From: Acidobacteriota bacterium
GTDB taxonomy: Bacteria; Acidobacteriota; Terriglobia; 20CM-2-55-15
Assembly: GCA_022821145.1 (NCBI GenBank)
Contig: JAJEEE010000027.1
Location: 1-55,169, forward strand
DNA length: 55,169 nucleotides
Direction: 5' to 3'
In this document: piece by piece, positions 1-55,169 of the stretch
How positions within the stretch are numbered: position 1 is the first letter of the stretch
How the letters are laid out: every line of letters begins with the position of its first letter
Program-made: the position numbers and the translations under genes
The notes under the pieces: model-generated
The model's input: the letters and a program-made list of their open reading frames with translations, nothing else
What the model was told of the DNA's origin: nothing
Database searches by the model: none

Positions 1-2
1 AG

Positions 3-1061
3 ATCAACGACGCCCCGAGAATGGGCCGCGATCGGCTGCGGCGCGCGGCGGAAGCCTTACGCGCCGCCGGGGCCGACATCATAGACATCGGATGCATGCC
101 CGGCGTTCCCTTTCCGGAACTCGCCGACGTGGTCGGAGAACTCCGCGGGTCGGGGATGCGCGTCAGCGTGGACTCGTTCGACCCCGGCGAGATCCGCGCC
201 GGCGCCGGCGCCGGCGCCGAGTTGATCCTCAGCGTGAACGGGTCGAACATCGGCGTCGCGCGCGAGTTGGCCGGCGGCGACGCGCGCGTCGTTGTCGTGC
301 CCGACCTCGGCGAGACGCTGGACTCGCTGGGGCCGAGCATCGGGAAGCTGGAGACTTGGGGCGTTTCGTATCTGATCGATCCGATCCTGGAACCGATCGG
401 CCATGGGTTCATGGCGTCGCTGGAACGCTACGCCGAAGTGCGGCGGCGCTATCCCGGCGCCGAGATGTTGATGGGAATCGGCAACCTGACCGAGATGACG
501 GCCGCGGATTCGACGGGCGTCAACGCGCTGCTGATCGCCATTTGCCAGGAGTTGGGCGTTCGGACCGTGCTCACCACGGAAGTCATCGGATGGGCCCGCG
601 GCGCCGTGAGGGAGGTGGACGTGGCGCGGCGCCTCATGTTCGACGCCGTCACGCGACGGCGCGTTCCGAAGGGACTCGACGACCGTCTCGTGACCACCCG
701 GGACCGGGAGGTTCTGGCGTTCACCCCCGGCGAGCTCGCCGAGTTGCAGGCGAAGATCACGGATGCGAACTTCCGTATCTTCGCCGACCGCGACGCCATT
801 ACCGTAATGAACCATGAGCTCATGGTTCGCGGCACCGATATCGAGGACATATTTGCGCGGTTGGGGGTGGACGAGGCCCGCCATGCCTTCTACATGGGAA
901 GAGAGTTGGCGCAGGCCCGCCTGGCGGTCGCCTTGGGGAAGACCTACCGGCAGGAGGGCGCGCTCGACTGGGGATACCTGACGCCGCCGGAGGCCTCGCC
1001 TGGCGGTCGCGTGCGGCTTACGGCGGGCCCGCGGCGGCGCGGCGCCGAGCCCGAAGCTTGA
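3..1061 (+). CDS. DUF6513 / dihydropteroate synthase-like protein (5' end cut by window)
   Basis: The frame is open to the window edge and the first in-frame ATG is at 21, so the N-terminus is probably missing; family members are roughly 450 residues and about 350 are seen here. The TIM-barrel character is visible in the segments ADIIDIGCMPG, RVSVDSFDP, AELILSVNGSN and YLIDPILEPIG, which match pterin-binding/dihydropteroate-synthase folds. Homologues sit in H4MPT gene clusters of methylotrophs and are thought to act in H4MPT synthesis, but the exact reaction is not known to me. The downstream DUF447, beta-RFAP synthase and fae genes support this context. A run of GCCGGC units near 190-217 encodes an Ala-Gly repeat. 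Confidence 0.8.
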   Translation: MNDAPRMGRDRLRRAAEALRAAGADIIDIGCMPGVPFPELADVVGELRGSGMRVSVDSFDPGEIRAGAGAGAELILSVNGSNIGVARELAGGDARVVVVPDLGETLDSLGPSIGKLETWGVSYLIDPILEPIGHGFMASLERYAEVRRRYPGAEMLMGIGNLTEMTAADSTGVNALLIAICQELGVRTVLTTEVIGWARGAVREVDVARRLMFDAVTRRRVPKGLDDRLVTTRDREVLAFTPGELAELQAKITDANFRIFADRDAITVMNHELMVRGTDIEDIFARLGVDEARHAFYMGRELAQARLAVALGKTYRQEGALDWGYLTPPEASPGGRVRLTAGPRRRGAEPEA

Positions 1062-1100
1062 CTCGGTGGGCGCGCCTTGACTCCCCGCGTCGGGGCTGCC

Positions 1101-1106
1101 TACACT
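1101..1106 (+). promoter_or_regulatory. -10-like element (TACACT) before the DUF447 gene
   Basis: TACACT ends 10 nt before the GTG at 1117. No Shine-Dalgarno sequence lies between them, so a transcript from here would be leaderless or nearly so. No convincing -35 is visible. Confidence 0.35.
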
Positions 1107-1116
1107 CCCCTCGCTC

Positions 1117-1683
1117 GTGATTGTCGAGACCATCGTGACGACCGTCGGCGAGGACGGTTCCGTGAACTGCGCGCCCATGGGGGTCGAGTGGGGCGACGCC
1201 GACATCGTCATCAAGCCGTTCATCGAAACCGCGACGTACGCCAACGTCTCGGTGACGCGCGCGGCGGTGGTCAATCTTACCGACGACGTGCGGGTTTTCG
1301 CGCGCGCGGCGATCTCGAGTCCCGAGTTCCGGACCGAGCCCGCGGCGATCGTCCGGGGCGTGGTTCTGGCCGATTGCTGCGCATGGCGTGAAGTCGAGGT
1401 GCGCTCGATCGACAGCGAGCCGCCCAGATCGCGTATCGAAACGGAAGTGGTGCACCGGGGGGTTCGCCGCGAGTTCATCGGCTTCAACCGGGCTCGGCAT
1501 GCGGTGCTGGAGGCCGCCATCCACGCCACCCGGCTGCATCTTCTGGAACGTCGGTACGTGGAGGCCGAGTTGGAGCGCCTTCAGGTCCTCGTCGACAAGA
1601 CGGCGGGTCCAGCCGAGCGCGAGGCGATGGCGTTGCTCAGGGATCATGTCCACAAATCGACCCGGGCCGTGGAGGTCGAGTGA
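1117..1683 (+). CDS. DUF447 family protein, H4MPT-cluster member
   Basis: The 188-residue product starts at GTG 1117 with IVETIVTTVGEDGSVNCAPMG, the usual N-terminus of DUF447, a flavoreductase-like beta-barrel family found in methanogens and in H4MPT-using bacteria. The biochemical role is unproven; co-occurrence suggests a step in methanopterin synthesis. The stop overlaps the GTG start of the beta-RFAP synthase gene (GTGA), so the two are translationally coupled. The C-terminal part is Arg- and Glu-rich and helical. The family call is firm and the function is inferred. Confidence 0.8.
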   Translation: MIVETIVTTVGEDGSVNCAPMGVEWGDADIVIKPFIETATYANVSVTRAAVVNLTDDVRVFARAAISSPEFRTEPAAIVRGVVLADCCAWREVEVRSIDSEPPRSRIETEVVHRGVRREFIGFNRARHAVLEAAIHATRLHLLERRYVEAELERLQVLVDKTAGPAEREAMALLRDHVHKSTRAVEVE

Positions 1684-2693
1684 CCGCGGCGATGCGGCCC
1701 GAGCAGGAGGCGGTATTCGTCGAAGCCCCGGCACGGCTCCACTTCGGCGTGCTCGATCTACGTGGTGCACGGGGGCGCTGGTTCGGCGGCATCGGCGCGG
1801 CGGCGCCCGCGCCGCGGCTTCGGCTGTCGGCGCGCTTGGCGGACACCGTGTCCGCGGACGGCGAGGACGCCGAGCGGGCCCGGGGATTCGCTCGCCGCGC
1901 GCTCGGCCATCGCGGCCTGGAGGGCGGCGTCCACATCACGGTGCACCAGTCGCTTCCGGCGCACGTCGGCCTGGGGTCGGGCACGCAGTTGGCCCTGGCC
2001 GTCGCGCGCGCCGTCGAGGAGCTCCACGCGGTGGGGACCGACACGGCGGAGTCGGCGCGCGCCGCCGGCCGTGCGGACCGGTCGGCCATCGGGACGCATG
2101 CGTTCGCCGAGGGCGGGCTGGTGGTCGAAGGGGGACGGCGGCCGGCGAGCGACGGGGTGGCGCCGCTGGTCGTCCGGATGCCGTTCCCCCCGACCTGGTG
2201 GTGCGTCGTGGCGGTTCCCCGGGCGGGCCGCGGCTTGAGCGGCCCGGCGGAGCTCGACGCCTTCGACGCCCTGCCCCCGCCGCCCGAACGGGAGGTCGAA
2301 CGGGTGGCCCATCTCGTGTTGATGAGCCTGCTGCCCGCCTTGGCGGAGGCCGACTTGCCGGCGTTCGGCGAGACGCTGACGGCGATCCAGGCGATCACGG
2401 GACGTTGGTGGGCGCCCGTTCAGGGCGGGACTTTCGCCGCCGGACCGACTGAAACGCTCGTCAAGGCGATGGCGGGCTGGGGGGCGATGGGCGTCGGCCA
2501 AAGCTCCTGGGGGCCGTCCGTCTACGGAATCGTCGATGGCGAAGAGGCGGGGCGCGCCCTCGCCGACAACGTCGGGACGGCCCTGGGCGGAGCGGGAAGC
2601 GTCTACCACGGCCCGTTTCCGGCAGCGGGCGCGCGCATCTGGCGGGACGTGCTGGAAGTCGACGGGAGCCGGCCGGAAGGTGCTCGGGTGTGA
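1680..2693 (+). CDS. mptG: beta-ribofuranosylaminobenzene 5'-phosphate synthase (H4MPT synthesis)
   Basis: The 337-residue GHMP-kinase-fold protein has the N-terminal APARLHFGVLDL and the glycine-rich LPAHVGLGSGTQLALAV near residue 95-111, both typical of beta-RFAP synthase. The enzyme condenses p-hydroxybenzoate or p-aminobenzoate with PRPP, releasing CO2 when p-aminobenzoate is used, in the first committed step of methanopterin synthesis. It marks genuine H4MPT production rather than folate use. The GTG start overlaps the DUF447 stop by 4 nt. It ends 194 nt before fae, which has its own promoter candidate. Confidence 0.88.
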   Translation: MTAAMRPEQEAVFVEAPARLHFGVLDLRGARGRWFGGIGAAAPAPRLRLSARLADTVSADGEDAERARGFARRALGHRGLEGGVHITVHQSLPAHVGLGSGTQLALAVARAVEELHAVGTDTAESARAAGRADRSAIGTHAFAEGGLVVEGGRRPASDGVAPLVVRMPFPPTWWCVVAVPRAGRGLSGPAELDAFDALPPPPEREVERVAHLVLMSLLPALAEADLPAFGETLTAIQAITGRWWAPVQGGTFAAGPTETLVKAMAGWGAMGVGQSSWGPSVYGIVDGEEAGRALADNVGTALGGAGSVYHGPFPAAGARIWRDVLEVDGSRPEGARV

Positions 2694-2724
2694 TTATGCC
2701 GGAGCGCGGGGCGCTTTTCCCCTG

Positions 2725-2733
2725 TGGTATACT
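2725..2733 (+). promoter_or_regulatory. Extended -10 promoter for fae (TGgTATACT)
   Basis: A TG dinucleotide one base before TATACT gives an extended -10. It lies in the 194-nt gap between the beta-RFAP synthase gene and fae. The -35 region is GC-rich and unconvincing. The implied leader is about 145 nt and ends in a strong ribosome binding site, AAGGAG at 2873-2878. Otherwise the gap holds no clear element. Confidence 0.5.
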
Positions 2734-2887
2734 CCCGGCCCTTGAATAGGTGTTCCGGGGTGCGATTTCGTGTCGACGATGCAGGTCTGCGCCTCATTTC
2801 GAGTGGGGGAACCGTCGGGTTCGGCGGCGCCCAGCAACGGTTGGCGGTCCCTGACCCGACCGATTCTCAGAAAAGGAGTTTCTCAAC

Positions 2888-3391
2888 ATGGCAGCCGACT
2901 ATTTCCTCGGTGAATCGCTGGTAGGCGACGGCAACGAAGTCGCCCACATCGACTTGATCATCGGCTCGAAGACGGGCCCGGCCGGCACCGCGTTCTGCAA
3001 CGCGCTGACGAACAACAAGGACGGCTTCACGTCGCTGCTGGCGGTCGTGACCCCCAACCTGCCCGCGAAGCCGGACACGATTCTGTTCAACAAGGTGACG
3101 ATCAAGGGCGCCAAGCAAGCCGTCCAGATGTTCGGCCCCGCGCAGGCGGCCGTGGCGAAGGCGGTTACCGATTCCGTCGAGGCCGGCGTCATCGACAGGA
3201 GCCAGGCCGACGACCTGTGCGTCCTCGTGGGCGTCTTCATCCATTGGGAAGCCGAGGACGACACGAAGATCTACGACTACAACTACCAGGCCACGAAGGA
3301 GGCCATCGCACGCGCGCTGGGGGGCCAGCCGAGCGTCGACGAGGTCCTGGCGGGAGCCAAGGACGCGAGGCATCCCTTCAGCCCGAAATAG
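2888..3391 (+). CDS. fae: Formaldehyde-activating enzyme
   Basis: The 167-residue cytosolic enzyme condenses formaldehyde with H4MPT to methylene-H4MPT. The sequence is canonical over its whole length: [20 protein letters not shown], the [11 protein letters not shown] segment, TVKIKG-like [16 protein letters not shown], and a C-terminal [17 protein letters not shown]. His20 in the NEVAHID segment corresponds to the proposed catalytic histidine. AAGGAG at 2873-2878 is 9 nt before the ATG, one of the strongest ribosome binding sites in the window and in keeping with the high abundance of Fae in methylotrophs. A GC hairpin follows before mtdB. Confidence 0.96.
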
Positions 3392-3418
3392 CGCGGGCGG
3401 CACGCGCCATATCGGATC

Positions 3419-3446
3419 GACCCGGATGGGCGCGCCTGTCCGGGTC
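3419..3446 (+). other. GC hairpin between fae and mtdB
   Basis: GACCCGG (3419-3425) is perfectly complementary to CCGGGTC (3440-3446), and the 14-nt loop contains the self-complementary GGCGCGCC. There is no T-tract, so it is not a standard terminator. It could stabilise the fae end of the mRNA or reduce read-through into mtdB. Confidence 0.35.
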
Positions 3447-3477
3447 CGAGACCCAGGCTTCGAACCGTCACGATCCC

Positions 3478-4341
3478 GTGCGCAAGCTACTGCTGCAGCT
3501 CGACACCTCTCCGCACGCGAGCGTCTTCGACCGCGTGGTGGCCCATGACGCCGGCGCCGACGCGGTCATGAGCTACGGCGGCGTCACGCCGGAGGCGGTT
3601 CAGGACCTGGTGCACGGGTGCATCTTCACTCGCGGTCCGAAGGATCTGAAGAACACCGCGATCTTTATCGGCGGCACGGACATGGCGGCCGGCGAGGCCC
3701 TGCTCGCCGCGGTCGAGAAAACGTTCTTCGGACCCATGCGCGTGTCGGTGATGCTGGACTCGAACGGTTCGAACACGACGGCGGTGGCCGCCGTCGTCAA
3801 GCTCGAGCGCGCGGCCGGCGGCGTCAACGGCAAGCGGGCGGTGATAACCGGCGGGACCGGACCGGTGGGCGTTCGCGCCGCGGGCCTTCTGGCGGCGCGG
3901 GGGTCCGGCGTCGTCATGACGTCGCGCCGCCTCGAGTACGCGCAGGCGGTCGCCCGAACCACCCAGGATCGTTTTGGCGGATCCATCGGCGCGGTGCACA
4001 TGGCCGGGGCGGCGGCCGCATCGGAAACGCTCGAGGGCGCCCATATCCTGCTCAACGCCGGCGGCGCTGGGGTCTGCATGGTGCCGAAGGCGGCCTGGGC
4101 CGGGCGAGGCAGTCTTCAGGCTGCGGCCGATGTGAACGCCGTGCCGCCGCTCGGTATCGAGGGCGTCGAGGTCACCGACAACGGCGATGCGCGCGAGGGA
4201 GCCGCGGTGTTCGGAGCGCTGGGCGTCGGCGGTTTGAAGATGAAGATCCACAAGAGGTGCATCGGCCGGCTGTTCGAGCGGAACGACCTCGTCCTGGATG
4301 CCGAGGCGATCGATGGGGTGGCCAAGGAGTTCGGTGGGTGA
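3478..4341 (+). CDS. mtdB: Methylene-H4MPT dehydrogenase, NAD(P)-dependent (MtdB type)
   Basis: The 287-residue product starts at GTG 3478, giving V/M-RKLLLQLDTSPHASVFDRVV, the conserved MtdA/MtdB N-terminus. The Rossmann motif GGTGPVG sits near residue 124-130, followed by TSRR, and FIGGTDMAAGE and LDSNGSNTTA match the pterin-binding half. It oxidises methylene-H4MPT to methenyl-H4MPT in the cytosol after Fae. Placement beside fae favours the H4MPT-linked MtdB over the folate-linked MtdA. Other in-frame starts upstream fall inside fae and are not plausible. No strong ribosome binding site is visible. Confidence 0.87.
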   Translation: MRKLLLQLDTSPHASVFDRVVAHDAGADAVMSYGGVTPEAVQDLVHGCIFTRGPKDLKNTAIFIGGTDMAAGEALLAAVEKTFFGPMRVSVMLDSNGSNTTAVAAVVKLERAAGGVNGKRAVITGGTGPVGVRAAGLLAARGSGVVMTSRRLEYAQAVARTTQDRFGGSIGAVHMAGAAAASETLEGAHILLNAGGAGVCMVPKAAWAGRGSLQAAADVNAVPPLGIEGVEVTDNGDAREGAAVFGALGVGGLKMKIHKRCIGRLFERNDLVLDAEAIDGVAKEFGG

Positions 4342-5506
4342 GCCGCCGCCCCATGTCCTGATTGCCGGCGTTTCGACCCGGGCTGCGGCCGAGTCGGCCG
4401 CTCGCGCGGGGTTCCGCGTTACATCCATCGACGCCTTTGCCGACCTGGATCAGCATCCATCGGTTCGAGCGCTGACCATCCCCGACTATTCTCCCGCCGC
4501 GGCGGCGCGTGCAGCCCGCAACATCGAGTGTGACGCGGTGGCCTACGTTTCCGGTTTCGAGAATCACTCCGGTGCGGTCGACGTGCTGTCGGATGGGCGC
4601 GCGTTGTGGGGCAATCGCCCGGAGCCGTTGCGGCGCGTTCGCGACCCGCTCACGCTGGTCCGCGCCTTCCGACGTGGCGGGCATCCGGCGCCTGCGGTGC
4701 GTCGATCGCGCGCGGCGGGCGACTGGCTCGTGAAACCGTTGTCGGGCGGGGGCGGGCATGATGTTCGGCCCTACGTGGGTCAGGCCGTCGGCTCCGCCCA
4801 CTACCTGCAGGAGCGCGTGGACGGCATGCCGGGCTCGGTCGCCTTCGTGGCCGCGGGCGGACGGGCCGCGATCCTGGGCGTCTTCCGATTGCTGGTAGGG
4901 GGCGAGGCGTTCGGGGCCGCCGGTTACCACTACTGCGGCAGCATCTTGGCCGCGGAGGAAGACAGCGCGCTTGTCGAAGCCGCCGGCGGGCTCGCCCGGG
5001 CGGCGGCCGCGGAGTTCGACCTGGTCGGGGTCAACGGCATCGACTTCGTCGCGCGCGACCGGGTGCCCTACCCGGTCGAGCTGAATCCTCGATGGTGCGC
5101 GTCGATGGAACTGGTGGCGCGCGCGTCGGGTGTCGGCGTGTTCGGCGTCCATGCCGGCGCCTGCCGGACGGGCGCGCTTCCGGAACGCGACTTCACGCAG
5201 GCGCACGCGGTCGACGGGGCCGTCGGCAAGGCGGTGGTGTTCGCCCGCAGGGACCTGCGATGCGGGGACACGCGGCCGTGGCTCGAATCCGGCGCCCAGG
5301 CGGTCGTTCGCGACGTGCCGCGCCCGGGCGCCGAAATCCGCGCCGGCCGGCCGATCTGCACAGTCTTCGCGTGGGCGCCCGATGCCGCCGCCTGCCACGC
5401 CGCGCTGGTCCGGAACGCCGAACGCATCTACGCCCGAACCGCACCGTGGGAGCGTGAGGCTGCCGGGAACGGGCAACGACGCCCTCCCCCGGCGGTGCGG
5501 GGATGA
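4334..5506 (+). CDS. ATP-grasp protein of the H4MPT cluster
   Basis: The 390-residue protein starts at GTG 4334, overlapping the mtdB end by 8 nt; an upstream ATG at 4298 would only extend it into mtdB. An N-terminal Rossmann-like part (HVLIAGVSTRAAAESAARAG) precedes an ATP-grasp domain with the Lys/Gly-rich loop WLVKPLSGGGGHDV and the metal-binding VNGIDFVARD and YPVELNPRWCASME. ATP-grasp ligases recur in bacterial H4MPT clusters and probably act in cofactor or methylofuran synthesis. The substrate cannot be read from the sequence. A second, RimK-like ATP-grasp gene lies at 17621. Confidence 0.75.
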   Translation: MGEPPPHVLIAGVSTRAAAESAARAGFRVTSIDAFADLDQHPSVRALTIPDYSPAAAARAARNIECDAVAYVSGFENHSGAVDVLSDGRALWGNRPEPLRRVRDPLTLVRAFRRGGHPAPAVRRSRAAGDWLVKPLSGGGGHDVRPYVGQAVGSAHYLQERVDGMPGSVAFVAAGGRAAILGVFRLLVGGEAFGAAGYHYCGSILAAEEDSALVEAAGGLARAAAAEFDLVGVNGIDFVARDRVPYPVELNPRWCASMELVARASGVGVFGVHAGACRTGALPERDFTQAHAVDGAVGKAVVFARRDLRCGDTRPWLESGAQAVVRDVPRPGAEIRAGRPICTVFAWAPDAAACHAALVRNAERIYARTAPWEREAAGNGQRRPPPAVRG

Positions 5507-5560
5507 CCGGTTGGAATCGGCCGTGCTAAACTTCGGCCGCTACGCGAGGGGGTTCCGGCG

Positions 5561-5959
5561 GTGACCCGCGAAACGAAACGATTACTGATGAACGCGGTGC
5601 GCACGACGAAGCAGGGCCAGCAGATCAACGTCGGCAAGGACGGGGCGGAGTACCGCGAAATCGTGGAAACGCTCGGGATGCATCCGGAGGATCTGAAGGC
5701 GGTGGGCGCGGTTTCGGGCGGTCGCGTTCGGGTGCGTTCGGAGTACGGGGAAGTGACGTTCAAGTGCGTTGAGGCCAAGAAGGCGCCTCAGGGCATGATC
5801 GTCGTTCCCTACGGGCCTCCCACGTGCCATCTGATGGGCCGTTACACCGATGGGACCGGCATGCCGACATCGAAGGGATGGGAAGTCGAAGTCGAACCGG
5901 TGGCTTCGGAAACCCCGGCGGGGGAGGCCGCGGCCATCGATACCGCGGCCCGGAGGTGA
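5561..5959 (+). CDS. fwdD: Formylmethanofuran dehydrogenase subunit D-like (molybdopterin dinucleotide-binding)
   Basis: The 132-residue protein matches FwdD/FmdD, the small beta-barrel that carries the C-terminal MGD-binding domain split off from subunit B. Diagnostic pieces are GMIVVPYGPPTCHLMGRY and TGMPTSKGWEVEVEP near residues 72-112. It should pair with FwdB to hold the bis-pterin Mo or W cofactor. The characterised methylotroph complex FhcABCD has no counterpart of this subunit as far as I know, so its presence here matters. GTG 5561 is chosen because it agrees with the family N-terminus. A TGcTAAACT extended -10-like string lies at 5524-5532. Confidence 0.82.
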   Translation: MTRETKRLLMNAVRTTKQGQQINVGKDGAEYREIVETLGMHPEDLKAVGAVSGGRVRVRSEYGEVTFKCVEAKKAPQGMIVVPYGPPTCHLMGRYTDGTGMPTSKGWEVEVEPVASETPAGEAAAIDTAARR

Positions 5960-5966
5960 ACGATAC

Positions 5967-6116
5967 ATGCGAAGCGACAACAGCGGTCCGGACGAACAGT
6001 TCACGGTCGTTCCCGACACGGAGGCCGAGAACGTTCCGGCCTGGGAACGTGTTGAGGCCGGACGCTACATGCCTCGGCGCGTGAGGGGAAGCTATCCCGG
6101 ACGCGCCCTCGGGTGA
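5967..6116 (+). CDS. Small conserved-looking protein in the fwd operon (49 aa)
   Basis: ATG 5967 is preceded by GGAGGTGA at 5952-5959, which overlaps the fwdD stop and is an excellent ribosome binding site. The frame gives 49 residues ending in the basic segment RYMPRRVRGSYPGRALG and stopping at 6114-6116. The first half is acidic and Pro/Glu-rich; no Cys, signal or membrane segment is present. I do not recognise a named family. Position between subunits D and B, with a strong ribosome binding site, suggests an accessory subunit or assembly peptide of the complex. Confidence 0.6.
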   Translation: MRSDNSGPDEQFTVVPDTEAENVPAWERVEAGRYMPRRVRGSYPGRALG

Positions 6117-6190
6117 ACGTTCATGTGGCCGCCTCGTGAGGGCGGATTCGAATCCCGAGAGTAACAGTCCATTTCCAGGAGCAGCAGCGG

Positions 6191-7537
6191 GTGAGTCAGA
6201 CATCGAACCTAACGGTCGTCGAGAACGCCACGTGCACGTTCTGCGGATGCGTCTGCGACGACATCGAGCTCCACGCCGACGGCGAGCGCATCGTTCAAGC
6301 CAAGATGGCGTGCAGTCTCGGAAAGTCCTGGTTCCTCAATCACACGGCGGAACGCCTGTACCCGGATGCACTGATCGACGGCCGGGAAGCCACGCTCGAC
6401 GACGCCGTCGAGGCCGCGGCCGAATACTTGCACGCGGCGAACATGCCGCTGGTGTACGGGCTCAGCAACACGACCTGCGAGGCGCAGCGCGAAGCCGTCG
6501 CGCTGGCCGAGTCGATCGGAGGTGTGGTCGACAGCCACACCTCGCTTTGACACGGCCCCACCGAGATTGCCGCCCAGTTGGGGGGCAAGGTCAGTTGCAC
6601 GCTGGGTGAGGTCACCAACCGGGCCGATTTCATCATCTTCTGGGGCGGGAACCCGGCGGAATGCCATCCCCGGCATTTCACCAAGTACAGCCTGACGCCG
6701 AAGGGGCGTTTCGTGCCCGATGGGCGGAAGGGGCGCACGGCGGTTCTGGTCGATATTCGGGAAACGCCCAGCGCGAAGGCAGCCGATATCTTCCTGCAAC
6801 TCCGTCCAAGCAAGGACTTCGAGGTACTGACGACGCTGCGCGCTCTAATAAAGGATCAGAGAGTGGATCCGGCCGCGGTCGCCGAAACCGGCCTGACCCT
6901 GGAACAGTTGCAGGACCTTGTCGACCGGATGAAGAAGGCACGGTTCGGAGCGATGTTCTTCGGGATGGGCCTGTCGATGACCCGCGGCAAGCACATGAAT
7001 TCGGGCGCCCTGCTGAACCTGGCCGCCGAGATGAACGCGTTCACCAAGTTCGTGTGCATGCCGATGCGTGGACACGGCAACGTTACGGGCGCCGACGTGG
7101 TTCTTCGCTACACGACCGGCTATCCGTTCGGCGTCAACCTGTCTCGGGGATACCCCCGCTACAATCCCGGGGAGTTCTCGACGGTCGACCTGCTGGTTCG
7201 CGGCGACAACGACGCGGCCTTCATCCTGGGCGCCGATCCCGGGGCGACGATGCCGCAGCCGGCGATCGAACACCTGGCGTCGATTCCCACCATTGTCCTG
7301 GATCCCAAGGTGACGCATACGAGCCGCCTCTCTCGCGTCCATATCACCACGGCCGTCACGGGCGTGAGCGCGCCGGGGACCGCCTACCGCATGGACGAGA
7401 TCCCGTTGCCGCTGGCGCCGGCTCTCCGGTCGCCGTATCCGACCGACGAGGAGGTCGTGCGTCGCATCCGCCGCGCCGTCGCCCGGCGGCCGGCCTGGCA
7501 GCCGGTCGACGAGAACGTCCGGAGCGCGATCGCGTAG
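6191..7537 (+). CDS. fwdB: Formylmethanofuran dehydrogenase subunit B, predicted selenoprotein (TGA at 6548-6550 = Sec120)
   Basis: Read through one in-frame TGA, this is a 448-residue molybdopterin oxidoreductase catalytic subunit. The N-terminal 4Fe-4S motif CTFCGCVCDD and MACSLG (residues 14-42) is intact. After TSL, the TGA stands where archaeal FwdB has the Mo/W-ligating Cys or Sec (Cys118 in Methanothermobacter, as I recall), and the frame continues with HGPTEIAAQLGG. Then come GGNPAECHPRH and VVDVR-like VLVDIRETPSAKAAD, as in the family. There is no frameshift. A SECIS-like hairpin begins 16 nt after the TGA. GTG 6191 follows AGGAG at 6177-6181. A non-selenium reading would give two useless fragments, 6191-6550 and one restarting at TTG 6578. 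Confidence 0.87.
6567..6588 (+). promoter_or_regulatory. Bacterial SECIS-like hairpin of fwdB
   Basis: TTGCC (6567-6571) pairs with GGCAA (6584-6588) and CCC (6573-6575) with GGG (6580-6582), with one G-G mismatch at 6572/6583. The apical loop is AGTT (6576-6579). It has a G in the first two loop positions, and that G lies 27 nt after the TGA, inside the usual bacterial SECIS spacing of about 16-37 nt. The structure lies wholly within the fwdB coding sequence, as bacterial SECIS elements do. The pairing was done by eye. Confidence 0.75.
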
Positions 7538-7561
7538 CCGCCCGCCGGCGCAACCATCGAG

Positions 7562-9202
7562 ATGAGTCCCACAACGCTGCGAGTCACGGGCGGGCGGGTC
7601 TACGATCCCGCGAACGGCGTCGACGGCGCGGTCCGCGACATAGCCATCCGGGATGGCAAGATCGTCGACAGCGTCGACGGCGGACGGACCATCGACGCCT
7701 CCGGAATGGTGATTTTCCCCGGCGGCGTCGACGTTCACTCGCACGTCGCGGGAGCCGCGCTCAATTTCGCCCGCGGATTGACGCCGGAAAACTACCGCGC
7801 GGCCCGCCGGTTCCTCCACGCGCCGGGGCGGCGACAGGGTCTGGGAGGCATCACCCCGACCACGTTCGCGACGGGATACCTGTACGCGGGCATGGGTTGG
7901 ACGACCGTCAACGAAGCGGCCATGCCCGTCTTGACGGCCCGGCACACGCACGAAGAGTTGCACGAGGTTCCGATCATCGACAAGTCGACGCTCGTGTTGA
8001 TGGCCAACAACGAGTTCGTGCTCGACCTCCTGGAAGCCGGAGAAACCGAACGGGCGCGCCACGTGGTCGCCTGGCTGATCTGGGCGGCCAAGGCCTACGG
8101 GGTGAAGGCGGTCAATCCCGGCGGCGTCAACGCGTGGAAGTGGGGCCGGAACGCGCGCGTTCTTCACGAACCGGTCTATGGCTACGAGACGCTGACCCCG
8201 GCGACGATCATCGAGGGTCTGGCCGCCATCGTGGACGACCTCGGGCTTCCGCACCCGGTGCATCTCCATTGCAACAATCTCGGGATTCCGGGCAACGTCG
8301 AAACGACGATCGAGACGATGAAGATCCTGGAGGGCCGGCGCGCGCACCTGGCCCACCTGCAGTTCCACGCCTACGGCGGGGATGACTGGGGCACGATGCG
8401 GTCGGCGGCGGTCGAGGTCGCCGAGGCCTTCAACGCGAACCCGAACCTGACGACGGACGCCGGCGCCGTCCTGTTCGGAGACAGCGTGACCTTGACGGCG
8501 GACGGTCCCTGGCAGCATCTTCTCTACCAGTTGACGGGGCGCAAGTGGGCCAACCTGGACGTGGAGAACGAGACCGGGTGCGGCATCGTTCCCTACGTCT
8601 ACAAGGACCGCAGCCTCGTGAACGCCGTTCAGTGGGCCACCGGCCTCGAGTTGATGCTGTTGATCGACGATCCGTGGCGCGTGCACCTGACGACGGACCA
8701 TCCCAACGGCGGATGTTTCTGGCGCTACCCGGAAATCATCCGGCTTCTGATGGACGCGGAGTTCCGAAAGGAGCAGTTGCGGCAGATCGCGCCCAAGGCC
8801 CGCGAGCGGATCGTCCTCGGCGACCTGGACCGCGAGTACACGCTGTCGGACATCGCCGTTGTGACCGCGGCCGGTCCGGCCCGCGCGCTCGGCCTGACCG
8901 AGAAGGGGCATCTCGGCGTGGGCGCCGACGCCGACGTGACCATATACCCGGGAACGCCCGACGGCGACGGCATACTGTTCTCCTATCCCCGCTACGTATT
9001 GAAGGGCGGCGAGGTGGTGGTCGAGGAGGGGGATGTGCGCGCGGTGACCGAGGGCAAGGAGTTCATCGTCCATCCTCCCTCGGACGAGGGCACGGCCGAA
9101 TACCTCCGGCCGCTGTTCGAGAAGGCCTATACCATGTCCTTCGCCAACTACCCGGTGGAGATCGAACGCGTGAAAGGAGCGGACGTACGCCCGTTACACT
9201 GA
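7562..9202 (+). CDS. fwdA: Formylmethanofuran dehydrogenase subunit A (amidohydrolase)
   Basis: The 546-residue amidohydrolase interconverts formyl-methanofuran (or methylofuran) and formate plus the free amine at a binuclear metal centre. HSH at residues 59-61, Lys182 in VKAVNPGG (the expected carboxylated lysine), HLH at 234-236, HLAH at 262-265 and Asp379 in TTDHPNGG make a complete active site. The length matches FwdA/FhcA. It starts at ATG 7562, 24 nt after fwdB, and ends inside the presumed start of fwdC. With subunit B it forms the two-site CO2/formate machine in methanogens; in methylotroph Fhc only the hydrolase half is thought active. Confidence 0.93.
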   Translation: MSPTTLRVTGGRVYDPANGVDGAVRDIAIRDGKIVDSVDGGRTIDASGMVIFPGGVDVHSHVAGAALNFARGLTPENYRAARRFLHAPGRRQGLGGITPTTFATGYLYAGMGWTTVNEAAMPVLTARHTHEELHEVPIIDKSTLVLMANNEFVLDLLEAGETERARHVVAWLIWAAKAYGVKAVNPGGVNAWKWGRNARVLHEPVYGYETLTPATIIEGLAAIVDDLGLPHPVHLHCNNLGIPGNVETTIETMKILEGRRAHLAHLQFHAYGGDDWGTMRSAAVEVAEAFNANPNLTTDAGAVLFGDSVTLTADGPWQHLLYQLTGRKWANLDVENETGCGIVPYVYKDRSLVNAVQWATGLELMLLIDDPWRVHLTTDHPNGGCFWRYPEIIRLLMDAEFRKEQLRQIAPKARERIVLGDLDREYTLSDIAVVTAAGPARALGLTEKGHLGVGADADVTIYPGTPDGDGILFSYPRYVLKGGEVVVEEGDVRAVTEGKEFIVHPPSDEGTAEYLRPLFEKAYTMSFANYPVEIERVKGADVRPLH

Positions 9203-9999
9203 CCATCAAGGCGACTCCCGTCGTCCCGCTCGAAGCCGAGGCGCTGTCGCCCGACGTCGTTTCCGGACTCGCCCACGACCAGATCCGGTCGCTCCCGGTG
9301 TGGCTGGGCAAGAACCGGCGCCGCCTGGACGAATTCTTCGACGTCGAAGGCGAGAAGAGCGAGGAGCTGCGGATCGTCGGCGACGCTGGAAGAGTGAAGT
9401 GGATCGGCCGCGACATGACGCGCGGCCGGATCGCCGTCGAGGGCCACGCCGGGATGCATCTCGGCTCGCGGATGGCCGGAGGCGCGATCGAGGTTTCCGG
9501 CGACGTCTCGGACTGGTTGGGGGCCGAGATGTCGGGGGGGGCCATCCACGTTCGGGGCAACGCGGGCGGTCAGGTCGGCGCCGCCTACCGGGGCAGCCTG
9601 GCGGGCATGCGGGACGGCACGATCGTCATCGACGGACGGGCCGGCCTGGAAGTCGGCCAGCGCATGAAGCGCGGCACCATCGTCGTTTCCGGAGGCGTCC
9701 GCGATTTCGCGGGTCTGGAGATGCGAGGCGGCACGATCGTCCTCGGCGCGGCGGAGTTGCGGACCGGGGCGTGGATGCTGCGCGGCACGATCGTCGTGTT
9801 GCAGTCGATTCCGATCCTCCCGACCTTCGCGTACGCGTCCACGTACAGCCCGACGTTCCTCGGCCTGTACGCGCAGCGCCTGAAACGTCTCGGAGTGGAG
9901 ATTCCCGTCGACGAGCACGCGGGGGCGTACCGGCGCTATACGGGGGACGCGGCCATTCCCGGCAAGGGTGAGCTGCTCGTCTGGGAGCCGCGGGGCTGA
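9199..9999 (+). CDS. fwdC: Formylmethanofuran dehydrogenase subunit C
   Basis: The protein of about 266 residues carries the repeated Gly-X-X-Gly-X-Gly beta-helix also seen in the glutamate synthase C-terminal domain: GRIAVEGHAGMHLG, GGAIEVSGDVSDWLG, GTIVIDGRAGLEVG, GTIVVSGGVRDFAG. It is the scaffold subunit bridging A, B and D. The start is a problem: family alignment places it near 9193-9205, where the only near-cognate codon is CTG 9199. No in-frame ATG, GTG or TTG lies nearby. AAAGGAG at 9173-9179 is rather distant from 9199. The gene overlaps the fwdA stop. Confidence 0.88.
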   Translation: MTIKATPVVPLEAEALSPDVVSGLAHDQIRSLPVWLGKNRRRLDEFFDVEGEKSEELRIVGDAGRVKWIGRDMTRGRIAVEGHAGMHLGSRMAGGAIEVSGDVSDWLGAEMSGGAIHVRGNAGGQVGAAYRGSLAGMRDGTIVIDGRAGLEVGQRMKRGTIVVSGGVRDFAGLEMRGGTIVLGAAELRTGAWMLRGTIVVLQSIPILPTFAYASTYSPTFLGLYAQRLKRLGVEIPVDEHAGAYRRYTGDAAIPGKGELLVWEPRG

Positions 10000-10006
10000 A
10001 GGACCC

Positions 10007-10948
10007 ATGGACACCAAGGAACAGGCGTCGCCCCTCATCGAGCACAAGGGCGTCCGTATCGAGGACACGTTCGCCGAGGCGTTCGGCATGCGCGGGGCCC
10101 GCGTCGTCATCACGGCGCGTTCGCCGGAGTGGGCGCGTACAGCCGCGCAGTCCCTGACCGGGTTCGCCACGTCCGTCATCGGATGCAAGCTGGAAGCCGG
10201 CATCGAAGCGGACTGGCCGGCCCGGGAAACCCCGGATGGACGCCCGGGGGTCAGCGTTTTGGTGTTCGCCTTCGATGCCGACGGTCTCGCCAAAAGGCTG
10301 ATCGAGCGGATCGGCCAGACGGTGCTCACGTGTCCGACGACCGCGTGTTTCGACGGATTGCCCGACGCCGAGGACCGAGTCAACGTCGGCGGCATGCTGC
10401 GCCACTTCGGCGACAGGTTCCAGTCCAGCAAGTTCCTCGACGGCAAACGGTACTGGCGGATTCCGGTCATGGAAGGCGAGTTCCTCATCGAGGAGTCGTT
10501 CGGGGTCCGGAAAGCGATCGGCGGCGGCAACATGTTGATCCTGGCCCGCGACGCGGACGCCGCTCTGGAGGCCGCCGAAGCGGCCGTCCGAGCCATGCGC
10601 GGCGTTCGCGGGATCGTCCTCCCGTTTCCCGGAGGCGTCGTCCGCAGTGGAAGCAAGGTGGGCGCGCGGCACTACAAGAAAATGATCGCGTCCACGAACG
10701 ACGCCTACTGCCCGACGCTCAAGGGCCGGCTGGGGCCGGAGTCGGCGCTGTCCGAGGAGGTCAATTCCGTCCTGGAAATCGTAGTCGACGGCCTGGACCG
10801 CGCCGCCATCGAGGCCGCGCTCCGCGCAGGCGTCGACGCCGCGTGCCGCGCGGGGGTGGTGGCCATTTCGGCCGGAAACTACGGCGGCAAGCTCGGCAAG
10901 CACCACTTCCATCTGCGAGAGCTCGTTCCGGCGAAGCCCGAAGCCTGA
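10007..10948 (+). CDS. ftr: Formylmethanofuran:H4MPT formyltransferase
   Basis: The 313-residue protein (Ftr/FhcD) transfers the formyl group between formyl-H4MPT and methanofuran or methylofuran. Recognisable family segments are IEDTFAEAFGM at the N-terminus, CPTTACFDGL, GGMLRHFGDRFQSSK and GGKLGKHHFHLREL at the C-terminus. The ATG start lies 7 nt after fwdC, so they are one operon. In the bacterial Fhc complex this protein is subunit D. It closes the C1 module; the next gene has a separate promoter. Confidence 0.95.
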   Translation: MDTKEQASPLIEHKGVRIEDTFAEAFGMRGARVVITARSPEWARTAAQSLTGFATSVIGCKLEAGIEADWPARETPDGRPGVSVLVFAFDADGLAKRLIERIGQTVLTCPTTACFDGLPDAEDRVNVGGMLRHFGDRFQSSKFLDGKRYWRIPVMEGEFLIEESFGVRKAIGGGNMLILARDADAALEAAEAAVRAMRGVRGIVLPFPGGVVRSGSKVGARHYKKMIASTNDAYCPTLKGRLGPESALSEEVNSVLEIVVDGLDRAAIEAALRAGVDAACRAGVVAISAGNYGGKLGKHHFHLRELVPAKPEA

Positions 10949-10969
10949 TTCCCGCCCGCCCGGCGCCGT

Positions 10970-10998
10970 TTGACAGGGCCTGATGCAGGTTGTAGTGT
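10970..10998 (+). promoter_or_regulatory. Sigma-70-type promoter starting the catabolic cluster
   Basis: TTGACA (10970-10975) is a perfect -35, followed by a 17-nt spacer ending in TG and then TAGTGT at 10993-10998. The predicted leader to ATG 11072 is about 65 nt and contains a small hairpin, CGCCC/GGGCG, at 11011-11025. It separates the C1 operon from the next cluster. Confidence 0.6.
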
Positions 10999-11071
10999 TC
11001 CATCCGCTCACGCCCTTCGGGGGCGCGGGCATGACGCGGGAGGATTGCGAAACCGTGCGGAGACAGTCGAT

Positions 11072-11944
11072 ATGAGAGTCGGATTCATCGGCATGGGGCG
11101 AATGGGCCGGGGGGTCGCGGGCAACATCCTGGCCGCCGGCCACGACCTGGTCGTCTACAACCGGACGCGCGAAAAGACGGCCGAGCTGGCCGCCAAGGGC
11201 GCCCGGGTCGCGGAGACCGTGGCCGGCGCCTGTGAAGGGCGCGAGGTCGTCATCACCATGTTGCCCGATGACCGGGTCATCGCGTCGGTGGCGTCCGACA
11301 TTCTCGGCGCCCTGCCCCAGGGCGCCATCCACGTCGCCATGGGCACGCACGGGGTCGAGGCCGTCGAGAGGCTCACCGGGGACCACGCCGCCCAGGAGCG
11401 CATCCTCGTGACCGCGCCGGTCCTCGGCCGTCCCGATCTTGCCGAATCGGGGCAGTTGGCCATCGTCGCGGCGGGGCCGCCCGAGGCGGTTCGGAAGTGT
11501 GGTCCGCTCTTCGACGCGGCGGGCCGGCGAACGTTCCACGCGGGCGCCGAACCCAAGGCGGCGACGGCGATCAAGCTGGCCAACAACTTCGTGCTGGGCT
11601 GCGCGATCGAGGCGATGGCGGAGTCGTTCGCCCTGACCCGGCAGTGCGGCGTCGCGCCCGAGGACTTCTACACGGTCTTGACCGAGGCGCTGTTCGCGGC
11701 GCCGGCATACAAGCTGTACGGACGGATCATTGTCGACGAGGCGTACGACGCGGTCGGGTTCACCGCGGAGCTGGGACTGAAGGATGCGAACCTGATCCTC
11801 GCTGCGGGAGACCTGAAGCACGTGCCGCTGCCCAGTCTCAACGTCTTCCGCGACCGGCTGATCGGCGCGGTCGCGCACGGCGACGGCGGCCGGGACTGGG
11901 CCGTGATGGGGCGAGAGCAGTGCCGCGCCAGCGGGATGGAGTGA
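11072..11944 (+). CDS. NAD(P)-dependent beta-hydroxyacid dehydrogenase (3-hydroxyisobutyrate dehydrogenase family)
   Basis: The 290-residue protein has the Rossmann motif GFIGMGRMGRG at residues 4-14 and YNRTREK after strand 2, with Arg suggesting NADP preference. The catalytic-lysine helix AIKLANNFVLG is present, as is a C-terminal KDANLIL segment. Members reduce or oxidise short beta-hydroxy acids or semialdehydes such as tartronate semialdehyde. The substrate-binding loop (APVLGRPDLAESG) is not diagnostic of one substrate. It is the first gene behind the promoter at 10970 and leads the EboE-bicupin-Gfo/Idh-MFS cluster. Confidence 0.82.
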   Translation: MRVGFIGMGRMGRGVAGNILAAGHDLVVYNRTREKTAELAAKGARVAETVAGACEGREVVITMLPDDRVIASVASDILGALPQGAIHVAMGTHGVEAVERLTGDHAAQERILVTAPVLGRPDLAESGQLAIVAAGPPEAVRKCGPLFDAAGRRTFHAGAEPKAATAIKLANNFVLGCAIEAMAESFALTRQCGVAPEDFYTVLTEALFAAPAYKLYGRIIVDEAYDAVGFTAELGLKDANLILAAGDLKHVPLPSLNVFRDRLIGAVAHGDGGRDWAVMGREQCRASGME

Positions 11945-11945
11945 C

Positions 11946-13142
11946 ATGGATCTGCCGAACCGACAGGGCCACCTGACGTATTCCACGCTGGTTCATCCCG
12001 GCGACACCTGGGAGGACATGTGGGAAAGCGTGCGGACGTACGTGCCCAGGGTGAAGGAGCGGGTCGCGCCGAACGAGCCGTTCGGCGTGTCCCTCCGCTT
12101 GTCGGCCTCATCGGCCGAAACGCTGGTCAATGACTCGAAGGCGCGCGACGAGCTCAAGAAGTTCCTCGCCGACAACGACATGTACCTGTACACGGTCAAC
12201 GCGTTTCCGTACGGGCCGTTCAAGGGGCGCATCGTCAAGGAAGAGGTGTACGAACCGGACTGGCGCAGCCGGGAGCGCACCGAATACACGATCAACGTGG
12301 CCGAGGTTCTCGGCGACGTGGCGCCGGAGGGGTCGGCGCCGTCGATCCAGAGCGCGCCGCTGGGGTTCAAGCCGCGCGTGACGGGCCCGGACGTGGTGTC
12401 CCGCTACACCGAGAACGTCCTGCGGGTCGTTTCGCACCTGGTCGGGCTCGAGGCGCGAACCGGCCGCGCCGTCGGCCTGGCGCTGGAACCGGAGCCCTAC
12501 TGCTTCCTGGAAACGACCGACGAGGCCGTCGACTACTTCACGAACCACCTCTACACGGGCGCCGCGGCCGAGACCGTGGCGCGGTCGGCGGGGATTCCGA
12601 TTTCCGAGGCGCAGGTCGCGTTGCGCCGGCACGTGGGCGTCGTCTACGACATCTGCCACCAGGCCGTGGAGTACGAGGACATCGCCGCGTCGCTCCAGAA
12701 ACTGGTCGACGCCGGCATCCCGGTGTTCAAGCTGCAGGAAGCGGCGGCCGTCCATGTCCCCGAGGTCACCCAGGAAACCGTCGACGCCCTGGCGAAGTAC
12801 GCCGCGACGATCTACCTGACCCAGACGATCGAGAAGAAGGACGGCCGGTTCACGAAGTTCCTGAACCTGGAAGACGCGTTCGAGGCGTGGCGGACCGATC
12901 CGGGGCCGCGGGAATGGCGCACGCACATCCACGTTCCCGTGTTTCTCGACGACCTGGGACCGTTCCGGACCACCCGGTTCGCGATCGAGGACGCGCTGCG
13001 GTTCCACAAGGCGAATCCGCTGTCGCGCCAACTCGAGATCGAGACGTATACGTGGGACGTTCTTCCCGACAATCTCAAGACCGGCGATATCGTCGACTAC
13101 GTCTGCCGCGAGATCGAGTGGGTGCGGGAGCAGGTCGTCTAG
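11946..13142 (+). CDS. EboE-like TIM-barrel protein
   Basis: The 398-residue protein opens with LTYSTLVHPGDTWEDMW and contains SLRLSASSAETL, TVNAFPYGPFKG and VYEPDWRSRERTEY, all features of the EboE family of sugar-phosphate-isomerase-like TIM barrels. Likely metal ligands include Glu in ALEPEPYCFLET and the VYDICHQAVEYED segment. EboE belongs to a conserved operon tied to prenylated precursor metabolism or transport in cyanobacteria and algae, but its reaction is unknown. No other ebo gene is seen here. ATG 11946 lies 1 nt after the preceding stop. Confidence 0.78.
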   Translation: MDLPNRQGHLTYSTLVHPGDTWEDMWESVRTYVPRVKERVAPNEPFGVSLRLSASSAETLVNDSKARDELKKFLADNDMYLYTVNAFPYGPFKGRIVKEEVYEPDWRSRERTEYTINVAEVLGDVAPEGSAPSIQSAPLGFKPRVTGPDVVSRYTENVLRVVSHLVGLEARTGRAVGLALEPEPYCFLETTDEAVDYFTNHLYTGAAAETVARSAGIPISEAQVALRRHVGVVYDICHQAVEYEDIAASLQKLVDAGIPVFKLQEAAAVHVPEVTQETVDALAKYAATIYLTQTIEKKDGRFTKFLNLEDAFEAWRTDPGPREWRTHIHVPVFLDDLGPFRTTRFAIEDALRFHKANPLSRQLEIETYTWDVLPDNLKTGDIVDYVCREIEWVREQVV

Positions 13143-13169
13143 CGGCCGCGCATCGAGGAGGCCCCCGTC

Positions 13170-14027
13170 ATGCACCACGTCGGACGATACGATGAGACCC
13201 GGCTGGCGACGCCTTCCGTCTATCGGGACCACTCCGCGGGATATACGGAAAGCGCGCTCGTCGCCCGCGCCCAAGGCTCTCTCCACACGGGCCTCGGCAT
13301 GAGCCGGCTGGCGCCCGGTGGCGCGCTGGCGCCGCACGTGCATTCCTACGAAGAAGGGTTCTACGTGCTGGAAGGGCAGGTGGTGGCGGGCATCGGCGAG
13401 GAAGCGCGGCTGCTCCGGAGCGGCGACTACGGCGTGATCAAGGTCGGGACGCTTCATTCCTGGCGCAATACCGGTTCGGAACCCGCGCGCTGGCTGCAGA
13501 TGGCCGCGCCGCAACCGCGCCCCGAAGGCGGCGACACGTTCTTCGCGAAGAACGCGGAGATTCCGGCCGCCGCCCCGCCCCTCGATGAGGCGGGTCCCGG
13601 CGCCAGTCTGCTTGGCCACTTCGACATGGGCCAGGTGCCGGCCGTCGGTGAGCGGGAAACCGCGGCGGGACTGGAAGGCGTCTTCCTGAACTGGATCATC
13701 GACGAGAACTTCGGCGCGAGGCACCATCGCTGGGCGTTCATCGAGTATCAGCCCGGAGTCGGTATCGGACTGCACGACCACGCGTTCGAAGAGAGCTACT
13801 TCATCCTCAAAGGGGAGATCGACGGGACGCTGGACGGAGAACCCTACCACGCCGGGCCCGGAGACGTGCTCTGGACCGGCGTGGGATGCGTCCATTCGTT
13901 CAAGAACAACAGCGACGCGCCGGTGTGCTGGCTCGAGACGTTCTCGCCGCAGCCGCCGGCGGAGAACGCCTTCCGCTTCGCCGCCGAATGGGAACGGCGC
14001 GCGGTGGAGTTGGCGGGCGGCAACTGA
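13170..14027 (+). CDS. Bicupin protein
   Basis: The 285-residue protein has two cupin domains. The first has HVHSYEEGFYVLEG near residue 56-69 and a later GTLHSW; the second has LHDHAFEESYFILKG and VGCVHSF. Both retain His and Glu metal ligands, so two metal sites are possible. Bicupins include dioxygenases, isomerases and ureidoglycine aminohydrolases, and I cannot choose among them. GAGGAGG at 13155-13161 precedes ATG 13170. Position between the EboE-like and Gfo/Idh genes suggests processing of a sugar-like or oxidised intermediate. Confidence 0.8.
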   Translation: MHHVGRYDETRLATPSVYRDHSAGYTESALVARAQGSLHTGLGMSRLAPGGALAPHVHSYEEGFYVLEGQVVAGIGEEARLLRSGDYGVIKVGTLHSWRNTGSEPARWLQMAAPQPRPEGGDTFFAKNAEIPAAAPPLDEAGPGASLLGHFDMGQVPAVGERETAAGLEGVFLNWIIDENFGARHHRWAFIEYQPGVGIGLHDHAFEESYFILKGEIDGTLDGEPYHAGPGDVLWTGVGCVHSFKNNSDAPVCWLETFSPQPPAENAFRFAAEWERRAVELAGGN

Positions 14028-14063
14028 GTTCCGGCAGCGGAACGGACCGGGAGACGCGGGAAG

Positions 14064-15086
14064 ATGATCAGGGCAGCGATCGTGGGCCTCGGCTGGTGGG
14101 GCAAGACATTGGTGGAGGCCGCGCAGGGCAGCGACGCGATCCGTTTCGTATCGGGGACGACGCGAACGATGTCGGACGTGGTGAAGGACTTCGCCGGATC
14201 CCAGGGTTTCCGGCTGGTCGACAGCTACGATGCGCTGCTGGCCGATCCGGAGTTGGACGCCGTCGTCCTGGCGACGCCGCATTCCACCCATGCGACTCAG
14301 GTCATCGCGGCCGCCGAAGCCGGCAAGCACGTCTATTGCGAGAAACCGTTCGCTCTGACCAAGAGCGACGCCGAGGCGGCGGTCGCGGCCACCGACCGCG
14401 CCGGCGTGGCCCTCGGGCTGGGCTACAACCGGCGTTTTCACCCGGAAATGACGAAGCTTCGCGACCGCATCCGGTCCGGGGACCTCGGCGTCATCATGCA
14501 TGTCGAAGCGAACATGACGTTCCCGAACGCGTTGATGCTCAAGCCCACGCAGTGGCGGGCCAGCCGCAGCGAGACGCCGTGCGGCGGGTTGACGCCGATG
14601 GGCGTCCACGCCATCGACGGCATGATCGACCTCTGCGGCGACGTGGACCACGTGTTCTGCCAGAGCTTCACCCGCGTCGTCGAGATCGACAGCGACGACA
14701 CGACGTCGATCCTGTTCCGGATGAAGGACGGCATGTCGGGCTATCTCGGCACCCTCACGGCGACGGGCGGGGGATTCAGCTTCCAGGTCTTCGGCTCCAA
14801 GGGATGGGTCCGTCTCGAGGGCATGACGCACGTGGCGGGGGCGTCGTCCGAGGAGCGTCGCACGCGCCTGTTCGGCACGTGCAGGTTCAAGCCGGCCAAG
14901 GGACCGGCCGAGGTCTGGGACGCGGAGACCTGCGACGTGAGCCGGGCGTCGCTGGAAGCGTTCGCCGCGGCCGCCGACGGAGGGCCCGCGTACCCGATTC
15001 CCGTCGACCAGATGATTCACGGCGCGGCTGTCACCGAAGCCGTCGTGCGGTCCGCGGCTTCCGGAAAGGTGGAGGCCGTAGCCTGA
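14064..15086 (+). CDS. Gfo/Idh/MocA family oxidoreductase
   Basis: The 340-residue NAD(P)-dependent dehydrogenase has the Rossmann start AAIVGLGWWGKTLVEA, ATPHSTHATQ after strand 4 and the signature CEKPFALT with EKP at residues 93-95. The C-terminal substrate domain contains GVHAIDGMIDLCGD, where the His and Asp are probable catalytic residues. The family oxidises sugars, inositols and sugar acids. It follows the bicupin gene by 36 nt, and the MFS transporter behind it begins at its own -10-like site. The exact substrate is unknown. Confidence 0.88.
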   Translation: MIRAAIVGLGWWGKTLVEAAQGSDAIRFVSGTTRTMSDVVKDFAGSQGFRLVDSYDALLADPELDAVVLATPHSTHATQVIAAAEAGKHVYCEKPFALTKSDAEAAVAATDRAGVALGLGYNRRFHPEMTKLRDRIRSGDLGVIMHVEANMTFPNALMLKPTQWRASRSETPCGGLTPMGVHAIDGMIDLCGDVDHVFCQSFTRVVEIDSDDTTSILFRMKDGMSGYLGTLTATGGGFSFQVFGSKGWVRLEGMTHVAGASSEERRTRLFGTCRFKPAKGPAEVWDAETCDVSRASLEAFAAAADGGPAYPIPVDQMIHGAAVTEAVVRSAASGKVEAVA

Positions 15087-15146
15087 GGGCGACGCCGGCC
15101 GGATAGCGTTCGCGGGCAGGCCGGCTCCTTAATGGCCCTTTAGTGG

Positions 15147-15152
15147 TAGCAT
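15147..15152 (+). promoter_or_regulatory. -10-like element (TAGCAT) before the MFS gene
   Basis: TAGCAT ends 8 nt before ATG 15161, and the intervening bases are a C-run without a Shine-Dalgarno sequence. This fits a leaderless transcript. No clear -35 is seen. Confidence 0.35.
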
Positions 15153-15160
15153 CCCCCCCT

Positions 15161-16399
15161 ATGTCGACACAAAACGGCGCAAGTCTTCCGGGTAGTCCCA
15201 CCGGCGTCACGGGTGTCGCGATGTGGTTCCCGTGCCTGACGATGGCGGCTTGTTCCGCGCTGTCGTTCATAGACCGGCAGGCGCTGGCACTGCTATCGCC
15301 GACCATCCTCGAGGAAACCGGTCTCAACATGACGGAGTTTGGCGTTGTCGCGTCCGCGTTTTTCGTGGCGTACACGCTCGGGAATCCGGTCTGGGGAACG
15401 CTGCTGGACCACTGGGGGCTCAGGATCGGAATGCTGGCCGGGGTCGCGTTGTGGACGGTCGGCAGTGTTTCGCACATCTTGATGGCCAGCGTCCTGGGAT
15501 TCGCGACCGCTCGGGCGGTCCTTGGATTCGGGGAGGGCGCGACGTTCCCCGGCGGACTGAAGACGGCCGTGGAGTCACTCCCGTCGGAGCGCCGCGCGAT
15601 GGGAACAGCCGTGTCCTTCAGCGGTGGCACGCTCGGCGGTGCTCTCGCGCCTATCATCCTGGTGCCCATCGGGGTGATGTACGGTTGGCGCGCCGCTTTC
15701 ATCTTCACCGGCGTATTGGGTATCGCCTGGATACTGTTGTGGCTTGCCGTCGGACGGCCGCCGTTTCTCCCCAAGACCGAACGCAAGGCGACGAGAATCG
15801 ACCTGCCAAACCCGTTCGAACGCCGGTTCTGGGCGCTCGTTTTCAGCTATGCCCTGCCGGCGATCTCGCCGGGACCGATCCTGACTATCATTCCTCTCTA
15901 CTACGAGCGCGGCCTCGGAATCGATCAGGCCGGTCTGGCCTCCTACATGTGGGCCCCGCCGCTGGCCTGGGGCGTCGGGTACTTCTTCTGGGGGTGGATC
16001 GCGGACATATACGCCACCGGGAATTCGCGACCGGTGGGGTTGTTCTCGTTGCTCGTGGTCTGCTCGCTGACCTTCGGCTTCGGCACGTGGACGCAGTCGG
16101 CCGTCATCGCCACCATCGTGATATCGTTTTCCGCTTTCATCGGAGGCGGTTTCCAGATGGTTGCGTTAAAAGCCGGTTCGTATGCGTTTCCGCGCGAACA
16201 GGCGGGCAAGATGATGGGCATCGCTTCAGGGTCGTGGTCGCTGGCGAACGCGGCGCTGCTGCCAATTCTGGGGCTCCTGTTCGACCAGGGAAACTACGGT
16301 TTGGCATTCTGGCTCATTGCGCTTTGCCCGCTGGTGGGAATACTGATGTGGCTCGAGCTGAGCCGCGGCAATGACGCGGCGTCTGCGGAAGCCGCATAG
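15161..16399 (+). CDS. MFS transporter, anion:cation symporter (ACS)-like
   Basis: The 412-residue inner-membrane protein has about 12 hydrophobic segments. SFIDRQALALLSPTI at the first helix, the loop GTLLDHWGLRIGM and RAVLGFGEGATFPGGLK match the ACS family, which includes hexuronate, galactonate and other organic anion transporters. This suggests uptake of a sugar acid or similar carboxylate feeding the neighbouring dehydrogenases. ATG 15161 is chosen over GTG 15143 because the extra residues lack any membrane or signal character. The -10-like TAGCAT 8 nt upstream supports the same start. Confidence 0.85.
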   Translation: MSTQNGASLPGSPTGVTGVAMWFPCLTMAACSALSFIDRQALALLSPTILEETGLNMTEFGVVASAFFVAYTLGNPVWGTLLDHWGLRIGMLAGVALWTVGSVSHILMASVLGFATARAVLGFGEGATFPGGLKTAVESLPSERRAMGTAVSFSGGTLGGALAPIILVPIGVMYGWRAAFIFTGVLGIAWILLWLAVGRPPFLPKTERKATRIDLPNPFERRFWALVFSYALPAISPGPILTIIPLYYERGLGIDQAGLASYMWAPPLAWGVGYFFWGWIADIYATGNSRPVGLFSLLVVCSLTFGFGTWTQSAVIATIVISFSAFIGGGFQMVALKAGSYAFPREQAGKMMGIASGSWSLANAALLPILGLLFDQGNYGLAFWLIALCPLVGILMWLELSRGNDAASAEAA

Positions 16400-16419
16400 A
16401 CTCTCGGAGGTTTCGTTTC

Positions 16420-17601
16420 ATGTTGAAGGCGACCGCGGGGAAGACACTGCCCGCCACGATCATCGGCTCGCTGCCGCGTCCGAGTTGGTATACGGAGAAC
16501 CTGGGAACGAAGTCGTTTCTCGACGCCATGGTGATCTCCAGGTTCCGCGAACAATACGTGGACACGTTGTCCGTATATCTGCGGGACCAGGAGCTGGCGG
16601 GGCTGGACATCTGCACGGACGGGGATTGCCGGTTCGACCAGGATATCGGGGGGCAGAGCTGGACCAGCTATCCGCCGCACCACATGTCGGGGTTCGAGAC
16701 CGACCATCCCAAGCTGGCGCGCGCCGGCGCCGGCGGGATCGGGTTTCCGCGCGGGCACATTCTGCACGACTACCTGGAAGCGCGCGTGATGCCCAAGATC
16801 ATCGGGCCCGTGGGGCGCGGCGAGATGCAGTACGCCGAGATCTGGAAAGCCGCGCAGCGGCTGACGGACCGGCCGGTCAAGTTCGGCACGGTGACTCCGG
16901 AGCTCGTGGCGTTCGCCGTGGGGGACGAGCACTACACGGACCTTCCGTCGCGCATCATGGCGCTCAGCGACGCGTTCAACGAGGAGCTTCACGACCTGGC
17001 CGACGCAGGTTGTCCGGTGATCCAGATGGAGGAGCCGCAGATCCACCTGCTGGCGGCCCGGGGGATCGTCGACGACGTCATCAACCCGGAGTTCATGCTG
17101 AAGGTCTTCAACAACACGGTCCGGGGTCTGCGCGAGAAGACCGAGGTGTGGTGCCACACCTGCTGGGGCAACCCCTCGCAGCAGCGCATGTTCGCCGAGG
17201 TGCAGTCCTACAAGCCGGCCCTGGAGATCCTGAACCGGGTCGACGCGGACGTGATCACGTTCGAGACGAAGAGCTCGGGCACCGGGGACCTGGCGGCCAT
17301 CGGGGAGCAGATCACCGACATGAAGGTCGGCATCGGCGTCATCGACCACCACACGCTGCAGATCGAATCGCCGCAGGAAGTGGCCGCGCTGGCGCGCGAA
17401 GCCCTCGAGCATATTCCCGCCGAGCGCCTCATCCTGTGCTCGGACTGCGGCATGGGGCGCGAGGGCATGAGCCGCCGGCACGCGACCTACAAGATGGTGT
17501 CGCTCGTCCTGGGCGCCAATATCGTTCGCGAGGAGCTCGGCCTCCCCACGGCGGAATGCCTGGCCGCCGACCCGAAGTATTCCCTCATTCGGGGGGCTTG
17601 A
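16420..17601 (+). CDS. Cobalamin-independent methionine synthase (MetE C-terminal)-like methyltransferase
   Basis: The 393-residue UROD/MetE-type barrel has the N-terminal ATIIGSLPRP typical of single-domain MetE-like proteins. A zinc site is suggested by WCHTC (His246, Cys248) and CSDCGMGREG (Cys340, Cys343), with FETK as the likely Glu ligand. It lacks the N-terminal half of true MetE, so it probably does not use methyl-folate polyglutamate in the standard way. Relatives transfer methyl groups to or from thiols. Beside H4MPT genes it might demethylate a substrate or use a methyl-pterin. Function remains open. Confidence 0.72.
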   Translation: MLKATAGKTLPATIIGSLPRPSWYTENLGTKSFLDAMVISRFREQYVDTLSVYLRDQELAGLDICTDGDCRFDQDIGGQSWTSYPPHHMSGFETDHPKLARAGAGGIGFPRGHILHDYLEARVMPKIIGPVGRGEMQYAEIWKAAQRLTDRPVKFGTVTPELVAFAVGDEHYTDLPSRIMALSDAFNEELHDLADAGCPVIQMEEPQIHLLAARGIVDDVINPEFMLKVFNNTVRGLREKTEVWCHTCWGNPSQQRMFAEVQSYKPALEILNRVDADVITFETKSSGTGDLAAIGEQITDMKVGIGVIDHHTLQIESPQEVAALAREALEHIPAERLILCSDCGMGREGMSRRHATYKMVSLVLGANIVREELGLPTAECLAADPKYSLIRGA

Positions 17602-17620
17602 CGCCGCCCCGCGGCCGGCC

Positions 17621-18526
17621 ATGAGGGTCGCAGTCCTGGGTTCCGGCCCGGGTTGGCACACCCGCGACCTCGTCCGGGCCCTCGAGGCGCGCGGCCACGA
17701 GGGGCGCTTTCTGCCCGTCGATTCCATCGTCGCCCGGGTAGGGTCGGGCCCGGGGCTCGCGATCGATGCGACGGACCTGGGGTCGGTGGACGGCGTCCTG
17801 CTGCGAACGTTCCCGCGAGGATCCCTGGAGCAGATCGTCTTCCGGATCGACGCCCTGCATCACCTGGAACGGCTGGGCGTGCCCGTACTGAATCCGGCCC
17901 GCGTGATCGAGCGCACCGTCGACAAGTTCCACACGTCCGCGCTCCTGGAGCAAGCCGGTCTGCCGACGCCCCGCACCGTGGTCGCCGAGAACATGGATGC
18001 CGCCATGGAAGCGTTTCGCGCGATGGGGGACGTGATCGTCAAGCCGCTGTTCGGGTCCAACGGCCGGGGCATCGTCCGCGTGGACGACGAGGAGTTGGCC
18101 TACCGGGTGTTCCGGGCGCTGGCGCTGGAGCGCGCGGTCTACTACGTCCAGGAAGCCGTGCCGTCCGCCGACGGCGGCGGGGGGCGGGACCTGCGGGTGT
18201 TCATCGTCGGGGGCGTCGTCGTCGCGTCCATCTGGCGCACGAGCGACGGTTGGCGCACCAATCTTTCGCGAGGGGCGCGCGCCGCCCGGGCCGAGCTGTG
18301 CGACTCGTGGCGGGATCTGGCGCTCGGCGCGGCCCGCGTCGTCGGCGCGGAATACGCCGGCGTGGACCTGTTCCCGGCCCCGGATGGGACCGCATACGTG
18401 CTCGAGGTCAACGGCAGTCCCGGTTGGCGCGGGCTCCAACCGTTCGCCGACACCGATATCGCGGGCGCGATCGTCGGGCATCTCGAGAGCCTCGCGGCCA
18501 TGCACGATTCCGCCGCGGGCTGTTAA
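17621..18526 (+). CDS. RimK-like ATP-grasp ligase
   Basis: The 301-residue protein matches the RimK/MptN ATP-grasp group: KFHTSALLEQAGLPTPRTVV, the ATP lysine loop VIVKPLFGSNGRGI, and the metal site AGVDLFPAPDG with YVLEVNGSPGW. RimK-type enzymes add glutamate to proteins or cofactors; MptN adds it to H4MPT in methanogens. In this context, addition of glutamate to H4MPT or methylofuran is a reasonable guess, unproven. It starts at ATG 17621, 20 nt after the MetE-like gene. Confidence 0.75.
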   Translation: MRVAVLGSGPGWHTRDLVRALEARGHEGRFLPVDSIVARVGSGPGLAIDATDLGSVDGVLLRTFPRGSLEQIVFRIDALHHLERLGVPVLNPARVIERTVDKFHTSALLEQAGLPTPRTVVAENMDAAMEAFRAMGDVIVKPLFGSNGRGIVRVDDEELAYRVFRALALERAVYYVQEAVPSADGGGGRDLRVFIVGGVVVASIWRTSDGWRTNLSRGARAARAELCDSWRDLALGAARVVGAEYAGVDLFPAPDGTAYVLEVNGSPGWRGLQPFADTDIAGAIVGHLESLAAMHDSAAGC

Positions 18527-18600
18527 GATCCTGCGTTTGGCGGTGACGGAGCGGTCATCGCCGTCGCCCGTGACGCGTCCTTTTCGACGGAGGTTTCGCT

Positions 18601-19590
18601 TTGGAATACGTCAGCCTCGGGTCCAGCGGACTGAAAGTCTCGCGCGTCTGCCTGGGCACCATGACCTACGGCTCCAAGAACTGGCGCCCCTGGGTGTTGG
18701 AGGAAGCCGAGAGCCGCCCGTTCGTCCGGCGCGCTTTCGAGTTGGGGATCAACTACATCGATACGGCCAACATGTATTCGCTGGGCGCGAGCGAGGAAAT
18801 CCTCGGCCGCGCCCTGGCGGAGTTCGCGCCGCCGCGCGACCAGTATGTCGTATCGACGAAGCTCTACATGGCCATGGGCGACGACCCGAACCAGTGGGGA
18901 CTGGGCCGGAAGCATATCAAGCACTCCGTCGAGGACAGCCTGCGGCGGCTGGGCCTGGACTACGTCGATATCCTGATCATCCATCGTTTCGACGAGCGGA
19001 CGCCCGTGGAGGAAACCCTGCGCGCCCTGGACGACCTGGTCCGCGAAGGCAAGGTTCTCTATACCGGCGCGTCGTCGATGATGGCGTGGCAGTTTTCCAA
19101 GCTCCTGTACGCGGCCGACGGTCTGGGCGTCGCCCGGATGATCCTCATGCAGAACCACTACAACGTGGTCTACCGCGAGGAAGAGCGCGAAATGATCCCG
19201 TTGTGCCTGGATCAGGACGTGGCCGTGACGCCGTACAGCCCCCTGGCGCGCGGCTTCGTGGCCGGGAACCGGCGGCCGGACGATTTCGGGGATACGTTGC
19301 GGGCCCGGGTCGACGACTACTCCAAGGGGCTCTATTTCAAGCCCGGCGACTTCGCCGTTGTCGACCGCGTCACCGAAGTGGCCGCGAAGCACGGGGTCAG
19401 CAACGCGCGGACGGCTCTCGCCTGGGTGCTTCACCAACCGGCCGTCCGCACGGTCGTCATCGGGTCGACCCGGTTGGAGCAGCTCGACGACCTGGCGGCC
19501 GCCGTCGATCTCGAGTTGTCCGCCGACGATCTGCGGCTCATGGAAGAGCCCTACGAGCCGCATCCGGTGCTGGTCGGAAGGCAGCGGTAG
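18601..19590 (+). CDS. Aldo/keto reductase
   Basis: The 329-residue NADPH-dependent (beta/alpha)8 reductase has a complete tetrad: Asp54 and Tyr59 (YIDTANMY), Lys87 (VVSTKLY) and His128 (LIIHRF). LGTMTYGS at the N-terminus and VIGSTRLEQLDD near the cofactor site are typical of the AKR family close to YajO/IolS-type enzymes. TTG 18601 follows GGAGG at 18590-18594; no better start exists. It reduces aldehydes or ketones, with the substrate unknown. It is the last gene of the plus-strand catabolic block. Confidence 0.88.
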   Translation: MEYVSLGSSGLKVSRVCLGTMTYGSKNWRPWVLEEAESRPFVRRAFELGINYIDTANMYSLGASEEILGRALAEFAPPRDQYVVSTKLYMAMGDDPNQWGLGRKHIKHSVEDSLRRLGLDYVDILIIHRFDERTPVEETLRALDDLVREGKVLYTGASSMMAWQFSKLLYAADGLGVARMILMQNHYNVVYREEEREMIPLCLDQDVAVTPYSPLARGFVAGNRRPDDFGDTLRARVDDYSKGLYFKPGDFAVVDRVTEVAAKHGVSNARTALAWVLHQPAVRTVVIGSTRLEQLDDLAAAVDLELSADDLRLMEEPYEPHPVLVGRQR

Positions 19591-19634
19591 GCGTCATCGC
19601 CTGCATGGAAACCGCTTGGATGGGTGAAATTAGG

Positions 19635-19643
19635 TGATATAAA
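19635..19643 (+). promoter_or_regulatory. Extended -10 element (TGaTATAAA) before the HupE/UreJ-like gene
   Basis: TATAAA ends 10 nt before ATG 19654 and is preceded by TG at the extended position. The last bases can also serve as a weak ribosome binding site (AAAGG). It supports ATG 19654 over GTG 19624. Confidence 0.45.
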
Positions 19644-19653
19644 GGTCGGGCTC

Positions 19654-20355
19654 ATGGCCAAGCGATACGGATTCATGGCGGTGCTGGCGCTCGCGTTGAC
19701 GGCCGGACTGGCGCCGGCGCTGGCGGCGCATGGCGTGGCCGAGGGCGACGCCGAGTTCGTGCAGGCGGTCGACGGCCCTGCCGTCGGGCCGTTCATGTAC
19801 CTGGGCGCGAAGCACATGGTCACCGGATACGACCACCTGGCCTTTCTCCTGGGCGTCATCTTCTTCCTGTACAGGTTGAAGGACGTCGTGCTCTACGTGA
19901 GCCTGTTCACCGTCGGACACAGCCTGACGCTGCTGGGCGGCGTTCTGGGAGGCATCGAGGCCAACGCCTACCTGATCGACGCCGTGATCGGAATGTCCGT
20001 CGTCTACAAGGCTTTCGACAACATGGGCGGGTTCCGGTCGCTGGTCGGGTTCCAACCCGACACGCGCGTGGCCGTCATGATATTCGGGTTGTTCCACGGA
20101 TTCGGGTTGGCCACGAAGCTGCAGGAATTCACGCTCTCGGAGAACGGTCTGGTCACCAACATCATCAGCTTCAACATCGGCGTCGAGCTGGGGCAGATCC
20201 TGGCGTTGACGGGCGTGTTGCTCGCGTTGAGCTTCTGGCGGACCCGGCCGGGTTATCTCAGGCACGCGTTTCTGACCAACAGCGTGCTGATGACGGCGGG
20301 GTTCGTCCTGGCCGGCGTCCAGTTGGCCGGTTATTTCCTGGCGCCGACGGCATGA
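19654..20355 (+). CDS. HupE/UreJ-like membrane protein
   Basis: The 233-residue product has a signal peptide (MAKRYGFMAVLALALTAGLAPALAAHG) and about six membrane segments. FMYLGAKHMVTGYDHLAFLL, GHSLTLLGG and FGLFHGFGLATKL carry the conserved His residues of the HupE/UreJ_2 family, which is linked to nickel or other metal permeation. The downstream gene is the anchor protein that commonly accompanies this group, and the two overlap by 4 nt. No hydrogenase or urease gene is nearby, so the metal role is uncertain. Confidence 0.8.
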   Translation: MAKRYGFMAVLALALTAGLAPALAAHGVAEGDAEFVQAVDGPAVGPFMYLGAKHMVTGYDHLAFLLGVIFFLYRLKDVVLYVSLFTVGHSLTLLGGVLGGIEANAYLIDAVIGMSVVYKAFDNMGGFRSLVGFQPDTRVAVMIFGLFHGFGLATKLQEFTLSENGLVTNIISFNIGVELGQILALTGVLLALSFWRTRPGYLRHAFLTNSVLMTAGFVLAGVQLAGYFLAPTA

Positions 20356-20975
20356 GCGTCAACGAACCCGGTAATCAGCCTTCGCTGAAGCAGTTGGCCC
20401 GGGCCACCGTGGCCGCCCTGGTCGTGGCCGCCGTCGTTCTGGCCGTCGTCGTGATCCCGGCGGAATACGGCGTCGACCCCACCGGGATCGGGGAAGCCCT
20501 GGGTCTGGTCATCCTGTCGGACCCGGCGGCCGCCACCGCGGCGGACGTACGCGGGGACGGCCTCGTCGCCGAGGCGGACGTTCCCCGCTCCGACCGGATC
20601 ACGTTCGAGCTGGATCCCGGCGGGTTCGTCGAGTACAAGTACCGCCAGGAGCCGGGCCAGTCGATGCTGTACGCCTGGCAGGCCTCCGGGCCGGTGCGGT
20701 CCGAGATGCACAGCGAGGCCGACGGCGCTCCGACCGGAACGGCGGAGTTCTTCGAGATCATCGAGTCCACGGAGGCGGCGCAGGGAAGCTACACGGCCCC
20801 GTTCCCGGGCATTCACGGGTGGTACTGGCTGAACCTGAGCGACGATGCCCCGGTTACCGTCACGTTGACCAGCACGGGGTTCTACACCTACGCCATGGAA
20901 TTCCGCGACGGGTCGCGCCGCCGCTACGAGCCGGATCCGATCGAGATTCCGCCGCCCGGCGCGGCGCCCGAATAG
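20352..20975 (+). CDS. Transmembrane anchor protein paired with HupE/UreJ-like
   Basis: The 207-residue protein has a short cytoplasmic N-terminus with one membrane helix (ATVAALVVAAVVLAVVVIPA), followed by EYGVDPTGIGEALGL, a segment that recurs in the anchor proteins found beside HupE/UreJ homologues. The rest is a periplasmic beta-rich domain with EYKYRQEPGQSMLYAWQASG and HGWYWLN. ATGA overlap with the preceding gene points to a complex or shared function. It converges with the zinc-ribbon gene across a 17-nt gap. Confidence 0.72.
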   Translation: MSVNEPGNQPSLKQLARATVAALVVAAVVLAVVVIPAEYGVDPTGIGEALGLVILSDPAAATAADVRGDGLVAEADVPRSDRITFELDPGGFVEYKYRQEPGQSMLYAWQASGPVRSEMHSEADGAPTGTAEFFEIIESTEAAQGSYTAPFPGIHGWYWLNLSDDAPVTVTLTSTGFYTYAMEFRDGSRRRYEPDPIEIPPPGAAPE

Positions 20976-20992
20976 CCGCCCGCCCGCGCAGG

Positions 20993-21589
20993 CTAGCCCG
21001 TCTTGTCGGCGCCCTTGTTGCCCGCGATCGCCGCGAACAGGATCCCACCGACCATGGCGAAGAGCGAGAACAGGATCACGTTGAAGACCAGCGACGCCAA
21101 CACGAAGATCAGCGGGGATTCCGAGAACTGGAGAATCCGCTCCAGCAGCTCGGGGTCGATTCCGGGCGCGGCTTCCAGGATCAGTTCCTCGATTTCGGCA
21201 GGGTCCATCGCGAAGGCGGCCAGAAGCCGGAACGGAATCCCGATGATTGTCGCGACGACCCCTCCGAAGAGCCCGCTGAGCACGCCCACGAAGGCCCCGT
21301 CGCCGAGCGGCAGCGTCGCCCATCCTCCGGGCCGTTCCCTTCCCAGCAGCCAGGCGCCCAGCGCCCCGCCGCCGACGGCCCACATGCAGCAGATACAGTT
21401 GCCCCACTGGACGATCGGAATCGCCGACAGGGCCCCGAGCACCCCCCCGGCGATCAGCGCGGGCCGGAAGTAGCTTGCCGTGTCGGATTCGGGCGAGCCG
21501 GGGGCGGAAGTCCCGGCGGCCGTCCCGCATTGCATGCAGTACTGGGCCGAGTCGGCAAGCCGTGCGCCGCATTGGCTGCAGGTTCTCAT
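20993..21589 (-). CDS. Zinc-ribbon membrane protein
   Basis: The 198-residue protein begins with a zinc ribbon, CSQCGARLADSAQYCMQCG (residues 4-22), followed by four or five hydrophobic helices. GNCICCMWAVGGG adds a CxCC motif inside or near a membrane segment. No enzymatic signature is visible. Its ATG overlaps the stop of the DUF2085 gene (ATGA), so the two are co-translated. Function is unknown; such proteins are usually annotated DUF or zinc-ribbon membrane proteins. Confidence 0.7.
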   Translation of the reverse strand: MRTCSQCGARLADSAQYCMQCGTAAGTSAPGSPESDTASYFRPALIAGGVLGALSAIPIVQWGNCICCMWAVGGGALGAWLLGRERPGGWATLPLGDGAFVGVLSGLFGGVVATIIGIPFRLLAAFAMDPAEIEELILEAAPGIDPELLERILQFSESPLIFVLASLVFNVILFSLFAMVGGILFAAIAGNKGADKTG

Positions 21590-22053
21590 GGAGCGTTCTC
21601 CAGGACCCGGCCGGAAGGAACCGTCCGCCGCCGATCCAGCATCTCGCGAAGTCCACGTTCCACGAAGCCGGCGGCGGCCAGTCCGAGGAGCAGACCCGAC
21701 AGGGCGCGGGTGACTTCCCAGTCGATCCAGAGGCGGGCCGCGATGAACTCGACGCCCATCGCGCCCAATGCCAGCCGGAGCAGCCAGGTGCGGGGAGCCA
21801 GGCGCACGGCCAAGGCGGCCAGGGCTCCGAAATAGATGGCCGTGCAGCGGATGCAGACGGCCAGCGGTTCGCCGCCGAGATGCCAACTGCGTTCCGTCAT
21901 CTGGTGGCAGATCGTCGAGAAGAACGCGTATATCGAGTCGAGCCCGGCGATCGGGGCCAGCAGGATCGCCCCGCACCATACGGCGGCTGCGCTCCATAGA
22001 AGCGTGTGCAGCCGGGCCGCGCCCGGTCCTGTGACGGAGGCTAGCGTGGACAT
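21586..22053 (-). CDS. DUF2085 membrane protein
   Basis: The 155-residue protein contains the DUF2085 signature ICHQMTERSW and LAVCIRCTAIYFG near residues 48-77, with about four membrane helices. The conserved His and Cys residues suggest a metal site. It is the first gene of a two-gene minus-strand operon with the zinc-ribbon protein. A candidate promoter, TGcTACAAT on the minus strand, lies at 22112-22120. Biochemical role unknown. Confidence 0.78.
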   Translation of the reverse strand: MSTLASVTGPGAARLHTLLWSAAAVWCGAILLAPIAGLDSIYAFFSTICHQMTERSWHLGGEPLAVCIRCTAIYFGALAALAVRLAPRTWLLRLALGAMGVEFIAARLWIDWEVTRALSGLLLGLAAAGFVERGLREMLDRRRTVPSGRVLENAP

Positions 22054-22111
22054 GTCGTGTGCGTCGATCGTCGAGCGGATCCCGACCGGCGGACGGGATC
22101 GCCGCGACCCG

Positions 22112-22120
22112 ATTGTAGCA
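22112..22120 (-). promoter_or_regulatory. Extended -10 (TGcTACAAT) for the DUF2085 operon
   Basis: On the minus strand TACAAT (22112-22117) is preceded by TGC. The leader to the start at 22053 would be about 50 nt. The -35 region is weak. It is divergent from the GWxTD gene promoter 70 bp away. Confidence 0.4.
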
Positions 22121-22182
22121 GGACGCGTTCGGCGACGCGCGCGGGCCCGTCAAGACCCGGGCGGGCGAAAGGGTCGATTCGC

Positions 22183-22210
22183 TTGACTGACACGGGGCGG
22201 GTGCTATCAT
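22183..22210 (+). promoter_or_regulatory. Promoter of the GWxTD gene (TTGACT-N16-TATCAT)
   Basis: TTGACT (22183-22188) and TATCAT (22205-22210) are separated by 16 nt, and TGC directly before the -10 makes it extended. Just downstream is a perfect 14-bp palindrome, CCGATAGTTATCGG, at 22219-22232. The leader ends in a GAGGTGG ribosome binding site. Confidence 0.65.
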
Positions 22211-22255
22211 TTTCGGACCCGATAGTTATCGGCATCGCGCATATCGAGGTGGATC

Positions 22256-23851
22256 ATGAGCCGTAGGATCATGGTGGGGATTCTCGCCGTTGGGTTGTTG
22301 AGCTTCCATGCGCCCGCGTCCGCGCAGGACGACCGCGAGAGCGCGCGTCTCGAACGCGCGAACCGCGCGCTGGAGCGCTGGCTCGACGAGGACGTCCAAT
22401 ACATCATCACGGGCGAGGAGAAGTCCGCGTTCGACGCCCTGACGACGGACGAGGAACGCCAGCAGTTCATCGAGTCGTTCTGGCTGCGCCGCGACCCGAC
22501 GCCGGACTCGATCCGGAACGAGTACCGCGAGGAGCACTACCGGCGGATCGCGTACGCGAACGAGCGGTTCCAATCGGGCATTCCGGGTTGGCGGACCGAC
22601 CGCGGACGCATCTACATCCTCTACGGCGAGCCCGACAGCAAGGAAACGCATCCGACGGGAGGTTTCTGGGAGCGGCCGTTCGCCGAAGGCGGCGGCAACA
22701 CGGTGACCTACCCGTTCGAGCAGTGGCGGTACCGGTACATCGCCCACATGGGGCAGGAAGTCATCTTCGAGTTCGTCGATCCGAGCTTCTCGGGCGAATA
22801 CCGCCTGGCCATCAGCCCGCACGAGAAGGACGCGCTGGCCAACGTCCCAGGCGTGGGCCTGACGCTGTATGAGCAGATGCTCGGCGAGAAACAGTACCGC
22901 GGGCCGGGTCTGCAGACGGGCGAAACGCTCGACGGACGCATCAATCAGTTCGATCTGCTCGAAAATTGGGCCAAGGCGTTCCAGCCCCCCGAGATCGAGT
23001 TCAGGGATCTGGAGGCCATCGTCACGACGAACCTGTCCTACAACCTCCTGCCGTTCGACGTGGTCACGCACTTCGTACGCGTGACCGAGGAGACGGTGAA
23101 CGTCCCGCTGACGGTCCAGGTGCGGAACCGCGACGTGGCGTTCCAGGAAGAGCAGGGCCTGCACCACGCCGTCCTGAACATTTTCGGCCAGATCACCGGT
23201 ATCAACGGCCGGATTGCCGAAACGTTCGAGGACACCGTCGAGATTCCGATTCCCGATGCGTTGTATGCGCGCTCCCTCGACGCGGCCCGCGTCTACCAGA
23301 AAACCGTGCCGTTGCGTCCGGGCCGCTACAAGCTGGACCTGGTCATCAAGGACATCCACAGCGGCAACGTGGGCACGCTGACCGAGGCGCTGACCGTGCC
23401 GCGGTATCCCGAGGGGCAACTGGCCGCCAGCTCGTTGATCATCGCCGACCTGATCGAGCCGATCTCGTCGCGCAGCTTCGGCACCGAGCAGTTCGGACTC
23501 GGGGACCTGAAGGTGCGTCCCAGCGTCGCCGCGGAGTTCCGGACCGGGGACGATCTGAATTACTGGCTCCAGGTGTACCACCTCGCGATCGACGACACGT
23601 CGTTCAAGCCTTCGGCGACGATCGAGACCCTGATCCTGCGGGACGGTGAGCAGATCCAGCGCATCGTCGAAAGCACGGACGATTTCTCGAACGCGGCGCG
23701 GCAGATGACGCTGCACAAGACGATCATGCTCGACGGCTTCACGCCGGGCGAGTACTCGCTCCAGGTGCGCGTCATCGACAATCTCGGAGGCAACGTCACG
23801 GCGCAGACCGGCCGGTTCATGGTGGTGCAGCCCGTCGCCGCGAACGAGTGA
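22256..23851 (+). CDS. Secreted GWxTD-domain protein
   Basis: The 531-residue protein has a signal peptide cleaved after APASAQ and a GWxTD domain: LERWLDEDVQYIITGEEKSA, EERQQFIESFWLRRDPTPD, EEHYRRIAYANERF, GIPGWRTDRGRIYILYGEPD and YPFEQWRYRYI. This form is typical of Acidobacteriota. The second half is beta-rich and repeats Ig-like patterns such as PGRYKLDLVIKD and PGEYSLQVRVID. Role unknown, periplasmic or surface. ATG 22256 follows GAGGTGG. A beta-barrel gene lies downstream, which suggests an envelope function. Confidence 0.85.
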   Translation: MSRRIMVGILAVGLLSFHAPASAQDDRESARLERANRALERWLDEDVQYIITGEEKSAFDALTTDEERQQFIESFWLRRDPTPDSIRNEYREEHYRRIAYANERFQSGIPGWRTDRGRIYILYGEPDSKETHPTGGFWERPFAEGGGNTVTYPFEQWRYRYIAHMGQEVIFEFVDPSFSGEYRLAISPHEKDALANVPGVGLTLYEQMLGEKQYRGPGLQTGETLDGRINQFDLLENWAKAFQPPEIEFRDLEAIVTTNLSYNLLPFDVVTHFVRVTEETVNVPLTVQVRNRDVAFQEEQGLHHAVLNIFGQITGINGRIAETFEDTVEIPIPDALYARSLDAARVYQKTVPLRPGRYKLDLVIKDIHSGNVGTLTEALTVPRYPEGQLAASSLIIADLIEPISSRSFGTEQFGLGDLKVRPSVAAEFRTGDDLNYWLQVYHLAIDDTSFKPSATIETLILRDGEQIQRIVESTDDFSNAARQMTLHKTIMLDGFTPGEYSLQVRVIDNLGGNVTAQTGRFMVVQPVAANE

Positions 23852-23945
23852 CCTGACACACGCCCATTCGCCGGGCGCGGGGGCGCGCGTCGCCCTTCAG
23901 CGCCGGACGCGTCCGAACGCGGGCGGTCACGGAGCGTTTCAGCGA

Positions 23946-25625
23946 ATGCTTCTCCCGATGCGGGGCGTCATGCTCGAACGAGCCCGAAGGCGATGGCTCC
24001 CGAGCGTCTGCGCAATCCTCGCGGCCATTGTCGCGACCCCGGGCCCGCGGGCTTCCGCGGCGCAGTTCTTTTCGGCTGAATCCAGTATCGGCGGTCGTGT
24101 TCTCGACGCGGCCGGGGCGCCGCTGGCGGGCGCTCTCGTGGCCGTTCGAACCGGCGGCGCGGAGGGCGACGACCGCGTGGCCGTGACGGACCGGCGGGGC
24201 GTGTTCACCGTTGCCGATCTGGCGCCCGGCCGGTATTCCCTGCGGGTCACGAAACCCCGCTTCCTGCCGACCCTGGCCGGCAACGTCCAGTTGGAACCCG
24301 GCGCGCGTCTCGTGCTGACGCTCGAGCTGCAGACCGCGCTCGACGTCGTTCGGCAGGGGGTCCGCCGCGGCGACCTCGAAGAGATGAAGTGGATCCTGCG
24401 CAGCTCGCCGTCCGCCCGTCCGGTTCTGCATTGGGCGGACCCCGCGGGCGATGCGGCGGACTCCGGGTCCGGAGCGCCGGAATCGCCGTCGCGGGCCGCC
24501 GGGTATCTGCAGGTCTATTCCACGGCCGTCGAGTCGGCCGGCGGCATGACCGACACGGTCGGTTCGGAATTCGCGTTCGACTTGCCGGTGGCGTCGGGGG
24601 CGCAGGTGTCGTTCGCGGGCCAGTACACGGAAGCAGGAAACCGACCGACCGGCTTTACCGCGACCTACGGCTTCGCCGCGGACACGAGCAAGCACGCCAC
24701 GCTGGCGCTCAGCATGCGCCGGGGCGCTCTCATGGAGGGAGTCTATGGCAGCGGGGCCGGCGAGGTCCAGGTGGAGTACGACGAGACGATCCAGTGGTCC
24801 GATCGCCTGGTGTTCGACTACGGCGCCACGATCGGATACACCGACGGGGCCGGGGGGCGGAGCTACCTCCGGCCCGAATTCGGAATCGCGTGGGTGAGCG
24901 GATCCGGGAGCACCCTGTCGGCGGCCGTGTCCCGCAGGGCGCCCGTCGATGCGAGCGATCCGATCCGCGGGCGGGAATACTTCGATCGGGCCGTGTACAT
25001 TCCGCCGGAGCTGGAACGGTACAACCACGTCGAAGTGGGGGCCACGCACGCGTTGGCTCCCGGCGTCCTGGTTTCCGTCGCCGGATTCCGCGACGAGATG
25101 GGCACGCAGGCCTTTCTGGTGGACGCCCACGATGGGCGGCGGGGCGTCGTGTTCTTCGACGGCGCGGGGTTTCCCACTACCGGCGTGCGATTCCATGTCG
25201 ACCGCGCGTTCCGCAATGTCGAAGCCGGACTGGCGTACACCTATGCGAACGCCGTCGGCTTCGATCCGGACGTGATTTCGCCCGAGAACCTGCACGCCGA
25301 AGCGAGCCGGCGTAACCTGCATACCGTCACGGCGCGGGTCCGGACGGAAATTCCGTTGACGCAGACCGCCGTGACGGCCGTTTATCGCTGGGTTTCCGGT
25401 TTTTCGCTGGCGCCCGTGGATCCGTATCAACGATTCGCGAAGTACAACGACCCAACCCTCAGCATCACGTTGGCGCAGGATCTTCCCTCGCCCGGAATGC
25501 TGCCGGCCAGGTTCCAGGCGATCGTGGATGCCCGGAATCTCCTGGAACCGTCGTTCGGGTCGCGCCGAACCGTCTATGCGGGATATCCGCGGCTACTGAA
25601 AGGCGGGATCCACATACGGTTCTAG
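23946..25625 (+). CDS. Outer-membrane beta-barrel protein with carboxypeptidase-regulatory N-terminal domain
   Basis: The 559-residue protein has an N-terminal signal (hydrophobic LPSVCAILAAIVATPGPRASA), a CarboxypepD_reg domain (IGGRVLDAAGAPLAGALVAV to PGRYSLRVTKP, about residues 48-105), and a long alternating beta-strand region ending in Arg-Phe, as outer-membrane proteins do. It resembles short TonB-receptor-like proteins of Acidobacteriota but has no obvious plug domain. ATG 23946 is used; ATG 23961 or 23970 are alternatives. It sits between the GWxTD protein and the kinase. Confidence 0.72.
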   Translation: MLLPMRGVMLERARRRWLPSVCAILAAIVATPGPRASAAQFFSAESSIGGRVLDAAGAPLAGALVAVRTGGAEGDDRVAVTDRRGVFTVADLAPGRYSLRVTKPRFLPTLAGNVQLEPGARLVLTLELQTALDVVRQGVRRGDLEEMKWILRSSPSARPVLHWADPAGDAADSGSGAPESPSRAAGYLQVYSTAVESAGGMTDTVGSEFAFDLPVASGAQVSFAGQYTEAGNRPTGFTATYGFAADTSKHATLALSMRRGALMEGVYGSGAGEVQVEYDETIQWSDRLVFDYGATIGYTDGAGGRSYLRPEFGIAWVSGSGSTLSAAVSRRAPVDASDPIRGREYFDRAVYIPPELERYNHVEVGATHALAPGVLVSVAGFRDEMGTQAFLVDAHDGRRGVVFFDGAGFPTTGVRFHVDRAFRNVEAGLAYTYANAVGFDPDVISPENLHAEASRRNLHTVTARVRTEIPLTQTAVTAVYRWVSGFSLAPVDPYQRFAKYNDPTLSITLAQDLPSPGMLPARFQAIVDARNLLEPSFGSRRTVYAGYPRLLKGGIHIRF

Positions 25626-25766
25626 CCGAGGGGAGCGTTGCGCGGCGATGGGCGGCGGCAGTCCTTGCCGTCGACTTTCCATGCAGATGTATCGTGAGAA
25701 CCAGTACCCACTTCAGCAATGGCCCCGCGTCCGGCCGGGGGCCGGGCGGCCGGTGATCGAAGCGCC

Positions 25767-28529
25767 GTGACACGGATCATTTCATTCCGGCTCGTGGCCA
25801 CGGTCATCCTGACCGTCGGGGTGATCGTTCTGGGTGGGTTGAACGTCCAGCAGAAGCGGGAGTGGATCGCCCCCGACGACGGCGTGTCGTGGCTCGAGAC
25901 GGCTCCGGGCCGGGTCGAGGCCACGCTGGTATGGACCGATGGACCGGCCGACCGGGCCGGTGTCGAGCCGGGCGACGTCCTGGAACGGATCGCCGGCGTC
26001 GACATCGAGAACGACCGGCACGTGACCCAGGTGCTTTACGATCTGGGCGCCTGGGCGCAGGCGCGCTACGAGCTGGACCGCGCCGGCGTGGCCGTCGACA
26101 CGACGGTCGTGGTTTCTCCGCAGTCGGAGCGGTTTCGGCGGCAATACCCGTACCTCGAGGTCATCGGAATCCTCTACCTGCTGATCGGCCTGCTGGTGGC
26201 GACGAAGCGGTGGGGGGCGCCGCACACGACGCATTTCTACTTCGTTTGCCTGATCTCGTTCGTCTTCTACGTCTTCCACAGCACGGGCGAGCTCAACGAG
26301 TTCGACTGGACGATCTACTGGTCGAATCTGGCCGCGACCGTCTTTCTGCCCCCGATGTTCATGCATTTCTGCCTGGAGTTCCCGAGGCGGGATCCGCGCG
26401 TGGAACGGTACCGGTTCCTGTTGCCCCTGATCTACCTGCCCGGGACGCTGCTCATGCTGGCGGGGATCCTCTTCGTGACCGGATCGCTGACGGCCCTTCC
26501 GTCCAGCCGCGTGTTGCGGGACCTTCTCGACAGCCTGAACGTGATTCACTTCGGCCTGCTCTTCGTGCTGAGCGCGGGCGTTCTGTTGCACACGTACCGG
26601 AGCGTGCGCGAGCCCGGGGTACGGCAGCAGATGAAGTGGGTGACGCGCGGCGCCATCGTGGCCGTCGTGCCCTACTTCCTCTTCGAGTCCATGCCGCGCG
26701 CGTTCGGACTCGTCGGTATCGTCCCTCCGGAGGTTGCCGACGCCAGCGTCCTGCCGCTCGTCTTCATCCCGATTTCGTTCGGCTGGGCGATCCATCGCTA
26801 CCGGCTCATGGACGTCGACGTCCTGTTCAAGCGCGGCGCGGCCTACACGCTGGCGACGCTGATGGTGATCGGCCTCTATGTGACCGCGGCCGTGCTCGTC
26901 GGCGAACTGTTCGGCCAGGGTCTGCCCGAGGAGTTGGGAGTGGGCGGGCAAATCGTCGCGACCATCGTCGCCGCTTTGCTGTTCGCTCCAACCAAGGACC
27001 GCATCCAGATCTGGCTGGACAAGTTCTTCTACAAGGATCGATACAACCTGCGCCTGACGGTGACCGACTTCGGGCGCCGGCTCGGCTCCGAGGTCGATCT
27101 GGACACGGTGCTGGACCGCATCGTCGAGCGGCTGTCCGGGTCGCTGCTCGTCGGGCAGATGGCCGTGCTGCTCGAGGATCCCAAGGATCCTTCGCGTTTC
27201 GTCCTGGCACGGTCGCGGAACGTCGATATTCCCGTGGGCACCGTGTTCCCGTTCCTGAAGAAGGATATCGATCAGCCGTACGTCATCGCCGACTTCCCTT
27301 CGGCGGAAGAAACCGGCTTGAACTACTTCGTCCCGTGCCGCGTCAAGGACCGCGTGATCGCGTATCTGGGGATGGGCCCGACCGAGGACGGCGGGTACCT
27401 GACGAGCGAGGACCTGGAGTTGCTCGAGGGCATTTCCGAGTACGTCGGGATCGCCGTCGAGAACGCCAAGCTGGTCCAGTCGATCGAGGACAAGGCCACG
27501 CAGTACGAATCGCTCAAGGACTTCAACGAGAACATCATCGAGTCCATCAGCGTCGGCGTCATGGTCGAGATCGGCGGGAAGGTGGCGGGCTGGAACCGGG
27601 CGCTGGAGGAGCTGACCGGCCGCCGGCGGGGCGAGATGATCGGAAAGGAGATTTCGGACATCATTCCGGGGCAATCCCTGGAACGCCTCCGCGAGGAGCG
27701 GCACCTCTACAAGCATCCGTGGGAGAGCCGGGTCGTGAATTTCTCGGCGACGCCGCTCATGGACAAGGAAGGCCGGACCACGGGCCGGCTGATCATCGTC
27801 GACGACATGACCGAGCGGGTCCGGCTCGAGGATCAGATCGTCGAAAACGACAAGCTCACGTCGATGGGCCTGCTCGCGGCCGGAGTGGCTCACGAGGTCA
27901 ACACGCCGTTGGCGGTGATATCCAGCCACTCGCAACTGCTCCGGAAGGAACTGCCCGCCGCGGACACGCGCCGCCCCGTGTTGGACAAGATCATCAACCA
28001 GACGTTTCGAGCCTCCGAGATCGTCAACAACCTGTTGAGCTTCTCGCGAACCAGCCCCACCGAGCTGGTCGAGCTGGACGTGCACCGGACCATCCGGGAG
28101 ACGTTGTCGCTGCTGGATCACACGTTGAAGGCCGGCGGCATACGGCTGGAGACGCATTTCGCGGCGGAAACCCCGATGTCGTTCGGCAACGCGGGGAAGC
28201 TGCAGCAGGTCTTCCTGAACCTGTTCCTGAACGCGCGCGACGCCATGCCGCACGGCGGCGTGCTCCGCGTGCGTACCGAGAGCGACGACGCCAAGCTGCG
28301 CATCAGGATCGAGGACAACGGCGTGGGCATCGCCGCCGGCAACATCAAGAAGATCTACGATCCGTTCTTCACCACCAAGGAAGTCGGCAAGGGAACGGGG
28401 CTGGGCCTGTCGGTTTCCTACGGCATCGTCCAGGAGCACGGCGGCAGCATCGGAGTCGAGAGCGTGCCGAACGAGGGCGCGACGTTCCGGTTGGAGCTGC
28501 CGTTGGCCAGGAAGCCGGCGAATGTCTAG
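25767..28529 (+). CDS. PDZ-7TM-GAF-PAS sensor histidine kinase
   Basis: The 920-residue kinase starts at GTG 25767 directly before TRIISFRLVATVILTVG; ATG 25719 would add a Pro/Gly/Arg-rich tail. Order: membrane helix, a PDZ-like periplasmic part (WTDGPADRAGVEPGDVLERI), about seven membrane helices, a GAF domain (near 430-590), a PAS domain (IIESISVGVMVEIGGKVAGW), a HisKA domain with His709 in GVAHEVNTPLAV, and HATPase boxes FLNLFLNARDAM, EDNGVGI and GTGLGLSVSYGI. It phosphorylates the NtrC-type regulator encoded next, with which it overlaps by 8 nt. The input is probably an envelope signal. Confidence 0.92.
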   Translation: MTRIISFRLVATVILTVGVIVLGGLNVQQKREWIAPDDGVSWLETAPGRVEATLVWTDGPADRAGVEPGDVLERIAGVDIENDRHVTQVLYDLGAWAQARYELDRAGVAVDTTVVVSPQSERFRRQYPYLEVIGILYLLIGLLVATKRWGAPHTTHFYFVCLISFVFYVFHSTGELNEFDWTIYWSNLAATVFLPPMFMHFCLEFPRRDPRVERYRFLLPLIYLPGTLLMLAGILFVTGSLTALPSSRVLRDLLDSLNVIHFGLLFVLSAGVLLHTYRSVREPGVRQQMKWVTRGAIVAVVPYFLFESMPRAFGLVGIVPPEVADASVLPLVFIPISFGWAIHRYRLMDVDVLFKRGAAYTLATLMVIGLYVTAAVLVGELFGQGLPEELGVGGQIVATIVAALLFAPTKDRIQIWLDKFFYKDRYNLRLTVTDFGRRLGSEVDLDTVLDRIVERLSGSLLVGQMAVLLEDPKDPSRFVLARSRNVDIPVGTVFPFLKKDIDQPYVIADFPSAEETGLNYFVPCRVKDRVIAYLGMGPTEDGGYLTSEDLELLEGISEYVGIAVENAKLVQSIEDKATQYESLKDFNENIIESISVGVMVEIGGKVAGWNRALEELTGRRRGEMIGKEISDIIPGQSLERLREERHLYKHPWESRVVNFSATPLMDKEGRTTGRLIIVDDMTERVRLEDQIVENDKLTSMGLLAAGVAHEVNTPLAVISSHSQLLRKELPAADTRRPVLDKIINQTFRASEIVNNLLSFSRTSPTELVELDVHRTIRETLSLLDHTLKAGGIRLETHFAAETPMSFGNAGKLQQVFLNLFLNARDAMPHGGVLRVRTESDDAKLRIRIEDNGVGIAAGNIKKIYDPFFTTKEVGKGTGLGLSVSYGIVQEHGGSIGVESVPNEGATFRLELPLARKPANV

Positions 28530-29946
28530 CAAGGCGCGGGACGCGGCCACCCCGCGAGTGCTGGTCGTCGACGATGAAGCGGAGATCCGCGACAGCCTGG
28601 AACTGCTTCTGAAATCCGAAGGCTTCGACGTCGACGCCGTACCGGACGGCGAAGGCGGTCTTGCGAAAGTCGAAAGCGGCCTCTACGACCTCATTCTGCT
28701 GGATCTCATGCTTCCGGGCCGTTCCGGCCTGGAAGTCCAGAAGGCCATCAGGACGATCGATCCCAGGTTGCCGGTCGTGATCATCACGGCCATGGCCGTG
28801 ATCGAAACGGCCGTCGAAGCCATACGCGACGGCGCCTACGACTATGTGACCAAGCCGTGGAACAACGACAAGCTCATCGCGACCGTGAAGAACGCGACGC
28901 GGCAGCGGAAGCTCCACAGCGAGAACGTTCAACTGCGCCGGGCGCTCAAGGAACGGTTCGGCGACAGCAACATCGTCGGCAAGAGCGAGGGCATGCTCCG
29001 CCTTCTGGACCTGGTGGGGCAGGTGGCGGCCAGCCGGAGCACGGTCTTGATCCAGGGCGAGAGCGGGACGGGGAAGGAGCTGATCGCCAAGGCCATCCAT
29101 TTGAAGAGCCCGCGATCCGCGCAGCCTTTCGTTCCGGTCAACAGCGGGAGCCTGCCCCTGGACCTGCTCGACAGCATTCTGTTCGGTCATGTCAAAGGCG
29201 CGTTCACGAGCGCGGTCGCCTCCACGAAGGGCCTGTTCGAAGTGGCCGATCAGGGCACGATTTTCTTCGACGAGATCGGGACCATCGGTGCGGCCACTCA
29301 GGCCAAGCTCCTGCGGGTCATACAGGAGCGGGAGTTCATGCGCCTGGGCGGGACACGGACCGTCAAGGTGGACACGCGGATCATAGCGGCGACGAACGCC
29401 GACCTGAAGACGCTGGTCGACGAGGGGGCGTTCCGCGAGGATCTGTTCTATCGGCTGAACGTGATCAACCTCGACGTGCCGCCGCTCAGGGAACGACGAG
29501 AGGACATCCCGTTGCTGGTGGAGCACTTCACGCGGCAGTACTGCCGGGAGAACGGCCGGGGGCCGTCCGCGTTCGGTCCGGAGGCGATGAAGCTCCTCGT
29601 GGACTATCCGTGGCCCGGCAACGTGCGCGAGCTCGAAAACGCCGTCGAGCGGGCCGTCGTTCTGGCCGATTCCGACGTCATCGGCCGAGACCTGCTTCCC
29701 GCGCACATCACCCGTCCGGCCGCCCGGTTCGCATCGCCGCGGTCCCTGGATCTCGATCCCTCCAGCTCGCTGTCGGACATCGTGGATGCTTTCGAACGCC
29801 GGGTCATTCTGGAACGGCTCGAACAGACGGGGTGGAGCCAGACCGACGCCGCCGAGAGTTTCCATATCCCGCTGTCGACGCTCAATCAGAAGATCAAGCG
29901 GCACGGCCTGGCGCGCCGAAAGAAGCGCGAGAAGTCCCCGGCGTGA
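28522..29946 (+). CDS. NtrC-family sigma-54-dependent-type response regulator with GAFTSA loop
   Basis: The 474-residue regulator has a receiver domain with phospho-acceptor Asp61 (LILLDLMLPG). Its AAA+ domain has Walker A GESGTGKE (residues 179-186) and Walker B GTIFFDEIG. The C-terminal helix-turn-helix is of Fis type (GWSQTDAAESFHIPLSTLNQKIKRHG). The sigma-54 contact loop reads GAFTSA at residues 226-231 instead of GAFTGA, which may alter sigma-54 coupling. ATG 28522 overlaps the kinase gene. It is the cognate partner of the preceding kinase. Confidence 0.93.
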   Translation: MSSKARDAATPRVLVVDDEAEIRDSLELLLKSEGFDVDAVPDGEGGLAKVESGLYDLILLDLMLPGRSGLEVQKAIRTIDPRLPVVIITAMAVIETAVEAIRDGAYDYVTKPWNNDKLIATVKNATRQRKLHSENVQLRRALKERFGDSNIVGKSEGMLRLLDLVGQVAASRSTVLIQGESGTGKELIAKAIHLKSPRSAQPFVPVNSGSLPLDLLDSILFGHVKGAFTSAVASTKGLFEVADQGTIFFDEIGTIGAATQAKLLRVIQEREFMRLGGTRTVKVDTRIIAATNADLKTLVDEGAFREDLFYRLNVINLDVPPLRERREDIPLLVEHFTRQYCRENGRGPSAFGPEAMKLLVDYPWPGNVRELENAVERAVVLADSDVIGRDLLPAHITRPAARFASPRSLDLDPSSSLSDIVDAFERRVILERLEQTGWSQTDAAESFHIPLSTLNQKIKRHGLARRKKREKSPA

Positions 29947-30002
29947 CCCGCAGGCCCGTCGTCCACGGCGAGTCCGGGGCAACGGCCGGCCCCGCATCCT
30001 GC

Positions 30003-30008
30003 TATTCT
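30003..30008 (+). promoter_or_regulatory. -10-like element (TATTCT) before the phosphate acyltransferase-like gene
   Basis: TATTCT preceded by TGC ends 8 nt before ATG 30017 without a Shine-Dalgarno sequence. It is consistent with a leaderless transcript. Confidence 0.35.
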
Positions 30009-30016
30009 TCGTCCCG

Positions 30017-30946
30017 ATGACTGCGGAGGTCTTCGGGGGGATTCGTCGCCGCGCCGCGGCTCGGGCCCGACGGATCGTCTTCACGCACGCGTTCGAAGGA
30101 GTCGCCCTGGCGGGCGTCGGCGTCGTCCTTCGCGAGAAGGTCGCTGTGCCTGTGCTGTTGGGAGACGCCGCGGCCCTGGACCGCGCGGCGCGCGCGCCGG
30201 ACGTTTCGATCGCCGGGGCCCACGTCGTGGCGTCCGATCCGGAAACCGTCGAACGTTACCTGCGCCCGGCGCTGGCGCGTTGGGGGCCGGCCGGGGTCGG
30301 CGAAGCCGAGGCGCGCCGGCGGCTCGGCCGGCCGCGCGACCTGGCGGTGGCCGTCATCGCGTCCGGTGACGCCGACGGCGCGGTGTGCGGTCCGGCCCCG
30401 GATATGAGGGCGGACTCCGGAAGTTACGTGGTCGCCGACGGTGACGGCGGCGGGCGCCTGGTCGTCGACCCGACCGCGCCCGGCGAAGTCTCGCCGCTCG
30501 AGCTGGCGCGGAGCGCGTTGGTGGGAGCGGCGATGTTCCGCCGGCTGTTCGACGCCGAGCCGCAGATAGCCTTTCTGTCGCTCCGGCCGACGGCGTCCCT
30601 CGCGGCCCGTGACCGGTACCGGAGCGCCGCGGAACGCCTGCAGGAAACCGTCTGGAGCGCCAGCCAGACCGTGCGGGCCCGGGACCCGACTCTGCAGGTC
30701 GGAGGTCAGCCCCGGACGTCGTGGACACACCCCGACAGCCGGCCCAATGTCGTGGTCCTTGCCGGCCGCGAGGCCGGCGACCTCGCATACAGGGTCGGGC
30801 AGGCCTTCCCGGCGTCCCGCGTCCTGGGTCCGGTCGCCCACGGCGGCGGCGCGCCGGTCAACATCGTGCCGGCGGGCGCTTCCGTGGACGATATCGTGGA
30901 TACGACGGCGGTGACGGCCCTGACGGCGGGTCTGGGCGACGGGTGA
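30017..30946 (+). CDS. Divergent phosphate acetyl/butyryltransferase-family protein
   Basis: The 309-residue protein has the length and C-terminal pattern of Pta/Ptb domains: NVVVLAGREAGDLAYRVGQ, VLGPVAHGGGAPVNIVPAG and SVDDIVDTTAVTALTA match the usual end of the fold. The motifs around the active site deviate. The usual LS-S-TKGS segment reads FLSLRPTASLA, and the DGELQFDAA region reads LQVGGQPRTSWTH. It may be a phosphotransacylase with altered substrate or a non-catalytic relative. A frame extension upstream of 30017 overlaps the regulator gene and lacks family similarity. Confidence 0.65.
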   Translation: MTAEVFGGIRRRAAARARRIVFTHAFEGVALAGVGVVLREKVAVPVLLGDAAALDRAARAPDVSIAGAHVVASDPETVERYLRPALARWGPAGVGEAEARRRLGRPRDLAVAVIASGDADGAVCGPAPDMRADSGSYVVADGDGGGRLVVDPTAPGEVSPLELARSALVGAAMFRRLFDAEPQIAFLSLRPTASLAARDRYRSAAERLQETVWSASQTVRARDPTLQVGGQPRTSWTHPDSRPNVVVLAGREAGDLAYRVGQAFPASRVLGPVAHGGGAPVNIVPAGASVDDIVDTTAVTALTAGLGDG

Positions 30947-30948
30947 GG

Positions 30949-31149
30949 TCAGTCCTCGGCCCGGCGCCGGCCCTTCTTCCGGCTCCGCTTGCGGGCCAGA
31001 GCCTGCTTGATGCGTTTCTTTTCGCCGGGTTTGAGGTAGAAGGAGTGCTTCTTGACTTCCTTGATAATGTCTTCCTGCTGAACCTTTCGCTTGAAGCGCC
31101 GCAGCGCGTTCTCGATCGATTCGCCCTCTTGAACTCGTACTTCAGCCAC
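30949..31149 (-). CDS. rpsU: Ribosomal protein bS21
   Basis: The 66-residue basic protein has the bS21 signature GESIENALRRFKRKVQQED and HSFYLKPGEKKRIK and a Lys/Arg-rich tail. It is a small-subunit protein near the anti-Shine-Dalgarno region. The start is taken as GTG 31149 (V-AEVRVQEG), which matches family starts; ATG 31167 would add six residues (MGGVSF) and is less likely. A good promoter is seen at 31190-31219. It converges with the preceding gene, with stops 2 nt apart. Confidence 0.9.
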   Translation of the reverse strand: MAEVRVQEGESIENALRRFKRKVQQEDIIKEVKKHSFYLKPGEKKRIKQALARKRSRKKGRRRAED

Positions 31150-31189
31150 GAACGACACACCCCCCATCGGCCGCAGAAAACGGACGAGA

Positions 31190-31219
31190 ATTATCCCGCG
31201 CGGGCCGATCCAAAGTCAA
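31190..31219 (-). promoter_or_regulatory. rpsU promoter (TTGACT-N18-GATAAT, minus strand)
   Basis: On the minus strand TTGACT (31214-31219) is followed after 18 nt by GATAAT (31190-31195). It gives a leader of about 35 nt before GTG 31149. The -35 lies next to the divergent -10 of the methyltransferase gene. Confidence 0.6.
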
Positions 31220-31224
31220 TCCGC

Positions 31225-31230
31225 TAGGGT
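31225..31230 (+). promoter_or_regulatory. -10-like element (TAGGGT) before the TPMT gene
   Basis: TAGGGT ends 6 nt before ATG 31237, so any transcript would be leaderless. It is a weak match judged alone and is listed because the same spacing recurs in the window. Confidence 0.25.
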
Positions 31231-31236
31231 GATCGG

Positions 31237-31896
31237 ATGGAACCGCGATTCTGGTTGCAGAAGTGGGAGTCCCGCCAGACCGGTTTCCACCAGGAAACCG
31301 TCAACGAGGCTCTGAAGTCGTGCTGGTCCGCCGTCGAGGTCCCCGCCGGCGGGACGGTGCTGGCGCCGCTGTGCGGCAAGTCGCTGGACATGCGATGGCT
31401 GGCGGAGCAGGGACACGCGGTCGTGGGCGTCGAGTTGAGCCCCGTCGCCTGCCGGGCGTTCTTCAAGGCGATCGGACGCCCGCCACGCGTTTCAGGGGCC
31501 GGCGCGTTCCGAACCTGGAACGCCGAAGGCTACCGAATTCTCGAGGGCGACTTCCTGAACGCCACGCCGGCGGACATCGGGGCCGTTTCGGCGTTCTACG
31601 ACCGCGCGGCCCTGGTGGCGATGCCGCCCGCCATGCAGACCGCATACGCCGGTCGACTTCTCAGCCTGCTCCCCTCGGGCGCGACTGGGCTCCTCATCTG
31701 CTTCGAGTATCCACCGGACTCCATGCAGGGACCGCCTTTCTCGATCAGCGAGTCCCGTTTGCGCGAGCTGCTCGGCGCGAACGCGCGGTTGCGGCGCTTG
31801 TCGAGCACCCGCGTCCGGACCCGGGGCACCGCCTTGGAAGGGCGCGGGTTGGAGACGTTGATGGAAACGGCTTACCGCGTGCAGGTGACCGGTTAG
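31237..31896 (+). CDS. tpm: Thiopurine S-methyltransferase-family protein
   Basis: The 219-residue SAM-dependent methyltransferase begins with FWLQKWESRQTGFHQ and has the motif VLAPLCGKSLDMRWLAEQGH around residue 41-60, both diagnostic of bacterial TPMT proteins, plus VVGVELSP. These methylate thiols and, in bacteria, selenium and tellurium compounds. That selenium link is notable beside a predicted selenoprotein gene elsewhere in the window, though the distance makes a functional tie speculative. ATG 31237 is the only sensible start. Confidence 0.87.
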   Translation: MEPRFWLQKWESRQTGFHQETVNEALKSCWSAVEVPAGGTVLAPLCGKSLDMRWLAEQGHAVVGVELSPVACRAFFKAIGRPPRVSGAGAFRTWNAEGYRILEGDFLNATPADIGAVSAFYDRAALVAMPPAMQTAYAGRLLSLLPSGATGLLICFEYPPDSMQGPPFSISESRLRELLGANARLRRLSSTRVRTRGTALEGRGLETLMETAYRVQVTG

Positions 31897-31943
31897 CCAC
31901 CCGATTCCGACCTTGACCGCTTCCCCGGGAACGCGCAGCGGTG

Positions 31944-31949
31944 TATAGT
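31944..31949 (+). promoter_or_regulatory. -10-like element (TATAGT) before the DUF4143 ATPase gene
   Basis: TATAGT lies 34 nt before ATG 31984 in an unusually AT-rich patch (31941-31983) that contains two close copies of the string CATTTAT. No ribosome binding site is visible at the start codon. Confidence 0.4.
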
Positions 31950-31983
31950 ATGTCATCATTTATCGCTCATTTATGCTGTCGTT

Positions 31984-33138
31984 ATGAGCAAATATGATCG
32001 CATCCTCCGCGTGCCCGCGCAGAGTTTCTTTCTTTTCGGCATGCGAGGCGTGGGCAAGAGCACCTGGATACGCGGCGCGTTGCCGGAGGCCGTGGTCATC
32101 GATCTGCTGGATGAGCGTCTGTTCCGCGACCTGTTGGCCGACCCGTCCCTCTTCTCCCAGATGCTGGCCGAGCGCGCGGCCGGAGACTGGGTCGTGGTCG
32201 ACGAGGTGCAGCGCCTGCCGGAGTTGCTCAACGAAGTGCACCGGCTCATCGAGCGCCGCGGGCTTCGCTTCGCCTTGCTCGGCTCCAGCGCTCGAAAGCT
32301 CAAGGCGGCCGGCACCAATCTGCTCGCTGGCCGTGCGATCCGAAGAATGATGTATCCATTGACCGCCGCGGAACTCGGTGAGGACTTCGATCTGGAGCGC
32401 GTCCTGCGTTTCGGATCGCTTCCGTTGGTCTGGACGAGCGATGCCCCCCGCGAGACGCTTGAAGCGTACGGAGAGCTGTACCTGCGCGAGGAAATCCGGG
32501 CCGAGGCGCTGGTTCGGAATCTCCCGGGCTTCGTTCGCTTCCTTCCGGTCGCGGCGCTGATGAACGGTGCGGTCGTCAACGTCTCGGGATTGGCCCGGGA
32601 GGCCGGGGTGGCGCGCGCCACCGTGCAGGGATATATCGAGATTCTGGAAGATACGCTCTTGGCGTACCGACTGCGCGCGTTCGAAACCCGCATGCGCGTG
32701 CGGGAGCGAAAGCACCCGAAGCTGCATTGGGTGGACCCGGGTGTCGTTCGCGCCGTCAAGCGGCAGTTCGGCGCGCCCGTTGCCGAGGAGCGTGGCCCGT
32801 TGCTCGAGTCGTGGGTCGGTACGACCCTGCGCGCCCACGCTCAAGCTGGGGATCTGTTCGAGGAGATGTTCTATTGGTCGCCGCATCGTTCCCAAGCCGA
32901 AGTCGATTTCCTGCTCCGGCGCGGCTCCGAGTTTCTCGCCATCGAGGTGAAGGCGGCGTCCCGATACCACAGCGGGTTGCTGCGGGGGTTGCGTGCGCTG
33001 GATGGACTGGACGGGCTCAAACGGCGGTTGTTGGTGTATGCCGGCGCGAGGAGCTTCCGCTCCGCCGACGGGATCGACGTGTGGCCGGCGCGCCGGTTCG
33101 CCCTGGCGGCGGCGTCGCGAACGCTGTGGCCACGCTGA
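31984..33138 (+). CDS. AAA+ ATPase with C-terminal DUF4143 domain
   Basis: The 384-residue protein carries Walker A GMRGVGKST (residues 19-27), Walker B DWVVVDEVQ and a sensor LLGSSARKLK. A DUF4143 domain (HWVDPGVVRAV, GPLLESWVGTTLRAH, QAEVDFLLRRGSEFLAIEVK) follows, with the Asp, Glu and Lys pattern of PD-(D/E)XK nuclease relatives. Such proteins are common accessory genes, often gained and lost between strains, and their role is unknown. The AT-rich upstream patch and lone position fit an acquired cassette. Confidence 0.88.
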   Translation: MSKYDRILRVPAQSFFLFGMRGVGKSTWIRGALPEAVVIDLLDERLFRDLLADPSLFSQMLAERAAGDWVVVDEVQRLPELLNEVHRLIERRGLRFALLGSSARKLKAAGTNLLAGRAIRRMMYPLTAAELGEDFDLERVLRFGSLPLVWTSDAPRETLEAYGELYLREEIRAEALVRNLPGFVRFLPVAALMNGAVVNVSGLAREAGVARATVQGYIEILEDTLLAYRLRAFETRMRVRERKHPKLHWVDPGVVRAVKRQFGAPVAEERGPLLESWVGTTLRAHAQAGDLFEEMFYWSPHRSQAEVDFLLRRGSEFLAIEVKAASRYHSGLLRGLRALDGLDGLKRRLLVYAGARSFRSADGIDVWPARRFALAAASRTLWPR

Positions 33139-33182
33139 AAGCGACCGCCGCCGCTCGGCGTGTATCCGCCGGGTCGCCGCGC

Positions 33183-33188
33183 TATACT
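33183..33188 (+). promoter_or_regulatory. -10 element (TATACT) before the Cys-rich gene
   Basis: TATACT ends 11 nt before ATG 33200 and no Shine-Dalgarno sequence intervenes. It fits a very short leader or none. Confidence 0.45.
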
Positions 33189-33199
33189 GCGCCTCTGTC

Positions 33200-33823
33200 A
33201 TGGCCAAATGCCCCCTCTGCTCCCGGCGGTCGGCGAAGCGGCACTGCCCGGCCAAGGGCGTCAAGATTTGCCCCACTTGCTGCGGGACCCATCGCGAGGT
33301 CGAGATCGAATGCCCCAGCGACTGCACCTACCTGCGGGCGGGGCGGACCTATGACGCCGGCCGGCGCCATCCGGCGCCCCCGCCTCCGGAGCGGGAATTC
33401 AGCCAGCAGTTTCGACACCGGTATGCCGGCGCCATCGCCGTGCTGGCGCAGGGCATTCTCGCCGAGCGCCACGACAACCCGTCGCTCTACGACAGCGACG
33501 TGCGGGAGGCGTTCAAGGCGCTGAAGGCCACGGCGAAGACGCGCGCCTCCGGGATCTACTACGAGACGCTGCCCGAGGGGAGCGCGGCTTCGATGGGACT
33601 CTACCGCAGGATCCAGGGCCTGATCGATCGGATGATGCAACCCCAGGCCCCCGGCGCCGACGCGCTCCGAGCCGGGGACGCGCCCGATGTTCTGGACTTC
33701 ATCGCCGTGTCCATGGAGCTGCGTTCCGGAGGACGCCCGAAGAGTCGACAGTACCTCGATTGGCTGTCGTCGGTCGCCCCGCCGCCGATGCCCGGCGAGC
33801 CCGGCGGGCTCATCGCCCCGTGA
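33200..33823 (+). CDS. Cys-rich N-terminal conserved hypothetical protein
   Basis: The 207-residue protein starts with a zinc-binding-like region, CPLCSRRSAKRHCPAKG, followed by CPTCCGTHREVEIECPSDC (about residues 4-42), with nine Cys in 40 residues. The rest is mostly helical, with a region rich in Ala, Arg and Leu. I recall similar proteins in Acidobacteriota annotated only as hypothetical. The stop overlaps the GTG of the GT9 gene (GTGA), so co-expression with it is likely. Function unknown. Confidence 0.72.
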   Translation: MAKCPLCSRRSAKRHCPAKGVKICPTCCGTHREVEIECPSDCTYLRAGRTYDAGRRHPAPPPPEREFSQQFRHRYAGAIAVLAQGILAERHDNPSLYDSDVREAFKALKATAKTRASGIYYETLPEGSAASMGLYRRIQGLIDRMMQPQAPGADALRAGDAPDVLDFIAVSMELRSGGRPKSRQYLDWLSSVAPPPMPGEPGGLIAP

Positions 33824-34929
33824 ACGCCGCCGCCCGTTCGGGCGTCCCCGGGACGCTGCTCGAGCCGGTCTCCAGCATCCTGGCGATCCGTTTCGCGCGG
33901 CTCGGCGACGTGGCCTTGCTGCTGCCCGCCCTGGTGCGTTTGCGCGCGATGTATCCCCGGGCCCGCCTCGCATTGATGACCGGGACGCCCTGCGCCGACC
34001 TGGGGCGGTTGTGCCCCCAGGTCGACGACGTCATCGCCGTGGACCGGTTGGGAATGCGCGACGGCGCGCGAGTCCGAGCGGTTCGGGACATCCTGTCGCT
34101 GGTCCGCAGGGTACGGTCCCGGCGATTCGACCTGGTCATCGACTTCCACAGCTTCCGGGAAACCAATCTCCTGGCCTGGCTGTCGGGGGCGCGTTTCCGG
34201 ATCGGCCTCAAACGGTCGGACCGGGCCTACCTGCCGTTCTGCTTCAACCAGGAGCCGGTCCTGGAAGACAAGAGCCTCCACGTTTCCGAGATGTTCTCCA
34301 GGGTGGTCGGGGGGTTGCCGGGAGCCGTGCCGTGGTCCCTCGCCTCGGCCGGACGGTTGCTCGCGGTGCCGGCCGGCCTGGCGGAGGAGGTCCGGCGCCG
34401 TCATTTCCGGACGCCGCCGAAGGTGCCCGTCGTGGCGGTCTATGTCGGCGCATCCGTCGAAAGCCGGCGCTGGGAACCGTCCCGGTTCGCGTCCGTCGCG
34501 GATCACGCGGCGTCGCAGTGGGGCGCCACGACCCTGATCCTGACGGGCAAGACGCCCGAGGAGGAAGCCATCGGCCGCAGGGTCGTCGAATCGGTCGCGG
34601 CTCGGGGGCGCGTACGCGTGGTCGCGGGTCTGGGAATCGCCGAGTTGGCGGCCGCGATCGGACTCTCCCGCTTGCTGGTCAGCAACGACACCGGACCGAT
34701 GCATCTCGGTCCGCTTATGGGCGTCCCGACTCTGGGGGTATTCAGCAGGAGCCTTCCCGACCACTACCGTCCGATCGGCGCCGGCGACCGCTACATCAGG
34801 AAAGACACCATCCACGACGTGACCGCGGACGAGGTGATTCAGACGATGGACGAGATGTGGCGTCCGGACGGATCCAGCGGCGCGCGCGGCGTCCCGGGGG
34901 CGGACCGGCTTTCCAGGTCGATCCGATGA
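33820..34929 (+). CDS. Glycosyltransferase family 9 (heptosyltransferase-like)
   Basis: The 369-residue GT-B enzyme has the N-terminal ILAIRFARLGDVALLLPAL, FDLVIDFHSFRETNLLAWLS and the C-terminal VSNDTGPMHLGPLMGVP, which are characteristic of GT9 heptosyltransferases acting on lipopolysaccharide core. The sugar donor is probably an ADP-heptose or related sugar, not proven. GTG 33820 is preferred to the upstream ATG 33760, which lies in the previous gene and adds a low-complexity Arg/Ala stretch. No other LPS gene is in the window. Confidence 0.85.
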   Translation: MNAAARSGVPGTLLEPVSSILAIRFARLGDVALLLPALVRLRAMYPRARLALMTGTPCADLGRLCPQVDDVIAVDRLGMRDGARVRAVRDILSLVRRVRSRRFDLVIDFHSFRETNLLAWLSGARFRIGLKRSDRAYLPFCFNQEPVLEDKSLHVSEMFSRVVGGLPGAVPWSLASAGRLLAVPAGLAEEVRRRHFRTPPKVPVVAVYVGASVESRRWEPSRFASVADHAASQWGATTLILTGKTPEEEAIGRRVVESVAARGRVRVVAGLGIAELAAAIGLSRLLVSNDTGPMHLGPLMGVPTLGVFSRSLPDHYRPIGAGDRYIRKDTIHDVTADEVIQTMDEMWRPDGSSGARGVPGADRLSRSIR

Positions 34930-34945
34930 GGCGGCGCGGACGGGG

Positions 34946-35245
34946 TTATCCGTTCGGATCGTCGATCCGGATCTTCAGCGACTTCAGGAACTTCATGTCC
35001 TGATCGTTCACCTTGAGCCGGACCTCGGATCCCGCTTCGCGCGTCGCGTCCTCCCCGTTGGCGCTCTCGGCCGCGGGTGCGCGCCTGTTGAGGCCGATGG
35101 TGGCCTCGAGCACGAGCAGCACGTCGTAGCCCGCGTCCTTGACGTTCTGGATCGCGGCGCCGATCTCCTCCGAACCGGACAGGGCGTCCTGGATCGTTGC
35201 GCCCAGTTCGCGCATCAACTTCTTCAGGTTCTCGTCCAGTTCCAC
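34946..35245 (-). CDS. Small conserved hypothetical protein
   Basis: The 99-residue protein is acidic and helical, starting MELDENLKKLMRELGATIQD. It continues with VKDAGYDVLLVLEATIGL and ends with FLKSLKIRIDDPNG. No Cys pairs, signal or membrane helix. I do not recognise a family. It converges with the GT9 gene and is upstream-adjacent to a divergent small membrane protein gene. The gap 35246-35466 shows a minus-strand TATCAT (35317-35322), a possible -10 for it, and little else. Confidence 0.6.
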   Translation of the reverse strand: MELDENLKKLMRELGATIQDALSGSEEIGAAIQNVKDAGYDVLLVLEATIGLNRRAPAAESANGEDATREAGSEVRLKVNDQDMKFLKSLKIRIDDPNG

Positions 35246-35466
35246 GACGCTCCCCGCGCGGACGCATGCCGAGGCGGATCCCTTCTGCGGATGCGAACCA
35301 TGACGGCAGGCCCACTAATGATAGCGGCTGCGCGCACCCTGTCAAGAACGGGCGGCAAGCCGGCGTCGCAGGCTTCCGGACCCCTTCCGGGCGAATTCGG
35401 ATCGCGCGCCGCGCCGCCGCCCGGTACACTGTATTGGGCCCGGTTCCATCGGCCAGCGTCGGCGCG

Positions 35467-35718
35467 ATGATCGAAAGAGTCAGAAGCTCGTTCAAGGACA
35501 CGTTCCGGACGCTGCGCACGTTGGTGCTGGAGGTCATCGGTGGGTTCTTTCTTGCGCTGGCCGCCGTCGGGGCCGTCGACGGCGTTCAGAACTACCGCAG
35601 GTACGTCGCCGGCGCCGACGAGGCCCTGTGGCGCGTCGTGCTGGACGGGATCTTCTTCGTGTCGATGTTGGTATTCGGCCTTCACAGTTTCTGGCGATCG
35701 CGGAAGATCCGTAGATAG
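35467..35718 (+). CDS. Small two-helix membrane protein
   Basis: The 83-residue protein has two hydrophobic segments (LVLEVIGGFFLALAAVGAV and VVLDGIFFVSMLVFGLHSFW) and a basic C-terminus, RSRKIRR. No named family is recognised. It precedes the methylmalonyl-CoA mutase gene by 18 nt, though a functional link is not obvious. The ATG is chosen because it gives a clean N-terminus; in-frame extension upstream would enter Arg-rich shadow sequence. Confidence rests on helix pattern and spacing. Confidence 0.6.
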   Translation: MIERVRSSFKDTFRTLRTLVLEVIGGFFLALAAVGAVDGVQNYRRYVAGADEALWRVVLDGIFFVSMLVFGLHSFWRSRKIRR

Positions 35719-35736
35719 AACGGGATTGGCTCCGGA

Positions 35737-37347
35737 ATGAGCGCCCCACCCCACGAGTCCCGCTTTCGGACCGGCTCGGGAATCCCCGTCAAGGCCGTCT
35801 ACACGGCCGCGGACCGTCCGTCCGACCCCGATACGGCCCTGGGCGATCCCGGTGAGTATCCCTATACGCGCGGCATCCGGCCCGGGACGTACCGCGACCG
35901 GTTGTGGACCATGCGCCAGTACGCGGGGTTCGGCTCGGCCGAAGACGCGAATGCCCGTTTCCGATACCTGATCGCCAACGGTCAGACGGGGCTGTCGGTG
36001 GCGTTCGATCTTCCCACCCAGTTGGGCCTGGATTCGGATCATCCGCTGGCCGAGGGCGAAGTCGGCCGCGTCGGTGTCGCCATCGACACGATCGACGACA
36101 TGGAACGCCTTTTCGAGGGGATCCCCATCGAAAGGGTGTCGACCTCGATGACGATCAACGCGACCGCGCCGATCCTCTTGGCGATGGTCCAGGTCGCCGC
36201 CGAGCGGCGGGGCGTCGGCGCCGCCGACCTCCGCGGCACTGTCCAGAACGACATCCTCAAGGAATACATCGCCCGCGGCACCTACATCTATCCGCCCCGG
36301 CCGTCGATGCGGCTCGTGACCGACGTGGTCGAGTACTGCCGCCGGGCGCTGCCGCGCTGGATGGCCGTGTCGGTCAGCGGATACCACATGCGTGAGGCGG
36401 GGGCCACCGCCGTGCAGGAGCTGGCGTTCACGATCGCCGACGCGATCGCCTACGGCGAGAGCGCCGTGTCGCGGGGGCTGGACTTCGACGAGTTCGCGCC
36501 GCAATTCTCGTTCTTCTTCGCCGTGCACAACGATCTCCTGGAGGAGATCGCCAAGTTCCGCGCCGCCAGGCGGATCTGGGCGCGCCTGGCCCGCGAACGG
36601 TTCGGAGCGCGGGATGCGCGGTCCATGCAGCTCCGGTTTCACGCCCAGACCGCCGGCTCGACGCTGACCGCGCAGTTCCCCGACGCCAACGTCGTCCGCG
36701 TGGCGTTGCAGGCCGTGGCCGCCGTCCTGGGCGGCGCGCAGTCCGTGCACACCAATTCCAAGGACGAGGCGCTGGCCATTCCCAGTGACGAAGCGGCCCG
36801 GCTCGCGTTGCGGACACAGCAGATCATCGCGTTCGAGTCGGGGATCGCGGCGACGGCCGATCCGGCCGGAGGCTCGTTTGCCGTCGAGGCTTTGACCGAC
36901 CGCCTGGAAGCGCTCACGCTCGAATACCTGGAGCGCGTCGAGTCCCTGGGCGGCATGGTCGAAGCCGTCGAGACCGGGTTCGCGCAGAAGGAGATCCAGG
37001 AAGCCGCCTACGCCTATCAGCGTTCCATCGAGAACGGCGAACGCGGCGTGGTGGGCGTCAACCGATATGCGTCGAGCGCGGACGGCGATGCGGCCCATCG
37101 AATATCGATTCATCGGCTGGACCCGGCGGTGGCGGCCCGGCAAATCGACCGTCTGTCCACGGCCCGGGCCGGTCGGGACGCCGCCGCGGTCGGGCGCAGC
37201 CTGGCCGGGCTCGAGTCCGCGGCGCGCCAGGAATCGAACCTGATGCCGTCCATCGTCGAGGCCGTGCGGATGCGGGCTTCGGTCGGAGAAATCGCAGACG
37301 CGCTGCGGAACGTCTTCGGCGAGCATCGGGAAGCGGTGACAATCTGA
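35737..37347 (+). CDS. mcmA: Methylmalonyl-CoA mutase, large (catalytic) subunit without B12 domain
   Basis: The 536-residue TIM-barrel subunit has YPYTRGIRPGTYRDRLWTMRQYAGFG, split here as YPYTRGI and TMRQYAGFGSAEDAN, plus SVAFDLPTQLG, TMTINATA and HTNSKDEALAIPSDEAA. The C-terminal cobalamin-binding domain (DxHxxG) is absent, so a separate small subunit must exist elsewhere. It interconverts (R)-methylmalonyl-CoA and succinyl-CoA with adenosylcobalamin. It indicates propionate or branched-chain amino acid metabolism. Confidence 0.93.
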   Translation: MSAPPHESRFRTGSGIPVKAVYTAADRPSDPDTALGDPGEYPYTRGIRPGTYRDRLWTMRQYAGFGSAEDANARFRYLIANGQTGLSVAFDLPTQLGLDSDHPLAEGEVGRVGVAIDTIDDMERLFEGIPIERVSTSMTINATAPILLAMVQVAAERRGVGAADLRGTVQNDILKEYIARGTYIYPPRPSMRLVTDVVEYCRRALPRWMAVSVSGYHMREAGATAVQELAFTIADAIAYGESAVSRGLDFDEFAPQFSFFFAVHNDLLEEIAKFRAARRIWARLARERFGARDARSMQLRFHAQTAGSTLTAQFPDANVVRVALQAVAAVLGGAQSVHTNSKDEALAIPSDEAARLALRTQQIIAFESGIAATADPAGGSFAVEALTDRLEALTLEYLERVESLGGMVEAVETGFAQKEIQEAAYAYQRSIENGERGVVGVNRYASSADGDAAHRISIHRLDPAVAARQIDRLSTARAGRDAAAVGRSLAGLESAARQESNLMPSIVEAVRMRASVGEIADALRNVFGEHREAVTI

Positions 37348-37402
37348 GAAGTTGAGTGACGGAAGCCTGCCTGGCCGCGACGAACGTTCGGCGGACCATC
37401 CG

Positions 37403-38515
37403 ATGAGATTCGAACTCCTCAAGACGGACTCCCGCACGCGGGCCCGCCGCGGACGGCTTCGCCTGGCTCACGGAACCGTGGAGACGCCCGTGTTCATGCC
37501 CGTGGGGACGCGGGCGACGGTCAAGGCCATGATGCCGGACCAACTGGCGGCGCTGGGCGCGGAAATGATCCTCGCCAACGCGTATCACCTGTTCGTTCGC
37601 CCCGGCCACGAGTTGATCCGAGGCCTGGGCGGACTGCACCGTTTCATGGCCTGGGATCGGCCGATTCTGACCGACAGCGGCGGGTACCAGGTCTACAGCC
37701 TGAGCGGCTTGCGCAGCATCGACCACGACGGCGTCTCGTTCCGTTCGCACCTGGACGGTTCGCCGCTGTTCCTGAGTCCGGAGATCGCCGTGGACATCCA
37801 GGCGGCGCTGGGGTCCGATGTCGTCATGGTCCTGGACGACTGCCTGGGGTATCCGGCGACCCCGGAGGACGCCGCGCGATCGATGCGCCGGTCGATGGAT
37901 TGGGCCGCCCGGAGCCGCGCCCGGTTCGACGGCGCGGCGCCGGGCGGTCAGGCGCTGTTCGGCATCGTGCAGGGATCGGTGTTCCCGGATCTCCGGCGCG
38001 AGAGCGCCCAGCGTCTTCGCGACGTCGGGTTCGACGGGTACGCCATCGGAGGTCTCGGCGTCGGCGAGCCCGTGGAGACGATGTACGATCTCGTCGAGGC
38101 CCAGGTTCCGTGGTTGCCGGCGTCGCGCCCGCGCTACCTCATGGGGGTCGGCACGCCGCGCGATCTGGTCGAATGCGTCGCCCGCGGCGTCGACATGTTC
38201 GATTGCGTGATGCCGACGCGCCACGCGCGGAACGGGTGGCTGTTTACCCGCGGCGGCCATATCGTGATCCGACACGCCGCGTACCGGGCGGACGACGCTC
38301 CGATCGACGCCGACTGCGCGTGTCCGGTCTGCGCCCGATACAGCCGCGCCTATTTGCGCCACCTGTTCCTCTCGCGGGAGGTTCTCTCCCCGGTTCTCAA
38401 CACGCTGCACAACCTCTTTTTCTACCTTGACACCATGCGGCGTATACGACACGCTATTGAATTTGAAAGGTTTAATGAGTTGTTGACCTGGGCGCGCAGT
38501 TCCGGGGCCGCGTAG
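37403..38515 (+). CDS. tgt: tRNA-guanine transglycosylase
   Basis: The 370-residue enzyme exchanges guanine 34 for preQ1 in tRNAs Asp, Asn, His and Tyr. Asp in LTDSGGYQVYS is the conserved general acid/base region, and GGLGVGEP and FDCVMPTRHARNG are present. The zinc site CACPVC with a downstream His (YLRHLF) is intact. ATG 37403 is the family start; an upstream TTG at 37352 would overlap nothing useful. It heads the tgt-yajC-secD-secF block common in bacteria. Confidence 0.95.
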   Translation: MRFELLKTDSRTRARRGRLRLAHGTVETPVFMPVGTRATVKAMMPDQLAALGAEMILANAYHLFVRPGHELIRGLGGLHRFMAWDRPILTDSGGYQVYSLSGLRSIDHDGVSFRSHLDGSPLFLSPEIAVDIQAALGSDVVMVLDDCLGYPATPEDAARSMRRSMDWAARSRARFDGAAPGGQALFGIVQGSVFPDLRRESAQRLRDVGFDGYAIGGLGVGEPVETMYDLVEAQVPWLPASRPRYLMGVGTPRDLVECVARGVDMFDCVMPTRHARNGWLFTRGGHIVIRHAAYRADDAPIDADCACPVCARYSRAYLRHLFLSREVLSPVLNTLHNLFFYLDTMRRIRHAIEFERFNELLTWARSSGAA

Positions 38516-38593
38516 CGCTCGGATGCGCCGTTCGTTCCGCTTTACTCCAGCGTTCCATATCGCCGCCATCCCCCAGGCACCGGAGGTCAGAGA

Positions 38594-38887
38594 GTGCTCC
38601 TGCTGCAACAAGCGCCGCAACAAGGCATCGTGAGCTTCCTGCCCATCATCCTGGTCATCGCGATCTTCTACCTGATCGTGTTCATGCCGGCCCGGAGGCG
38701 GCAGAAGAAGCTGCAGGAGATGATCGACAACCTGAAGACCGGCGACAAGGTCATCACCACCGGTGGTATCTTCGGGACGGTCGTGGCGTTACGAGGGGAC
38801 AAGCTGCAGTTGCGCATCGCCGAGAACGTCAAGATCGACGTCTCGAGAAACGCCGTCGCGTCCAAGCAGCAACCGGAGCACGAGTAA
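38594..38887 (+). CDS. yajC: Preprotein translocase subunit YajC
   Basis: The 97-residue protein has one membrane helix (LPIILVIAIFYLIVFMP) followed by RRRQKKLQEMIDNLKTGDKV and TTGGIFGTVVAL, the YajC signature. It is part of the SecDF-YajC accessory complex. GTG 38594 follows GGAGG at 38582-38586. secD begins 5 nt after its stop. Confidence 0.94.
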   Translation: MLLLQQAPQQGIVSFLPIILVIAIFYLIVFMPARRRQKKLQEMIDNLKTGDKVITTGGIFGTVVALRGDKLQLRIAENVKIDVSRNAVASKQQPEHE

Positions 38888-38892
38888 GGCAT

Positions 38893-40503
38893 ATGTCGAA
38901 GCGTATTCGAAACCGGATTCTGGTGACGCTGGCCGTCGCCGCCGCATCCGTCACGCTGTTCGCGGGCTTCCCCCCGAGCCTGGACAACGTCCGCGAACGG
39001 ATCCGGCTGGGTCTGGATCTTCAAGGCGGGGCCCATATCGTCATGGGCGTCGTGACCGACGACGCGATCCGCGCCGAGACCGATGCCGCCGTCGAACGCA
39101 TGGAGGCGCTGCTCGACGATGACGGGATCACGTACCGCCAGGGCACGCGCGTCGAAGACGGCCGGTTCCGGTTCGTCGGCGTGGACCCTGCCCGGGATAC
39201 GGACTTCCGTCAGTTGATGGTCAACCAGTTTCCGGATTGGCGCATCGACTCCACGGACGGCGACGTGCCGAACACCTATGTCCTGCAGCTCGACCTGGCG
39301 GCCGAGACCGTCTACCGCGACCAGGCGGTGACGCAGGCGATGCAGACCATCCGGAACCGGATCGACGAGCTCGGCGTCACCGAACCCGTGATTCAGGAGC
39401 ACGGCGGTCCGGGCGACTACGAAATCCTGGTGCAGTTGCCCGCCGTCGAAGACCCGGGACGCGTCCGCAACATCATGCAGTCGACGGCGTTGCTGGAGCT
39501 CAAGCTGGTCGTGCCGGGCGGCGGGCCGTTCGCGAGCCGGCCGGAGGGGCTCGCGGCGCTGGGCGGGGCGGTTCCGCTGGACGTCGAGCTGATCGAATCC
39601 GCCGAGGACGAGATCGTCGCCCTGGGCGGAGAGGCGTGGTACGCCGTCGAGCGAACCGCCGCGATCACCGGACGGGACTTGAGCAACGCGTCCGTGGGGC
39701 GGGACGCCAACGGCCGTCCCGACGTGCGATTCAACCTGACCCGGGACGGTTCGCAACGCTTCGGGACCGTGACGGGCGAGAACATCGGTCGGCAGTTGGC
39801 CATCGTCCTGGACGGCCGGATCCAATCCGCTCCCGTCATCAATGGGCTCATCACCAGCCAGGGCGTCATCGAGGGCGGGACGGGCGGCTTCACGCTGCAG
39901 GAGGCCAGCGACCTGGCGCTCATCCTGCGTTCGGGCGCGATGCCGGCGTCGCTGGAGTACCTGGAGGAGCGCGTGGTGGGCGCGTCCCTGGGCGAGGACT
40001 CGATTCGGCAGGGCGTGCTGGCGGGTGTTGTGTCGCTGGTGGTCGTCTTGTTGTTCATGCTCGTCTACTACAAGCTTTCCGGCGTCAACGCGGCTGTCGC
40101 CATGGTGCTGAACATCCTGATCCTCTTCGGGGCGCTGGCCTATTTCGATGCCGTGCTGACGCTGCCCGGAATCGCCGGCATCATTCTGACCATCGGTGTC
40201 GGGATCGATTCCAACATCCTGATCTTCGAGCGCATTCGCGAGGAGCTGCGCGCCGGCAAGACGGCCGTTTCGTCCGTCGTCACCGGTTTCAACCGGGTCT
40301 TCGTCACGATCGTGGACACGCACCTGGCGGCATTGATCTCGGCGATGTTCCTGTTCCTCTTCGGGACAGGGGCCGTCCGGGGATTCGCCGTCACGCTCGT
40401 CATCGGTCTGACCGCGAACGTGTTCACGGCCGTGTTCGTGTCGCGCACGCTGTTCGAGTGGCTCCTCGGGCGTCGGGCCGAGGCGCCGACTCTCAGCATC
40501 TGA
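38893..40503 (+). CDS. secD: Protein translocase subunit SecD
   Basis: The 536-residue inner-membrane protein has the first helix, a large periplasmic P1 domain beginning RLGLDLQGGAHIVMG, and five C-terminal membrane helices with VGVGIDSNILIFERIREEL. RND-type motifs are intact, so it should use the proton motive force to assist Sec export. It ends 130 nt before secF, an unusually long gap containing two hairpins. Confidence 0.95.
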   Translation: MSKRIRNRILVTLAVAAASVTLFAGFPPSLDNVRERIRLGLDLQGGAHIVMGVVTDDAIRAETDAAVERMEALLDDDGITYRQGTRVEDGRFRFVGVDPARDTDFRQLMVNQFPDWRIDSTDGDVPNTYVLQLDLAAETVYRDQAVTQAMQTIRNRIDELGVTEPVIQEHGGPGDYEILVQLPAVEDPGRVRNIMQSTALLELKLVVPGGGPFASRPEGLAALGGAVPLDVELIESAEDEIVALGGEAWYAVERTAAITGRDLSNASVGRDANGRPDVRFNLTRDGSQRFGTVTGENIGRQLAIVLDGRIQSAPVINGLITSQGVIEGGTGGFTLQEASDLALILRSGAMPASLEYLEERVVGASLGEDSIRQGVLAGVVSLVVVLLFMLVYYKLSGVNAAVAMVLNILILFGALAYFDAVLTLPGIAGIILTIGVGIDSNILIFERIREELRAGKTAVSSVVTGFNRVFVTIVDTHLAALISAMFLFLFGTGAVRGFAVTLVIGLTANVFTAVFVSRTLFEWLLGRRAEAPTLSI

Positions 40504-40533
40504 TCCCGCGCATGTATCCAGTGAAACAGTTTT

Positions 40534-40555
40534 CGGGAACATCTTGGAGTTCCCG
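40534..40555 (+). other. Hairpin 1 in the secD-secF gap
   Basis: CGGGAAC (40534-40540) pairs perfectly with GTTCCCG (40549-40555) across an 8-nt loop. No T-tract follows, so it is not a classical terminator. It lies in the coding gap between secD and secF. Confidence 0.4.
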
Positions 40556-40569
40556 GTGTCTTTCGAATT

Positions 40570-40607
40570 GCGGCGGCGCGGCAGGCGGTTCGATGTCATG
40601 CCGCCGC
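40570..40607 (+). other. Hairpin 2 in the secD-secF gap
   Basis: GCGGCGGC (40570-40577) pairs with GCCGCCGC (40600-40607) across a 22-nt loop. Purely GC, so stable on paper. With hairpin 1 it makes the secD-secF spacer structured. Confidence 0.35.
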
Positions 40608-40633
40608 GCGTTGCCGAACACGGGAACACGTGA

Positions 40634-41581
40634 ATGATCGAGTTATTCCGAAACATTCAGTTCGACTGGCTGAACCGGCGCCGATTGTTCTTCGCATTGT
40701 CGGCCGTCCTGCTGTTGGCCGGCATGGGTTCGATCCTGGCCCAGGGCTTGCAGTACGGCGTGGACTTCGAGGCGGGCGCGATCGTTCACGTACGGTTCGA
40801 TCAGCAGGTCCCCATCGAGGACATCCGCCAGGCTCTCCGGGCCGGGGCGGTGCCCGACGACGAGGTTCAGGAGCTCGGCGGCGCGGGGGCCGGCTACAAC
40901 GTGCTGATCCGGGTTGGAGAGAGCTTCGTCCAGGACGATCTGGGGCGCGGCCGGGAGGCGATCACGGCGGCGCTCGGCGAGGCGTACGCGGGGCAGTTCG
41001 AGGTCGTCAACTCGGAGTCGGTCGGGCCGAAGGTCGGCGAGGACCTGCGCCGCCAGGCGGTCCTGGCCACGTTGTACGCGCTGGGGGGCATCCTGGCCTA
41101 CATCGCGTTTCGCTTCGAGTGGATTTACGGCGCGGCGGCGGTGTTCGCGGTGTTTCACGACACGCTGATCACGTTGGGGTTCTTCTCGATCTTCCGGCAG
41201 GAGATCAATCTCACCGTGATCGCCGCTTTGCTGACGCTGGTCGGGTATTCGGTGAACGACACGATCGTCGTGTTCGACCGTGTTCGGGAGAACCTGAAGA
41301 TCAGTCGAAGGATGACCTTGCTCCAGATACTGAACAAGAGCGTCAACCAGACGCTGAGCCGCACGGTCCTGACCTCCGGCTTGACGCTGGTGGCCGCCCT
41401 GGCGATGTTCTTCTTCGGCGGCGAGGTGATCAACAACTTCGCGTTCGCGCTGGTCGTGGGCGTGTTGGTCGGGACGTATTCGTCGGTGGCCGTGGCCGCG
41501 CCGACGGTGTTGATCTACGAAAACTACCGGTTGCGCGCAAAGGCGCGCCTGATGGCCGCCGGCGAGGCTCGCGCCCGGTGA
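40634..41581 (+). CDS. secF: Protein translocase subunit SecF
   Basis: The 315-residue partner of SecD has FDWLNRRRLFFALSAVLLLAG at the first helix (FDWLNRRR, then hydrophobic), YGVDFEAGAIVHVRF, and GYSVNDTIVVFDRVRENL, the SecF signature in the fourth helix region. Six membrane helices in all. ATG 40634 is preceded by GTGA at 40630-40633. It ends before the TonB promoter region. Confidence 0.95.
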   Translation: MIELFRNIQFDWLNRRRLFFALSAVLLLAGMGSILAQGLQYGVDFEAGAIVHVRFDQQVPIEDIRQALRAGAVPDDEVQELGGAGAGYNVLIRVGESFVQDDLGRGREAITAALGEAYAGQFEVVNSESVGPKVGEDLRRQAVLATLYALGGILAYIAFRFEWIYGAAAVFAVFHDTLITLGFFSIFRQEINLTVIAALLTLVGYSVNDTIVVFDRVRENLKISRRMTLLQILNKSVNQTLSRTVLTSGLTLVAALAMFFFGGEVINNFAFALVVGVLVGTYSSVAVAAPTVLIYENYRLRAKARLMAAGEARAR

Positions 41582-41642
41582 CGGGACGGGCTCGGGAGGC
41601 CCGCGTTTCGGTCGGGTGATCGGGGGTTCCGGAGACGGGCAA

Positions 41643-41683
41643 TTGTGGTTGACATGCCGTCGGAACGGTTGATATAACCACAA
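41643..41683 (+). repeat. Perfect 8-bp inverted repeat spanning the tonB promoter
   Basis: TTGTGGTT (41643-41650) and AACCACAA (41676-41683) are perfect inverted repeats with 25 bp between them. Centre-to-centre spacing is 33 bp, about three helical turns. The left arm overlaps the first two bases of the -35 and the right arm overlaps the end of the -10. It may be an operator for a dimeric repressor. Confidence 0.5.
41649..41678 (+). promoter_or_regulatory. Near-consensus promoter of the tonB-exb operon (TTGACA-N18-TATAAC)
   Basis: A perfect -35 TTGACA (41649-41654) and TATAAC (41673-41678) are separated by 18 nt. The leader to ATG 41796 is about 110 nt and ends in GGGAGGTAG at 41780-41788. 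It is the strongest promoter match in the window. Confidence 0.72.
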
Positions 41684-41795
41684 CTCTTTTGCTCTTTTTG
41701 CGGAATGCCGCCGCTCCGTGGCAGTCGATCGACGCCGATTTTGCGTTGCCTGTGCTTGACGATCGAGTCGATAGTTTCGGGAGGTAGATGCCGTT

Positions 41796-42545
41796 ATGTT
41801 TGAAGACTCCATGCTTGAAGCAGGGCAGAAGAAGGTCGGGACGATGTTCATTTCGGTCGTCGTCCACGTCGTGTTGCTGGCTGTGCTGATCCTGATTCCG
41901 CTGGTCTACACCCAGGCATTGCCGACGCAGCAGTTGATGGCGATCCTTGTGACGCCGCCGCCGCCCCCCCCGCCGCCGCCGCCGCCGCCCGCTGAAGTGG
42001 CGCCGCCGCCGGAGGTCGTGGTCCAGGATGTCATCGAGATCGATCCGACGGCGATGATCGCGCCGACCGAGATTCCGGACGAGGTCGCCCGGATCGTGGA
42101 CGAAGCGCCGCGTCAGCAGGTGCGCGGAATCGTGGGCGGCACCTCGAGCAACCTCAGCGGCGTCCTCGGAGGCGTTCTGAAGTCGCAGGCCGCCGCGGCG
42201 CCGCCGCCGCCTCCGCCCCCGCCGCCCCCGCCGCCCCCGCCGCCCGCACCGGAGCGCCTTCGCGTCAGCGCGGGCGTCACGGCCGGAAACATCATCGAAG
42301 GCACGCAGGTCTCACCGGAGTATCCGCCGTTGGCGCGTCAAGCGCGTATCCAGGACACCGTAATTCTGGAGGCGATCATTGGCACCGACGGGACCATTCA
42401 GGACTTGCGTGTCGTTCGTGGGCATCCGCTGCTGTCTCCAGCTGCGGTGGAGGCCGTGCAGCAGTGGAGATACCGGCCGACGATGCTGAACAACGAGCCG
42501 GTCGAGGTGGTGACGACGATTACGGTGACCTTCTCGCTGAACTAG
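41796..42545 (+). CDS. tonB: TonB family energy-transducing protein
   Basis: The 249-residue protein has an N-terminal membrane helix (VVVHVVLLAVLILIPLVY), two long proline tracts (about residues 50-70 and 133-150) that span the periplasm, and a C-terminal TonB domain with YPPLARQARIQDTVILEAI and VVRGHPLLSPAAVEAVQQW. It couples ExbB/ExbD to outer-membrane receptors. The proline tracts are coded by CCG/CCC repeats that are hard to sequence. It begins the exb operon. Confidence 0.92.
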   Translation: MFEDSMLEAGQKKVGTMFISVVVHVVLLAVLILIPLVYTQALPTQQLMAILVTPPPPPPPPPPPPAEVAPPPEVVVQDVIEIDPTAMIAPTEIPDEVARIVDEAPRQQVRGIVGGTSSNLSGVLGGVLKSQAAAAPPPPPPPPPPPPPPPAPERLRVSAGVTAGNIIEGTQVSPEYPPLARQARIQDTVILEAIIGTDGTIQDLRVVRGHPLLSPAAVEAVQQWRYRPTMLNNEPVEVVTTITVTFSLN

Positions 42546-42615
42546 CAGCGGGAAGCCAACGTCGCGTTGACGGTTTAGAAGATCCAGAATCAGTTCGCAG
42601 GAGGATTGTGATCAC

Positions 42616-43338
42616 ATGTGGATGTTAAAGCTTAACTACATGGCGATGCTGCTGTTGCAGGCGGAAGTCGGTTTCGACTGGCGCTCCATGTGGAACCAGA
42701 TGGGGTTCCTGGCCAAGGCGGTGGTCGTCATTCTGGCGATCATGTCGGCGTGGTCCATCGGCGTGATGATCGACCGCTTTCTCTCGTATTCCAAGGCCCG
42801 GAAGCAGTCGCGCGAGTTCGCGCCGGCCGTGGCGGGTTGCCTGAAAGAGGGCAAGATCGAGGAAGCGATCAGCGTCGCCGAGCAGAACAAGAACAGCCAC
42901 CTCGCCAAGGTGGTCGAGGCCGGACTGCAGGAGTATCGGTCCCAGGGCGCCTCGACCGAGTTGTCCGGGGAGCAGATCGAGTCGTCCCGGCGGGCGTGCG
43001 AGCGCGCCGAGGCCATCGTCAACGCGGAGTTGAAGCGCGGGCTGTCGAGCCTGGCGACGATCGGGGCAACGGCGCCGTTCGTCGGGCTGTTCGGCACGAC
43101 GGTGGGCATCATCAACGCGTTCCAGGAAATGACTGAACAGCAGGCATCGGGTCTGGCGGCGGTGGCCGGCGGGATCTCCGAGGCTCTGGTCGCCACCGCG
43201 TTCGGCCTGTTCGTCGCCGTGCCTGCGGTCTGGGCGTTCAACTCGTTCACCAACCGCGTCGAGTCCTTCCAGATCGAAATGACCAACTCGTCGTCCGAGT
43301 TGATGGACTACTTCATCAAGAGGCAGGGAGGAAACTAG
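42616..43338 (+). CDS. exbB: MotA/TolQ/ExbB proton channel family protein
   Basis: The 240-residue protein has an N-terminal helix ([19 protein letters not shown]) and two C-terminal helices framing [20 protein letters not shown] and [20 protein letters not shown], which are the conserved proton-channel segments. AGGAGG at 42599-42604 precedes ATG 42616. The partner ExbD genes follow directly, so it forms the ExbBD motor for TonB. Confidence 0.92.
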
Positions 43339-43340
43339 CC

Positions 43341-43769
43341 ATGGCTATGACCGGCGGTGGCAACAAGGACGGGGTCAACGCGGACATCAACGTCACGCCG
43401 ATGGCGGACGTGATGCTGGTGTTGCTGATCATCTTCATGGTGATCACGCCGATGCTCCAGAAGGGTGTGACCGTGGAGATGGCGCAGACCGACAATCCGC
43501 GGGACATGGACGAGGCCGAGGCGGAAGACTCCGTGCTGATCTCGGTGACGCGTGACAGCAAGTACTACCTGAACGCCGCGGAATACCAGATCGACGAGAT
43601 CGGCGAGGAAGTGAACCGGCTCCTCGAAGGCAAGACCGAACGCGTGGTCTACGTCAAGAGCGATTTCCGCGCGCTCTACGGAGACGTCGTCGCGGTCGTG
43701 AACGCGGTGCGCGGTTCCGCCGTCGACCAGGTCGGCCTGTTGACCGAGCGCCGCGACGCGATCAACTAG
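43341..43769 (+). CDS. exbD: Biopolymer transport protein ExbD (first copy)
   Basis: The 142-residue protein has one membrane helix in INVTPMADVMLVLLIIFMVI, with the conserved proton-relay Asp in MADVML, and a periplasmic domain ending in VDQVGLLTERRDAIN. It starts 2 nt after exbB with GGGAGGAAA as ribosome binding site. It partners ExbB and differs strongly in its C-terminal half from the second copy, so the duplicates are not recent. Confidence 0.93.
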   Translation: MAMTGGGNKDGVNADINVTPMADVMLVLLIIFMVITPMLQKGVTVEMAQTDNPRDMDEAEAEDSVLISVTRDSKYYLNAAEYQIDEIGEEVNRLLEGKTERVVYVKSDFRALYGDVVAVVNAVRGSAVDQVGLLTERRDAIN

Positions 43770-43780
43770 CGGGAGGAACG

Positions 43781-44215
43781 ATGTCCGGAAAGAAGCCCGA
43801 CAAGCTGAGTTCGAAGTCCGACATCAACATCACGCCGCTGATCGACGTGCTGCTGGTGTTGCTGGTGATCTTCATGGTCATCACGCCGCTCACCCCCCGG
43901 GGGTTGGATACCGCCATCCCGCAGCCGCCGCCCCCCGGATCGCCGCCGCCGCCGCCGGACGCCCTCGATCGGACCGTCGTGATCTCGATCGACGGCAGCA
44001 ACCGGATCATGATCAACCAGGACGCGACGGAATTGCGCGACCTGGGCGCGCGGTTGGGGGACATCTTCAAGACACGCAACGATCGCACCATCTTCGTCAA
44101 CGCCGACCATGGACTGCTGTTCAACGACGTTGCCACGGTCATCGACATCGCCAAGGGCGCGGGCGTGGACAAGGTCGGCCTGATGCCCGAGCAGATCGCG
44201 ACCGGAGGCAACTAG
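43781..44215 (+). CDS. exbD: Biopolymer transport protein ExbD (second copy, Pro-rich insert)
   Basis: The 144-residue protein has the helix INITPLIDVLLVLLVIFMVI with the relay Asp in LIDVLL. After it a proline stretch, PQPPPPGSPPPPPDAL, precedes the periplasmic domain. That stretch is unusual for ExbD and might fit the Pro-rich TonB. GGGAGG precedes ATG 43781. Two ExbDs with one ExbB suggest a heteromeric motor or alternative assemblies. Confidence 0.92.
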   Translation: MSGKKPDKLSSKSDINITPLIDVLLVLLVIFMVITPLTPRGLDTAIPQPPPPGSPPPPPDALDRTVVISIDGSNRIMINQDATELRDLGARLGDIFKTRNDRTIFVNADHGLLFNDVATVIDIAKGAGVDKVGLMPEQIATGGN

Positions 44216-44239
44216 GGCGCCCGGAGGTAAAGGGACACA

Positions 44240-45076
44240 ATGCAGCATAAGAAGAGCCTGCCGGCCCTCGTGGTCTTCCTGTCGCTGGGCCTGGTCGGTG
44301 GGTGCAACTGGTACAACTCCCGGGACAACCTGAACCGGGGCGTCCAGGCGTACGCGGCGTCGAACTACCCGTTGGCGGTCGAACATTTCCAGACCGCGCT
44401 GGAGTTCGATCCCGAGGTTCCCAACGCGGAGTTGTACCTGGGACTGTCCTACGCGGGCCAGTACGTTCCGCAGATCCCCGACACCGAATCCTTCGCGGAT
44501 CTGGCCATCGAGACCTACCTCTCGGTGCTCGACAGGGACCCCGAAAACACGACAGCCATCGGCGGGCTTGCCGCCATCTACCAGAGCCGGCTCGATCTGG
44601 ACAACGCCCGGGAGTACTACGAGCGTTGGGCCGAGGTGGATCCGGAGAACCCTACCGCCCACTACAGCGCGGGCAGCATCAACTGGCACATCGTCAACCT
44701 CTCGAATCCCGAGTTGGTATTTGACGATCCGTTGGCGACCCTCCCGCTGACCGCGGAAGAGGAGGCGATGAGCGAGGAGGAATTGGAGGCCGCGATGGCC
44801 GCCGAGCGCGATGAAATCACGCAGCTCGTCGAGGTCGGGCAGCAAGCACTGGACCGCGCGATCGAGTTGGATGAGAACTACGAAGACGCGTTGACCATGA
44901 AGAACCTCCTGTATCGCGTGTTGGCGCACATGATTCCCGTGGACACCGACGACGAGGAAGCCTTGGCGAGAAGGGAAGAACTCGTGGCTCTGGCCGACGA
45001 GTGGTTCGACGAAGCCACAGCGGCGCGGGAACGAAACCAGGAGGAAGCGACTGCCGAGTTCGGCGTCGTCGAGTAG
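44240..45076 (+). CDS. TPR lipoprotein of the Exb operon
   Basis: The 278-residue protein has a lipoprotein signal ending LVGGC (Cys22), then about three to four tetratricopeptide units: LNRGVQAYAASNYPLAVEHF, AELYLGLSYAGQ and AIYQSRLDLDNAREYYERWA. The C-terminal part is Glu- and Ala-rich with a coiled-coil look. It probably sits in the inner or outer membrane facing the periplasm. The operon position suggests a TonB-linked role. GGAGGT precedes ATG 44240. Confidence 0.82.
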   Translation: MQHKKSLPALVVFLSLGLVGGCNWYNSRDNLNRGVQAYAASNYPLAVEHFQTALEFDPEVPNAELYLGLSYAGQYVPQIPDTESFADLAIETYLSVLDRDPENTTAIGGLAAIYQSRLDLDNAREYYERWAEVDPENPTAHYSAGSINWHIVNLSNPELVFDDPLATLPLTAEEEAMSEEELEAAMAAERDEITQLVEVGQQALDRAIELDENYEDALTMKNLLYRVLAHMIPVDTDDEEALARREELVALADEWFDEATAARERNQEEATAEFGVVE

Positions 45077-45099
45077 TCCGAAACCGGTTCATCGGATCG

Positions 45100-45127
45100 A
45101 GGGCCACCCTTCGGGGTGGCTCTTTTG
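45100..45127 (+). terminator. Rho-independent terminator after the tonB-exb-TPR operon
   Basis: A 10-bp stem (45100-45109 with 45114-45123, including one G-T pair) closes on a TTCG loop at 45110-45113 and is followed by a T run at 45123-45126. It lies 24 nt after the TPR stop. Confidence 0.8.
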
Positions 45128-45132
45128 CATGG

Positions 45133-45171
45133 CCCCGATTGATCGCGCCGTCAATCGGGGTTCGGCTTTTT
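45133..45171 (+). terminator. Second hairpin with T-tract directly upstream of rel
   Basis: CCCCGATTGA (45133-45142) pairs perfectly with TCAATCGGGG (45151-45160) over an 8-nt loop, followed by TTTTT at 45167-45171 after a 6-nt offset. Its right arm falls where a -35 for the rel promoter would be. It may reinforce the first terminator. Confidence 0.55.
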
Positions 45172-45174
45172 CGC

Positions 45175-45180
45175 TACAAT
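45175..45180 (+). promoter_or_regulatory. -10 element (TACAAT) of rel
   Basis: TACAAT ends 10 nt before ATG 45191. CCAGG in the gap is at best a weak ribosome binding site, so the transcript is probably leaderless or has a very short leader. Confidence 0.5.
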
Positions 45181-45190
45181 TGGGGCCAGG

Positions 45191-47395
45191 ATGATTCGAC
45201 TCGAACAGATCCTGGAGACCGTCCGCAAGCAACATCCCGAGGACGACCTCGAAGTCATCCGCCGGGCGTACATCTTCTCCGCGAAAGAGCACAAGGGGCA
45301 GGTCCGTGCCTCGGGCGAGCCCTACTTGACCCACCCGCTCGAGGTGGCCAACGTCCTCGCGGAGATGAAGATGGACGCCGTCACCGTCAGCGTCGGCCTT
45401 CTCCACGATGTCGTCGAGGACACGCTCACGTCCATCGAACGCCTCGAAGCGGTGTTCGGGCCGGAAATCGCGCATATCGTCGACGCCTTGACCAAGATCA
45501 GTCAGATCCACTTCACATCGAGGGAGCACAAGCAGGCCGAGAACTTCCGCAAGATGCTGCTGGCGATGAGCGATGACGTCCGCGTGATCATCGTCAAGCT
45601 CGCCGACCGTCTGCACAACATGCGCACCCTGCGTCACTTGAAGTCGGACCGGCGCGAAGCCATCGCCCGCGAGACCCTCGATATCTATGCCCCGCTCGCG
45701 CATCGGCTCGGGATGGGAAGAGTGCGAGGCGAGCTGGAAGACGTCGCCTTCAGCTTCCTCGACACCGAGGCCTACACCAGCCTCAAGAAGGCCGTGGAGG
45801 AAAAGCGCAAGGTCAACGACGAGTTCCTTGCCGAGGTCCGGACCGAGGTCGAGCAGAAGATGGCCGAACACCACATTCCGTGCCAAACGGAAGCGCGGAT
45901 CAAGCGGCTGTATTCGATTCACCACAAGCTCCGCCGGCAGCGGATTTCGCTGGACCAGGTCTACGACCTTCTGGCCGTTCGCATCGTTACCGACGACATC
46001 AAGAACTGCTACGCCGCGCTCGGTGTGATTCACAATACGTGGCGGCCCGTTCCGGGCCGCATCAAGGACTTCATCGCGATGCCGCGGCCCAACATGTACC
46101 AGTCGCTGCATACGTCGGTGATCGCCCACGGCCAACCCTTCGAGATACAGATCCGTACGGAGGAGATGCATCGGGTGGCCGAGGAGGGAATCGCGGCGCA
46201 CTGGAAGTACAAGGACGGCAAGCTGGTAGCGGACGACCGCGAGGACCAGCGCGTTTCGTGGTTGCGGCACCTGGTCGAGTGGCAGCAGGAGATGAAGGAT
46301 CCCACGGACTTCCTCAACACGCTGAAGGTCGATCTGTATCCCGAGGAAGTCTACACGTTCACTCCGATGGGGAAAGTCGTCACGTTGCCCCGCGACGCCA
46401 CGCCGGTGGATTTCGCGTACGCGATCCATACCGAGGTCGGGCACACGTGCGTGGGCGCCAAGGTCAACGGCCGGTTGTTGCCGTTGCGGACGCGGCTGTC
46501 GAACGGCGACATCGTGGAGATCGTCACGCAGACCGGACACCACCCGAGCCGCGATTGGCTCAACTTCGTCCGGACGTCGAGAGCGCGGAACAAGATACGG
46601 CATTGGCTGACCGTGCAGGAACGAACCAAGTCGATCGAGCTGGGACGGAAGTTCCTCGAGAAGGAAGCTCGGAAGTACAAGGTCGGCGTGAAGGCGCTCG
46701 TGGACGGCGAGGGTCTGGCCGAAATCGCCTCGGAGTACGGCTGCAGCAAGGTCGAGGACCTGTTGTCCGGCATCGGCTACGGGAAGATCTCGGCCCACGG
46801 CGTACTGGAGAAGGTCTATCCGGAGTTGTCGCAAACGCCCGCGGGACAGGGATCGAAGCTGTCCGCCGTGGTCAAGCGCGTTCTCGGATTCGGCGAGGAC
46901 GTCACGGTCAAGGTCCGGGGCATGGACGATCTGCTCGTCTACCGCGCCAAGTGCTGCAACCCCATACGCGGAGAAGCCATCATCGGCTACGTGACTCGCG
47001 GCAAGGGGGTGGCGGTGCACTCCAAGGATTGCGCCAACGTGCAGAACCTGATGTACGAGGCCGATCGCAGGATCGACGTCGAATGGGCGGGCAAGCCGGC
47101 CGACAGGGAGACCTACTCGGTGAACCTGGCCATCAGCAGCGAGGACCGTCCCGGAATACTCGCCGCGATTTCCTCGGCCGTGTCGGGTGTCCAGGCCAAT
47201 ATCCTGGACATGTCCGCCCGGACCGACGAGGAACGCGGCGTCATCGACATGACCGTGCAGATCCCCGACATGAAGCACCTGGAGAAGGTCATCGCCTCGG
47301 TCCGCCGGCTGGACGGCGTGTTCGACGTCCAACGCACGGCCAGCGTTCCCGACAGCCCGGTCGCGGACGCGACCAAGGTGGGAAGCGATGCCTAG
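45191..47395 (+). CDS. rel: Bifunctional (p)ppGpp synthetase/hydrolase
   Basis: The 734-residue protein has an HD hydrolase domain (HPLEVANVLAEM, GLLHDVVEDT), the synthetase domain (AVRIVTDDIKNCYAALG, RIKDFIAMPRPNMYQSLHT), a TGS domain (VYTFTPMGKVVTLPRDATPV) and a C-terminal ACT domain (RPGILAAISSAVSG). The intact HD Asp pair and synthetase residues point to a Rel/SpoT-type enzyme that makes and degrades the stringent alarmone. It overlaps ridA by 8 nt. Confidence 0.95.
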   Translation: MIRLEQILETVRKQHPEDDLEVIRRAYIFSAKEHKGQVRASGEPYLTHPLEVANVLAEMKMDAVTVSVGLLHDVVEDTLTSIERLEAVFGPEIAHIVDALTKISQIHFTSREHKQAENFRKMLLAMSDDVRVIIVKLADRLHNMRTLRHLKSDRREAIARETLDIYAPLAHRLGMGRVRGELEDVAFSFLDTEAYTSLKKAVEEKRKVNDEFLAEVRTEVEQKMAEHHIPCQTEARIKRLYSIHHKLRRQRISLDQVYDLLAVRIVTDDIKNCYAALGVIHNTWRPVPGRIKDFIAMPRPNMYQSLHTSVIAHGQPFEIQIRTEEMHRVAEEGIAAHWKYKDGKLVADDREDQRVSWLRHLVEWQQEMKDPTDFLNTLKVDLYPEEVYTFTPMGKVVTLPRDATPVDFAYAIHTEVGHTCVGAKVNGRLLPLRTRLSNGDIVEIVTQTGHHPSRDWLNFVRTSRARNKIRHWLTVQERTKSIELGRKFLEKEARKYKVGVKALVDGEGLAEIASEYGCSKVEDLLSGIGYGKISAHGVLEKVYPELSQTPAGQGSKLSAVVKRVLGFGEDVTVKVRGMDDLLVYRAKCCNPIRGEAIIGYVTRGKGVAVHSKDCANVQNLMYEADRRIDVEWAGKPADRETYSVNLAISSEDRPGILAAISSAVSGVQANILDMSARTDEERGVIDMTVQIPDMKHLEKVIASVRRLDGVFDVQRTASVPDSPVADATKVGSDA

Positions 47396-47807
47396 GTCCG
47401 TCATCTCCACCCGGGGCGCTCCCGCGGCGATCGGCCCCTACTCGCAGGCCATCCGCGCCGGCGACACCGTTTTCGTTTCCGGCCAGATCGCGCTGGATCC
47501 GGCAACAGGCGACCTGATCGAGGACGTGTCGATCCAGGCGCAGGCGCGCCGGTCGCTGGAGAACATCGCGGCCATCCTCGGCGCCGCCGGCGCGTCGATG
47601 GACGATGTCGTCAAGGTCACGGTCTACCTGGCGGACATGAGCGACTTCAAGGAAGTGAACCGCGTCTACGGCGAGTTCTTCGGCGCGAGCCCCCCGGCGC
47701 GGGCCACGGTGGCCGTGCGGGGACTGCCGCTCGGCGTTGCCGTCGAAATGGACTGCATCGCCATCGTCGGGGAGGGCGTCGAAGCCGATGGAGGCAACCT
47801 GAAATGA
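47388..47807 (+). CDS. ridA: RidA family enamine/imine deaminase
   Basis: The 139-residue protein has APAAIGPYSQAIRAGDTVFV at the N-terminus and ARATVAVRGLPLGVAVEMD, including the conserved Arg that binds the carboxylate. RidA hydrolyses reactive 2-aminoacrylate and related imines from PLP enzymes. The ATG is 8 nt inside the rel end. It is co-transcribed with rel and the downstream hydrolase (ATGA overlap). Confidence 0.93.
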   Translation: MPRSVISTRGAPAAIGPYSQAIRAGDTVFVSGQIALDPATGDLIEDVSIQAQARRSLENIAAILGAAGASMDDVVKVTVYLADMSDFKEVNRVYGEFFGASPPARATVAVRGLPLGVAVEMDCIAIVGEGVEADGGNLK

Positions 47808-48952
47808 TCACCCCCACGTTCCGGGCCCGGACCGCCGTCTCCGTGTCGATCGCGTTCGGCGCCTTCGGCGGCGCGTCCCCGGCGGCCCAGGATGACGGTC
47901 TTGCCACGATCGATCACTATGTGCCCGTCGTGTCCACGGCCCCGTCGATGGACGGCGAGATCGCCCAACTCTATGTCCGCGAGCGCGTGCGTCCCGAGGT
48001 CGTCGCGCGGGGAGGGCGCCTGGAAGGCCGCGTGGCGCTGTTCGTTCACGGCGCGGGCACGCCCGCCGAGGTGGCTTTCGACGTTCCTCATGACGGGTAC
48101 AGTTGGATGGCGGCGCTCGCATCCTCGGGCTTCGATGTCTTCTCGATGGACATGACCGGCTACGGCCGGTCGACGCGGCCAACGGTGATGAACGATCCCT
48201 GCAACCTGTCCGAGGCCCAGCAGGCCGACATGGCGCCCCTGTTCCTGGAAGCCCCGTGCGATCCCAGCTACCCGTATGCCGCCACCACGATCGCCTCGGA
48301 CTGGAACGACATCGACGCGGTCGTGGACTATCTTCGCGAGTTGCGAGGCGTGGAGCGCGTGAGCCTCCTGGGTTGGTCGCTGGGCGGGCCCCGTGCCGGC
48401 GGATACGCGGCCCGGCACCCCGACAAGGTGGGTCGCATCGTGCTGCTGGCGCCGGCCTATTTCCGCGGTGTTTCCGCCGATCCGCCGGAGCTGCCGGCGC
48501 CCGGCGCGGCGATGACCAAGCAGTCGCGGAGGGACTTCGTCGCGAACTGGGACCGGCAGGTGGGGTGTCCGTCCCAGTACGAACCGGCCGTCAGCGACGC
48601 CGTGTGGCGGGCCATGATGGAGTCCGACCCGGTCGGCGCCACATGGGGGCCCGGCGTCCGGCGCGCGCCCCGGACCACGAACTGGGGATGGACTCCGGAC
48701 GTCGTCGGGGCCATGGAAACGCCGATGCTGCTGGTGGCCGGCATCCACGACGCGCAGATCGCGGCGGAGCGTGTACGCGAGCTTTACGAAGACCTCGGGG
48801 TCGAGGACAAGGTCCTGATCGATTTGGGTTGCGCGTCGCACAACGCGATGTGGGAGACGAACCGGACCCTGTTGTACGACGCGTCGATCGAGTGGTTGCG
48901 CGACGGCACGGTAAACGGCGACCGCGTCGGCGTGTTCAGGATGGGTTACTAG
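47804..48952 (+). CDS. Secreted alpha/beta hydrolase
   Basis: The 382-residue protein has a hydrophobic leader (AVSVSIAFGAFGGASPAAQ), an oxyanion segment LFVHGAGTPAEVAF, a nucleophile elbow GWSLGG with Ser, Asp in GIHDAQIAAERV and His in GCASHNAMWE, so the triad is complete. The substrate is unknown; the fold covers esterases, lipases and haloalkane-type hydrolases. It overlaps ridA by 4 nt. It converges with the small minus-strand gene. Confidence 0.82.
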   Translation: MITPTFRARTAVSVSIAFGAFGGASPAAQDDGLATIDHYVPVVSTAPSMDGEIAQLYVRERVRPEVVARGGRLEGRVALFVHGAGTPAEVAFDVPHDGYSWMAALASSGFDVFSMDMTGYGRSTRPTVMNDPCNLSEAQQADMAPLFLEAPCDPSYPYAATTIASDWNDIDAVVDYLRELRGVERVSLLGWSLGGPRAGGYAARHPDKVGRIVLLAPAYFRGVSADPPELPAPGAAMTKQSRRDFVANWDRQVGCPSQYEPAVSDAVWRAMMESDPVGATWGPGVRRAPRTTNWGWTPDVVGAMETPMLLVAGIHDAQIAAERVRELYEDLGVEDKVLIDLGCASHNAMWETNRTLLYDASIEWLRDGTVNGDRVGVFRMGY

Positions 48953-48961
48953 CGCCCCGGC

Positions 48962-49255
48962 TCAGTGAACCCGGTAGGCCGGGTCGAGCTTCGAGCGCGA
49001 CAAGCTGGTGACGACGTCGATGCGCTCCAGGAGGCGTTCGGCCAGTTCCTTGAAGTTGTCGGCCTCCGACATCTTGTCGATCTCGTCGATGATCTTCTTG
49101 AGCACGCCTTCGATCTCGACGTACGTCTCCTCGGGGTAGAACGTCTTCTGCGTTTCGAGGCGCGCCTTGTGGCGAACGAACTCCTCCTTGTAGAAGTTCG
49201 CGATCTCCTTCCTCATCCGTTCGGAGACACGCTTCCTCGGGTTGCGGACGCTCAT
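48962..49255 (-). CDS. Small conserved hypothetical protein upstream of gatB operon end
   Basis: The 97-residue protein starts MSVRNPRKRVSERMRKEIAN and is charged and helical, with VEIEGVLKKIIDEIDKMS suggesting a short coiled coil. It ends SRSKLDPAYRVH. No known family is recognised. It has its own -10 candidate, TATAGT on the minus strand at 49264-49269, 8 nt before ATG 49255. It sits 27 nt after the gatB stop. Confidence 0.65.
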   Translation of the reverse strand: MSVRNPRKRVSERMRKEIANFYKEEFVRHKARLETQKTFYPEETYVEIEGVLKKIIDEIDKMSEADNFKELAERLLERIDVVTSLSRSKLDPAYRVH

Positions 49256-49263
49256 GCCGGGGG

Positions 49264-49269
49264 ACTATA
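49264..49269 (-). promoter_or_regulatory. -10 element (TATAGT, minus strand) of the 97-residue protein gene
   Basis: TATAGT ends 8 nt before the ATG at 49253-49255, with only a C/G-run between, so the mRNA would be leaderless. Confidence 0.45.
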
Positions 49270-49282
49270 CCTTCAGTCGCGT

Positions 49283-50743
49283 TCAGCCCGCAAGTTTCTT
49301 GCGAAGCAGCTCGTTGACGCTCTTCGGGTTCGCGCGCCCCTCGGTGGCCTTCATGACCTGGCCGACGAACCACCCGATCGTCCCGGCCTTGCCCGACCGG
49401 ACCTGCGCGGCCGGCCCCGGATTGGCGTCGATGATCGCGTCGACGATCTTCTCGATCTCGCCGGTATCGCTGATCTGACGGAGCCCCTGGGTCTCGACGA
49501 TGGATTCGGGCGATTGCCCGGACCGGTACATGGCCTCGATCACCGTCTTCCCGATCTTGCCGGAAATCGTCCCGGCGTCGATCATCGCGATCATCGCCGC
49601 CAGCATCTCGGGCCGCAACCGAATCTCCGACAGGTCCTTCAGATCGATCTCGTCGTCCTTCACGAGCCGCAACAGGTCGCCCATGATCCAGTTCGCCGCG
49701 TCCTTGGCGTGGCCGCACAGCTCGACGACCGACTCGAAATAGTCCGCCAGCGCCCGTGTCGACGTCAGAACGCCCGCGTCGTAGGCGGACAGGCCATGCT
49801 CGCCCACGAAACGGCGGCGGCGCGCCGCGGGCAGCTCCGCCAGCGTCCCGCGCAACTCCCCAACCCACGGTTCGTCCACGACCAGGAGGGGCAGGTCCGG
49901 CTCGGGGAAGTACCGGTAGTCGTGCGCCTCCTCCTTGCTCCGCATCGAGACCGTGCGTTCATCCGCGCTGTTCCACAGGCGCGTTTCCTGGACGACGCGG
50001 CCGCCGCCTTCGACGACCCCGGCCTGGCGTTCCGCCTCGTGCTCGATCGCCGCGCCCAGGAAACGGATCGAGTTCAGGTTCTTCAACTCGGTGCGCGTGC
50101 CCAACTCCGCGCCGGGCTCGCGGATCGAGACGTTGGCGTCGCATCGCAGGCTGCCCTCTTCCATGTTTCCGTCGCAGACATCGATGTATTCGAGAATCTC
50201 CTTCAGCCGGGTCAGGTATTCCTGCGACTCTTCGGCCGACCTCAAGTCGGGATGGGTAACGATCTCGATCAGCGGCGTGCCGCTGCGGTTGAGGTCGATG
50301 TGCGTGTGACGGTCCGAGCCGGGAAATCCCTCGTGAAGCGACTTGCCGGCGTCCTCCTCCATGTGTATGCGCTGGATGCGGACCCGCCGGGTTTCGCCGC
50401 CGACCTCGATATCGAGATGCCCGTTCTCGGCGAAGGGACGGTCGTATTGCGAGATCTGGTATCCCTTGGGGAGATCGGGATAGAAGTAGTTCTTTCGGGA
50501 CCATTGGGAAACCGGGTGAATCGTGCAGTTCAGCGCCAGACCTGCTCGAACCGCCAGCACGACCGCGTCCCGGTTCAAGACCGGCAGGGCGCCGGGCAGG
50601 CCCAGGCAGACCGGGCACGTGTTGAGGTTCGGGGCCTGGCCGAAGGCCGTCGAACAGGAACAGAACAGCTTGGACCGGGTCCGGAGCTGCGCGTGGCACT
50701 CCAGGCCGATCACTGTCTCGTAACGGACCGTCGACACGCTCAC
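49283..50743 (-). CDS. gatB: Asp-tRNA(Asn)/Glu-tRNA(Gln) amidotransferase subunit B
   Basis: The 486-residue protein has [13 protein letters not shown], the zinc-site region [38 protein letters not shown] and the tail YqeY-like domain ending in [12 protein letters not shown]. It transfers ammonia onto misacylated tRNA with GatA and GatC, neither of which is in this window. GTG 50743 is taken; GTG 50737 is a close alternative. It is divergent from mtnA. Confidence 0.95.
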
Positions 50744-50749
50744 TGCGTC

Positions 50750-50755
50750 AATTTA
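50750..50755 (-). promoter_or_regulatory. -10 element (TGcTAAATT, minus strand) of gatB
   Basis: TAAATT, with TGC ahead of it, ends 6 nt before GTG 50743. No ribosome binding site fits in the gap, so the transcript is probably leaderless. Confidence 0.45.
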
Positions 50756-50801
50756 GCACACGATTTCCGGGCGCCCCGCCGTGCACGGTTCCGCCGCGGG
50801 C

Positions 50802-50810
50802 TGCTAGAAT
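50802..50810 (+). promoter_or_regulatory. Extended -10 (TGcTAGAAT) of mtnA-tsaD
   Basis: TAGAAT (50805-50810) with TG one base ahead, 31 nt before ATG 50842. It lies in the 98-bp divergent gap with gatB. No good -35. Confidence 0.5.
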
Positions 50811-50841
50811 TCCGGATTCGATCCGAGTTGGGGCGATCCGA

Positions 50842-51882
50842 ATGATCAAGACGATCGATTGGACAGGGGACGGCGTCCGGATGATAGACCAGACGAAGCT
50901 GCCCGCCGTCGAGGAATACCCGGTGTTCCGGACCTTCGAAGAGGTTGCCGAGGCCATCCGCACGATGGTTGTCCGCGGCGCGCCGGCCATCGGCGTCGCC
51001 GCCGCCCTGGGCATGGCCCTGGGCATGAAGCGGTCCGAGGCCGGCGACACGGCCCAGGCGGCGGCCGATTTTCGCAGGATCGCCGATACCATGGCCGGAA
51101 CGCGCCCGACGGCTGTCAACCTGTTCTGGGCCGTGGAGAGGATGACGCGCCGGTTCGAGCGCCTTCTCGAGGACGGGGCGGATCTGGACGCCATTCGCGA
51201 GGGGCTCGTCGCCGAGGCCCTGGCGATCCGGGACGAGGACATCGAAAGCAACCGGCGCATGGGCCGGCTCGGCCAGGAGCTGTTGCCCTCCAGCGGCACG
51301 GTCCTGACCCACTGCAACGCGGGAGCCCTTGCCACGGCGGGCTACGGGACGGCGCTCGGCGTCATTCGCGCCGCCGTGGAACACGGGAAGCGTCTTCGGG
51401 TCCTGGCCGACGAGACGCGGCCGTTTCTCCAGGGAGCGCGCCTGACGGCGTGGGAGCTGTGGAAGGACGACATCGACGTGCGCGTGATCGCCGACAACAT
51501 GGCCGGCGCGTTCATGCGCCAGGGCCGGGTCGACGCCGTGATCGTCGGCGCCGACCGAATCGCGGCCAACGGCGACGTCGCCAACAAGATCGGCACCTAC
51601 ACGATCGCCGTCGTCGCCGCCCGCCACGAGATCCCCTTCTACGTCGCCGCTCCGACGTCGACGCTCGACCTGTCGCTGGCGACGGGGGCGGAGATCCCGA
51701 TCGAGGAACGGGACCCGTCGGAGGTGACCCGCTTCGCCGGCGTGCGCGTCGTGCCCGAGAGCGTCACGGCGTTCAACCCCGCGTTCGACGTCACGCCGAA
51801 CGACTACGTCACGGCCATCATCACGGAACGCGGCGTCGCCCGGCCGCCCTACGGACCGTCGCTGGCCGCGCTGGCCGGGTGA
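50842..51882 (+). CDS. mtnA: S-methyl-5-thioribose-1-phosphate isomerase
   Basis: The 346-residue enzyme isomerises methylthioribose-1-phosphate to methylthioribulose-1-phosphate in the methionine salvage pathway. [13 protein letters not shown], Cys158 in [10 protein letters not shown] and Asp238 in [17 protein letters not shown] are the expected catalytic pair and motif. No other mtn genes are nearby. The stop overlaps the tsaD ATG by one base. Confidence 0.93.
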
Positions 51883-52964
51883 TGCGCGTCCTCGGAATCG
51901 AGACGTCGTGCGACGAGACGGCCGCCGCCGTCGTCGAGGACGGCCGCCGGATCCTCTCCAACGTCATCTACTCCCAGGTCGATACGCACACGCTGTACGG
52001 CGGGATCGTGCCGGAGCTGGCGTCGCGCGAGCACATCCGGAAGATCGAGCCGGTGGTCGGGCAGGCGCTGGCCGAGGCGGGAACCGAGCTGAAAGAGATC
52101 GACGGGGTCGCGGCCACCTATGGGCCCGGTCTGGTGGGTTCGCTGCTTGTCGGGCTGACCTACGCCAAGGCGCTCGCCTACGCGTCGGGCGCGCCGTGGA
52201 TCGGCGTCGATCACATCGAAGGGCACATCTATTCGGTCTTCCTCGAGAACGCCGGCGTGGAGTTTCCCGCGCTCGCGCTGGTCGTCTCGGGGGGGCATAC
52301 GAACCTGTTCTGGGTGGAGTCGTCCACCGGCGACTGTTCCCGTCTGGAGTACCGGCTGATCGGCAAGACGCGCGACGACGCCGCCGGCGAGGCCTACGAC
52401 AAGGTGGGGAAGCTGTTGGGACTGCCCTATCCCGGCGGGCCGGTCATCGACCGGCTGGCCGCGTTGGGCGATGGCGGCGTTCGGCATTTTCCAATGGCGA
52501 AGATCTCCGACCGGTCGATGGATTTCAGCTTCAGCGGGATCAAGACGGCCGTGCTGAGGGTGTTCAAGGAAGAGGGCCTGGAGCCGCTCGACGAGGAGGC
52601 GAGCCGGCGGGATCCGGACCGCCTGAACCTGCTCGCGGGGTTCCAGGAAGGCGTGGTCCGCGCGCTCGTCCGCCGCACGATGGAAGCCGCCCACCGGTTG
52701 CAGCCGCGTTCCATCCTGTTGTCCGGCGGCGTCGCCGCCAACCGGCGGCTGCGTCAGGCCATGTCCGTGGCCGCGGCCGAACAAGAAGTGGCCTTCTACT
52801 ATCCCCGCCCGGTGCTCACGACGGACAACGCGGCGATGATCGCGTGCGCCGGCACTTTCAGGCTCATGCGGGGAGAGCGTTCCAGCTACGACCTGGACGC
52901 GGATCCGGGGCTCAAGCTCGCGGCGCCCGCGCCGCCGTCCAAGAAGGGGCGTTGGAAGCAGTAA
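51882..52964 (+). CDS. tsaD: tRNA N6-threonylcarbamoyladenosine synthase subunit
   Basis: The 360-residue ASKHA protein has VLGIETSCDETAAAVV, the metal site HIEGH (IGVDHIEGHIYSV), VVSGGHTNLFWV and TDNAAMIACAG. TsaD makes t6A37 on ANN-decoding tRNAs with TsaB and TsaE. The ATG start overlaps mtnA. It converges with frr, leaving an 18-nt gap. Confidence 0.95.
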   Translation: MRVLGIETSCDETAAAVVEDGRRILSNVIYSQVDTHTLYGGIVPELASREHIRKIEPVVGQALAEAGTELKEIDGVAATYGPGLVGSLLVGLTYAKALAYASGAPWIGVDHIEGHIYSVFLENAGVEFPALALVVSGGHTNLFWVESSTGDCSRLEYRLIGKTRDDAAGEAYDKVGKLLGLPYPGGPVIDRLAALGDGGVRHFPMAKISDRSMDFSFSGIKTAVLRVFKEEGLEPLDEEASRRDPDRLNLLAGFQEGVVRALVRRTMEAAHRLQPRSILLSGGVAANRRLRQAMSVAAAEQEVAFYYPRPVLTTDNAAMIACAGTFRLMRGERSSYDLDADPGLKLAAPAPPSKKGRWKQ

Positions 52965-52982
52965 CGGTACGGCGCCGCCGGG

Positions 52983-53543
52983 TCACACCGTCAGGATTTC
53001 CTCTTCCTTGGCTTTCGCGATCTCGTCGAGCTTCTTGATGAACTCGTCCGTCAGCTTCTGAATCTCGTCCAGCGTGCGGCGCTCTTCGTCTTCGGACATC
53101 TCCTTGTTCCTGAGATGTCGCTTCATGCTGTCGTTCGCGTCGCGTCGGATGTTCCGGACGGCCGTCCGGTGGTCCTCGAGCACCTTGTGGACGTGGCGGG
53201 CCAGCTCCCGGCGGCGTTCCTCGTTGAGGGGAGGGATGGGGATCCGTATCAGGCGGCCGTCGTTGGACGGGTTCAGGCCGAGATCCGACGCCCGGATCGA
53301 TTTCTCTATGGCGCCGATGATCGATACGTCCCAGGGCTGGATCGTCACGAGGCTGGGCTCGGGCGCCGCCATCGACGCGACCTGGTTGATGGGCGTCGGC
53401 GCGCCGTAGTACTCCACGTGGATGCCGTCGAAGAGGGACAGGGAGGCGCGGCCGGTGCGGACGCCGGCCAACTCGCGCCGCAAGTCTTCAACGGCCTTTT
53501 CCATGCGGGTCCGCGTCTGTGCGATCTCGTCCTTGGTCGACAT
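52983..53543 (-). CDS. frr: Ribosome recycling factor
   Basis: The 186-residue protein matches RRF end to end: RMEKAVEDLRRELAGVRTGRAS, PINQVASMAAPEPSLVTIQPWD and LNEERRRELARHVHKVLEDH. It splits post-termination ribosomes with EF-G. AAGGAG lies just before ATG 53543. It is last in the minus-strand block rpsB-tsf-pyrH-frr. Confidence 0.96.
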   Translation of the reverse strand: MSTKDEIAQTRTRMEKAVEDLRRELAGVRTGRASLSLFDGIHVEYYGAPTPINQVASMAAPEPSLVTIQPWDVSIIGAIEKSIRASDLGLNPSNDGRLIRIPIPPLNEERRRELARHVHKVLEDHRTAVRNIRRDANDSMKRHLRNKEMSEDEERRTLDEIQKLTDEFIKKLDEIAKAKEEEILTV

Positions 53544-53572
53544 GGCTCCTTACCCTTTCCCGTCCGCCTCCG

Positions 53573-54301
53573 CTATTGGACCAGGGATCCGATCTCCTCG
53601 CCCAGGACCACGCGCTTGACGTTTCCACGATCGCCGATGTTGAACACGATGATCGGCATCCCGTTGTCCATGCACAGCGAAACGGCCGTGGTGTCCATCA
53701 CGCCCAGCTTCCGCTTGATCACGTCGAGGTAGGAAATCCTCCGCAGCATGTTCGCGTCGGCGACCCGCTCCGGGTCGGCGTCGTAGACGCCGTCCACGCG
53801 CGTGGCCTTCATGAGCACCTCGGCCTTGATTTCCATGCCGCGCAGCGCGGCCGTGGTGTCGGTCGAAAAATACGGGTTGCCGGTGCCGGCGGCGAATATC
53901 ACGACGCGGCCCTTCTCGAGGTGGCGGACGGCGCGCCGCTTGATGTACGGCTCGGCCACTTCACGCATCTCGATGGCGGACAGGACGCGGGTGTAGACGT
54001 CGGCGTTCTCCAGCGCGTCCTGAAGGGCCAGGGCGTTGATGACCGTGGCCAACATGCCCATGTGGTCGGCCGACACCCGGTCGAACCCCTGCTCGCTGGC
54101 GGCCAGCCCTCGGATGATGTTGCCGCCGCCGATGACGATTCCGATCTCGACGCCCAGGGCGTGAACTTCGCGGATCTCCAACGCGATGCCTTGCACCACG
54201 TCGGGATCGATACCGAAGGGTTGCGAACCCATCAGCGCCTCGCCGCTCAGCTTGAGCAGCACCCGGCGGTATCGCGGGGTGGGTATTGGCTGCGAGCTCA
54301 T
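53573..54301 (-). CDS. pyrH: UMP kinase
   Basis: The 242-residue amino-acid-kinase-fold enzyme phosphorylates [30 protein letters not shown] and [14 protein letters not shown] with [10 protein letters not shown]-type [12 protein letters not shown] are diagnostic. It is followed by frr, the usual order. ATG 54301 is chosen over internal starts because it matches family length. Confidence 0.96.
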
Positions 54302-54337
54302 ATCGGGTCTCGTCGCGCCGGAGCCGCCGAAAACGGG

Positions 54338-54988
54338 CTAGGTGTCCAGAAGCTCCTGCACTTCGCCGCCGAGATCGGCCCGGCGCTTCTCGAGGCCTTC
54401 GCCGGTCTGAAATCGGACAAACCGCCGCACACGGATGTTCTCGCCGATCTTGCCGACGGCTTCCCGAATGCGATCCTCGACGGTCATGGACGTGTCCCGG
54501 ACGAACTCCTGTTCATACAGGCAGGACATCTTGAAGTACGCGCCCAGCTTGCCCTCGGCGATTCTATCGACAATGTTGTCCGGCTTTCCAGAGGAACGTG
54601 CCTGGTCCCGGTATATTCCCTTCTCGTGCTCGACGACGTCGGAGGGCACGTCTTCACGCCGGACGTAGGCCGGGTTCTGCGCGCAGATGTGCATCGCCAC
54701 GTCCTTCACCAGGGCCTGGAAATCATCGCTCCTGGCGGCGAAATCCGTTTCGCAGTTCACCTCGACCAGGACTCCGATCTTGCCGCCGCCGTGGACGTAG
54801 TGTCCGACCATCCCCTCGGCGGCGATGCGCGTGGCCTTCTTTTCGGCCGACGCCTGACCCTTCTTGCGCAAGGCCAGGATCGCCTTCTCCTCGTCGCCGC
54901 CGGACTCTTCCAGCGCCTTCTTGCAGTCCATCATCCCGGCGCCGGTCTTGTCGCGGAGAGCCTTCACCTGCTGTGCCGTGATTGCCAT
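54338..54988 (-). CDS. tsf: Elongation factor Ts (short form)
   Basis: The 216-residue EF-Ts has VKALRDKTGAGMMDCKKAL, EGMVGHYVHGGGKIGVLVEV and CETDFAARSDDF, the canonical motifs. It is shorter than the 283-residue E. coli form, lacking most of one C-terminal subdomain, as in several non-proteobacterial phyla. AAGGAG precedes the ATG. It is downstream of rpsB. Confidence 0.95.
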   Translation of the reverse strand: MAITAQQVKALRDKTGAGMMDCKKALEESGGDEEKAILALRKKGQASAEKKATRIAAEGMVGHYVHGGGKIGVLVEVNCETDFAARSDDFQALVKDVAMHICAQNPAYVRREDVPSDVVEHEKGIYRDQARSSGKPDNIVDRIAEGKLGAYFKMSCLYEQEFVRDTSMTVEDRIREAVGKIGENIRVRRFVRFQTGEGLEKRRADLGGEVQELLDT

Positions 54989-55082
54989 CGTTCGTTGTGC
55001 TCCTTACGAAAAGACCGGGCGAAGACACCCGGTTCCCGCCTGGTTTCGGTCGCTTGAAATGAAAGTGGGTCGCCCGGCGACG

Positions 55083-55169
55083 TCACATCGCCGGGGGTGT
55101 TTCATCGCCAGCCGCCGTTGGTCCCGGAACCGTTTCTGCGATCGGCGCCGGCTCGGCCCCGCCCGCCGG
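55083..55169 (-). CDS. rpsB: Ribosomal protein uS2, C-terminal end only
   Basis: A minus-strand frame running off the window ends at TGA (55083-55085). The 28 visible residues are Ala/Pro/Glu/Thr-rich and end TPPAM, like the disordered C-terminal tails of uS2. Position just upstream of tsf, the universal rpsB-tsf order, supports the call. The conserved part lies outside the window. Confidence 0.6.
   Translation of the reverse strand, partial: PAGGAEPAPIAETVPGPTAAGDETPPAM

Follow-up and report, generated by a model that had tools for sequence, protein, structure and literature searches.

A predicted selenocysteine-containing formylmethanofuran dehydrogenase and a probable second, small selenoprotein in a C1 gene cluster of Acidobacteriota

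Whether the TGA inside an apparently complete fwdB gene of an Acidobacteriota bacterium is decoded as selenocysteine (Sec), and what the short reading frame just upstream of that gene encodes, are the questions raised by this locus. Herein, we analyzed a DNA stretch of 55,169 nucleotides (contig JAJEEE010000027.1, assembly GCA_022821145.1), hereafter the window. Our reading, drawn from sequence comparison and given a probability of roughly 85%, is that the cluster encodes a metal-dependent, Sec-containing FwdDBAC complex together with a dedicated small Sec protein beside fwdD. The features discussed are listed in Table 1.

Table 1. Positions of the genes, predicted Sec codons, and hairpins in the window
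Feature	Position	Strand	Remarks
fae, formaldehyde-activating enzyme	2888..3391	+	TIGR03126, 251 bits
Methylene-H4MPT dehydrogenase-like gene	3217..4341	+	PF09176, 118.9 bits
fwdD, molybdopterin dinucleotide binding subunit	5561..5959	+	PF01568, 46.8 bits
Small selenoprotein gene, predicted, 65 aa, Sec at residue 50	5967..6164	+	conserved in Sec-fwdB genomes
Predicted Sec50 codon, TGA, of the small gene	6114..6116	+	context GRALG-U-TF
SECIS hairpin of the small gene	6129..6145	+	6-bp stem, loop CGUGA 6135-6139
fwdB, formylmethanofuran dehydrogenase catalytic subunit	6191..7537	+	448 aa, Sec at residue 120
Predicted Sec120 codon, TGA, of fwdB	6548..6550	+	predicted W/Mo ligand
SECIS hairpin of fwdB	6569..6586	+	7-bp stem 6569-6575/6580-6586, loop AGUU 6576-6579
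fwdA, amidohydrolase subunit	7562..9202	+	TIGR03121, 692 bits
fwdC, start approximate	9193..9999	+	TIGR03122, 257 bits
ftr/fhcD, formylmethanofuran:H4MPT formyltransferase	9968..10948	+	NF002554, 439 bits

The in-frame TGA of fwdB and its surroundings

The first-pass annotation of this DNA had described a single TGA in an otherwise open frame for a full FwdB, the residues on both sides of it, and its correspondence to the metal-ligand Cys of archaeal FwdB, and each of these points was recovered in our analysis. The TGA is codon 120 of a frame that opens with GTG behind AGGAG at 6177-6181, and its context reads DSHTSL-U-HGPTEIAAQ. With the TGA read as a residue, the product scored 484.5 bits against TIGR03129 (cut-off 327.8); it had no Pfam match, and its identity was taken from NCBIfam instead. 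Archaeal FwdB structures matched over the full length, the best three with 354-371 bits, and U120-HGP aligned with Cys118 of 5t5i (ASVCHGPS), the W-ligand position. The four FeS-cluster Cys residues (query residues 15, 18, 22, and 41) were present in every Sec relative, and the PMRGH motif, which includes Arg288 of 5t5i, was kept in the alignment.

All 97 close relatives from Planctomycetota and Acidobacteriota carried TGA at this codon, and none had TGC or TGT, indicating that the TGA is not a chance event. These relatives, at about 71% identity or more, comprised 80 named loci from GTDB species genomes together with genus and phylum samples, a few of them being one locus reached twice. Although most were metagenome assemblies, so many of them agree that sequencing error is excluded. 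The stop codon of fwdB itself was mixed, with 37 TGA, 31 TAG, and 20 TAA in the non-redundant loci.

Among more distant FwdB homologues, the ligand codon was Cys in 14, Gly in five, and Thr in two cases, and Ser was also met. Second FwdB copies were seen as well, lying beside the Sec copy and carrying either Cys (L083:3832) or Thr (L066:6892 and L070:6961) at the ligand site. The Thr-type copies are presumably inactive or metal-free.

A hairpin had been placed 16 nt past the TGA at first pass. It is real, and the stem in the window is two pairs longer, which accounts for that start. Unguided consensus folding of 43 relatives with RNAalifold returned the 7-bp stem, whose loop lies 25 nt from the TGA, and the hairpin falls within the published constraints for bacterial SECIS elements (AGUU, 7 bp, 25 nt, -16.9). 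The window's own stem contains one G-G mismatch, and in L075 a C-G pair is replaced by U-A with a change from Gly to Ser. Because the stem hardly varies, covariation was weak, too weak to stand alone, and the fixation of synonymous codons was therefore used. The Gln129 codon in the hairpin was CAG in 97/97 sequences and the Leu130 codon was TTG in 95/95, each showing the lowest synonymous entropy of its class (88 two-fold and 50 six-fold conserved fwdB codons, respectively); the two Ala codons before Gln129 were likewise the lowest of 119 four-fold ones. The AAQLGG peptide is also present in the Thr-type paralogues of L066 and L070, but there CTT or CTC stands in place of TTG. The clade-wide TGA, the presence of selA, selB, selC, and selD (see below), and a hairpin of the published type lend strong support to the proposal of the first-pass annotation that UGA means Sec in an active-type FwdB; on this evidence, the TGA at 6548-6550 almost certainly specifies selenocysteine.

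The genes for FwdD, FwdA, and FwdC all share an operon with fwdB. A fwdD homologue was found near Sec-fwdB in 75 of 80 loci, and the fwdD of the window scored 78 bits against the FwdD model NF042908, under its narrow cut-off of 175. The match to the fwdC model starts close to residue 217 in the ORF at 8545-9999; the exact start of the dehydrogenase-like gene is unsure, its listed ORF overlapping fae. Homology supports a reading of the cluster as a tetrahydromethanopterin (H4MPT) C1 module, in which FwdDBAC stands together with Ftr, Fae, and a methylene-H4MPT dehydrogenase-like gene. Directly downstream of it lies an EboE-like metabolite traffic gene (11946-13142, plus strand; NF035939, 410 bits).

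Archaeal complexes typically contain the ferredoxin-type electron subunits FwdF and FwdG. No polyferredoxin subunit or ferredoxin domain was seen among the scanned ORFs, which were a subset of those in the window, and in the fwdB-fwdA stretch of L035 and L065, read by eye, the genes differ and none looked redox-like. The bacterial FwdB relatives may use an electron carrier other than FwdF/FwdG. In a FwdB tree built with a quick method and with partly weak support, the Acidobacteriota sequences (L017-L026, L034, L036, L041, and L064) appeared at several separate points among Planctomycetota, a pattern that suggests repeated lateral transfer of Sec-FwdB between the phyla.

Comparison with known FwdB proteins

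A bacterial Sec-FwdB had been called possibly undescribed at first pass, but it was already published in 2016. That paper (Kim et al., PMC4807772) describes a Sec-containing fmdB in a Rhodopirellula-type planctomycete and in two unclassified bacteria, with the operon order fmdD-B-A-C and a Cys fmdB copy in the same genome. The Rhodopirellula sp. P2 fmdB agrees with the window gene in enzyme, operon order, and Sec site, and for both of them some genomes have a homologue with Cys or Gly, whereas the former belongs to Planctomycetes and the latter to Acidobacteriota. What is added here to the known enzyme is its extension to Acidobacteriota, the SECIS evidence, and the finding that this clade strictly lacks Cys at the site and never falls back to that residue.

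The Sec-FwdB of methanogens (TIGR03129; Methanopyrus kandleri) shares with the window the Sec ligand, the UHGP motif, the four FeS Cys residues, and the gene set fwdD-B-A-C. The SECIS element of the window is of the bacterial type and lies within the gene, whereas that of methanogens is of the archaeal type. Unlike methanogen FwdB, the window clade has Sec in every member, and unlike in methanogens, no fwdF/fwdG polyferredoxin genes were seen nearby among the ORFs scanned.

The contrast with the methylotroph FhcB proteins, which the first-pass annotation had described as lacking a functional metal site, holds. FhcB of Methylorubrum extorquens (6s6y), a distant homologue that shares the H4MPT pathway with the window FwdB, matched only weakly, with 56 bits over residues 61-156, and the window protein falls outside the FhcB class, in which the metal site is lost and which stands close to 6s6y. 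According to a survey, FhcB lacks the Mo/W-bisPGD cofactor (PMC10100899).

A second TGA between fwdD and fwdB

About 430 nt upstream of the fwdB TGA lies another candidate Sec codon, absent from the first-pass annotation. The ORF at 5967-6116, with an ATG start and the strong Shine-Dalgarno sequence GGAGGTGA at 5952-5959, seems to end in TGA, as does its counterpart in 90/90 loci. Its frame runs on past this codon in conserved form, ...MPRRxRGSxxGRxLG-U-(T/S/A)F-x-x-P. In all 89 non-redundant loci, this codon was TGA and the second residue after it was Phe, with TTC and TTT both in use; the following in-frame stop of the gene was mixed (42 TGA, 32 TAA, and 15 TAG). As these loci are related by descent, their counts do not amount to independent trials; nevertheless, the mixed stops nearby, with which the constant TGA contrasts, serve as an internal control. 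The peptide is conserved at the amino-acid level, and synonymous change is free.

This TGA is also followed by a hairpin. The distance from TGA to loop was 18 nt in the window and in most loci and 21 nt in the others, and the loop elsewhere is mostly [A/G]GU[U/C]C, so that the CGUGA of the window departs from the common GGU[U/C]C. Two-sided compensatory change was found at one pair in 16 of 42 sequences, and the covariation score was reached in none of 500 shuffles. Like the elements of known prokaryotic selenoproteins, the hairpin is an ordinary bacterial SECIS, within the published constraints (CGUGA, 6 bp, 18 nt, -10.3). From these alignments, the small gene is very probably the second selenoprotein gene of the locus.

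The small protein had no Pfam, NCBIfam, or PDB family match, and 40 members together gave no convincing NCBIfam model. We found no Cys homologue, and a tblastn search against plasmids returned nothing. Its structure model was of low confidence and uninformative (pLDDT 64, pTM 0.35). Since there is neither a recognizable fold nor a Cys homologue, the function of the protein is unreadable from homology. A 2026 inventory lists 119 families of prokaryotic selenoproteins (PMC13188914); compared by description within the open-access literature, 0/119 are described with a GRxLGUxF motif or a link to Fwd. The main text of PMC4807772 says nothing of a small selenoprotein in the fmdD-fmdB interval. The family, apparently new and undescribed, would enlarge the prokaryotic selenoproteome by one. 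Because gene-finding programs take the UGA as a stop, the gene is overlooked or cut short.

Co-occurrence, proposed function, and alternative readings

Across the searched samples of Planctomycetota and Acidobacteriota, the small gene was present in all 16 genomes with Sec-FwdB and in 0 of the 772 others. Among 392 Planctomycetota genomes it was found in 10/10 with Sec-FwdB and 0/382 of the rest, each match having an E-value below 1e-16 and one TGA; the weaker matches (E above 9e-4) were partial and look like chance, and 35 genomes of this phylum with only other FwdB homologues gave no convincing match. Among 396 Acidobacteriota genomes the figures were 6/6 and 0/390. Where the sole FwdB homologue of a sampled genome was the Cys or Gly form, the small gene was not found. 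For loci apparently without the gene, a copy turned up nearby or on another contig. In G436 (Pirellulaceae) it follows ftr-fwdD, apart from fwdB, with its TGA kept, and in four loci (L045, L046, L066, and L070) it still adjoins fwdD although Sec-fwdB is about 1.8 kb away.

We infer the following scheme. The locus would encode an archaeal-type, metal-dependent FwdDBAC within the tetrahydromethanopterin C1 cluster. SelB and tRNA-Sec would read the UGA at 6548 as Sec120 under the direction of the in-gene SECIS hairpin, and the Sec120 selenol, by analogy with what is established for archaeal Fwd, would be the axial W/Mo ligand. FwdA would release formate from formyl-methanofuran, or a bacterial analogue, by hydrolysis, and at the Se-metal site FwdB would oxidize this formate, yielding CO2, or catalyze the reverse; the presence of Fae favors the oxidative direction. 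The 65-residue protein, with Sec50 inserted into the GRxLG-U-(T/S/A)F motif through its own SECIS, is probably a small subunit, or else a maturation factor, reserved for the Sec-type Fwd complex; most likely it would act beside FwdD/FwdB, its selenol serving in redox chemistry or at the metal site. Encoded with fwdD, whose product binds the metal cofactor, it could work at that site or in the assembly of the site, or carry electrons instead of the polyferredoxins, although all of these roles have less support than that of Sec120. Somewhat better than even odds may be given to the broader view that the Sec form of bacterial Fwd is a two-selenium system, which needs the 65-residue selenoprotein, at or near the metal site, to act as a redox partner, to donate a ligand, or to aid maturation. 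The small protein matters more than Sec-FwdB: none of the solved archaeal Fwd complexes offers a counterpart to its sequence, and it could help to explain how an archaeal C1 enzyme is run apparently without the archaeal ferredoxin subunits.

Could the small gene instead encode a real selenoprotein whose function is unrelated to Fwd, carried along in the same mobile block? The block does seem mobile between phyla, with Acidobacteriota at separate places among Planctomycetota. Nevertheless, the strict co-occurrence held even where the block was split, and the absence beside sole Cys or Gly forms also speaks against simple co-inheritance, which we regard as unlikely.

A function of the small ORF as a selenium-sensing leader, in which ribosomes reading through the UGA at ample selenium would end near the fwdB start and switch on fwdB translation, is quite improbable. 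The spacing fits such a device, as the read-through stop at 6162-6164 is just 26 nt before the fwdB GTG and the two UGAs are 383-621 nt apart in most loci. But a leader is hard to reconcile with a peptide conserved in its amino acids rather than its codons, with the distance of about 1.8 kb in the four loci named above, or with the separate locus in G436, and it was mostly rejected on peptide conservation and placement. Because the small gene stays by fwdD, the function of its product would be tied to the Fwd complex rather than to the control of fwdB.

The preferred reading, of two Sec codons, further requires decoding by SelB and tRNA-Sec, and not by near-cognate read-through or a reassigned UGA. 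A search of the genome for the Sec genes, as the first-pass annotation had proposed, recovered all four: the window genome (99% complete) contains selA (545 bits), selB (380 bits), selD (360 bits), and a tRNA-Sec gene (selC) with the anticodon TCA. Among 40 other genomes with a TGA-containing fwdB, 39 had selB over the curated cut-off, versus 2 of 14 control genomes; G399, the one exception, gave no selB match, perhaps through incompleteness. TGA is also the ordinary stop of 9 of the 12 genes in the cluster, the commonest one there, indicating that UGA is not globally reassigned. With SelB-type hairpins at both sites in addition, decoding by other means is very improbable. That either TGA is a sequencing error, a nonsense mutation, or a mark of a pseudogene, or that fwdB is made as two chains from a possible restart at the TTG at 6578 in the ORF list, is scarcely credible. 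Conservation in two phyla already refutes it, with the TGA in 97 fwdB relatives and in 89/89 non-redundant upstream loci, an intact frame before and after the codon, and the whole Sec machinery present.

The same genome contains, at L020 (C67 of G000), a homologue of the formate dehydrogenase alpha subunit with an in-frame UGA near 1542, the predicted third selenoprotein of the genome. Its hairpin, GGTGGCC-AGTCT-GGCCGCC with an AGUCU loop, resembles that of fwdB. The spacing from UGA to loop within this one genome is 18 nt for the small gene and for FdhA versus 25 nt for fwdB, a wide range that one SelB would have to serve.
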